Positions 1 to 38,130 of a DNA stretch of 38,130 nucleotides are shown piece after piece (within the stretch, counting starts at the first letter, position 1; each line of letters begins with the position of its first letter). A program made the translations under genes and the position numbers. This DNA comes from Planctomicrobium piriforme. GTDB lineage: Bacteria > Planctomycetota > Planctomycetia > Pirellulales > UBA1268. The notes under the pieces were generated by a model. That model was given only the letters and a program-made list of their open reading frames with translations. It searched no databases and was not told the DNA's origin. The stretch is taken from positions 1 to 38,130 of the forward strand of contig CAMBPQ010000027.1 in NCBI GenBank assembly GCA_945869735.1. The letters run 5' to 3'.

Positions 1-1
1 C

Positions 2-163
2 GTGCTCGTGCCGAAGTCGGCCGACCCGCTCTCGCGCACGCCGGCCTACAAGAACATCGCCGTGACGATCGCAGCGGACGATGCCGTGGTGTCGCTCCCA
101 CCGCCGCGGCCCGAACTCGTGGCCGCGGGCACGCCCCGCGACAAAATGAACCAGTGCGGGTGA
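2..163 (+). CDS. C-terminal fragment of an unidentified protein
   Basis: The window opens inside a reading frame that runs without a stop for 53 codons and ends in TGA at 161-163. The residues read as ordinary protein (for example ADPLSRTPAYKNIAVTIAA, then a proline-rich stretch and a short polar tail). No domain or family is recognised and the start lies outside the window. It is immediately followed by the first palindromic element, which supports a true gene end here. Confidence 0.5.
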   Translation: MLVPKSADPLSRTPAYKNIAVTIAADDAVVSLPPPRPELVAAGTPRDKMNQCG

Positions 164-195
164 CGCCTGCCCGTGTGGGTCAACTCGCCCCGCCC

Positions 196-336
196 GGCTC
201 GGGGCTGCCCATGCCCCATCGCCGGACGTTCGCGGCGGGCATCATGCCCGCCGCTCTCTGCAGATCCGCTGCGCGTCGGCATCCTGCCTTCGCTTGCTCC
301 CATAGCCCGGCTCCGGGGCACGGGCAGCCCCGAGCC
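196..336 (+). repeat. Palindromic element A, copy 1 (141 bp)
   Basis: A 22 bp terminal inverted repeat closes the element: ggctcggggctgcccatg and following at 196-217 pairs with 315-336 with one A/G difference. The interior holds a second hairpin (gcggcgggcat/catgcccgccgc near 233-252). Just inside the arms lie the motifs tcgccgg.cgttc and ccggctcc.ggggcacggg, which it shares with copy 2. The element starts 32 bp after the stop codon of the preceding gene. Confidence 0.8.
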
Positions 337-370
337 TCCGTCAAAAAACCGCTGACCCACATGAAGGTGA

Positions 371-512
371 GGCGGAGGGCCACCCGTGCCCCGGGAGCCG
401 GCGTAGCTGACAAACGCAGCCATGGATGGCGGAGTGCCGTCAGCTCCGAGGGAGCGGAGGCCTGGAAGGCCGCAGTGAACGACCGGCGACGGGGCACGGG
501 TGGCCCTCCGCC
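371..512 (-). repeat. Palindromic element A, copy 2 (142 bp, inverted)
   Basis: A perfect 22 bp inverted repeat closes this element (371-392 with 491-512; arm ggcggagggccacccgtg...). Read on the minus strand it aligns with copy 1 through the sub-arm motifs, while the outer stem has changed on both sides so that pairing is kept. It lies 39 bp beyond the mutS stop codon, tail to tail with copy 1 across a 34 bp spacer. No protein gene is supported anywhere in 164-551. Confidence 0.8.
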
Positions 513-551
513 GGGTTGGGCAAAACGTGGTGGTCGCCCTGTAAAGAGCTG

Positions 552-3065
552 TCACTCGAAGAGCGAGAGCTGATCCTGCGGCATCGGCTTGCGGCGGCTC
601 TTCGCTGGAGCGGTCGCGTCGGATTCGAACCCGAGCAGGAGGTCGCGAGCCCGGTCGATGACGTCGCCCGGCACGCCGGCGAGCCGCGCGACGTGCACGC
701 CCCAACTCTTGTCCGCGGCACCGGGGACCACCTGGTGCAAAAACACGAGCTGCTCCTTGTGCTGCTTCACGAGCACCTGTGCGTTGGCGACGCCGGGGAG
801 CTTCTCGAGTGCCGCTAGTTGCAGGTAGTGGGTGGCGAACAGCGTGCGGCAGCCGACGCGAGAGTGAAGGTGCTCGACCACCGCCTGGGCGATGGCGAGG
901 CCGTCGAACGTGCTGGTGCCGCGGCCCACCTCGTCGAGGATCACGAGGCTTCGCGGCGTGGCCCGATTGAGAATCCTCGCGGTCTGTGCCATCTCCACGA
1001 GAAATGTGCTCGCACCCCGGGCGAGGTCGTCACCGGCGCCGATCCGGGCGAAGAGCCGATCAACGATGCCGACCCGCGCCCGCTTGGCTGGAACAAAACT
1101 GCCGGCCTGAGCCATCACGGCCACGAGCGCCGCCTGCCGGATGAACGTGCTCTTGCCGCCCATGTTGGGGCCGGTGACGAGCAGGATCGTGGGGGCCCCG
1201 ACACCGCTGGCAGCGAGGGCGAGGTCGTTGGCCACGAGGGTGCCGGCCGGCAGGAGATCCTCCAGCACGGGATGGCGGCCCGCCTCGATCAAGAGTTCGC
1301 CGTCATCCGAGATTTCGGGCCGCACCCAGCCCCGCGACCGTGCCACCTCGGCGAACGCGACGAGCACGTCGAGGATCGCGAGCACCTCGGCAGCGCGGTC
1401 GAGCCGGCTCCGCTGCTCAGCGACGAAGGCTCGCAACTCGTCGAGCAAGAGGATTTCGCGGCGAACTGCCTCCTCCTCGGCGCCGAGCACCTGCCGCTGC
1501 CGCTCATCCAGCTCGGCCGTGGTGTAGCGCTCGGCGTTTTTCACCGTCTGTTTCCGGATGTAGTCGGACGGCACCTTCTCGGAGTGCGCGCGACCGATCT
1601 CGAGGAAGAACCCGAAGACGCGGTTGTAGCCCACCTTGAGCGAGGCGATGCCGGTCCGCTGGATCTGCTCGGCCTGGTAGCGGGTGATCCATGCCTTGCC
1701 GCCACTGGCGAGTTCCAGCAGTTCATCGAGCGGGGCGTCGAAGCCGGAGCGAATGAAGCAGCCGTCGCGGGCGAATACCGGACAGCCTTCGCGGAGGGTG
1801 CCGCCGATCCGTGCGGCGATGTCGGGGCAGGGGTCAAGGCCGTCGCGGAGGTCGCCGAGCAGGCCCCCGAAGCGACCAAGAGCGGCCACGAGTTCTGGGA
1901 GGATTGCTGTCGCCCGGCCAATCCGCTCGAGGTCGCGCGGGCCGGCGCGGCCGGTCATCACGCGGCCTACGAGCCGCTCCACGTCGCCGATGCCGGTGAG
2001 CGTCGCGGCAAGCCGCCCGGCGAGCGAGGCGTCGGCCACCAGCGCGGCCACTGCGTCGAGCCGGTCATCGATCGCTACCTTCTCGACGAGTGGTGCGGAG
2101 AGCCACTCCCCCAGCAACCGGGCGCCCATCGGGGAACGCGTGCGGTCGAGCACGCCGGCCAGGGAGCCGTCGCGGCGGCCCGTCCCCACCGCCCGCACGA
2201 GTTCGAGGCTGCGGCGCGAGGCCTCGTCGATCTCCAAGCGCCGGCCCGGCCGCCACGCGGCGAGCGTAGCGATTCGCGCGATCGCGGCCGGCTCATTCTC
2301 CTCGAGATAGGCGACGATTGCGCCGGCCGCGGCGATGCCCGCGGTGTCGGCGGGGAGTTCGAAGCCGAGGCCTTCGAGGCGGCGGCTGCCGAGTGCCCGC
2401 CCGATCGCGGCATCGGCCGCCGCCATGTCGAACCACCAGTCGGGCCGGGCGGTAAGAAGTCGCCTGCCCGCCGGCTGCACGAGTTCTGCGACGGCTTCGC
2501 GGTGCTTCTCGCCACAGAGACACTCCGAGGGATCGAGCCGCAGGATCTGGTCGGCCACGTCGTCGCGGTCGACCACCGCGGCCTCGAATCGGCCAGCGGC
2601 TACATCGATCCAGGCAAGACCGACTTGGGGCCCCTCGTCGCCACGGGCTCCGCCCGGCAGGATCGCTACGAGCCAGTTGCTCCGCGCGGGGTCGAGCAGC
2701 GTCTCGTCGGCGGCGATGCCCGGCGTGACGATCCGCGTGACTTCGCGGCGCATGAGCCCCTTGGCCGGCTTTCCATCCGACGACGCCGGGCCGTCAATCT
2801 GCTCGCAGATCGCCACATGGCGGCCCGCCGCGACTAGTTTTACGAGTTGGGTGTCGAGCTGATGATGGGGGAATCCTGCCATCGGCAGGGCGTCGGGGCC
2901 CTTCTCGCGGCTGGTGAGCGTGAGGTCGAGTAGGTCGGCTGCCTCGCGGGCGTCGTCACCGAAGAGCTCGTAAAAGTCCCCCATCCGGAAAAACACCAGC
3001 GCCCCCGGGCAGCGGGCCTTCGCCGCCTCAAACTGCTGCATCATGGGGGACGTTGTCGATGCCAT
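552..3065 (-). CDS. mutS: DNA mismatch repair protein MutS
   Basis: 837 aa, the usual MutS length. It recognises mispairs and, with MutL, starts mismatch repair. The N-terminal mismatch-binding motif GDFYELF holds Phe31 and Glu33, the residues that contact the mispair in the family. The ATPase Walker A (GPNMGGKST) is at about 631-639, followed by the DEVGRGTSTFDG Walker B/signature. The last residues include QLSLF (832-836), a textbook sliding-clamp-binding pentapeptide. The ATG at 3065 gives a short lead into MMQQFEAAK, where family members usually begin, so Met8 is a possible alternative start. It is divergent from the SRP RNA/dnaX unit. The long open frame on the opposite strand is a codon-bias shadow. 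Confidence 0.97.
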   Translation of the reverse strand: MASTTSPMMQQFEAAKARCPGALVFFRMGDFYELFGDDAREAADLLDLTLTSREKGPDALPMAGFPHHQLDTQLVKLVAAGRHVAICEQIDGPASSDGKPAKGLMRREVTRIVTPGIAADETLLDPARSNWLVAILPGGARGDEGPQVGLAWIDVAAGRFEAAVVDRDDVADQILRLDPSECLCGEKHREAVAELVQPAGRRLLTARPDWWFDMAAADAAIGRALGSRRLEGLGFELPADTAGIAAAGAIVAYLEENEPAAIARIATLAAWRPGRRLEIDEASRRSLELVRAVGTGRRDGSLAGVLDRTRSPMGARLLGEWLSAPLVEKVAIDDRLDAVAALVADASLAGRLAATLTGIGDVERLVGRVMTGRAGPRDLERIGRATAILPELVAALGRFGGLLGDLRDGLDPCPDIAARIGGTLREGCPVFARDGCFIRSGFDAPLDELLELASGGKAWITRYQAEQIQRTGIASLKVGYNRVFGFFLEIGRAHSEKVPSDYIRKQTVKNAERYTTAELDERQRQVLGAEEEAVRREILLLDELRAFVAEQRSRLDRAAEVLAILDVLVAFAEVARSRGWVRPEISDDGELLIEAGRHPVLEDLLPAGTLVANDLALAASGVGAPTILLVTGPNMGGKSTFIRQAALVAVMAQAGSFVPAKRARVGIVDRLFARIGAGDDLARGASTFLVEMAQTARILNRATPRSLVILDEVGRGTSTFDGLAIAQAVVEHLHSRVGCRTLFATHYLQLAALEKLPGVANAQVLVKQHKEQLVFLHQVVPGAADKSWGVHVARLAGVPGDVIDRARDLLLGFESDATAPAKSRRKPMPQDQLSLFE

Positions 3066-3085
3066 GGGCGGAAATGTATCAGCCT

Positions 3086-3114
3086 TTGACCGGGGCGACG
3101 GCGAGGCGTAAAAA
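3086..3114 (+). promoter_or_regulatory. Sigma-70-type promoter for SRP RNA
   Basis: A TTGACC -35 (3086-3091) and a TAAAAA -10 (3109-3114) are separated by exactly 17 nt. The predicted start near 3121 coincides with the 5' end of the folded SRP RNA. It lies in the short gap behind the divergent mutS start. Confidence 0.65.
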
Positions 3115-3120
3115 ACAAGG

Positions 3121-3252
3121 GATCACGGATGCCGATGAGAGGCCCCTGCGATGGGGATCTGTGAATCTGGTCAGGGCCTAACCGCAGCAGCCATAAGCAG
3201 TCGTCTCTTTGTGCGGTGGGCCTCTCATCGGCCTCCGGGATGCCCGGTGATC
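3121..3252 (+). ncRNA. ffs: Signal recognition particle RNA (4.5S type)
   Basis: This RNA binds Ffh and targets nascent membrane proteins to the translocon. Its conserved core is plain: GGTCAGG (3169-3175), a 10 nt apical segment, then AGCAGCC (3186-3192), with flanking CTG/CAG pairing. This is the spacing found in E. coli 4.5S RNA. A 15 bp helix, GCCGATGAGAGGCCC (3131-3145) with GGGCCTCTCATCGGC (3218-3232), closes the molecule, and GATCAC/GTGATC may extend it. The position directly upstream of dnaX matches the gene order known in Bacillus and relatives. The apical segment GCCTAACCGC is unusual: it gives a UAAC loop (URRC type) over a C-C mismatch instead of a GNRA loop. The core 3131-3232 is firm; the outer ends are approximate. 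Confidence 0.88.
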
Positions 3253-3275
3253 GGTGCCTGCTGCGAATGTGATCC

Positions 3276-5180
3276 ATGACTGAACTCGGCGGATACCAGG
3301 TCGTCGCGCGACGCTACCGTCCGCAACTCTTCGCCGATCTCGTCGGCCAGGAACACGTGGCCCGCGGTCTCTCGGGGGCCATCGAGTCGGGGCGGATCGG
3401 GCACGCGTATCTCTTTACCGGGGCCCGCGGCGTCGGCAAGACGAGCGCGGCTCGGATCTACGCCAAGGCGCTCTCCTGCGAGCAGGGGCCCGCGGCGGAG
3501 CCGTGCAACGAGTGCGACTCCTGTCGGGCGATCGCGGCTGGCCAGGACGTCGATGTGGTCGAGATCGACGCCGCGAGCAATCGCGGCATCGACGAGATCC
3601 GCCAGCTGCGGCAGAACGTCGCCGTCCGCCCGGCGCGAGGCCGCTACAAGATTTACATCATCGACGAAGTGCACATGCTCACGCGTGAGGCCTTCAACGC
3701 GCTGCTCAAGACGCTGGAAGAGCCGCCGGCGCACGTGAAGTTTGTGCTCTGCACGACGGAGCCTGAAAAACTCCCGATCACGATTCTCTCGCGGTGCCAG
3801 CGGTTTGATTTCACGACCGTCGACACGCCGTCGATCGCCCGCAGGCTCGCGCAGATCGTGGAGGCTGAGGGGGCCGACGTGTCGGCTGAGGCGCTCAGGC
3901 TCATCGCGCGGCGGGCGGCTGGCAGCATGCGCGACAGCCAGTCGCTCCTGGAGCAGCTGCTCGGGTCGGCCAGCGGGAAGATCGGCGTCGATGATGTGCA
4001 TGCGCTGATCGGGACGGGCCGCGAGGAGCGGATCGGCGAACTCGTCGTCGCTCTGGCCGGGCGTGATGCGGCCCGCGCGCTAGCGGTACTCGACGCCTCG
4101 CTCGAGGGCGGAGCCGACGCCGGTGGCGTGCTCGAGCAACTCCTCGCCGCACTCCGCGACTGCCTGCTCGCGAGCGTGGGCTGCGAGGCGTCGCTCCTCA
4201 CGCAGTCGCAGGGGCTCGGCGTCGATCTGGCCGGCCTTGGCGGCCGATTAGGCACGGCGACACTCCTCGCCATGCTCCAGATTCTCGATCAGTCGCTGTC
4301 GCGGATGCGGACGAGCGGCCACGCCGCGATCCTCGCCGAGATGGCGGTGATCCGGCTGGCCACGCTCGAGGATCTGGAAAGCGTCGCGACGGCCATCGAT
4401 CGGCTCGCATCGCCGGCCGCCGCCGCGGCTGCTCCCTCCCGGCTGGCTGCACCGCGGCCCGCGGCCGCTCCCGCGCCAACGCCGCAAAAAAAAACGGCCG
4501 ACCTGATCGCGGAGAGCGCTGAGCCGGCGGTATCACCCCCCGCGGGTTTACCTTCAGCAGCGGCCACCCCCGCCGCCACCAGCCCTGCGGCCAGCGCTGC
4601 GGCCCAACGCTCCATCACAGAAGTGTCCAGTCCGGAGGCGGCGCCGCCTGGACTGCCGGAGGATGCCTCTGAGGCCTGGCAGGCGGCTGCTGGCGTGCTC
4701 GAGGGGCTCGCCAGTGATTTTGCCGCTGAGGTGACCGCAGCCGTATGGCGGGACGATGTGCTCGAGGTGTCGCTGCCGGCACATGCCGCGACGGCGGCCG
4801 CGTTTCTTCGGCGGCCAGAGATGGCGGCCTCGGTCGCCCGCGCGATTGAGTCGCTGGCGGGCCGCCGCGTTCGACACGCCGTTGTTCTCGCCGCGCCGGT
4901 CACGACCGTGGCCGCGGCCGCAGTCGGTACGGAACCGCAGTCGCGGCCCGCGCCGGCGCAGTCGCAGGCCGCGCTGCTCCGTGAGGCAGGCGAGCATCCG
5001 CTCGTCGCCCATGCCCGAACCGTCTTCGACGCGGCGATTCGCAAGGTCGAACCGCCCCGTTCTCGTGAGCCACGTCCCGCAGCGCCCGTGGCGGTAGCGG
5101 GTGGCCGCCCCGTGGAAGCCGACGACGGACGCTTCACTGAGGATGACCCCGAGACCGGCACGGAGGAAACCGATGGCTGA
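3276..5180 (+). CDS. dnaX: DNA polymerase III subunits gamma/tau
   Basis: 634 aa clamp-loader ATPase, cytoplasmic, part of the replisome. Walker A GARGVGKTS is at 49-57, zinc ligands are Cys68, 77, 80 and 83, a DEVHML Walker B is near 130, and an SRC sensor follows. After about residue 370 comes an Ala/Pro-rich linker and a tau-type C-terminal region. Codons 404-406 read CAA AAA AAA, part of nine consecutive A bases (4486-4494). The -1 frame stops at TGA 4520-4522 and the +1 frame at TGA 4504-4506, so slippage would give a 415 or 409 aa gamma-like product. It lies 23 bp behind the SRP RNA and its 3' end overlaps recR by 8 bp, suggesting one transcript. Confidence 0.97.
   Translation: MTELGGYQVVARRYRPQLFADLVGQEHVARGLSGAIESGRIGHAYLFTGARGVGKTSAARIYAKALSCEQGPAAEPCNECDSCRAIAAGQDVDVVEIDAASNRGIDEIRQLRQNVAVRPARGRYKIYIIDEVHMLTREAFNALLKTLEEPPAHVKFVLCTTEPEKLPITILSRCQRFDFTTVDTPSIARRLAQIVEAEGADVSAEALRLIARRAAGSMRDSQSLLEQLLGSASGKIGVDDVHALIGTGREERIGELVVALAGRDAARALAVLDASLEGGADAGGVLEQLLAALRDCLLASVGCEASLLTQSQGLGVDLAGLGGRLGTATLLAMLQILDQSLSRMRTSGHAAILAEMAVIRLATLEDLESVATAIDRLASPAAAAAAPSRLAAPRPAAAPAPTPQKKTADLIAESAEPAVSPPAGLPSAAATPAATSPAASAAAQRSITEVSSPEAAPPGLPEDASEAWQAAAGVLEGLASDFAAEVTAAVWRDDVLEVSLPAHAATAAAFLRRPEMAASVARAIESLAGRRVRHAVVLAAPVTTVAAAAVGTEPQSRPAPAQSQAALLREAGEHPLVAHARTVFDAAIRKVEPPRSREPRPAAPVAVAGGRPVEADDGRFTEDDPETGTEETDG
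4486..4494 (+). promoter_or_regulatory. A9 slippage site in dnaX (tau/gamma switch)
   Basis: Nine A bases in phase C-AA AAA AAA A-CG lie at the junction between the ATPase core and the linker of DnaX. Thermus thermophilus dnaX is known to use an A9 run for transcriptional slippage to make gamma, while E. coli uses an A-rich ribosomal frameshift. Both alternative frames close within about 30 nt, as expected if a truncated product is wanted. No clear upstream Shine-Dalgarno stimulator is seen, which favours RNA polymerase slippage. Confidence 0.6.
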
Positions 5181-5772
5181 AAAACGTGGTGCGATCGTCA
5201 GGCTCGTGGATGCGTTCGCCGATCTGCCTGGAATCGGCCGGCGCACGGCCGAACGTCTGGCGTATCACGTGCTCAACATGCCCCGCGAGCACGCGCTGCG
5301 GTTTGCGGACGCGATCCGGGCAGTCAAGGAGAACCTCCGGCCCTGCCGCACCTGTTTCAACCTCGCGGAGGGTGATGAGTGCGACATCTGCGCCGATCCG
5401 CGGCGTGACCAGGGGCTCTTGTGCGTGGTCGAGCAGGTCCGCGACCTCCTCGCGCTCGAGCAGGCGGGCAATTTTCGGGGGCTCTATCACGTGCTCCAGG
5501 GTCGGGTGGCACCGCTCGAAGGCAAGGGAGCCAACGGTCTCACGCTCGACGTGCTCGCGGCTCGGGTGAGCAGCGGGAAGTTTCGCGAGGTGATCCTCGG
5601 AACCACTCCGAACGTCGAGGGCGACGCCACCGCGCTCGTGGTCGCTCAGCGGCTCGAAGGCATGCCGGTGGAACTCACCCGTCTCGCCCGCGGCCTCACC
5701 GTGGGAGCGTCGCTCGAGCAGGCTAATCGCGAGATGCTCGTTGACGCCTTTGCCGGCCGCCGCAAGTACTGA
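5173..5772 (+). CDS. recR: Recombination mediator RecR
   Basis: 199 aa, normal for RecR, which works with RecO/RecF to load RecA at gapped DNA. A helix-hairpin-helix region (LPGIGRRTAERLAYH) is followed by a four-cysteine zinc finger (Cys58, 61, 70, 73) and a Toprim domain. The start at 5173 was chosen because MAEKRGAIVRLVDAF matches the family start and GGAGG lies a few bases upstream; longer in-frame starts run into dnaX. It overlaps the dnaX stop by 8 bp, so the two are translationally coupled. Confidence 0.96.
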   Translation: MAEKRGAIVRLVDAFADLPGIGRRTAERLAYHVLNMPREHALRFADAIRAVKENLRPCRTCFNLAEGDECDICADPRRDQGLLCVVEQVRDLLALEQAGNFRGLYHVLQGRVAPLEGKGANGLTLDVLAARVSSGKFREVILGTTPNVEGDATALVVAQRLEGMPVELTRLARGLTVGASLEQANREMLVDAFAGRRKY

Positions 5773-5916
5773 TCGCGGGGCCCCTTTTTGGGTCGTGCTG
5801 GTCCCAGGTCATGCAGATTGCGTGCCAGGGCTGCGCACTCTTCGGCCCGCAGCGGTATTCTTGGACTGGATCAGGTCCGGCGGAAATGCCGGCCATCCGG
5901 CACGAGGATTGCTGCA

Positions 5917-7491
5917 ATGCGGATGTCGTTCGGCCAGGAAATGCGGATGGCGCAGAAGCAGGTGCTTGCGCCCCGCATGATCCAATCGATGGAGATCCTG
6001 CAGTTGGCAGTGATGGCGCTCGAGGAACGGATCGAACAGGAGATCCAAAACAACGAGACGCTCGAGGTTGAGGAGGCCGGGCAGGAAGGCCCGGCCATCG
6101 ACCCGCTGGGGCCCGCCGCCGAGTCGGAGTCTTCCCAGGCTGAGAAGACGGTCGATGAGAAGCCGCTGATCGTCGACCAGGAACATGCCAACCAGGCCGA
6201 CTTCGAGCGGACCTACGACTGGGCTACCGAGTATCCCGACAGCGACGACGACCGAAGTCGGCCGTCGGCCTCGCAGATCGAGCATGCGGGCGACCGCTAT
6301 CTCGACGTGATGGCCAACATGGCGGAGCGGCCGGAGACGCTCTGCGACCACCTCCACGACCAGCTCGCCAACGAGGACGTCACCGACGTCGAGCGGGAGG
6401 TCGCCGACAAGGTGATCTACAACCTCGACGTCAACGGCTATCTGCCGATGCCGCTCGAGGAGCTCGTCGATGCCGAAGATCCACCCGGCCAGCTCGACCG
6501 GCTTCACAAGGCACTCGGGGTGGTGCAGGGCATGGATCCGCCGGGCGTCGGAGCCCGCGACCTGAAGGAATGCTTGCTGCTCCAGATTTGCCACGACATG
6601 CCCGATGCGCGGCAACTACGGCGGCTCGTATCGGACCATCTGGAAGACCTTGCCGGGAATCGGCTCCCGCTCATCGAGCGGAAGACGGGGTTTTCGATCG
6701 AGGAGATCGAGCGGCTCCGCGAGCGACTCCACACGCTGAAGCCGAAGCCGGGCGCGATGTTCACGACACCGATCGTGGTGCCGGTCAAACCCGACGTGTA
6801 CGTCGAGCAGGCGGCCGATGGCGGCTGGAAGGTGCGGCTCGAGGAGATCGACCTGCCAAATCTCCGCATCAGCCCGCTGTACCGCGACATGCTGATGTCC
6901 CCTGCGACCGACCCGGCGACGCGGGACTACATCAAGCGGAAGATCAACGCCGCGCAGTGGCTCATCGACGCGATCGAGCAGCGGCGGAGTACCCTCCTGA
7001 AGACGGCCCAGGCGATCGTCGACCACCAGACGAAGTTTCTCGTGGAGGGGCCGGAGGCAATCGAACCGCTCAAGATGCAGCAGATCGCTGACCGGATTGG
7101 CATGCACGTGACGACCGTGAGCCGGGCCGTCGACGACAAATGGCTGCAGACGCCGCGGGGACTGCACGCGCTACGAAAGTTTTTCGTCGGCGGCACGATG
7201 AGCGCCGACGGCGAGGAGGTCGCCTGGGACGCCGTCCGGATCAAGCTCCAGGAGGTCGTCGACAACGAGCCCAAGGACGCCCCCTACAGCGACGACGACC
7301 TCGTGCAGGAACTCGCCAAGGGGGGCATCACGCTGGCGCGCCGCACGGTCACGAAGTATCGCAAGGCGATGAAGATCCCGAGTTCCCGCCAGCGGCGCGA
7401 CTGGAAGCTGGTTCGTGAGACGAAAGACGTAGACGCCACTGCACCGGCGGACGCGGATGTCGCCGACGCTGCAGGCGACGCGGCAGAGTGA
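5917..7491 (+). CDS. rpoN: RNA polymerase sigma-54 factor RpoN
   Basis: 524 aa. It directs RNA polymerase to -24/-12 promoters that need an AAA+ enhancer-binding protein. Region I is recognisable at the N-terminus (FGQEMRMAQKQVLAPRMIQS and on), region II is acidic, the core-binding and HTH domains follow, and the RpoN box ARRTVTKYR lies at about 474-482. The ATG at 5917 was chosen because GAGGA sits 8 nt upstream and the protein then opens directly with region I; the frame extends upstream without similarity. It lies 144 bp after recR, so it may have its own promoter. The short C-terminal tail after the box is alanine/aspartate-rich and probably disordered. Confidence 0.96.
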   Translation: MRMSFGQEMRMAQKQVLAPRMIQSMEILQLAVMALEERIEQEIQNNETLEVEEAGQEGPAIDPLGPAAESESSQAEKTVDEKPLIVDQEHANQADFERTYDWATEYPDSDDDRSRPSASQIEHAGDRYLDVMANMAERPETLCDHLHDQLANEDVTDVEREVADKVIYNLDVNGYLPMPLEELVDAEDPPGQLDRLHKALGVVQGMDPPGVGARDLKECLLLQICHDMPDARQLRRLVSDHLEDLAGNRLPLIERKTGFSIEEIERLRERLHTLKPKPGAMFTTPIVVPVKPDVYVEQAADGGWKVRLEEIDLPNLRISPLYRDMLMSPATDPATRDYIKRKINAAQWLIDAIEQRRSTLLKTAQAIVDHQTKFLVEGPEAIEPLKMQQIADRIGMHVTTVSRAVDDKWLQTPRGLHALRKFFVGGTMSADGEEVAWDAVRIKLQEVVDNEPKDAPYSDDDLVQELAKGGITLARRTVTKYRKAMKIPSSRQRRDWKLVRETKDVDATAPADADVADAAGDAAE

Positions 7492-7601
7492 CGAGAGCCC
7501 GTGACGATGGGGTGGCCGCGTCGTGGGGCTGAAGCCGCACTTGCCGGTTTCCATCGGTGGCTCCTACGATGCCGGTGGTTCATCCCTGCCGGAGTTTCTC
7601 C

Positions 7602-8072
7602 ATGCGTTGTCCATTCTGTCGCATCGACAACGATCGGGTGATCGATTCCCGATCGGGGGAAGACGGCGCTTCGATCCGGCGGCGGCGGGAATGCCTGGGT
7701 TGCCGCCGCCGGTTCACGACCTACGAACGCGTGGAGCGGCAGTTACTCACCGTTGTGAAGAAGGGGGGCGTGCGCGATCCCTTTGATCGCGACAAGATCA
7801 AGCGGGGCCTGGCGAAAGCGTGTTGGAAGCGTCCGATGACGGAGGACGACATTGAGGTGGTGGTATCGTCGCTGGAAGGGGAGCTCTACGGCAGCTACGA
7901 GAGCGACGTGCCCAGCCGGGTGATCGGCGAGCGGTTGATGGAGTTGCTCAAGGACATTGACCACGTGGCCTACGTCCGCTTCGCAAGCGTCTATCGCGAG
8001 TTCAAGGACGTGCGCGACTTCGTCGACGAACTCGAGCCGATCCTCAACGAGGCAAACCGCCTCGAGAGTTGA
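7602..8072 (+). CDS. nrdR: Transcriptional repressor NrdR
   Basis: 156 aa, as usual for NrdR, the repressor of ribonucleotide reductase operons. An N-terminal zinc ribbon uses Cys3, Cys6, Cys31 and Cys34 (MRCPFC...CLGC), followed by an ATP-cone that senses ATP/dATP. The ATG at 7602 opens directly with the ribbon and has GGAG 7 nt upstream; the open frame before it has no similarity. It is the last gene of the plus-strand run dnaX-recR-rpoN-nrdR. No ribonucleotide reductase gene is in the window, so it must act elsewhere. Confidence 0.96.
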
Positions 8073-8073
8073 C

Positions 8074-8541
8074 TCACACGCGACGGGTGTAGTCGCCGCG
8101 GACGCCGCCGGTCTTTTCCTCAAGCCGGACCTGCTCGACCACCATGTCGGGATCGATCGACTTGCACATGTCGTAGATCGTGAGCGCTGCAGCGGAGGCC
8201 GCGACGAGCGCCTCCATCTCGACGCCCGTCCGCGCGGTGGCCCTGACGACCGTGTCGATGGTGACGATTCCGGGCTCCGGGAAGGCGATCGCGACCTCGA
8301 CGGCTTCGAGGGGCAGAGGGTGGCAGAGGGGTACGATGTCGCTCGTCCGCTTCGCCGCCATGATGCCGGCGATCCGCGCCGCGGCCACGGCGTCGCCCTT
8401 CTCGAGTTCTCCGGCGCGTAGTTTCTGAATGGTCTCGGGTCGCGCTACGAGCCGTGCCGAACCGCGGGCCGTGCGGGTGGTGACCGGCTTGCCGCCCACG
8501 TCGATCATGCGAATGCCGTGGGATGGACTCGTTTCGCTCAT
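8074..8541 (-). CDS. moaC: Cyclic pyranopterin monophosphate synthase MoaC
   Basis: 155 aa (family about 160). It converts the MoaA product (3',8-cyclo-GTP) to cyclic pyranopterin monophosphate, the first stable intermediate of molybdenum cofactor biosynthesis. Family signatures visible are IDVGGK near the start, AAKRTSDIVPLCHPLPL in the middle, and DMCKSIDPDM near the end with the active-site lysine. The ATG at 8541 was chosen because the protein then begins like the family; the open frame upstream reads through a hairpin. It converges on nrdR with 1 bp between stop codons. No other moa gene is nearby. Confidence 0.95.
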   Translation of the reverse strand: MSETSPSHGIRMIDVGGKPVTTRTARGSARLVARPETIQKLRAGELEKGDAVAAARIAGIMAAKRTSDIVPLCHPLPLEAVEVAIAFPEPGIVTIDTVVRATARTGVEMEALVAASAAALTIYDMCKSIDPDMVVEQVRLEEKTGGVRGDYTRRV

Positions 8542-8567
8542 GGGGCGGATCATAGCATCGCGCAACG

Positions 8568-8604
8568 CCGCCGGCCGTCCCGCGTGATGCGGGACGGCCG
8601 GCGG
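8568..8604. terminator. Perfect 16 bp hairpin between regulator and moaC
   Basis: ccgccggccgtcccgc at 8568-8583 pairs perfectly with 8589-8604 across a 5 nt loop. It lies between the end of the upstream regulator gene and the moaC start, both on the minus strand. There is no U-run on the minus strand, so it is only a weak candidate for an intrinsic terminator; it could also be an RNA-processing or attenuation hairpin. Confidence 0.5.
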
Positions 8605-8664
8605 TTTGGGGTTGGACACGGTATGGGGCGTCTGGAGGGCCGTCGATGGCCTACCAGACGGCAC

Positions 8665-9237
8665 TCACACCAACTCCTTGCGAGCTCCGATCAGCGTGCG
8701 GAGCCGCTCGGCGAGTAGGGCCACGTCGAAGGGCTTTTTGAAGCTCTCGTTGACATGGGCACGATCGATGGTGATCTGCGAACCGTCATCCGGCAGCAGA
8801 GCGATCACGATCGTGTCGGCGTACTCCGCGTTGCGACGGAGGTTTTGGCAGATCTGTTGGGCATCGATTCGACCGATCGAGTAGTCCACCACGATGCAGT
8901 CGGGGTGGAAGCTCTCGGCCTGGATGCCGGCCTCGAAGCCGCTGGCCGCGACCTGGATCTTGAACGATCGCTCGATCGGGAGCTGCTTCTTGAGGTTCTC
9001 GATCAGGAGCTGGTCCTGGCCGACAAACAGCACCTTCGCCATCGCCTCGTCCTCGAGGTCGCCCAGCGGCATGCCGTGCTCCTTGAGAAACTTGATCAAA
9101 TATTCCCGCGGAATGCGCCGGTCCTGACTGCCCGGGATGCGGTATCCCTTGAGGCGGCCGGAGTCGAACCACTTACTCACGGTACGCGGTGCGACCTTAC
9201 AGATTTTGGCGACCTGGCCTGTCGTGAAAACCTTCAT
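8665..9237 (-). CDS. Response regulator with excisionase-type HTH
   Basis: 190 aa. Residues 1-55 form a MerR/excisionase-like winged helix (FTTGQVAKICKVAPRTVSKW). Residues about 67-185 form a CheY-like receiver with the phospho-acceptor Asp118 in CIVVDYS and the conserved lysine in ESFKKPF near 168. The order is unusual, with DNA-binding first and receiver second; most response regulators are the other way round. The N-terminal acidic pocket seems reduced to one Asp (VGQDQ). No histidine kinase is adjacent, so it is an orphan. The start MKVFTTGQ was chosen by domain onset; ATG 9252 is 5 codons longer. A long gene-free region lies upstream. The targets are unknown. Confidence 0.85.
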   Translation of the reverse strand: MKVFTTGQVAKICKVAPRTVSKWFDSGRLKGYRIPGSQDRRIPREYLIKFLKEHGMPLGDLEDEAMAKVLFVGQDQLLIENLKKQLPIERSFKIQVAASGFEAGIQAESFHPDCIVVDYSIGRIDAQQICQNLRRNAEYADTIVIALLPDDGSQITIDRAHVNESFKKPFDVALLAERLRTLIGARKELV

Positions 9238-9766
9238 CGTTCGGGACTCCATTAAGATCTTTTGTGTCCGAAAATGTTCTGGCCAGTCCCGCCCCCTTTC
9301 GAGCGTCGGAACACAGCCCCCCTGACGCGGTTTGGCTTCGAGGGGACGCCCGCGTCGTCGAGCCCCTCGAAGGCCGGCCTGAGGCGCGGAGGGGGCTTGA
9401 GAAATCCGGCCCAACGGGCGAGCGTCCCTTGGGCAGGACGCCTCCCGAAGAAGGCCGTGACTCGCAGGATTCCCCCCCTGCACCACGTCGCGGTGTGGTT
9501 TCGGGATTTCACCCGGACACCTCCCCGACATGACCGTCCAAGAGAGTAGATCGAAAGATCGTGTCGTGAGACTTGAGCCGTTCTTCACGACCAGAGCGGT
9601 GGCACCACTCGACCGGTCTGTGACGACGGTGCCGAAATCAACAGAAAAGCAGTGTGGCTAGCGGTTTTCGGTGCCGGATCAGGAAGCGTCACCGCGTGAG
9701 CGGGATGGCTGCCCAGCGAGGCATCGGTCCCCACGGCTGACGCCGTTTGGGCCCCTGAGGGCAGCG
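9238..9766 (-). other. 529 bp gene-free, structured region between smc and the regulator
   Basis: No credible gene is seen. On the minus strand (as a leader of the regulator mRNA) it contains several hairpins: CGAGGGG...CCCCTCG around 9337-9368, GCGTCC...GGACGC around 9420-9445, and a segment GGGTGAAATCCCG followed by a CACC/GGTG hairpin around 9485-9520. GGGTGAAATnCCC resembles pieces of known riboswitches, but the rest of no known class is recognised. Confidence 0.4.
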
Positions 9767-12700
9767 CTATGCCGCCTTCGACGACGGTTGGGCCGCGGCC
9801 GCGGTCGACTCGAATCGCACGCTCACCCGTTTCGACACCCCCGACTCCTCCATCGTGACGCCATACAGCGTGGTGGCCGAGGCCATCGTCTTTTTCGAAT
9901 GCGTGACGACGATGAACTGGGTGGAGGAGAGAAAGTCGCGGAGCACACCCACAAACCGGTCGACGTTTGCCTCGTCGAGGGCGGCATCGACCTCGTCGAG
10001 CACGCAGAAGGGGCTCGGCCGCGACTTGAAGATGGCGAGGAGCAGGGCGACGCAGGTCATCGTCTTCTCGCCGCCGGATAAGAGGGAGATGCTTCGTGGC
10101 TCCTTGCCCGGCGGACGGGCGACGATCTCGACCGAGGTCTCCAAGAGGTCAACCCCCGGCTCCAGGACGATGTCGGCCTGACCGCCGCCGAAGACCCGCT
10201 CGAAGAGGTCGCGGAAATAACCGCGGACCGTCTCGATCGTCTCGCCGAGGAGCCGGCGGCTTTCGTCGTCGATTCGGGCGATAAGCTGCTCGATCGATTC
10301 CTTGGCTCCGGTGACGTCGGCGAGCTGGGCCTCGAGCGTTGCGAGCCGCTCCGCCAGTTCCTCCGACTCCTTGAGTGCCTCCATGTTGACCGACGTCATC
10401 GAAGCCAGCTTCCGGCGGAGTTCCTCGATTCGCGCTTCCAGTTCAGCCCGGTCATCCGGCACCGGTTCGGTATCGTCGGTGGCCATGGGCTCGACGGCGA
10501 CGGCGTCTCCATCGATATCGATGTCGTATTCGTCGCGGATCCGCTCGACGATCCGGGCCCGCTGATGCCGTGTCTCGCCCGCGTCGAGTTCGAGGGCATG
10601 CACCCGCTCCGAGAGCCGGGTCGCCGCGGCCCGCGTGTCGTCGATGGCGGCCGTCGCGCGGCGGCGGGTGGCGTCGAGGCGGTCGGTCTCATCAGCGAGT
10701 AGGGCGAGCGCCGCCACCGATTGCTCTTCCGCCCAGGCCGCTTCGGCGAGTGCCGAGGTGGCTGCGAGGACGTCGAGTTCGTAGGCGGCAAGCCTGATGC
10801 GGGCCTGCCCAAGCCGGTCGAGGGCCGCGGTGACGTCGGACTGCCGGGCGGTGCGGGCCGATTCACAAGCCGTCACCGCGTCACGACAGCGGGCAATCTT
10901 CTCGGCGGTGGCCGCCTGTTCGACCCGTAGCCGATGCATCTCGTCGAGGGCTTCCCCCCGGTTTTGTTCGACCGCGTCGATCGCCATGCGACACCGGTCG
11001 ACTTCGGCGGTGGCCGCCTCGACCGCGCCGACGATTGCTGCGACACCCGCGCGGGCGGTCTCGGCGGCGGTCACGGTGGCGGCTGCCTGTTGGTCGGCGG
11101 CCCGGGCCTGGCGTTCGGCGACGGCGATAGACTCGTCGGCTGCGTGGTGGTCGCGGATGACGCGTGAGAGTTCGGCCTTGGACGAGGCGATCGTTTCGGC
11201 GGCCTGCTGCCGGCGCGCGGTGGCCCGGGTGATCTCCTCGTCGCCGGCCCCGATCAGCTTCTGTAGCCGCTCGAGCTGCAGCTGCGCGGCATCGACCGTG
11301 CGGGCGAGGTCGATGTGCCGTTGTTCGAGTGCCCGGAGTTCGCTCCGGCGGGCCACCAGTCCGGCGGACGCCGCGGGCGAGCCGATCGCGAACTGCCCGT
11401 CGTTGGTCAGACTGATGCCGTCCCGCGTGAGAAATAGCGTCTCTCGGGGAGCGGCTGGGATCAACGGAAGTGCGTGCTCTATCCGATCCACGACCCAGAC
11501 CCTACCGAAGAGCTTCCGCAGGAGTGATGCTTCGTCGTCGGTTCGCTCGACCGCAGAACCCTCGAGAAGCAGCCGGTCGAGCCGACCCACGATGCCGGGA
11601 TGGGAGGGTGGCTCGAAAAGCTCCGGCTCGCGGAGCCGCTCCGCTGCAAGGAAGCCGATGCGGCCGCCGGCGGCGAGCACGCCGGTGGCGTCGGTCCCGG
11701 TGGCCCAGTCTGCGTGCCAGCTCACGGCGGCGTCGAGCGAATCGACGACGAGGCTTTGGCCGAGTTCGCCGAGCGCGAGGTCAACGAGCGGCGCCCACTC
11801 GACGCCGGCGACGACGAGATCGGCGAGCACCCCAGTGAATCCGGGGATCGTCGCCGCGCCTTCCGCGAGCAGTTTCCTCGCGGCATCCGACACGCCCTCC
11901 TGCCGGGCGACCATCTCGCGGAGCATGCCGAGCCGCTCGCGGCAGGCCTCAAACGCGGACTTCCATCCGGTCAGGTCGTGCCAGGCTCCCTGCAGCGCTG
12001 CTTTCGCATCCCGCTGGGACGTCTCGAGCGTTTCGAGTTCACCGGTCGCGGAGGTCAGGCGGCCCTCGAGCGAGAGCAGATGCCCCTCGCAGGCGGCCCG
12101 CGATTCACCGAGCACCGCCTGGCGTTGGCGGGCGGCGGTCGACGCGAGCCTGGCGGCGGCGGCCGCGGCACGAGCGTCGGCAGCCCGGCTCGCTGCACGG
12201 TCGTGCTCCGTCTCGAGCCGCAGATGCCGGTGTCGCAGTTCCTCAAGCGCGGTCGTGGCGTCTACCAATACCATCCGGGCGGTGGCGGCATCGTCGTGCG
12301 TGCCGGCCGCCGCGAACTCGCAGACCGAGAGCCTCTGCTCCAGATCGGCGAGCGTGGCGGCCATGGCTGCGGCAGCCGCGTGTGCCGTCGCCAGCAGCGT
12401 TGCGGCCTCGCGCTCAGAACAGACCGTAGCGGCGAGGCTCGTTGTCGCCCGATCGAGATCCGCGTCGAACTCCGCACGCCGACTGCGATGCAGGGCCGCG
12501 GTCGCCTCGGCGGCCGCCGACCGCTGGATGTCTGCTGCCGCGAGTGAGCGGGTCGTCGTGAGCATCGGCTGGAGGGATTCGGCGGTCGTTGTCACCGCCG
12601 CCGCCTCGGCTGCGGCTGCGGCCGCCCGCGTTTCATTGTCACCAAGGGCCGCCCGGGCGTCGGCCAGCGCCGTCTCGACGTCGGCAATGGCGGCGTCGAC

Positions 12701-13411
12701 GCCTGACAGGTCGCGGGTCGCGGCGGCGACTCGGAACGTGCGGAGTCGATCCTGCATCGTCTTCCAGCGTCGCGCCCGAGTTGCCTGATGACGCACGGTC
12801 TCGAGGCGGCTAGCCACCTCGCCGACGATGTCGGCCAGCCGTTGCCGGTTTTGCTCAGCCCGCTCCAGCCGTCGGAGAGCCTCGCCCCGACGGGTGCGAA
12901 ACTTCGTGATGCCCGCCGCCTCCTCAAACACCGCCCGCCGGTCGCGGCCCGAGGCCACCAGGAGCGCGTCGACGCGGCCCTGCTCGATGACGCTGTAGGC
13001 CTCGGTGGCGGCTCCAGTGCCGGAGAAGAGTTCACGGATGTCGCGAAGCCTGGCCGGTTCGCCGTTGACGAGGTATTCACTCTCACCATTGCGGTATACC
13101 CGCCGGGAGATTCGTACCTCCTCGCCCTGCGCGGGGAGTTGCCGCGCAGTGTTGTCGAAGACGAGCGACACCTCGGCCATGTTGAGCGGCTTCCGCGCTG
13201 CCGAACCGGCGAAGATGACGTCGGTCATCTCCTTGCCGCGGAGGCTACGGACCGACTGCTCGCCGAGCACCCATTTGATCGCATCAACGACGTTCGACTT
13301 GCCCGAGCCGTTGGGCCCCACCACGACGGTGATGCCGGGGGGGAACTCGAAGCGCGTGCGATCGGCGAAGCTCTTGAAGCCGAAGAGTTCTAGGGCTGTG
13401 AGCCGCGTCAT
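9767..13411 (-). CDS. smc: Chromosome partition ATPase SMC
   Basis: 1214 aa, normal for bacterial SMC, the condensin core that organises and segregates chromosomes with ScpA/ScpB. The Walker A GPNGSGKS is at 32-39. Long heptad coiled coils flank a hinge at roughly 500-640 (region GFTGVLADLVVAGVEWAPL). The ABC signature LSGGEK is near 1110 and Walker B FCVLDEVDAALDEANVDRF near 1135. The coiled coils are extremely rich in Ala, Arg, Asp and Glu, which produces a long spurious open frame on the other strand. The start MTRLTALELFGFKSF fits the family and its ATG overlaps the stop of the upstream lipoprotein gene by 4 bp (ATGA), so the two are coupled. Confidence 0.97.
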   Translation of the reverse strand: MTRLTALELFGFKSFADRTRFEFPPGITVVVGPNGSGKSNVVDAIKWVLGEQSVRSLRGKEMTDVIFAGSAARKPLNMAEVSLVFDNTARQLPAQGEEVRISRRVYRNGESEYLVNGEPARLRDIRELFSGTGAATEAYSVIEQGRVDALLVASGRDRRAVFEEAAGITKFRTRRGEALRRLERAEQNRQRLADIVGEVASRLETVRHQATRARRWKTMQDRLRTFRVAAATRDLSGVDAAIADVETALADARAALGDNETRAAAAAAEAAAVTTTAESLQPMLTTTRSLAAADIQRSAAAEATAALHRSRRAEFDADLDRATTSLAATVCSEREAATLLATAHAAAAAMAATLADLEQRLSVCEFAAAGTHDDAATARMVLVDATTALEELRHRHLRLETEHDRAASRAADARAAAAAARLASTAARQRQAVLGESRAACEGHLLSLEGRLTSATGELETLETSQRDAKAALQGAWHDLTGWKSAFEACRERLGMLREMVARQEGVSDAARKLLAEGAATIPGFTGVLADLVVAGVEWAPLVDLALGELGQSLVVDSLDAAVSWHADWATGTDATGVLAAGGRIGFLAAERLREPELFEPPSHPGIVGRLDRLLLEGSAVERTDDEASLLRKLFGRVWVVDRIEHALPLIPAAPRETLFLTRDGISLTNDGQFAIGSPAASAGLVARRSELRALEQRHIDLARTVDAAQLQLERLQKLIGAGDEEITRATARRQQAAETIASSKAELSRVIRDHHAADESIAVAERQARAADQQAAATVTAAETARAGVAAIVGAVEAATAEVDRCRMAIDAVEQNRGEALDEMHRLRVEQAATAEKIARCRDAVTACESARTARQSDVTAALDRLGQARIRLAAYELDVLAATSALAEAAWAEEQSVAALALLADETDRLDATRRRATAAIDDTRAAATRLSERVHALELDAGETRHQRARIVERIRDEYDIDIDGDAVAVEPMATDDTEPVPDDRAELEARIEELRRKLASMTSVNMEALKESEELAERLATLEAQLADVTGAKESIEQLIARIDDESRRLLGETIETVRGYFRDLFERVFGGGQADIVLEPGVDLLETSVEIVARPPGKEPRSISLLSGGEKTMTCVALLLAIFKSRPSPFCVLDEVDAALDEANVDRFVGVLRDFLSSTQFIVVTHSKKTMASATTLYGVTMEESGVSKRVSVRFESTAAAAQPSSKAA

Positions 13412-15162
13412 GCGGAATCGTCAGCCTCGCGATCCTCGTCATCCGCCGTCGGTGGATCGTCGGTGACTTCGGGGATGTCGCGGGTGCGTGCTGACGCCTC
13501 TTGGTGGATCGTCGGTCGGCCGTCGAGTTCGTCGGGCAGCGCGTCGAAGGCCAGCCGGCTGGCGAGGCCCCGGCCCGCGTTCGCCTGCTGCAGAAACTGG
13601 ATCGCGTCGGCGTAGGCCCCGCCGAGCTCGATGATCGCCCGCACGATCGAATCAGCCCCGGCCGGTACCTCGATCTGCTGGTCGGACTGCCCGGGTATGA
13701 AACGGCTCACCGTGGCCGTGCCCCCGTCGACGACGACGACGATCGACGTGCCGGCCTCTGCCCGCAGTCCGTCCGCCACGGGGTGCTCGGTGCCGAAGAA
13801 TACGAACTCGGGTCGGATGCTCCGAGTGGCGTGCACGAGCGGCGGGCCCTCCACGTCGAGGACGTGCATCGAGCAGGCGTCGCCGAGCCTTTCACCACGG
13901 ACCAACGGCAGATCGGGATCCATCCGCCAGAGCGCGCGGAACGCACCGTAACGGGTTTCGGCACTGCGGCTGGCAAGCAGCGTCTGTAGCGCGTCGACGC
14001 CATTGGCGTCGTCGAGCACGGTCAGGGCCGCGAGCGCCGCGGGCCGCGCACTCCGCAGGCTCGTCGCGGCCTCCGCGAGTTGGGGAGCCGCCACCGACTC
14101 TCCGAGATAGGCGAGCGCCTCGGCGGCCGCGAAGCGGATTTCGCCATCCTTCGACTCGAGCGCCTTACGAAGCGCGGGGATCGCCTCTTTGCCGATCGCC
14201 TCCAGTCGCAGGGCGGCGGACGGCGCCGTGATCGGATCGGTCAGCTGACGTTCGAGGAGTTGCAGTCGGGCGTGCCGTCCGCCAGGCGGCTCGATCACCG
14301 CGATGTTCTGGACCACGCAGATGTAGCGGCCGAGATTGTGACGATAAATGGGGGGCACCTCGAGTGCGATGTAGCGGTCCGTCTGGGGATTCGCGACGCC
14401 CCGCTTGACCCCCTTGATCACGGCGTGAAAGCGGCGGTTGATCCAGTCGCCCAGCCGCTTCGACATTGCAAAGGAGCGATGGTCGGCGGCGAGGACGAGT
14501 CCCATGTCACGATCCCGAAGGGCGACGCCCCCACCCAGCACGCGGGCGCGGATCTTCGACTTGGAGTCGAGCGTGCCACCCGACACGGGGTCGACGAGCA
14601 GCGGCCCCGTGCCGATACCGAGTTCGTGTCCGTCGCGGATCGTGTTGCCGATGACCGCCATCTCCGCCAGCCGCGTCTCCATCAGCCAGCCGCCGGCGAG
14701 GCTCATGGTGTCGTTGTCGGCTGGCACTTCCACGTAGATATCGAAGCGGTCGCCCTTGCGGACGCCAGCCGGCAGGTAGCCGTGCACCCAGCTCAGTGAC
14801 GTCGAGGGGGAGGCGAGCAGTGCGGCCGGCTCGACGACACCCCGTGCCTGCATGTCGGCCAGCAGCGTCTGCCGTTGCGGGCCCGGGGGCGGATCGCTGC
14901 CGGTGTCCGCCAGCCCCGTGATCAGGGCGGGCCTCTCGATCCGTTTGGCGTTGAGCCCCCAGGGAGCCGTGTAGTCGCCGACGAGTTTGGTGTCGGCCTC
15001 GAGATGGGCCAGCGCCTCGATCTCGGGGCTCTGGCTGCGGATGGCCGGTCCGGCGCAGCCGACGGTCAGGACGATGACGAGGCCAAGGACGACTATCGTC
15101 AAGCCGGGTATCGGTATGGGTAACCATCGCAGGCCCAGTGTCGGATGGCGTCGCTTGCGCAT
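13408..15162 (-). CDS. Lipoprotein with FlgI (P-ring)-like domain and HEAT repeats
   Basis: 584 aa. A basic N-terminus and hydrophobic segment end in the lipobox LTVGC with Cys36 as the predicted lipidation site, so an envelope location is likely. The region around 110-180 (GVRKGDRFDIYVEVPADNDT, then SLAGGWLMETRL and GPLLVDP) resembles the flagellar P-ring protein FlgI. The middle (about 315-430) carries HEAT-type helical repeats such as LGKEAIPALRKAL-like units. The C-terminus is acidic (DDPPTADDEDREADDSA). No flagellar gene is nearby, so it need not be part of a flagellum. The stop overlaps the smc start by 4 bp. The function is unknown; a structural envelope protein is the safest reading. 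Confidence 0.75.
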   Translation of the reverse strand: MRKRRHPTLGLRWLPIPIPGLTIVVLGLVIVLTVGCAGPAIRSQSPEIEALAHLEADTKLVGDYTAPWGLNAKRIERPALITGLADTGSDPPPGPQRQTLLADMQARGVVEPAALLASPSTSLSWVHGYLPAGVRKGDRFDIYVEVPADNDTMSLAGGWLMETRLAEMAVIGNTIRDGHELGIGTGPLLVDPVSGGTLDSKSKIRARVLGGGVALRDRDMGLVLAADHRSFAMSKRLGDWINRRFHAVIKGVKRGVANPQTDRYIALEVPPIYRHNLGRYICVVQNIAVIEPPGGRHARLQLLERQLTDPITAPSAALRLEAIGKEAIPALRKALESKDGEIRFAAAEALAYLGESVAAPQLAEAATSLRSARPAALAALTVLDDANGVDALQTLLASRSAETRYGAFRALWRMDPDLPLVRGERLGDACSMHVLDVEGPPLVHATRSIRPEFVFFGTEHPVADGLRAEAGTSIVVVVDGGTATVSRFIPGQSDQQIEVPAGADSIVRAIIELGGAYADAIQFLQQANAGRGLASRLAFDALPDELDGRPTIHQEASARTRDIPEVTDDPPTADDEDREADDSA

Positions 15163-15431
15163 GACAGATGGTGGGTCCGGGGACGGTGCGGATACGCAGC
15201 CGGCGGCTGCGTGACACGGGTGAAACCGGGGTGGGAAAGTAGGTGGTCGCCACCGCGCGGGTCAAGGGTGCTTTCGGTTTGGCTGGGCCCGCGATTTTGC
15301 GACGCACCCCTTCAGAACGTCGCGATGAACGCGCTTGCCCGGCTACCCGGTGCCTGCTACCGTCCGCCCCCGCGCTGGGTAATCCCGGCTTCCACCGCAG
15401 ACCCCGCGAGTCCACCACGGAGCGATTTACC

Positions 15432-15938
15432 GTGACGGCGATTTTCAACAACGGCCTTGGCATCCACGTTCGCTGGATGATCCGCAGGGATATGTCCGAG
15501 GTCATCGGCATCGAACAACAGGCCTTCGAGTTTCCCTGGTCGGAGGAGGATTTCACCCGCTGCCTCCGGCAGCGGAACTGCATCGGCATGGTGGCCGAAC
15601 TCGCCGACTCGGTCGTCGCCTTCATGATCTACGAGTTGCATCGTTCGCGGCTGCACATGCTGAACTTCGCCGTGACGCGGTCGCACCGCCGGCTGGGCAT
15701 CGGTACCCAGATGATGGAGAAACTGGTCGGCAAACTGACGCCCGACCGCCGGGGCCGCATTCTCCTCGAGGTCCGCGAAACGAACCTCCCAGCGCAACTC
15801 TTCTTTAGGTCGCTGGGCTTCCTCGCGACTTCCGTCCTCAAGGACTTCTACCAAGACTCGACTGAAGACGCCTATCTCATGCAGTACGCCCTCGAGACGG
15901 GTGTCATGGCACAGCCGCAGCGGCGGCTGGCGGGCTAG
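15432..15938 (+). CDS. rimI: GNAT acetyltransferase, RimI family
   Basis: 168 aa. It probably acetylates the N-terminal alanine of ribosomal protein S18 using acetyl-CoA. The GNAT fold is clear: FEFPWSEEDF near the start, the acetyl-CoA-binding R-R-x-G-x-G motif (RSHRRLGIGTQM), and the late ETNLPAQLFFRSLGF motif typical of RimI. GTG 15432 was chosen because GGAG lies 9 nt upstream; ATG 15477 would lose 15 residues. It is divergent from the lipoprotein-smc operon across 269 bp in which no other gene is seen. Repeat B1 follows 12 bp after the stop. Confidence 0.88.
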   Translation: MTAIFNNGLGIHVRWMIRRDMSEVIGIEQQAFEFPWSEEDFTRCLRQRNCIGMVAELADSVVAFMIYELHRSRLHMLNFAVTRSHRRLGIGTQMMEKLVGKLTPDRRGRILLEVRETNLPAQLFFRSLGFLATSVLKDFYQDSTEDAYLMQYALETGVMAQPQRRLAG

Positions 15939-15950
15939 CTCGGGGCCTTC

Positions 15951-16080
15951 AAGAAGCCCGGAGCGCCAGCGATGGGAATCCGGGTGGCGACCTCGTTGGT
16001 GGAGTGCGATGGGGTGGTGGTCGTCTTCTCCGCGCTCGCGCTTGGGGCTTCCTGTCGGAGGTGGTCAAGCGAGGTGCGTG
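15951..16080 (+). repeat. Dispersed repeat B, copy B1
   Basis: The left arm aagaagcccggagcgccagc (15951-15970) and the right arm cgcgctcgcgcttggggctt (16031-16050) are imperfect inverted copies of each other. The right arm continues into cctgtcggagg. The same two-arm layout recurs at 37798-37920. The copy sits between the rimI stop and the end of the convergent ATP-grasp gene. Confidence 0.7.
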
Positions 16081-16094
16081 CTGGCGGGAAAAGG

Positions 16095-17384
16095 CTACGG
16101 TGCGCGGCACGTGGCATTGGAACTGGCGGCGAAGAGTTGCCGGAGCAGGCTGACGCGCCGCTGCAGGATCGCGAGCGAACGGGCTGCGGTCTCCGCGCGG
16201 GCGAAGACCGTGAGGATCGGCGCCCCCGGCGGGATCAGACTGCCGGGTCGCGGGATGTCGGCGATCGCCGATACGCCGTCGGCGTCTGACCACTCTGCCG
16301 TCGCCGACTCGAGCCAGCCCGCCGGAATCACGACGTCGCCTCGACGGCGGGAGGCGAAGATGACCGCCTTCGACCAGCTCGTCTGTCCGCGAGCGGCTTC
16401 ATGCTGACCTCGGGGCGGGCCCACCCAGTCGCACGCGGCGAGATGGGCAGCGGCGAGCGACTCGCCGGTGGCACGCTCGACGAGTTCCATGGAGGCGGTG
16501 GGCCGGGGATTCACCTCGATCACGTGCACGTCGCCGCGGGCGTCGATCACCACGTCGATGTTGAACAGGCCGACGAGGCCGAAGGTCGCGGCCAGCGCCA
16601 CGCCCAGCCGCTCGAGCGTCGCACGGAGCGGGGCGTCGACACGATCGAGCGGCACGCCGACCGATCCGCAGTAGGCGAATGGACGCGCGCCGCACCACCG
16701 TCTGCCGACAAGTTGGTGACTCGTGCCAATCAGCCGGCAGCAATGAGGACCGGCCACGAAGGCCGCCGACCACGGATCGCCAGCGATGAACCGCTGCCAG
16801 ACGCGGCCGACGGTAATCTGCGCCGTGCCCCCGCGCCATCGCGAAATGCCCCGTCCTCCCGCGCTCGCGATCGGCTTCACGACAAACGAGCCGTCGTGCG
16901 GCAGGCCGACCGGATCGGCAAACGTCTCGGGAAATGATCCGCCCGCGGTGCGGATCGCAGCGGCGAGTCGGCTAGGATCGCGGGCCGCAGTCACCGACGC
17001 TGCCGAGCAACCGGCGACCGGCCGCTTGCGGGCGATCGCCTCGATGATCGCGGGATGATTCTCGATTGCGCCGGTGTAGACGCACGGCCCCGGTGGGCAC
17101 GCGGCGATCGCCACCGGCAGCCCATGCGGATAGCCCAGACCAGCCGGCACGCGGATCACATCGACCGCAGCGCGTTGGAGGTCGACGTCGCCAAACAAGT
17201 CAGCCGCGTGGACGGCCCAGCCGGCACGGCAGGCCGACTCCGCAAAGGCCCTCGTGCTGGCTCCCACGACGATGACGGCTGGCCGGTCACACACGCGTGG
17301 GACAGAGAGGCCGCGGGCGTCGTGCATGGTCGCGCGGCCACCGGGCCGCTCCTCTGTGAAATCCTTGTTGAAAATCACGGCCAT
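16095..17384 (-). CDS. ATP-grasp protein of the H4MPT island (OrfY-like)
   Basis: 429 aa. The N-terminus AVIVVGASTRAFAESACRAG is a Rossmann-like pre-ATP-grasp segment. ATP-grasp lysine and glycine-rich loops follow (GSFVVKPIASAGGRGISRW), then the metal/ATP-binding NIDVVIDARGDVHVIEVNPR. Such proteins form C-N or C-O ligations through acyl-phosphates. ATP-grasp genes of this kind accompany H4MPT genes in methylotrophic bacteria, where a role in cofactor synthesis is supposed; the substrate is unknown. It is divergent from fae with 63 bp between starts. ATG 17384 has GGAAAG upstream; ATG 17327 is a shorter alternative, nearer to the domain onset. Confidence 0.8.
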   Translation of the reverse strand: MAVIFNKDFTEERPGGRATMHDARGLSVPRVCDRPAVIVVGASTRAFAESACRAGWAVHAADLFGDVDLQRAAVDVIRVPAGLGYPHGLPVAIAACPPGPCVYTGAIENHPAIIEAIARKRPVAGCSAASVTAARDPSRLAAAIRTAGGSFPETFADPVGLPHDGSFVVKPIASAGGRGISRWRGGTAQITVGRVWQRFIAGDPWSAAFVAGPHCCRLIGTSHQLVGRRWCGARPFAYCGSVGVPLDRVDAPLRATLERLGVALAATFGLVGLFNIDVVIDARGDVHVIEVNPRPTASMELVERATGESLAAAHLAACDWVGPPRGQHEAARGQTSWSKAVIFASRRRGDVVIPAGWLESATAEWSDADGVSAIADIPRPGSLIPPGAPILTVFARAETAARSLAILQRRVSLLRQLFAASSNATCRAP

Positions 17385-17392
17385 GGTATTCT
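17365..17392 (+). promoter_or_regulatory. Possible fae promoter
   Basis: TTGTTG (17365-17370) and TATTCT (17387-17392) are spaced by 16 nt and would start transcription about 50 nt before fae. It overlaps the start of the divergent ATP-grasp gene, so the two genes could share a regulatory region. This is a motif match only. Confidence 0.35.
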
Positions 17393-17447
17393 TTCCGGTC
17401 GTTTCCCGCGGTTACAGTTCTCGGTCCTTCTATTGGAGAAGTCGTCT

Positions 17448-17945
17448 ATGTCGATGTTTATTGGCGAGGCTTTGAGCGGCGAAGGCAATGAGATTGCCCA
17501 TATTGATCTTCTGATCGGCAGCAAGGACGGTCCGGTCGGCGTGGCGTTTGCCAATGCGCTGGCCCGACAGAGCGAGGGCCACTCAAACCTCCTCGCCGTG
17601 CTCACGCCGAACCTCGCCATCAAGCCGGCGACGGTGATGATCACGAAGGTCACGATCAAGGGTGCGAAGCAGGCCGTGCAGATGTTCGGCCCGGCGCAGG
17701 CCGCCGTCGCCAAGGCTGTCGCCGACAGCGTGGCCTCGGGCGTGATCCCGAAGAGCGATGCCGAGAACCTCGTCATCGTGTGCGGCGTGTTTATCCATTG
17801 GCTCGCCGCGGACGACAAGAAGATCTACGAATACAACTACAAGGCCACTGTGGACGCGATCTCCAATGCCATGAAGGGCAAACCGACCGTCGATGAGATG
17901 CTCGCCGGCAAGGACGCAGCCGCGCATCCGTTCCGCGGGTTCTAG
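17448..17945 (+). CDS. fae: Formaldehyde-activating enzyme
   Basis: 165 aa, close to the about 170 aa of Methylobacterium Fae. It condenses formaldehyde with H4MPT to methylene-H4MPT, the entry step of H4MPT-linked formaldehyde oxidation and detoxification, in the cytoplasm. The catalytic histidine is His18 in EIAHIDLLIG (His17 without the initiator Met), and the core KPATVMITKVTIKG and GPAQAAVAKAVADSV regions match the family. The ATG at 17448 has GGAGAA 7 nt upstream; the open frame before it is the shadow of the divergent gene. A strong terminator follows, then the dehydrogenase for the next step. Confidence 0.97.
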   Translation: MSMFIGEALSGEGNEIAHIDLLIGSKDGPVGVAFANALARQSEGHSNLLAVLTPNLAIKPATVMITKVTIKGAKQAVQMFGPAQAAVAKAVADSVASGVIPKSDAENLVIVCGVFIHWLAADDKKIYEYNYKATVDAISNAMKGKPTVDEMLAGKDAAAHPFRGF

Positions 17946-18023
17946 GTTCCAGGCCGGCGGAGCCTCCAGGGCTCGCGTCGGCGTGGGTCGCCGGGGGAAC
18001 CCACGGGTTTCCCCGGCTGCCTC

Positions 18024-18053
18024 ACGCCCGCCTCTCTCGGCGGGCGTTTTTTT
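18024..18053 (+). terminator. Intrinsic terminator after fae
   Basis: ACGCCCGCC (18024-18032), a 6 nt loop, GGCGGGCGT (18039-18047) and then T bases to 18053 make a classic rho-independent terminator. It ends only 28 bp before the start of the downstream dehydrogenase gene. A second, weaker hairpin (ccgggg...ccccgg, 17991-18016) precedes it. Confidence 0.85.
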
Positions 18054-18081
18054 GCGCTAGTGGCCCCGAGTGACACGACCC

Positions 18082-19002
18082 ATGCCGAAAAATATCCTCA
18101 TCCAACTCGACTGCGATCCGCAGCCGAGCACCTTCGACGCGGTGGTCGCCGTCGACGCGGGAGCCGACGTGCTTCTGAGGCATGGTGGCGTGACCGTCGA
18201 CAACGTCGTGTCGCTCGTGCATGGCGGCATGTTCACCCGTGGCGGCGCTGAGCTGGCATCGACGGCGATCTTCATCGGTGGTTCCGACGTCACGGTCGCC
18301 GAGGCGGTGGCTGAGCGGGTGCGGTCGACATTTTTCGGGCCGGTGCGGCTCGGGGTGCTCGTCGACCCATCAGGCGCCAACACCACGGCAAGCGCCGCGG
18401 TTGTTGCCGCAGGTCGTCACGTCGCGCTGGTGCCGGGCACCGCCGCGGTGTGCCGGGCGGTCGTGCTCGGTGGCACCGGGCCCGTCGGCCAGCGGGTGGC
18501 GCGGCTGCTCGCCCTCAAGGGTACCCACGTGACGGTGGTCTCACGGTCCCGGGCGAAGGCCGAACAGGTGGTGCGGCGAATCATCGATCGCATGCCAGCG
18601 CACCAGTCGCGGCTGGAGGCGGTTGAGCACCACGGGGGATGCCTCGCCGGCTCCGCGATCGCCAGGGTGATCTCCGACGCCGACGTGATCGTCGCCGCCG
18701 GCGCCGCCGGGACGACGCTCCTCGATGCGGCCGGCCGTGCAGCGGCTGCGTCGGCTCGCGTCCTCATCGACCTCAATGCGGTACCCCCGGTTGGTATCGA
18801 GGGCATCGCCGCCGGCGACAAGGCCCGTGTGGAGGGGGCGGCAGTCGTCTACGGGGCACTCGGCGTGGGAGGCACCAAGATGAAGATCCACAAGGCGGCC
18901 ATCGGCCGCATCTTCGCGGCGAACGATGCGTTTCTCGACGCCGAGGAGCTGCTCGCGATCGGTGAGGAGTTGGAAATGGGACGGGAGAGCCCGGTTCGTT
19001 GA
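18082..19002 (+). CDS. mtdB: NAD(P)-dependent methylene-H4MPT dehydrogenase
   Basis: 306 aa. It oxidises methylene-H4MPT to methenyl-H4MPT with NAD(P)+, the step between Fae and Mch. Family features are FDAVVAVDAGAD near residue 20, TAIFIGGSDV near 65, the Rossmann loop VVLGGTGPVGQ at about 127-137, and the late motif GALGVGGTKMKIHKAAIGR. By sequence it could be MtdB or the related NADP-specific MtdC; the symbol is given for the family. ATG 18082 was preferred; GTG 18070 adds four residues. No strong Shine-Dalgarno is seen. The 28 bp after the fae terminator leave little room for a promoter, so expression may depend on read-through. Confidence 0.9.
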   Translation: MPKNILIQLDCDPQPSTFDAVVAVDAGADVLLRHGGVTVDNVVSLVHGGMFTRGGAELASTAIFIGGSDVTVAEAVAERVRSTFFGPVRLGVLVDPSGANTTASAAVVAAGRHVALVPGTAAVCRAVVLGGTGPVGQRVARLLALKGTHVTVVSRSRAKAEQVVRRIIDRMPAHQSRLEAVEHHGGCLAGSAIARVISDADVIVAAGAAGTTLLDAAGRAAAASARVLIDLNAVPPVGIEGIAAGDKARVEGAAVVYGALGVGGTKMKIHKAAIGRIFAANDAFLDAEELLAIGEELEMGRESPVR

Positions 19003-19039
19003 GTTGGAGCGGTCGCCATTCGTGGGCGAGGGTCAGGCG

Positions 19040-19648
19040 TCAGCGATTGCGACGCGGTGTTCCCAGAACCATGACGACGATCATCAGAATTGCAGCACCA
19101 ACCAGCAGGAGAAGGACGTTGCGGCGGCCCCTCCGGATGCGGCGGTCCTCGTCGGTGAGCCTACGGAGTTCGATCGTGTTGGCGCCATGGCCCACCGTTT
19201 TCACCGGCTGCTGAAACTGGAGTTCAACGGTCGGCATCGTCGCCGTTTCCGCGGGCTGGAGGGCCGTCGTCGCGAGCGTCGCGAGGGGCTCATCGGCCGG
19301 CGGCGATGCAGCTGGAGCGTCGGCAGCCGGCGGGGCTTTGATCACAGGTGGATCGATCGCTCCTGCCTGAGGTGCCGGTTGGGGATCGGCCTGCGGCGGC
19401 CTCTGGGGTTCGGCCTGCGGCACCGTGGCCGGTTTGACCGCAACTGGCCGCGGTGCGGGTAGGGCTCCGGGTGGTGCCGGCGGGGCGAGCTGCGGCGCCG
19501 GCACTCTAAACGTGCCGGCGCACAGCGGGCAGCAGGCGGGTTGCCCGGCCATGCCAGCGGAGGCCGCCATGTGTCCGAAGCATGTTGGGCATGCGATCAC
19601 GAACAGGCCGCCGGGAGCGGGCCTGCTGGCAGCGTAGATGTCTTTCAC
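19040..19648 (-). CDS. Zinc-ribbon, tail-anchored membrane protein
   Basis: 202 aa. An N-terminal zinc ribbon has Cys20, Cys23, Cys40 and Cys43 (ACPTCFGHM...CCPLC). A long Pro/Ala/Gln-rich linker follows, then one C-terminal membrane segment (VLLLLVGAAILMIVVMVLG) with a short basic end, so the ribbon would face the cytoplasm. The start is GTG 19648, which overlaps the SDR stop codon as GTGA, so translation is coupled; the longer open frame upstream is a shadow of the SDR gene. It converges on mtdB. No function is known. Confidence 0.7.
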   Translation of the reverse strand: MKDIYAASRPAPGGLFVIACPTCFGHMAASAGMAGQPACCPLCAGTFRVPAPQLAPPAPPGALPAPRPVAVKPATVPQAEPQRPPQADPQPAPQAGAIDPPVIKAPPAADAPAASPPADEPLATLATTALQPAETATMPTVELQFQQPVKTVGHGANTIELRRLTDEDRRIRRGRRNVLLLLVGAAILMIVVMVLGTPRRNR

Positions 19649-20469
19649 GGCTTCTTTCTCGCGGGGTCGGCGTCCACCGTAGTCCTCAAGTGTCGGCCGG
19701 CGAGGAGGTCGATCAAGCCGGGCAGGAAGCGAGCCGCGATCGCGAAGCCCCTGGCCTGCCAGCCCGGGGTGATCTCGCGTCGCCTCCGCTCCATTCCGTC
19801 GGCGATCGCCGCGGCCGCACGTTCCGCTGGCATCCGTCGGCCCCGCGACCAGGGCGGACGCTGGCCGACAACAAGCGCGTCCCAAAACTCCGAGGCCGTC
19901 GGCCCGAGGTTGACCAGCAGCACGTCGATGCCGTCGGCTGCGAGTTCCATCCGCAGCGTCCCGGCCAGGGATCGCAGTGCCGCCTTCGCCGCGCAGTATT
20001 CGCCGTGCAGCGGCAGCGGATGAAGGGCGAGGATCGATCCTACGAATACGACGATGGGATCATCACTCGCGGCGAGATCAGGCAGGCTTTGACGCACGAG
20101 TTCGGCGGGGGCCACGAGGTCAAGGTCGATGATTCGCGCGAAGGTGTCCGCCGTCAGGTCACGAAACCGGCCGATCGCGCCGCCGCCGGCGGCGGCCACG
20201 ACCGCATCGAGTCCCCCGAGACGGTCCGTGGCGGCCGCCACGAGCTGGACCCGGAAGGCGGGGTCGCAGATGTCGCCGGCCTCGTGGATGATGCGGCCGC
20301 CCCCGGTCGGGGCTGCGGCGAGCTGTTCCAGCCGCTCCGTGCGGCGGGCCGTTGCGAGCACATGGGCGCCGCGGCGAGCCAGTTCCAACGCCGTCGCCCG
20401 GCCGACGCCCGACGACGCGCCCGTCACGATCACCCGTTGGCCGGCGAGCCGCCGGCGGCTGATTCTCAT
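19645..20469 (-). CDS. Short-chain dehydrogenase/reductase
   Basis: 274 aa, classical SDR length. The cofactor loop TGASSGVG is at 16-23, an NAG-like AAAGGG motif is in the middle, and the catalytic Ser-Tyr-Lys set reads SILALHPLPLHGEYCAAK. It should reduce or oxidise a carbonyl/alcohol with NAD(P)(H); the substrate cannot be told. The C-terminal part (ERRRREITPGWQARGFAIAA) resembles SDRs that act on lipid-like substrates, a weak hint only. ATG 20469 was chosen by fold onset; it lies 4 bp after the hflX stop. It overlaps the next gene by 4 bp. Confidence 0.88.
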   Translation of the reverse strand: MRISRRRLAGQRVIVTGASSGVGRATALELARRGAHVLATARRTERLEQLAAAPTGGGRIIHEAGDICDPAFRVQLVAAATDRLGGLDAVVAAAGGGAIGRFRDLTADTFARIIDLDLVAPAELVRQSLPDLAASDDPIVVFVGSILALHPLPLHGEYCAAKAALRSLAGTLRMELAADGIDVLLVNLGPTASEFWDALVVGQRPPWSRGRRMPAERAAAAIADGMERRRREITPGWQARGFAIAARFLPGLIDLLAGRHLRTTVDADPARKKP

Positions 20470-20473
20470 GGCG

Positions 20474-21835
20474 TCACTGCGGTGCGGCTGCGCCCGCCGG
20501 ATGGTCGTGTGGGTCGTGTGGGTCGTGGCCGGCGCTGAGCTCGCCTTCGCCAGCCGGGTGGACATGCGGATGTACGACCGCTTCGTTGCTGCCGATCCTG
20601 CCGAGGAGCGCTGCTGGAATGCGGCAGTGCACGACGACGCGATCGTTCGTGAACCGTCGTGAGAGCACTTCCCCATGCCTCCCGAGCCAGGCGAGCAGGC
20701 GGCCGTTGCCGGGGTCCGTCTCGATGTCGACGTCGCGGAACCCGCGGCCCAGGCAATCGCTCGTGGCTTGCGCGAGCGCTGCCAGACCCTCACCCGATCG
20801 CGCGGAGATGGCGATCGCGTGTGGATACCTCGCCAACAGGCGGTCCCGAGCGACCCGGTCGGGAAGCACGTCGATCTTGTTGAGCACCAGGATCGCATCC
20901 TTCTCCTCGACGCCCAGTTCCTCGAGCACGCCACGGACCGCGGCGACCTGCGCGTCGACGAGCGGGCTCGACGCGTCGGCCACGTGCAGCAGCAGGTCGG
21001 CCTGTCGCGTCTCCTCGAGCGTCGCCTTGAAGCTTGCGATCAGCCGATGGGGAAGGTCGCGGATGAAGCCGACTGTGTCGCTGAGGAGCACCGGCCCCCA
21101 GCCCGGCAGCCGCCACCGCCGCGTCCGTGTGTCGAGCGTGGCGAAGAGCTTGTTCTCGGCCAGTTCGTCGGCGCCGGTGAGCGTGTTGAGGAGCGTGCTC
21201 TTGCCCGCGTTGGTGTAGCCGACGAGCGAGACCGTCATGCGGTCGTGGCGGGCGGCCACCTCCCGTTCGCGACGGCCATGGATCTCGGCGAGTTCTGCCT
21301 TCAGATCGTGGATTCGTTTTTCGACGAGCCGGCGGTCGACTTCCAGCTGTTTCTCACCCGGGCCGCGCATCCCGATGCCCATTTTGAGACGGGATAGATG
21401 CGTCCACATCTGCTTGAGCCGCGGGAGGGAGTATTCGAGTTGGGCGAGTTCGACCGCGAGCCGGGCTTCGTAGGTACGGGCCCGGGCCGCGAAGATGTCG
21501 AGGATCACTTCCGAACGGTCGACGACCTTGACCTCCAGCTCACGCTCGAGATTCCGGGTCTGGGCCGGCGATAGGTCGTTGTCGAAGATCACGACGTCGG
21601 CGTCGTGCCGTGCCAAGAGGGCCGCGAGTTCTGCGACCTTGCCCTTGCCGAGATAGGTCGTCTGGTCGGGTCGCTCCCGCCGCTGCGTGAGCTCGGCCAT
21701 CACCTTCGTGCCCGCGGTCGCCGCGAGGCCGGCGAGCTCGTCGAGTGGATGCTCGGGATCGACCGGTGGCTCGAGAAACACGCCCACCAGCACCGCCCGC
21801 TCACTCTGCCCACCCGTCCGGCTCCGTTCCTTCAT
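20474..21835 (-). CDS. hflX: Ribosome-associated GTPase HflX
   Basis: 453 aa. HflX binds the 50S subunit and rescues or splits stalled ribosomes under stress. The N-terminal HflX domain (LDELAGLAATAGTKVMAELTQ) and the subdomain with GPGEKQLEVDRR precede the G domain: G1 GYTNAGKST at about 206-214, G3 DTVGFIRDLPH, G4 NKID. The protein ends in an unusual His/Asp/Pro-rich tail (VVHPHVHPAG, then HDPHDPHDHPAG) that may bind metal. ATG 21835 overlaps the rsgA stop by 4 bp (ATGA), so the two ribosome GTPases are coupled. Confidence 0.95.
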   Translation of the reverse strand: MKERSRTGGQSERAVLVGVFLEPPVDPEHPLDELAGLAATAGTKVMAELTQRRERPDQTTYLGKGKVAELAALLARHDADVVIFDNDLSPAQTRNLERELEVKVVDRSEVILDIFAARARTYEARLAVELAQLEYSLPRLKQMWTHLSRLKMGIGMRGPGEKQLEVDRRLVEKRIHDLKAELAEIHGRREREVAARHDRMTVSLVGYTNAGKSTLLNTLTGADELAENKLFATLDTRTRRWRLPGWGPVLLSDTVGFIRDLPHRLIASFKATLEETRQADLLLHVADASSPLVDAQVAAVRGVLEELGVEEKDAILVLNKIDVLPDRVARDRLLARYPHAIAISARSGEGLAALAQATSDCLGRGFRDVDIETDPGNGRLLAWLGRHGEVLSRRFTNDRVVVHCRIPAALLGRIGSNEAVVHPHVHPAGEGELSAGHDPHDPHDHPAGAAAPQ

Positions 21836-22962
21836 TCGTCCTCCTCGCGTGGTTCATTCCCGCCCGCCAACTGCCGGCAGCTCTCCCATCGCCGGGTGTC
21901 GAGCAGGCCGTCGGCGACCGCGTCTTTGACGGCGCAGCCCGCCTCGTGGTCGTGCGTGCAATCGGGAAAGCGGCAGAGGTTGGCGATCGGCCGCAGGTCG
22001 CGGAATGCGCTGGGCACCTCGGCCGGCACCAGTTGCCATGGCTGAAACTGGCGCACGCCCGGCGTGTCGACGAAGTAGCCACCGAAGCGATGCGGCAGGA
22101 GCCGCGCCGTCGTCGTGGTGTGGCGGCCTTTTTCATTGTCGCGACTGACCTCCGCGACGTGAAGTCGCAGGCCGGGGTCGAGCGCGTTGATGAGAGACGA
22201 TTTGCCGACGCCGCTCTGCCCCACGACGGCCGTCACGCGGCCGGTCAGTTCGGCGGCAAGACGGCCGATTCCCATGCCGGTGGCCGCCGAGCAGAGGATC
22301 ACCGGATAGCCCATCCGGGCGAAAACACCTGCCAGCGGCACCAGCGCCGCGGCGCCGGTGAGATCGACTTTATTGATGCACACGAGCGGACGGATTCCTG
22401 ATGCCTCGGCCGCGACGATGAGCCGGTCGACGAGCCCAGGCTTGAGTCCCGGCTGCGCCGCGCTGCCCACGATCATCACCTGGTCGACGTTGGCCACGAT
22501 CACGTGGCGGCGGCCACGGCTGTCGCGCGAGAGCGAACTCCGCCGGGGTTCGATCGATTGAATCGCTCCTTCGTCGCCCACGCGGACCCAGTCACCCGCC
22601 GCGAGCGGATGCCGCTGGTCGGTGGCCACGGTCCGGAGGATGCGCCGCATCGTGCAGCGAAACTCCTGGCCATCGGCGGCCCTTACGACACTTTCCAGCC
22701 CGTGTACGTGGAGCACCTGCCCGCGCCACGCCGTGCCGGCGGCCGGCTCGACGGACATACCATCGGTCCCCGCTTCGGCCAGACCGTGGGCCATCACGGT
22801 GCGTTTGCGGGTGAGGTCGCCTTTGCCGGAGATGCGTTCCGACGAGGCGTGATCGACCGCGGTGTCGGGGTCGCCGCCGACGGAACGCGTGAGATCCCCA
22901 GTGCGTCGGCGCGTCGAGCGGTTCTTGCGGAACTCGACGCGGAGCTTGTGGGGTTTTGTCAT
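21832..22962 (-). CDS. rsgA: Ribosome biogenesis GTPase RsgA
   Basis: 376 aa. RsgA (YjeQ) acts late in 30S maturation. It shows the circularly permuted G domain: G4 NKVD comes before G1 GQSGVGKSS (about 248), then G3 DTPGVRQF. An N-terminal OB-fold is present, and a C-terminal zinc knuckle reads LCRFPDCTHDHEAGC. The start at 22962 was chosen because MTKPHKLRVEFRKNR matches the basic N-terminus of the family; six more residues are possible upstream. It starts 14 bp after the FHA gene and overlaps hflX. Confidence 0.93.
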   Translation of the reverse strand: MTKPHKLRVEFRKNRSTRRRTGDLTRSVGGDPDTAVDHASSERISGKGDLTRKRTVMAHGLAEAGTDGMSVEPAAGTAWRGQVLHVHGLESVVRAADGQEFRCTMRRILRTVATDQRHPLAAGDWVRVGDEGAIQSIEPRRSSLSRDSRGRRHVIVANVDQVMIVGSAAQPGLKPGLVDRLIVAAEASGIRPLVCINKVDLTGAAALVPLAGVFARMGYPVILCSAATGMGIGRLAAELTGRVTAVVGQSGVGKSSLINALDPGLRLHVAEVSRDNEKGRHTTTTARLLPHRFGGYFVDTPGVRQFQPWQLVPAEVPSAFRDLRPIANLCRFPDCTHDHEAGCAVKDAVADGLLDTRRWESCRQLAGGNEPREEDE

Positions 22963-22976
22963 GCAGTGGGCAGGTG

Positions 22977-23405
22977 TCAAATCGAATGGCGGCCCGAACG
23001 CGGCGGCGGAGCCGCCCCGTCCGCCGGGCCGTGTTCGAGCCCGGCCGAGTTGAGCAGCGAGCGGCCGAAGATGTTGTCCGCCAACGACTTTTGTCCAATG
23101 ACTTCGGTGGCGCCCAGCCTAGCGGGCTCGTAGGCGATCTCGAATGTGTGCTTGGCGACGGTGAGTTTGTCACCCGGCTGGAGCCGCTGTTCGGTGACCC
23201 GCGTGCCGTTGACCTTCGTGCCGTTACTGCTCCGCAAGTCGGTCACGGTCCAGTAGCCGTCGGTCAGCGTCATTTCACAGTGGATGCCGGAGACGTTGGG
23301 AAACCGCAGGACGATGTCGGCACTCTCCCGACGGCCAATCTTGAGCGCCGGTTTCAGCAGGGGAATGGGGTCGCCGCCACCGAGCGGAAGAAGTTCACCG
23401 TACAT
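22977..23405 (-). CDS. FHA-domain protein
   Basis: 142 aa, essentially one forkhead-associated domain that binds phosphothreonine peptides. Conserved positions are visible: LKIGRRESADIVL (Gly-Arg), VSGIHCEM (Ser-x-x-His) and RSSNGTKVNGTRV (Asn-Gly). A short C-terminal extension follows. No transmembrane or kinase domain is present. Serine/threonine kinases are plentiful in this phylum, so a kinase partner elsewhere is likely. It is first in the minus-strand run FHA-rsgA-hflX-SDR-zinc ribbon. Confidence 0.9.
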   Translation of the reverse strand: MYGELLPLGGGDPIPLLKPALKIGRRESADIVLRFPNVSGIHCEMTLTDGYWTVTDLRSSNGTKVNGTRVTEQRLQPGDKLTVAKHTFEIAYEPARLGATEVIGQKSLADNIFGRSLLNSAGLEHGPADGAAPPPRSGRHSI

Positions 23406-23502
23406 CAGCAGCCCCCCTGGAGGACTTCATTAACAAAGAATGAAAGATTCCCAGAAAAGAGCGTACGGCAGGTTTTTTTGGCGGTCAAGACGACGGTTGG
23501 AG

Positions 23503-23508
23503 TACAAT
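23503..23508 (+). promoter_or_regulatory. Possible -10 element for rnpB
   Basis: TACAAT lies 14 nt before the P1 helix of RNase P RNA. The best -35 candidate (TTGGCG, 23478-23483) is 19 nt upstream, so it is weak. A T7 run lies just before it. Confidence 0.4.
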
Positions 23509-23522
23509 CCTTGGCGAAGCGA

Positions 23523-23963
23523 CTGGAGTGGATCGGGTGATCGCCGGCCACGGCCTGCCCTGCGGTTTCGGCCGCAGCGGTTGGCTATGGCGGGAGGAAA
23601 GTCCGGGCTCCACGGGGCACGATGGTGGGTAACGCCCACCGGCCGCAAGGTCAGGGACAGTGCCACAGAAAGCAAACCGCCGGCGGAGCCCGTCTCCGCA
23701 GGTAAGGGTGAAACGGTGAGGTAAGAGCTCACCAGCAGGCCGGGTGACCGGTCTGGCTCGGCAAACCCCATCGGGAGCAAGGCCAAGCAGGAAGAAGTTC
23801 GTTGCCGCTCCTTCGGGCGCGGCCGCGGCGCGAGGCGGCCCGTCTCGCACCCGCTTCCGGGTCGGCTGCTGGAGGCCCCGAGCAATCGGGGTCGTAGAGA
23901 AATGGTCGCCGGCCGTCGCGATTTCGCGGCGGCGACAGAACCCGGCTTACAGGTCCGCTCCAG
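23523..23963 (+). ncRNA. rnpB: RNase P RNA, class A
   Basis: This is the catalytic RNA that trims tRNA 5' ends, with RnpA (31941-32375). Universal core segments are seen in order: GAGGAAAGTCCGGGCTCC (23594-23611), ACAGAAA...AACCGCC, GGTAAGGGTGAAACGGTG with AAGAGCTCACCAG, AGGCCAAGCAG, TAGAGAAATGGTCG, and ACAGAACCCGGCTTA at the 3' end. A 12 bp P1 helix pairs CTGGAGTGGATC (23523-23534) with GGTCCGCTCCAG (23952-23963), which sets both ends. Its 3' end overlaps the stop of the convergent gene by 17 nt. Confidence 0.96.
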
Positions 23964-24429
23964 TTCGCTTTATCTTCGCCTCACCGGCGGCCGCCAGACC
24001 GGCGGCGTCGCGGCGGGCCTCGAGATCCCGCCCCTCCTGCTCATCAAGGAGTTTCACGAGTTTGGAGATGCACAGGGTGTTGACGCTCACCCGCATCTGT
24101 CCCGCCTCGCTTTTGAGCGTTTCATGGAGCGAACGGGGCATTCGCACGGTCACGACCCGCTGCGTCTCCCGCTGGGACTGACTGTCCTGCTGTCGGGCCC
24201 GCAGGCCGTCGAGCATCTCCCGGATCCGGGCGTACTGGGGGGAACACTCAAACCGCATCAGGGCGTCGGGGTCGGAAAATGTCCGCCGCACGATCCCTTC
24301 GACCCCCAGCACCTCGCGGAAGAAGACTACCCACTCCGGCTCCATGGCATGGAGCCGCTCGGCCACCTGCAGCACTGCGGTGGCGGCGTGGGCGTCGGCC
24401 TGGGGCGGGCGGGGGGTCTTGGTCGGCAT
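23947..24429 (-). CDS. Ribbon-helix-helix protein (HicB-antitoxin-like)
   Basis: 160 aa. The region near 95-140 (VVTVRMPRSLHETLKSEAG, then SVNTLCISKLVKLL) is a ribbon-helix-helix DNA-binding motif of the Arc/CopG/HicB type. The N-terminal half (EPEWVVFFREVLGVEGIVRR) is predicted helical and not recognised. No toxin gene is next to it, so it may be a free-standing regulator and not part of a toxin-antitoxin pair. The end overlaps the 3' end of rnpB in antisense. Confidence 0.65.
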   Translation of the reverse strand: MPTKTPRPPQADAHAATAVLQVAERLHAMEPEWVVFFREVLGVEGIVRRTFSDPDALMRFECSPQYARIREMLDGLRARQQDSQSQRETQRVVTVRMPRSLHETLKSEAGQMRVSVNTLCISKLVKLLDEQEGRDLEARRDAAGLAAAGEAKIKRTGADL

Positions 24430-24767
24430 GGCGAAGGTTCCTTATCCGGCTGGTTCGTGGGCGGCGGCGGATGCCGGTCGCTCGTCGCGGCCCCGGACTC
24501 CCGGAGGCGTTTCTTGATCGCAACGAGGAACTCTTAGAGGGCGGTCAAGCGATAGCAGGAAGTGCTTTCATAGCAACGACTTGCATCCATCCGGAGGGGC
24601 GTGTCTTCTTTTTGAGCACGCCTGCCAGGACCGGGGGCAGTAGGGGCACTGCCTGGTTTCGAGGCAGTGGGTTCGGGTCGCATTTCCCAAATGTCCGGTT
24701 TGTGCGGGCCGTAAAAAGGTCCATCGGCGGTCACTTTGTGGGCCTGGATTGGTTCACCGGCGCTGCG
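24430..24767. other. Gene-free stretch upstream of repeat B2
   Basis: No credible coding region or RNA is seen. A hairpin cactgcctggtttcgaggcagtg (24648-24670) is present. The base composition is more mixed than in the neighbouring genes, which fits decayed sequence. Confidence 0.4.
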
Positions 24768-24970
24768 CCTCCCGTCAGGAAGCCCCAAGCGCGAGCGCGG
24801 GGTATCCGGGTGGCACTGAGACGGTGCCGGAATGGTTCGCCGGGTGTGACATGCTCGGCGCCGGGGATTTTGCTACAGGATGCCCGGCTAGCCGACTGAG
24901 TGTTGCTCGCGAGTCGCAAAGATTCCCGGCTTCTGTGCGTGCCACCCCCGGCTCCTCACGATCGGGAGCA
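24768..24970 (-). repeat. Dispersed repeat B, copy B2 (about 200 bp)
   Basis: On the minus strand this reads from gatcgtgaggagcc to ccccgcgctcgcgcttgggg and cctgacgggagg. It is a clear diverged copy of 37938-38130: both contain gattttgctacaggatgc-type and gagtcgcaaagattcc segments in the same order. It lies in the gene-free gap between the RHH gene and the C1 operon end. Confidence 0.75.
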
Positions 24971-25041
24971 CAACGGTCAATCGAGGAAAAGCCTCAGATG
25001 AGGGCGGCGTTGGAGCAAAGACTTTGCCCCCGATTCGCTGC

Positions 25042-25947
25042 TCAAGACCCGGTTCGGCCCGGCCGGCACGCGGCGATCAGCTCGATTTCCAAGGTGATTT
25101 CCGCCGCCACGTCAGTTCCCGCGACCGACTGGAGGCCCCGCCAGGCCGGCACCCCGTTGACCTCCACGACATAGACCCGCCCATCAGCCGTCGGCAGGAG
25201 GTCGATTCCGGCGATGGTCGCCCCGACGGCCGCTGTGGACCGAACCGCCAGGTCGATCCAGGCCGCCGGCGGCGTGAACGCTTCCGGATGCGCCCCGCGC
25301 GAGATGTTCGTCCGCCAATCACCACCGGCGGCCACCCGCTTCATGGAGAAGGTGCGATTCCCCACCACGAGAATCCGGACGTCCCAGCCGGGATGGTCGA
25401 CAAACTCCTGGAGGTAGGCGATGCCCCCCTCGGTCACCGGCAGAAGAGCAGCCGCTTCGGCGGCCGACCGCACCCGCGTGAGCCCCCGGCCGCGTGAGCC
25501 GAAGATCGGCTTGGCTACGCAGTCGCGGCCCAACTCATCCCAGGCTCGCGCTGCGGCGGCCGCATCCTGGACGACCGCCGTGCGTGGAATCGGCAGGCCC
25601 GCGTCGGCGAGGACCGCCAGCGAGAGATATTTGTCGATCGCGATTTCGAGGGCCCGAGGTGGGTTGATCACGGGAACGCCTCGGGCCGCCAGTTGGCCGA
25701 GCGCGTCCATCCGGAAGATCACGTCCTCCAGCCGGTTCGCTGCCGCCGGGGCGCCGGGCATTCCCCGGACGACGATCGCGTCGGCGCCGGCGAGGTCCTC
25801 GGGACCAAACGACGTGCCCGACGTGTCGACGCCGGCCGTCACCTCGGCCCAGCGGATGATCGCAACATGGTGGCCACGCTGGCGGAGCGCGTCTGCGAGC
25901 CGATCGACGTGCCAGCCACCGGGTTCACCGAGTATCGCGACCCGCAT
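25042..25947 (-). CDS. RimK-like ATP-grasp ligase of the H4MPT operon
   Basis: 301 aa. It opens with the RimK-type pre-grasp domain (MRVAILGEPGGWHVDRLADA). The ATP-binding lysines are in AIDKYLSLAVL and DCVAKPIFGSRGRGL, and the C-terminal metal site is IAGIDLLPTADGRVYVVEVNG. Relatives ligate glutamate to acceptors, for example in archaeal coenzyme tails, and an ATP-grasp gene of this class accompanies mch/fae in methylotroph islands. A role in modifying H4MPT or methylofuran is inferred. It is last in a four-gene operon, 4 bp after mch. Confidence 0.85.
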   Translation of the reverse strand: MRVAILGEPGGWHVDRLADALRQRGHHVAIIRWAEVTAGVDTSGTSFGPEDLAGADAIVVRGMPGAPAAANRLEDVIFRMDALGQLAARGVPVINPPRALEIAIDKYLSLAVLADAGLPIPRTAVVQDAAAAARAWDELGRDCVAKPIFGSRGRGLTRVRSAAEAAALLPVTEGGIAYLQEFVDHPGWDVRILVVGNRTFSMKRVAAGGDWRTNISRGAHPEAFTPPAAWIDLAVRSTAAVGATIAGIDLLPTADGRVYVVEVNGVPAWRGLQSVAGTDVAAEITLEIELIAACRPGRTGS

Positions 25948-25951
25948 GGCG

Positions 25952-26953
25952 TTACGAATCCAGCCGGCGGGTCGTCAGAGCCGTCGGCGTGGTGAATGAC
26001 CGCTCCACGATTTCGGGATCGAGGCCCCCGAATCGGTGTCGCCGACCTGTGTCGAGGTTGACAAACTCGATGATGGCTGGCGCGAAGAGCGCCGGATCGA
26101 GCGCGTAGAAATCATGTCCAGCGCGGGCGAAGAGCGCGAGAAATGGCTCCCCATACGACGCCGATCCACGGCTCACGCTCCGCGGCCCGATCTCCGCGAG
26201 GCTGGCGTCGTCTCCGGTCACCTCCAGCACCACATGCCCGCCATAGAGGATCGCGTCGTTGGTGCGGCCGATTGCGATCAGGTCGTCGTCGGGCACTGGC
26301 GGCAGCGGCGCGATGCCGCGGCCGGCCACGATCCGCGACAGATCGAAATGCTCCTCGTGCAGTTTGTGGAGCGCCGTCTCCAACGATCGCGCCACCACCT
26401 GCAGGCTCCCGGCAATGCTTGCGGTGCGGGCCGCGAGCAGAATCAGGTGCGTCGGGTCGACCCCCGCATCTGCCGCCAGTGTCGCGCACACCTCGTTGGG
26501 GGGCAGCTTAGACGTCTCCAGCAGGCCGACCGCGACCGCGGCGCGTTCGCGGAAGCCGATCGTGTCGAAGACCGCTTCGCGACCGATTGCGGCGCGGATT
26601 GGGCCGCTCGCCATCGCGAAATAGCCGGGGGTCGACACCTTCCAGCCCGCGTATTGTGCTGCCAGGCAGGCCTCCACCGGACGTCTGCTCGAGACCGCGA
26701 CGGCAGGCCACGGGCAGTCATCCCAGAGTCCGGCAAACGCCGCGCCCACGGTGGCCACCGGCACGACCACCACGTCGGCGAGTCCACCCAGAGCGGCCCG
26801 CGCCATCAGAAGGCCGGCCTCGATGCCGCCGGGTTGCTTCACGCCGCAGTCAAGCACCCTCACGCCGCCACGGTCGTGGCATGCGCCGCCGATCTCCGCG
26901 GCCCGCTCGACGCACGGCTGCACGAGATCAAACGCTGTTTGATTCAAGGACAT
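25952..26953 (-). CDS. mch: Methenyl-H4MPT cyclohydrolase
   Basis: 333 aa (family about 320). It hydrolyses methenyl-H4MPT to formyl-H4MPT, the step after the dehydrogenase. Strong family signatures are VLDCGVKQPGGIEAGLLMAR, GYFAMASGPIRA, LLETSKLPPNEVC, RSLETALHKLHEEHFDL and AIGRTNDAILYGGHV. ATG 26953 was chosen because MSLNQTAFDLVQPC matches the family start; it overlaps the preceding gene by 10 bp. The following formyltransferase/hydrolase complex is not encoded in the window. Confidence 0.96.
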   Translation of the reverse strand: MSLNQTAFDLVQPCVERAAEIGGACHDRGGVRVLDCGVKQPGGIEAGLLMARAALGGLADVVVVPVATVGAAFAGLWDDCPWPAVAVSSRRPVEACLAAQYAGWKVSTPGYFAMASGPIRAAIGREAVFDTIGFRERAAVAVGLLETSKLPPNEVCATLAADAGVDPTHLILLAARTASIAGSLQVVARSLETALHKLHEEHFDLSRIVAGRGIAPLPPVPDDDLIAIGRTNDAILYGGHVVLEVTGDDASLAEIGPRSVSRGSASYGEPFLALFARAGHDFYALDPALFAPAIIEFVNLDTGRRHRFGGLDPEIVERSFTTPTALTTRRLDS

Positions 26954-27456
26954 GCCGCCCGCTCCCAGATGGCTGACTGACCGAGGCATTCGTCCACCGA
27001 CACGCGGAGTGCGGCTGTCAGAGCGTGGCCGCTGGCGTCGAGCGCCGCGTCGAGCTCGGTCCCGATCCAACGGGCGATCCACTCCGCGGTGGTGTTGGCC
27101 GCCGGCAGGAGCACGCACTCGTCGGCCGGAAATACCCAGCGGCGCCGGTTCTTGAAGGTGACTGTCACCTCATTACCGCCCAGCGGTCCCGGTGCGGTGG
27201 CCACCGTAAGCCAGGGGTTCGCGGTCGGCAGGAGCATTTTGTGGTCGAGGCTCGCGAGGATCGCGGTCACCGCGTCGCGGAGGGCGATGAAGTCGACCAC
27301 CATGCCGTGCGGGTCGGGCCGGCCCTCGACGTCGACGCCGACGGTCCAGTTGTGGCCGTGCACGGGTTCGCAGAGGTCGTCGGTGAGCGTGATGAAGTGG
27401 CCCGCACAGAAGACATGCACCGCCTTCCGCAGCCGGACCTCGTAGTGATCGTTCAT
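26944..27456 (-). CDS. 6-pyruvoyl-tetrahydropterin synthase (QueD) family protein
   Basis: 170 aa, longer than QueD (about 120). Zinc-binding histidines are in CAGHFI and VHGHNW. A cysteine stands four residues before HGH, where the catalytic Cys of QueD/PTPS lies, and VDFIALRD and LDHKML match the family. An insertion of roughly 30 residues (PLGGNEVTVTFKNRRRW) lies between LDH and the C-terminal part. Its place between the CitG-like gene and mch makes a role in the pterin of H4MPT more likely than in queuosine. It overlaps both neighbours (4 bp and 10 bp). Confidence 0.85.
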   Translation of the reverse strand: MNDHYEVRLRKAVHVFCAGHFITLTDDLCEPVHGHNWTVGVDVEGRPDPHGMVVDFIALRDAVTAILASLDHKMLLPTANPWLTVATAPGPLGGNEVTVTFKNRRRWVFPADECVLLPAANTTAEWIARWIGTELDAALDASGHALTAALRVSVDECLGQSAIWERAACP

Positions 27457-28463
27457 GACAGGGGAGTCGCACCGGGAAGTGGGGGCGTGGCGAAGGGCAG
27501 GAAGGGCCGCAGCCGGCCGTCCCGCAGCAGAATATAGAGGGTGGCGGCGATCATGTCGGCGGTCGTGCCGGGGTTGAGCCGCTGCGGTGTTCGCAGGCTC
27601 GCGTCGAACCCGGCCAGGGCGGCAGTCCAGTGGTCAGGAGGTGTGGCAAGCACGGCGGCCGCCCGCGTGGAGACATCTTTGGCCACGGCGGCACCATGCC
27701 GCCGGGCGATGAGCGAATCGGGAACGCGGGCGAGTTGTCGGAGATGGCAGCGGACGATCGCCTCCAGGAGCGGCTCACCCGTTGCGAGGTCGGTGAGGAG
27801 ATCCTGCACCGGGCCTCTGAACAAAGGCCCGAAGCCGAGGGCCCAGAGCCGGGCGATCTGATCACGGTCGGCGGCGAGTCGCATCGCGGCACGGATGTCA
27901 TCGGGCGGCGGCCCCGCGACATCCCACTTGTCGGCGGTCCCCATGCCGCCGGGCCGAGCGATCGTGATTGCCCGCCAGATGTCGGCTGCGTCGTCCAGGC
28001 CAAGGCCCGCGAGCACGCCGTCGACGGCCGCCGCGCTGAGCGGCGTGCCGTCGGGCACCGCCGCGAGCGGCGCCGTCAGCAGCACGATGCCGAGGTTGGC
28101 GTTGGTGTCGGCGGCCGGTCGCGCCGCCTCGATCGCGGCAAGGATCGTGCGGCCGAGGGGTCGCTCGGCCGCACGGTCGAGGGCGGGGCCGATCGCAACT
28201 GCGGTGGCGAGCAGGTCGTCATACGTCAAATCAGCAAACGACGCGCTCGGATGCACGTTGCCAGGCTTCGGTGCCGTGGCCTCGAGGATGCCGGCGAGCG
28301 TGCCGCACCAGCCGCGGCTCCACACCGTGCACGCGGTCGCTGCGAGGGTCGCGAGGGCCGCGGGGGTCGGTGGGAAATCGGAATGCTGCGTGGCGGCGGG
28401 GATGGGTGTGATTCTCGTGTGGCGGCGGGAGGCATCCCGGTGATGCCACCTCCAAGGGTACAC
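27453..28463 (-). CDS. Triphosphoribosyl-dephospho-CoA synthase (CitG) family protein
   Basis: 336 aa. The signature LEATAPKPGNVHP and the later segments NANLGIVLLTAPLA and GGMGTADKWDVAG fit the CitG/MdcB family, which joins an ATP-derived ribosyl group to dephospho-CoA. No citrate or malonate lyase genes are present. Homologues travel with H4MPT genes in other bacteria, so a phosphoribosyl transfer in cofactor assembly is a reasonable inference, not shown. GTG 28463 is the only start that keeps the conserved region; the first 35 or so residues are not conserved-looking. It heads the four-gene operon and is divergent from ppk with 41 bp between. Confidence 0.8.
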   Translation of the reverse strand: MYPWRWHHRDASRRHTRITPIPAATQHSDFPPTPAALATLAATACTVWSRGWCGTLAGILEATAPKPGNVHPSASFADLTYDDLLATAVAIGPALDRAAERPLGRTILAAIEAARPAADTNANLGIVLLTAPLAAVPDGTPLSAAAVDGVLAGLGLDDAADIWRAITIARPGGMGTADKWDVAGPPPDDIRAAMRLAADRDQIARLWALGFGPLFRGPVQDLLTDLATGEPLLEAIVRCHLRQLARVPDSLIARRHGAAVAKDVSTRAAAVLATPPDHWTAALAGFDASLRTPQRLNPGTTADMIAATLYILLRDGRLRPFLPFATPPLPGATPLS

Positions 28464-28504
28464 TCGCTGGGCCGAAAGAAGACGCCCCAGACACAGGACA
28501 GGCC

Positions 28505-30661
28505 ATGACCAACGCGACCGACCTCGAAGCGAACACGAGCCTCGGGCCGGAGTGTTTTATCAACCGCGAATCGAGCTGGCTCGACTTCAACCAGCGGGTG
28601 CTGGAGGAGGCCGAGAACCCCGAAAATCCGTTGATGGAGCGGCTCAAGTTCCTGGCTATTTTTAGCTCCAACCTGGACGAGTTTTTCATGATCCGGGTGG
28701 CGGGGCTCCGGGAGCAGGCCTTCGGAGAGAGCGCGCCGCAGGACTATTCGCCCGACGGCCTGACGGCGACGGAACAGCTCAAGGCCATTGCCTGCCGCAC
28801 ACAGGAACTCGTCGCTCGGCAATACCGCTGCCTGCGGGAGAGCATCGGTCCGGCAATGGCCGCCGAGGGGTTTCAGCTCCTGCGGTACGAGTCACTCGAG
28901 GGGCAGCAGCGAGAGCAGGTCGATCGCTTCTTCCGCGAACGGGCCCTGCCGATCCTGACACCGATGGCAGTCGACCCCGCTCACCCTTCCCCCCGATATC
29001 ACAACCGCGGCCTGTATCTCGGCGTGATGCTCAACCGCACGGAGGGGCTGGGGCCCAAGCGGCTGTTCGCCGTCGTGCAGGTGCCGCAGGTGTTGCCGCG
29101 GATGGTGGCGGTCTCGGGGGGGGAGCCTGGCAGGTTTCCGTTCGTGCTCCTCGAAGACGTCGTGTCGGCCCGGCTGCCGGAGCTCTTCGGTGGCTTCGCC
29201 GTGGAGTCGTGGACCGCCTTCCGGATCACCCGCGACAGCGATGTCGACCTGCTCGAGCAGGAATCTGACGACATGCTCAAGCTGATCGAGGACCGCATCA
29301 AGGCCCGGCAGCGGGGGCAGGCGGTGCGGATCGAGATTGCCGCGAAGGCCAACGACGCGCTGGCCCAGATGATCATCAACGAGGAGGGGCTGCAGGGCTC
29401 AACGCAAGGGCAGAGCGACGACTACAGCGAGGTCTACCGGATCGACGGGCCGCTCGACCTGACGTCGCTCTGGGAGCTCCATAAACTGCCCGGGTTCGAG
29501 CGGTTGCACGACAAACCGTTCACGCCCCGCATCCCCCCCGTCCTCGAACGCCGCAGCCCCGACATCTTCGCGGCCATCGCCCAACGCGACATCCTCCTCC
29601 ACCATCCGTACGAGTCGTTCGATCCGGTCATCGAGTTCGTGACCACCGCCGCCGCGGATCCCCGGGTGCTCGCCATCAAGCAGACGCTCTATCGCACCAG
29701 TGGCGACTCCCCCATCTCCCGCGCCCTCATGGCCGCGGCCGAGTCGGGCAAGCACGTCACGGCGCTGGTGGAACTCAAGGCGCGGTTCGACGAGGCCAAC
29801 AACGTCAGCTGGGCGCGGCAGATGGAGCGGGCCGGTGTGCACGTCGTGTTTGGATTCCTCGACCTGAAGACCCACTGCAAGGTCTCGATGGTGGTGCGAC
29901 AGGAGGGGCAGCAGCTCCGCCGCTACGTGCACCTCGGCACCGGCAACTACAACCCGACGACAGCCCTGTCGTACACCGACGTGGGGCTGTTCACCGCCGA
30001 CGAGTCGATCGCCGAAGACGCATCGGCCCTCTTCAATCTGCTGACGGGATATTCGCAGGGGCATGCCTGGCAGAAGCTGATCGTCGCCCCCAACGACCTC
30101 CACCACCGCACGATCGAACTCATCGACGAGCAGGCGCAGCGGTCCCGCGACGGACTGCCCTCCCGGATCTTTGCCAAGCTCAACGCGCTGGTCGACCACC
30201 GCGTGATCGAGGCGCTCTACCGGGCCAGCCAGGCTGGCGTGCCGATCGACATCGTGTCGCGAGGCATCTGCTGCCTGCGTCCCGGGGTGCCGGGGCTGAG
30301 CGAGACGATTCGTGTGCGGAGCATCATCGACCGGTTTCTCGAGCACAGCCGGATCTACGTGTTTGGCCCCGACGAGGAGGCCCACGTGTTTCTCTCGAGC
30401 GCGGATTGGATGCCGCGAAACTTTTTCCGCCGCGTCGAGGTGATGTTTCCGGTGCAGGTGCCCGAGCTCGCCGATCGGATCCTCAAGGAGATCATCCCGA
30501 CCTACCTGGCCGACAACACCCGGGCTCGGCGGCTCGATCCAGACGGCGTCTTTCGGCTCCTCAAGCCGGCCGAGGGGCAATCACCGCGTCGCTGCCAACA
30601 CGAGTTCCTCGAACCGCGGACGGTGCCCGCGGTCGAGTTGGCCGAACCGTCGCCCGCCTAA
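28505..30661 (+). CDS. ppk: Polyphosphate kinase PPK1
   Basis: 718 aa, full length. It makes polyphosphate from ATP through a phosphohistidine. Family features are the N-terminal NPLMERLKFLAIFSSNLDEF, the RFDEANNVSWARQMERAGVH segment, the phospho-acceptor His457 in DLKTHCKVSMVV, HLGTGNYNPTTA after it, and the second catalytic histidine in IIDRFLEHSRIYVFG. ATG 28505 has an A/G-rich stretch upstream (cacaggacaggcc) but no strong Shine-Dalgarno. Repeat B3 begins directly after its stop codon. Confidence 0.97.
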   Translation: MTNATDLEANTSLGPECFINRESSWLDFNQRVLEEAENPENPLMERLKFLAIFSSNLDEFFMIRVAGLREQAFGESAPQDYSPDGLTATEQLKAIACRTQELVARQYRCLRESIGPAMAAEGFQLLRYESLEGQQREQVDRFFRERALPILTPMAVDPAHPSPRYHNRGLYLGVMLNRTEGLGPKRLFAVVQVPQVLPRMVAVSGGEPGRFPFVLLEDVVSARLPELFGGFAVESWTAFRITRDSDVDLLEQESDDMLKLIEDRIKARQRGQAVRIEIAAKANDALAQMIINEEGLQGSTQGQSDDYSEVYRIDGPLDLTSLWELHKLPGFERLHDKPFTPRIPPVLERRSPDIFAAIAQRDILLHHPYESFDPVIEFVTTAAADPRVLAIKQTLYRTSGDSPISRALMAAAESGKHVTALVELKARFDEANNVSWARQMERAGVHVVFGFLDLKTHCKVSMVVRQEGQQLRRYVHLGTGNYNPTTALSYTDVGLFTADESIAEDASALFNLLTGYSQGHAWQKLIVAPNDLHHRTIELIDEQAQRSRDGLPSRIFAKLNALVDHRVIEALYRASQAGVPIDIVSRGICCLRPGVPGLSETIRVRSIIDRFLEHSRIYVFGPDEEAHVFLSSADWMPRNFFRRVEVMFPVQVPELADRILKEIIPTYLADNTRARRLDPDGVFRLLKPAEGQSPRRCQHEFLEPRTVPAVELAEPSPA

Positions 30662-30848
30662 AGCGCATCTGCCGTTGGTGGAGCCGGGCGGGGTGCAACC
30701 CGCATTCCCCGCGCTTGCGCTTGGAGCTTCCTGACAGGAGGTAAGGGGGTCGGCGAACGCTCGAGGAGCCTCGGGCGTATCCTCGCCCCGGCGACGAGAC
30801 TTTTGCCGCCCCCGAGCCGGCAAGACACGTAAGTCGAACCCGCTCGAA
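30662..30848 (+). repeat. Dispersed repeat B, copy B3
   Basis: About 187 bp, closely matching 34855-35036 over nearly its whole length. Shared blocks in order are gcatctgc, cccgcattccc, gcgcttgcgcttgg, agcttcctgac..gagg, gggggtcggcgaacgctcga, cttttgccgcccccgagccg and agtcgaa.ccgctc. It starts at the base after the ppk stop, just as the other copy starts after a stop codon. No gene is seen in the rest of the gap to 30951. Confidence 0.85.
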
Positions 30849-30951
30849 CGTTCGCGGTGGACGGCCGCTTGTGGGCATGCTCCTTGAGGGGGCACACCGT
30901 CGTCCTTAGAATCGGAGGCGGACGCATTTCCTGTGTGAGAGACCCGATTCG

Positions 30952-31944
30952 ATGGCGGAGGACCACTACCAGACGCTCGGAGTGTCGCGGACCGCTTCGG
31001 CGGAGGACATCCGCAAGGCCTACCGGGAACTGGCCCGCAAATACCATCCCGACCTCCATCCCGACGACAATGCGGCGAAGGAGAAGTTCAAGAAGGTTCA
31101 GGCTGCCTTCGACGTGCTCAACGATCCGAGCAAGCGGGAAATGTACGACCGCTACGGCAGCGCCTTCGAGGGCGTCGGCGCGGGTGGGCCGGGGGGCGGC
31201 GGCCCATTTCCGGGCGGCGGCCCGTTTCAAGGTGGCGGTGGCTTTCCTGGTGGCGGTGGTCAGGAGATCGATCTGGAGAGCCTATTCGGCGGGGCCGGAG
31301 GGTTCGAGCAGTTGTTCGGTGGCGGCGGCGGTGGCGGGCCGCGTGCCCGGACAGCGGGCGGCCGACGACGCCGCGCGGCCCAGGCGCCGGGCGAAGACGT
31401 CACGGCGCGGATGACGATTCCGTTCACGCTCGCGATCGACGGCGGTAAGGCCAACGTGCAGGTTGATCGGGGGGGCGGTAAGACCGAAGCGATTAGCGTG
31501 ACGATCCCGCAGGGGCTCCCCGACGGTGCGCGGATGCGGCTTCGCGGTCAGGGCCTCCCGGGCACAGGTGGCGGTCCGGCGGGCGATCTGCTTCTCGAAG
31601 TGGGCATCGAGCCACACTCGGTGTTTCATCGCGATGGCGATACGCTCGAGATGACGTTGCCGATCACGCTCGCTGAGGCGATCGAAGGAGCGAGGGTCGA
31701 CGTGCCAACGCCGTGGGGCACGATCGTGTTGAAGGTCCCGCCGCGGACCAGCGGCGGCCGCAAGCTCCGCGCCGGTGGCATGGGTGTGCGGCACGCGAAT
31801 GGCTCGAAGGGCGACCTGATCGTGGAGCTCCAGATCGTGTTGGCCGACACGGCCGATGCAGCGTTGATGGACCGGCTCTTGGAAGCGGCCAAGGCCGTGG
31901 AGGCTGGCGATCCTGCCGGACCTCGGGCGCATCTGCGGTGGTGA
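30952..31944 (+). CDS. Class B J-domain co-chaperone (DnaJ/CbpA type)
   Basis: 330 aa. The J domain occupies 1-70 with HPD at 32-34, stimulating DnaK ATPase. A long Gly/Pro/Phe-rich linker (about 80-140) follows, then the two-lobed DnaJ C-terminal substrate-binding domain (DVTARMTIPFTLAIDGGK, later GDLLLEVGIEPHSVFHRDGD). The CxxCxGxG zinc repeats of classical DnaJ are absent, so it is of the CbpA type. No dnaK or grpE is nearby. Its stop overlaps the rnpA start (GTGA). Confidence 0.93.
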   Translation: MAEDHYQTLGVSRTASAEDIRKAYRELARKYHPDLHPDDNAAKEKFKKVQAAFDVLNDPSKREMYDRYGSAFEGVGAGGPGGGGPFPGGGPFQGGGGFPGGGGQEIDLESLFGGAGGFEQLFGGGGGGGPRARTAGGRRRRAAQAPGEDVTARMTIPFTLAIDGGKANVQVDRGGGKTEAISVTIPQGLPDGARMRLRGQGLPGTGGGPAGDLLLEVGIEPHSVFHRDGDTLEMTLPITLAEAIEGARVDVPTPWGTIVLKVPPRTSGGRKLRAGGMGVRHANGSKGDLIVELQIVLADTADAALMDRLLEAAKAVEAGDPAGPRAHLRW

Positions 31945-32375
31945 CCGCCGGCGATCGCGGGTTTCCCCGGCGGCTGAGGCTCCTGCGACCGTCCGAGTTT
32001 TCTCGTGTCTACGACTGCCGGCAGAGCGGGGCCGCGGGGCCGCTGGTGCTCTACGCGGCGGTAAACGAGGCTCCCGTATCTGGCGTGCGGGTCGGGCTCT
32101 CCGTGTCGCGTCGAATCGGCAACGCGGTGGTTCGCAACCGCTGGAAGCGGCGGCTGCGTGAGGCCTTTCGCTCGATCCGCGGTAGCCTGCCGGTGGGCAA
32201 CGACTTCGTGCTCGTGGTGCGGTCCGGCGATCCACCCCGCGGCGCGGAGGCCGCCCGGCGAGTCGAGGAGACGATCGCCGCGCTCGCGGAGCGGGTGATC
32301 GGCCGCAAGGGCTATGCGTCCGCCCGGCCGGTGCCCCGCGATGCCGCGGCGAAGAAACCGAAGCGGAGGCGGTGA
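31941..32375 (+). CDS. rnpA: RNase P protein component
   Basis: 144 aa. It is the protein partner of RNase P RNA and increases affinity for precursor tRNA. The family motif VSRRIGNAVVRNRWKRRLRE holds the RNR signature. The N-terminus FPRRLRLLRPSEFSRVY is typical. GTG 31941 was chosen because it overlaps the J-protein TGA by 4 bp and gives the right length. Its usual partner rpmH is not upstream; the gene is coupled to a chaperone gene, while yidD follows as usual. A basic, disordered-looking C-terminal tail (KKPKRRR) is present. Confidence 0.93.
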   Translation: MTAGDRGFPRRLRLLRPSEFSRVYDCRQSGAAGPLVLYAAVNEAPVSGVRVGLSVSRRIGNAVVRNRWKRRLREAFRSIRGSLPVGNDFVLVVRSGDPPRGAEAARRVEETIAALAERVIGRKGYASARPVPRDAAAKKPKRRR

Positions 32376-32638
32376 TGGGCTCGACGCTTCGGGAGGCATG
32401 CCGGACGGCCGGCCGGCTCTTTGACCGGGCCGTGTCTGCCGTGCTCATTCTCGGAGTGATCGTCTACAAGTGCACGCTCAGTCCGCTGCTCGGCCGACAC
32501 TGCCGCTTTCAGCCGACGTGCAGCAGCTACTTCCGTGAGGCCGTGGAGAAGTACGGCGCCGTCCGCGGAACGATGAAGGGGCTCGTGAGGATCGGCCGCT
32601 GCCATCCATGGCACCCCGGCGGCTACGACCCGCCCTGA
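32375..32638 (+). CDS. yidD: Membrane protein insertion efficiency factor YidD
   Basis: 87 aa. YidD helps the YidC insertion pathway at the inner membrane. The family core is complete: an amphipathic N-terminal helix, YKCTLSPLLGRHCRFQPTCS with the conserved cysteines, and RIGRCHPWHPGGYDPP at the end. ATG 32375 has GGAGG 5 nt upstream; GTG 32372 is one codon longer. It overlaps the rnpA stop by 1 bp and overlaps the convergent Nudix gene by 16 bp. Confidence 0.94.
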   Translation: MGSTLREACRTAGRLFDRAVSAVLILGVIVYKCTLSPLLGRHCRFQPTCSSYFREAVEKYGAVRGTMKGLVRIGRCHPWHPGGYDPP

Positions 32639-33015
32639 ACGAGCGTTGCGATCACGCCCGCGTTGGCCGCTGGAAACGACAAGGCCGGCAGTTTGGCGAT
32701 CGGCGTCCAGGCGAAGGGCAGGCGTGGCTCGTGGCAGCCGTGGTGTGGCTCGGCCTCGAAAAACAGAATGTCGAGGAGGCCATTCGCCGCACAGCTCGTG
32801 GTGCGTTCGAGCAATCGCTGCACCCAGATCGCGACGCCTGTCTCCTCGAGGCATTCCCGCGCGGCGGCCGCCTCGGGCGACTCGTCGGGCTCGACCTTGC
32901 CTCCGGGAAACTCGTGGTAGCCGGCGGCGTCGACCGCCTGCTTCGCGCGGCGACCGACGAGCACGCAACCGTTTTGTACGACGACCGCCACGGCGATCAT
33001 CGTGGCGTCGCTCAC
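32623..33015 (-). CDS. Nudix hydrolase, MutT-like
   Basis: 130 aa. A complete Nudix box, GGKVEPDESPEAAAARECLE followed by ETGV, carries the metal-binding glutamates. The LVGRRAKQAVDAAGYHEFPGG lead resembles MutT-type (d)NTP pyrophosphohydrolases; the true substrate cannot be read from sequence. Its start overlaps the fabI stop by 4 bp (ATGA), so it is translated after fabI. Its 3' end overlaps yidD in antisense by 16 bp. Confidence 0.9.
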   Translation of the reverse strand: MSDATMIAVAVVVQNGCVLVGRRAKQAVDAAGYHEFPGGKVEPDESPEAAAARECLEETGVAIWVQRLLERTTSCAANGLLDILFFEAEPHHGCHEPRLPFAWTPIAKLPALSFPAANAGVIATLVQGGS

Positions 33016-33839
33016 TCCGCCTGCTTCGGCACGAGGTCGAGCAGTCTGCCCGGCGACCCCATGATGTTGTAGCCAGCGTCAACATGGAGGATTTCGCCGG
33101 TGATCCCCTGCGACTCCCGCGACAAGAGCCATGCACCGGCCTTGCCCACCTCTTCGTGGGTAATGTTCCGGCCCATGGGCGACATGTGCTGGTAGAGGCC
33201 GAGCATGTCGTCCACACCGGCACCGCGGCCGGCGAGCGTGCGGAGCGGGCCGGCGCTCACCGCGTTGACGCGGACGCCCGCGGGGCCGAGGTCGAAGGCC
33301 ATGTAGCGCATGCAGGTGTCGAGCGTGGCCTTACAGACGCCCATGATGTTGTAGCCGGGCACCACCTTCTCGCCGCCGAAGTAGGTGAGCGTGAGGATCG
33401 AGGCGTCTTTGGAGAGGATGCCCCGCGAGAGGCGGCCGACAGCGAGCAGGCTGTAGGCGCTCGTCTCCATCGCCAGGCGAAAACCCTCACGGCTGCAGTT
33501 GGTGGTGTCGCCCTTGAGGTCGTCCAGAGGCGCGAAGGCGATCGAATGAAGCACGAAGTCGAGAGTGCCAAACTCCTGCTTCGCGCGGTCCATGACCTTG
33601 GCAATCTGGTCGTCGCTCGACACGTCCATGGGTACAAGGAACTTGGCGTTGGGCTCGGGATCGGTGAGTTGCGAGACGCGGCGACGGTTCCGCTGGCGTT
33701 CGTCGTCGGGGCGGTCGGGCAGGTGGGTGAAGCCGATCTGGCCCCCCTCGGCGAGAATCTCCTTGGCGATCGCCCAGGCGATCGAGTGGTCGTTGGCCAC
33801 GCCGAGCACAAGCCCCTTCATCCCGTCGAACCTACCCAT
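33012..33839 (-). CDS. fabI: Enoyl-ACP reductase FabI
   Basis: 275 aa. It catalyses the last reduction of fatty-acid elongation with NAD(P)H. The FabI-type cofactor region VLGVANDHSIAWAIAK replaces the usual SDR glycine loop. The catalytic Tyr-x6-Lys reads YNIMGVCK, preceded by TLTYFGGEKVVPG, and SAGPLRTLAG follows. ATG 33839 was chosen because MGRFDGMKGLVLG matches the family; the upstream frame has no similarity. It is coupled to the Nudix gene. The sensitivity of such enzymes to triclosan is known for the family but cannot be judged here. Confidence 0.95.
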   Translation of the reverse strand: MGRFDGMKGLVLGVANDHSIAWAIAKEILAEGGQIGFTHLPDRPDDERQRNRRRVSQLTDPEPNAKFLVPMDVSSDDQIAKVMDRAKQEFGTLDFVLHSIAFAPLDDLKGDTTNCSREGFRLAMETSAYSLLAVGRLSRGILSKDASILTLTYFGGEKVVPGYNIMGVCKATLDTCMRYMAFDLGPAGVRVNAVSAGPLRTLAGRGAGVDDMLGLYQHMSPMGRNITHEEVGKAGAWLLSRESQGITGEILHVDAGYNIMGSPGRLLDLVPKQAE

Positions 33840-33986
33840 CGAGTCGTCTCCGCAGTGGTTTGGTGGAAGCGATGCCTGCCGCCTGCCTTGCGCAGTGTCG
33901 GAAGCGGAGCGCGAAATGTAGCCGCTCCCCGTGAATCCCTGCAACGCGGCATCGGGGCCGCATCGCCGCGGGACGGGGGCAGACCC

Positions 33987-34015
33987 TTGCCGCGGCCGAG
34001 CGCGGTGGGTAGAAA
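33987..34015 (+). promoter_or_regulatory. Sigma-70-type promoter for tRNA-Lys
   Basis: TTGCCG (33987-33992) and TAGAAA (34010-34015) are spaced by 17 nt. The expected start near 34022 lies just before the mature tRNA 5' end at 34027. Confidence 0.6.
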
Positions 34016-34026
34016 AGGGCTTCGAA

Positions 34027-34100
34027 GCCCCGTTAGCTCAATTGGTCAGAGCATCTGACTCTTAATCAGAGGGTTCTTGGTTCGAGTCCAAGACGGGGCA
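34027..34100 (+). tRNA. tRNA-Lys (anticodon CTT)
   Basis: 74 nt with all four stems. The acceptor GCCCCGT pairs with ACGGGGC and A is the discriminator. The D arm is AGCTCAATTGGTCAGAGC. The anticodon stem TCTGA/TCAGA encloses CTCTTAA with anticodon CTT. The T arm is CTTGG-TTCGAGT-CCAAG. CCA is not encoded. A T-rich stretch follows. Confidence 0.97.
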
Positions 34101-34267
34101 TTTTCTCTTTTCCGCGATGCGTCGCACCGGTGTGAACGCCGGTGAATCCGATGATCCATCGGCCAAGGTCCCACTTCCGCGCGGCGTCTGGGACGCAGAA
34201 GTGCACATGGGTATCGAGGATCAAAAGGCTACACTTTTGTGAGCTAAACCGTCGGAGGACATCATCC

Positions 34268-34854
34268 ATGGTTGAGTTCACGATTACGGGCGAGGAACTC
34301 TGGGCCCGCATGGAGCGAGCAGTGGAGAAAGTCAATGAGCGGCTACGGAAGACGGTGGGCATTCTCGAGGCGTCCAAGGTGCCCTATGCGGTGATTGGGG
34401 GCCACGCCGTGCGGGCCTGGGTGGCGCAGGTGGATGAGGCCGCGCTGCGGACCACGCAAAACGTCGATATTCTCGTTCGCCCGGCCGATCTGCCGGCGAT
34501 GGTTGCCGCCATGACGGCCGCCGGGTTTCATCATCGCAATACCTCTGGTCTCGATATGTTCGTCGAGCACCCCGATGCTTCGGCCCGCGACGCGGTGCAT
34601 GTGCTACTCGTCGGCACGGTGGAGCGGGGGGCGAGCCCAATCCCGATATCGTTCCTGCCGTCCGCACGGATGACCTCCAGACGGTCGCTCTGGAAACGCT
34701 CGTACGCATGAAACTCAATGCATTCCGTGACAAGGATCGTGTGCACGTCAGGGACATGCTTTCGCTGGGCATGATCGACGCCTCGTGGCTTGATCTGTAT
34801 CCGGAGCCGCTCCGCCAACGACTGCAGCAACTGCTCGACGATCCCGACGGTTAG
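34268..34854 (+). pseudogene. Nucleotidyltransferase-like gene, frameshifted (copy 1)
   Basis: The first about 119 codons encode a nucleotidyltransferase-fold protein (VPYAVIGGHAVRAWVAQVDE, then RTTQNVDILVRP with the paired acidic residues), of the type seen in AbiEii/MNT-like families. The frame then breaks at a run of six G bases (34626-34631). Translation resumes in the -1 frame as NPDIVPAVRTDDLQTVALET to a natural TAG at 34854. One extra G would restore a 195 aa protein, the same length as the copy at 36928-37515. GGAGGA lies 8 nt before ATG 34268. It may be a true mutation or a sequencing slip in the G run. Confidence 0.8.
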
Positions 34855-35036
34855 ATCGCATCTGCGTTTGGTGAAGCGGGGCGGGGCGCTTCCCGCATTC
34901 CCTGCGCTTGCGCTTGGGGCTTCCTGACGGGAGGCAAGGGGGTCGGCGAACGCTCGAGGAGCCTTGGGCCGACGCGGCGATAGGGCGAGGCTTTTGCCGC
35001 CCCCGAGCCGGTGATCCACTGAAGTCGAATCCGCTC
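34855..35036 (+). repeat. Dispersed repeat B, copy B4
   Basis: About 182 bp aligned with 30662-30848 almost end to end. It fills the whole gap between the stop of the frameshifted nucleotidyltransferase gene and the stop of the convergent aldehyde dehydrogenase gene. Confidence 0.85.
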
Positions 35037-36892
35037 TAGAAAATAAACTTGGTTGACAGGAAGTTCGATTCTTCCTCGGTCACGATTCTATTAATGATCT
35101 CTTTGTTTTCCTTGGTTTCCTTCGTGGCCACGACTGTTCGGATCGAGAACGACCGCAACGCGTCATACACCGAAAGTGTCCCTTCTGCCGAGTCCTTGCG
35201 GCCCGTAAAAGGAAAGGTGTCTGGCCCGCGCTGACACTGCACATTGATATTGACCCGAGACACCTGATTGACGAGCCCATCGATCAGGTACGAGATCTGC
35301 TGGGAATCAGTCCCAAAGATGCTCACTTGTTGCCCGTAGTTCGAAGAAATCATGTAGTCGATTGGTTCTTGCAGGTCAGTAAAAGAAACAATCGGGACGA
35401 TCGGCCCGAACTGCTCTTCGCGAAAGAGTTTCATGCCTTCCCGAACAGGGTAGACGACAGCGGGAAAGAAAAGTGAACCATTCTGGACCCCGCCGTTTTG
35501 GTTCATAACTTTCGCCCCTTTGCCTTCAGCGTCGGCGATGCACTCATTGAGATACGTGAATTTGTCATCCTCAGGGAGTGGCGTGATTTGGACCTTGGCG
35601 TCCCAAGGCATTCCGACAATCATCGCGTCTACTCGCTCGCAAAACTTCTGGATGAACTCTGCCCTGACCTTTTCATGCACATACAAGATTTTTAAAGCGG
35701 TACATCGTTGACCATTAAAAGAGAGGCTGCCTAAAACGCACTCCTCGACAGCATTTTCTAAGTTTGCATTCTCGAGAATGATGGCCGGATTCTTCGCATC
35801 TAAGCCTAGGATGGCTCGCAAGCGGCTCACCTTGGGGTGCGCTTTTTTGATATCCGACGCCACTTTGCTCGAGCCAATCAGAGTGAGGACGCTGATTTTG
35901 CCGGTCTTCATCAGCGGCTCAATGATCTCATTCCCTTTTCCATAGAGGTAGTTCACGACACCCTTTGGAAAACTCGTTTCAATGGCTTTTGAAAGGCAGT
36001 AGTGCAGCAGGCAGCCATTCCGCGGTGGCTTAAACAGAATAACGTTGCCCATGATCAGAGCAGGAATAAGTAGCGTGTAGGTTTCGTTGAGCGGGTAGTT
36101 ATAGGGCCCAATGCAGAGCGTGATCCCCAAAGGCGACCGTCGCACCTGACCAATGACGCCTTCTTCGATCGTGAACGTAGCCGACTTTCGCTCTAATTTT
36201 TTGAGTGAGTCAATTGTGTCGTAGATGTATTTGACTGTCCGATCAAACTCTTTTTCAGAGTCTTTTTTAGACTTTCCGATCTCCCACATTAAGAGGTCAA
36301 CAATCTGGGCTCGGAGCTTGATCATCTCACCGACAAAATGTTCGACATGTTGAATTCGCTTTTCAACTGGAAGCATCGGCCATTCACCGAAGCCATTGTT
36401 GTATGCAGCCTCAGAGCTCTCCAAACATTCCAGTGCCTCTAGCAGACCCGTGCGCGGAATTCGGCCAATCGTAATCCTGGTGAGCTTTCCATCTGATGCC
36501 TGCCGACAGATTGCCGATTGGATTTCATGAAAAGCCCCACTCCAGGCTTTGAATCGCCCATCCACCAAATATTCTTCCTGATTGATGGCAGGGACTTCTT
36601 GCGGGTTGACCGAAGCAAACGTTTTCAGCAAGTCATCGCGAGTGATTTGATGTGGCATCGAAGTGATCGTTTGGGGTGACGGGAATGGGTAGGGAGCGGC
36701 AAGACGTCCCTCGGCTCTGCCAAGGATAGGCTCGTCAATATACTTGTACGACCAGACCACCAGACAGCTGGCGATCTTTAAAACCAAACCCGCCACGAGG
36801 AGCAAGACGCCAAGAATGAAGTCCAGCGACGTGATCAGGGCCCGGCGAGGGATGGAGGAGGCGAGGGGCCGATTGCTCGTCGTGATGGGCAT
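35036..36892 (-). CDS. GapN-like aldehyde dehydrogenase, possibly membrane-anchored, low GC
   Basis: 618 aa from ATG 36892, or 540 aa from ATG 36658. The ALDH part resembles non-phosphorylating NADP glyceraldehyde-3-phosphate dehydrogenase: LCIGPYNYPLNET (active-site Asn), FKPPRNG, nucleophile Cys in FNGQRCTALK, REEQFGPIVPI and the GapN-like CQRGPDTFPFTGRKDS. The usual ELGGK, with the general-base Glu, reads GLDAK, so that Glu is replaced by Gly. The longer form adds about 78 residues with a membrane segment (FILGVLLLVAGLVLKIASCL) and reads as real coding sequence. Codon use is AT-richer than in every neighbour, pointing to acquisition from another lineage. The start is the uncertain point. 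Confidence 0.8.
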   Translation of the reverse strand: MPITTSNRPLASSIPRRALITSLDFILGVLLLVAGLVLKIASCLVVWSYKYIDEPILGRAEGRLAAPYPFPSPQTITSMPHQITRDDLLKTFASVNPQEVPAINQEEYLVDGRFKAWSGAFHEIQSAICRQASDGKLTRITIGRIPRTGLLEALECLESSEAAYNNGFGEWPMLPVEKRIQHVEHFVGEMIKLRAQIVDLLMWEIGKSKKDSEKEFDRTVKYIYDTIDSLKKLERKSATFTIEEGVIGQVRRSPLGITLCIGPYNYPLNETYTLLIPALIMGNVILFKPPRNGCLLHYCLSKAIETSFPKGVVNYLYGKGNEIIEPLMKTGKISVLTLIGSSKVASDIKKAHPKVSRLRAILGLDAKNPAIILENANLENAVEECVLGSLSFNGQRCTALKILYVHEKVRAEFIQKFCERVDAMIVGMPWDAKVQITPLPEDDKFTYLNECIADAEGKGAKVMNQNGGVQNGSLFFPAVVYPVREGMKLFREEQFGPIVPIVSFTDLQEPIDYMISSNYGQQVSIFGTDSQQISYLIDGLVNQVSRVNINVQCQRGPDTFPFTGRKDSAEGTLSVYDALRSFSIRTVVATKETKENKEIINRIVTEEESNFLSTKFIF

Positions 36893-36927
36893 CAGGGCTC
36901 TGCTCGACCGTTCGCCTAACCCAGGCG

Positions 36928-37515
36928 TCAGCCGTCCGGGTCGTCGATGCGTTGCTGCAGCCGCGCGGCGTGCTCGGGCACGAGCCGCGGCAGCCACGAG
37001 GCGTCGATGAGACCGAGAGAGAGCATGTCGAGAAGATGCGTCTGGTCCTTGCGGCGGAATGCATTGAGCTTCATGCGCAGGAGTGCTTCGAGCGTCACGA
37101 TCGTGTAATCGTCGGCGGGCACGGATTCGCTCACGTCGGCCGTCGGCAGTGGATACGACTCCCGAACCTTCTCGCCCGCGAACAGAAGATGGATTGCGTC
37201 GCGCGGGCTGCCGTTGGGGCCGTCGATGAAGCAGACGACGTCCGTTACCGTCCCCTGCACGAAGCCTGCTGCTTCGAGGGCCACTGCGATGGCCGGCAGG
37301 TCGCTGCGGCGCACGAGGAGGTCGACGTCCTGCGTGTCCCGCACGGCCGCACGATCCACTCGTGCCACTCACGCAGCCACGGCGTTGCCGCCGGCCATGG
37401 CGTAGGGGATTCCAGCTTTCTCGAGCGCCGCGGTAGCCCGCAGTGCCCGGTCACGAACGGCTTGCACAGCTTCGATCATGCTCTGCCAGGAAAACTCGCG
37501 CAGTTCGACAGCCAC
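36928..37515 (-). pseudogene. Nucleotidyltransferase-like gene with in-frame TGA (copy 2)
   Basis: 196 codons from GTG 37515, with AAGGAG 8 nt upstream, to the stop at 36928. It encodes a relative of the copy at 34268-34854: GIPYAMAGGNAVAA-stop-VARVD, then RDTQDVDLLVRRSDLPA, EALLRMKLNAFRRKDQTH and a shared end DDPDG. TGA at 37369-37371 (codon 49) stands where the other copy has TGG (Trp). Apart from that codon the frame is open, so the inactivation looks recent. A fragment could restart downstream and would lack the N-terminal part of the fold. Confidence 0.8.
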
Positions 37516-37658
37516 GAAATGGCTCCTTCGCAACACAGCCGGGCACCATTCACGCCGGGCATCCACTCTTCGCTCCATAGTACCGGCAAATGGTGATTGC
37601 CACCTTTTCCCGCCGGAGCGGCAGCGATGGGACACCGCATGGCGCCAGGTCACCAGGC

Positions 37659-37760
37659 TTACTGCGTTTTATGGCGGTATTCGAGCGGGGTTTGCCCCGT
37701 GTGCTTCTTGAAGGCCCGCGTGCGAACCTCCGGTCCGAAGGCGGCCGGCTTCTTGCGGGA
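37659..37760 (-). pseudogene. Remnant of an AraC-family regulator C-terminus
   Basis: The minus-strand frame ends with TRAFKKHTGQTPLEYR and a stop. This is the typical end of the second helix-turn-helix of AraC/XylS regulators. Upstream of about 37760 the frame runs into repeat B sequence and has no similarity, so only a stub remains. Confidence 0.5.
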
Positions 37761-37797
37761 GACTGCGCCCTTGGGCAGGGCGGCCCGCCTGACCCCA

Positions 37798-37920
37798 AGA
37801 AGCCCGGAGCGCGAGCGATGGGTATGCGGGTGGCGACCGTGGGCGTGGTACGGAGCGGGTTGGGGTGGCGGACAGATTCCCCGCGCTTGCGATTGGGGCT
37901 TCCTGACGGGAGGCACGCCG
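37798..37920 (+). repeat. Dispersed repeat B, copy B5
   Basis: The left arm aagcccggagcgcgagcgat and the right arm ccccgcgcttgcgattgggg with cttcctgacgggagg match copy B1 in layout and length. It interrupts the region carrying the AraC remnant. Confidence 0.75.
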
Positions 37921-37937
37921 CACGGATGATCGAACCG

Positions 37938-38130
37938 ATTCTTGATCGTGAGGAGCCGGTCGGGGGCACGCGCAGACGCCGGGGAATCTTTGCGACTCTC
38001 AAGCGATCCCCAGTCGGCCACCCGAGCATCCTGTAGCAAAATCCCCCGGCGGCGAGCATGTCACCGCCGGTGAACCAATCCGGTATCAAATCGATGCTTC
38101 CCGCATTCCCCGCGCTTGCGATTGGGGCTT
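37938..38130 (+). repeat. Dispersed repeat B, copy B6 (runs off the window)
   Basis: Runs from cttgatcgtgaggagcc through ggggaatctttgcgactc and gcatcctgtagcaaaat to ccccgcgcttgcgattgggg at the window edge. It matches the reverse complement of 24768-24970 in order and spacing. No gene is supported in 37761-38130. Confidence 0.75.

Follow-up and report, generated by a model that had tools for sequence, protein, structure and literature searches.

In Thermus thermophilus, dnaX is subject to programmed transcriptional slippage on a run of nine adenines (A9) (Larsen et al., 2000, as described in PMC1088944 and PMC4320859), and both of these accounts put the slippage at about 50%. In E. coli, according to the descriptions in PMC5009743 and PMC3711429, dnaX undergoes -1 programmed ribosomal frameshifting on A_AAA_AAG, with an upstream SD sequence and a 3' stem-loop. 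A two-ORF form of dnaX with A10 runs has been reported for 17 genes of 12 genera (Antonov et al., 2013, as summarized in PMC3711429). The need for a short DnaX in bacteria beyond E. coli and Thermus is an old open question. No description of dnaX slippage in Planctomycetota was found in the literature, most subscription papers lying outside the search.

In our study, an A9 run was found in the dnaX gene of the window, that is, the whole stretch of 38,130 nucleotides that was analysed. This gene is the sole full dnaX in the genome, and its features are the following.

3276..5180, + strand: dnaX, the zero-frame ORF of the tau-like full-length product of 634 aa (TIGR02397 dnaX_nterm, 2e-127; PDB match to the E. 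coli DnaX gamma/tau chains 1jr3 and 3glh)
3276..4406, + strand: the stretch common to both predicted products, DnaX domains I-III, aa 1-377 (Pfam PF13177 at aa 25-181, PF22608 at aa 187-230 and PF12169 at aa 238-377)
4486..4494, + strand: the A9 candidate slippage run, codons 404-407, Q K K T (from the sequence; conserved in the dnaX genes of the class)
4504..4506, + strand: TGA in the +1 frame, for A8 or A11 transcripts, predicted short product 409-410 aa (from the sequence and the Leu codon spelling of the family)
4520..4522, + strand: TGA in the -1 frame, for A10 transcripts or a -1 ribosomal shift, predicted short product 415 aa (from the sequence; -1 stops are nearer than background)
4495..5180, + strand: the tau-only part, linker and C-terminal domain, absent from the predicted short products (the zero frame is open to 5180)

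The zero frame reads the region as CAA AAA AAA ACG, the run being the part between the first C and the last CG. Translation of the window showed that one A fewer (A8) gives a product of 409 aa, ending in QKK RPT before the stop, and that one A more (A10) gives a product of 415 aa, ending in QKK NGRPDRGER with the C-terminal peptide QKKNGRPDRGER. The initial annotation had given these positions of the A9 and both TGA codons and the lengths of 409, 415 and 634 aa, all of which were correct on re-reading of the sequence. It had also placed the ends of the short products just after the ATPase core. The end position held, and the part retained was found by Pfam to be domains I-III, not the core alone. 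The A9 lies 27 aa beyond the end of DnaX domain III (PF12169, aa 238-377), so the short products would retain domains I-III whole, like E. coli gamma. The C-terminal motif of tau, HPLV..A..F, was present in the full-length product and was recognized by eye in the DnaX of other planctomycetes as well. Around the gene, a small SRP RNA (3134-3232, Rfam) was present directly upstream of dnaX, and a RecR-like ORF (5174-5772, recognized by eye) directly overlapped the dnaX stop, with no ybaB between them. RNase P RNA was found further along the window (23525-23965, Rfam).

Runs of this length were rare in these genomes. The A9 was seen once in the window against 0.02 expected from dinucleotide shuffles, and the whole genome of 3.17 Mb contained four A9 words, both strands counted. 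Among 60 genomes of the window's family, many high-GC members contained one to four A9 each, and five (G008, G013, G020, G091, and G120) contained exactly one genome-wide; since dnaX carries one there and the strand matches, the lone A9 of these five is the dnaX run. Elsewhere in the same dnaX ORFs, no run of nine or more A's was found in about 255 kb.

The dnaX genes of relatives were found by tblastn with the core of the window protein, and the sequence was examined over 420 nt starting at about aa 340. In the window's family, 35 of the 36 dnaX genes with enough sequence contained A9 (32 genes) or A10 (3 genes), all 35 runs in phase 1, and the lone exception contained A8. According to the initial annotation, slippage would be refuted if close relatives had lost the run; the opposite was found, every fully covered family gene except the A8 one having kept it. 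When 20 further families (f2-f21) were added to the window's family, A9/A10 was present in 117 of 137 genes, A8 in one, and no run in 19. A further 40 genes of the class, from other families and more of f21, contained A9/A10 in 30 cases, which brought the class total to 147 of 177 dnaX genes with A9/A10 at the junction. The families were related to named groups at the level of DnaX identity, f15 being 77% identical to Aporhodopirellula and f17 79% identical to a Thermoguttaceae MAG, which makes Pirellulales the probable order. Outside the class the run was rare (4 of 44 genes), and its occurrence outside Planctomycetota was judged from 80 loci only. An artefact of a single assembly was ruled out, since dozens of assemblies made independently, single-contig genomes included, contain the run in frame. 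One contig, L050 (CAMDPK010000016.1), is labelled Candidatus Kuenenia stuttgartiensis; its DnaX was 68% identical to f21 and contained an A10 run, unlike the dnaX of Brocadiaceae (L052, L053), and the contig is probably misbinned.

On the DnaX tree, the run was gained or lost at least 13 times, and about 17% of the sampled class members contained no run, including L120, L128, L129, L137, L154, L155, L157, L192, and L203. No replacement slip site was evident in the run-less class members. These members may have lost gamma or may make it by proteolysis, as is described for Caulobacter in PMC5009743. The suggestion of the initial annotation that dual coding operates in this lineage thus applies to the window's family and most of the class, and not to this 17%, whose lack of a run or an obvious substitute indicates that gamma made by the slippage route is not indispensable.

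The nucleotides of the run and the stops around it showed signs of selection. On a tree of DnaX cores, the run persisted through at least 14 changes of phase and at least 24 of length; phases 0, 1, and 2 all occurred, and tau remained in frame in nearly all genes despite the phase changes. Both off-frame stops were found within 45 nt in 123 of the 143 testable class genes, where about 16 would be expected, judging by other positions within these genes. By gene group, the counts were 34/35, 55/67, 9/11, and 25/30 against 1.3, 7.2, 2.6, and 4.5 expected, respectively. The +1 and -1 stops, when tested apart, were each nearer than background in all three gene groups; the window's family showed a looser placement of the -1 stop (median 25 nt) than of the +1 stop. 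The Lys codons of the run in the window's family were AAA in 60 of 60 cases, whereas only 27 of 269 Lys codons (10%) elsewhere in the same ORFs were AAA. At codon seven of the QKKTADL motif, Leu was spelled CTG, TTG, or CTA in 23 of 23 family genes; each of these codons forms a +1 stop together with the A that follows, even though the genes use CTC most often for Leu. Conservation of the flanking stops, proposed as a check in the initial annotation, was thus confirmed for both stops, down to synonymous codon choice. The homologues are related and the counts are not independent, so that p-values overstate independence and the argument rests on effect sizes. The comparison shows that selection keeps the run at 9-10 A's together with a stop in each of the other frames.

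We propose that the A9 is most likely a Thermus-type programmed transcriptional slippage site that makes gamma and tau. RNA polymerase would at times realign on the A9 and produce mRNAs with 8, 10, 11, and other numbers of A's. The mRNAs with 9 or 12 A's would be read through to tau, whereas those of other run lengths would run into one of the two nearby TGA codons and yield a gamma-like DnaX some 409-415 aa long, which would retain domains I-III and lack the C-terminal part of tau. From the observed run and stops, and from the selection on them, we infer polymerase slippage, two proteins in some ratio and a role for gamma; dual coding of the window dnaX is strongly implied.

A few genes with the roles reversed bear on the direction of the shift. 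In L041 and L216 (Thermoguttaceae-like, with cores 79% identical), an A10 was found with the short product (gamma) in the zero frame, and tau requires one A fewer in L041 and one A more in L216. Orthologues that need shifts in opposite directions are a criterion for transcriptional realignment as set out in PMC3711429, and by that criterion the pair is a sign of such realignment. L263 and L108 (Myxococcales MAG) likewise encode the short product in the zero frame, with A10 at the junction, and need one A more for tau.

The best surviving alternative is programmed -1 ribosomal frameshifting on A_AAA_AAA within the run, as in E. coli dnaX, by which a uniform transcript would give gamma. Any A9 holds an in-frame A_AAA_AAA, on which some -1 ribosomal shifting may take place. 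Moreover, -1 stops are enriched, and in the related family f23 an A7 goes together with a two-frame layout that is reversed and agrees with a -1 shift, so that the phylum probably does use ribosomal recoding of dnaX. For a -1 shift, however, the +1 stop is superfluous, yet the +1 stops were kept equally strongly, the synonymous level included, and seven A's would be enough where 9-10 were kept. The in-frame heptamer in the window is A_AAA_AAA followed by ACG, not the A_AAA_AAG of the E. coli type, which in E. coli is far shiftier than A_AAA_AAA according to the account in PMC5009743. The stimulators expected of such a site were also near background. No enrichment of internal SD-like sequences was found upstream, GGAG, GGAGG, or AGGAG being present within 18 nt in 7 of 36 family genes and in 5 of 69 and 0 of 11 genes of the other groups; the window contained no SD-like sequence, the run being preceded by cgccaacgccgc. 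No stable downstream stem-loop was found in the window (fold z 0.23), and the mean z of downstream folds was -0.07, -0.32, and -0.60 in the three groups, the family value of -0.07 standing against -0.39 in control windows. Family f29, with a likely ribosomal site, gave -2.6 in a similar test, so the fold test is able to detect such signals. Slippage is therefore favoured over ribosomal frameshifting because the +1 stop is kept at the synonymous level and the stimulators are near background, and we regard the -1 shift as unlikely for the window.

Sliding of the ribosome on the A-run in either direction (Koutmou type), with truncated products from a uniform mRNA, would exploit the kept stops in both frames and would make stimulators unnecessary. 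In an E. coli cell-free system, the sliding product was little at A9/A10 and robust from A11 (PMC4363877). The conserved length was 9 or 10, with 11 or longer never found among the 177 class genes, which is below that A11 threshold and makes sliding a very improbable source of the short product. The weakest alternative, that the gene is not recoded and a Lys-Lys motif of the linker is retained for the sake of the protein, with the A-run incidental, agrees with KK being always encoded by the run, but it is hardly credible and was rejected on codon spelling, AAA filling every Lys position of the run but only 10% of those in the rest of these high-GC ORFs, while the peptide varies with phase, KK is mostly gone too in relatives without the run, and the motif gives no role to the off-frame stops.

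Programmed transcriptional slippage thus remains our reading of the window dnaX, and other families of the phylum were found to contain different arrangements. In f23 (L313-L332; G310, G397-G416), 17 of 19 genes carried an in-frame A_AAA_AAA immediately ahead of the stop that ends the zero frame at aa 377-402, and the tau part was in the -1 frame in most. We read f23 as a reversed dnaX in which tau would be made by -1 frameshifting on A_AAA_AAA. In f29 (L294-L312, L248-L257; G217, G247, G290, and others), the dnaX ORF ended at aa 388-401 and the C-terminal part of tau was in the -1 frame in most genes. The f29 genes contained no A-run; the site was C_CCN, one codon, TAG or TGA, and then a strong hairpin (mean z -2.6) with compensatory changes at 5 of 10 consensus pairs in a subset of 12 sequences. 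This site looks like an undescribed -1 ribosomal frameshift making tau. The DnaX of f41 (L258-L262, L266) was just 421-452 aa, with a ybaB-like ORF close behind, and no tau-like C-terminal domain or slip site was seen in it. On balance, we lean towards the view that gamma/tau dual coding of dnaX has been kept across the phylum while its mechanism was swapped. The mechanisms would be A9/A10 slippage in most of the window's class, where tau is in frame; an A10 two-ORF form with the roles reversed; a reversed -1 ribosomal shift on A_AAA_AAA in f23; and, in f29, a -1 shift on C_CCN, likewise reversed and free of A's, with a strong covarying hairpin.

The gene is essential and codon bias runs strongly against the A-run, yet the class as a whole has retained this costly, slippage-prone stretch along with two backup stops, which argues that the short form matters. 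Natural comparisons within the group are provided by several losses of the run and by the lineages in which it is reversed, and cultured run-bearing isolates exist, among them Aporhodopirellula aestuarii (L043, A10) and Gemmata sp. IIL30 (L047, A9).

In comparison with the known systems, the window dnaX is closest to that of Thermus, and the reference to Thermus in the initial annotation was correct as judged from the descriptions in PMC1088944 and PMC4320859. Both genes contain a continuous tau ORF, a sense-strand A9 and stops in both other frames, and in both the short product retains the clamp-loader part, as predicted here. The Thermus stops are described as two and sixteen codons downstream of the run. 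The two genes belong to different phyla, and the run lies at 64% of the ORF length here and at seven-eighths in Thermus, as given in PMC1088944; slippage has been demonstrated in Thermus, whereas for the window it is proposed from the sequence. With E. coli the window shares the same gene, a gamma and tau outcome (here a predicted one) and a similarly placed A-rich slip site, but it differs in the longer run, in the stops in both frames instead of the -1 frame only, and in having no enrichment of SD-like or stem-loop elements. The two-ORF dnaX genes, as far as PMC3711429 describes them, likewise contain poly-A at the gamma/tau junction that is read as transcriptional realignment; there tau needs the slip, whereas in the window tau is in the zero frame and gamma would need it. 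The two-ORF form does occur in a few relatives (L041, L216, and L263). The window dnaX is a new, well-supported member of a known recoding type.
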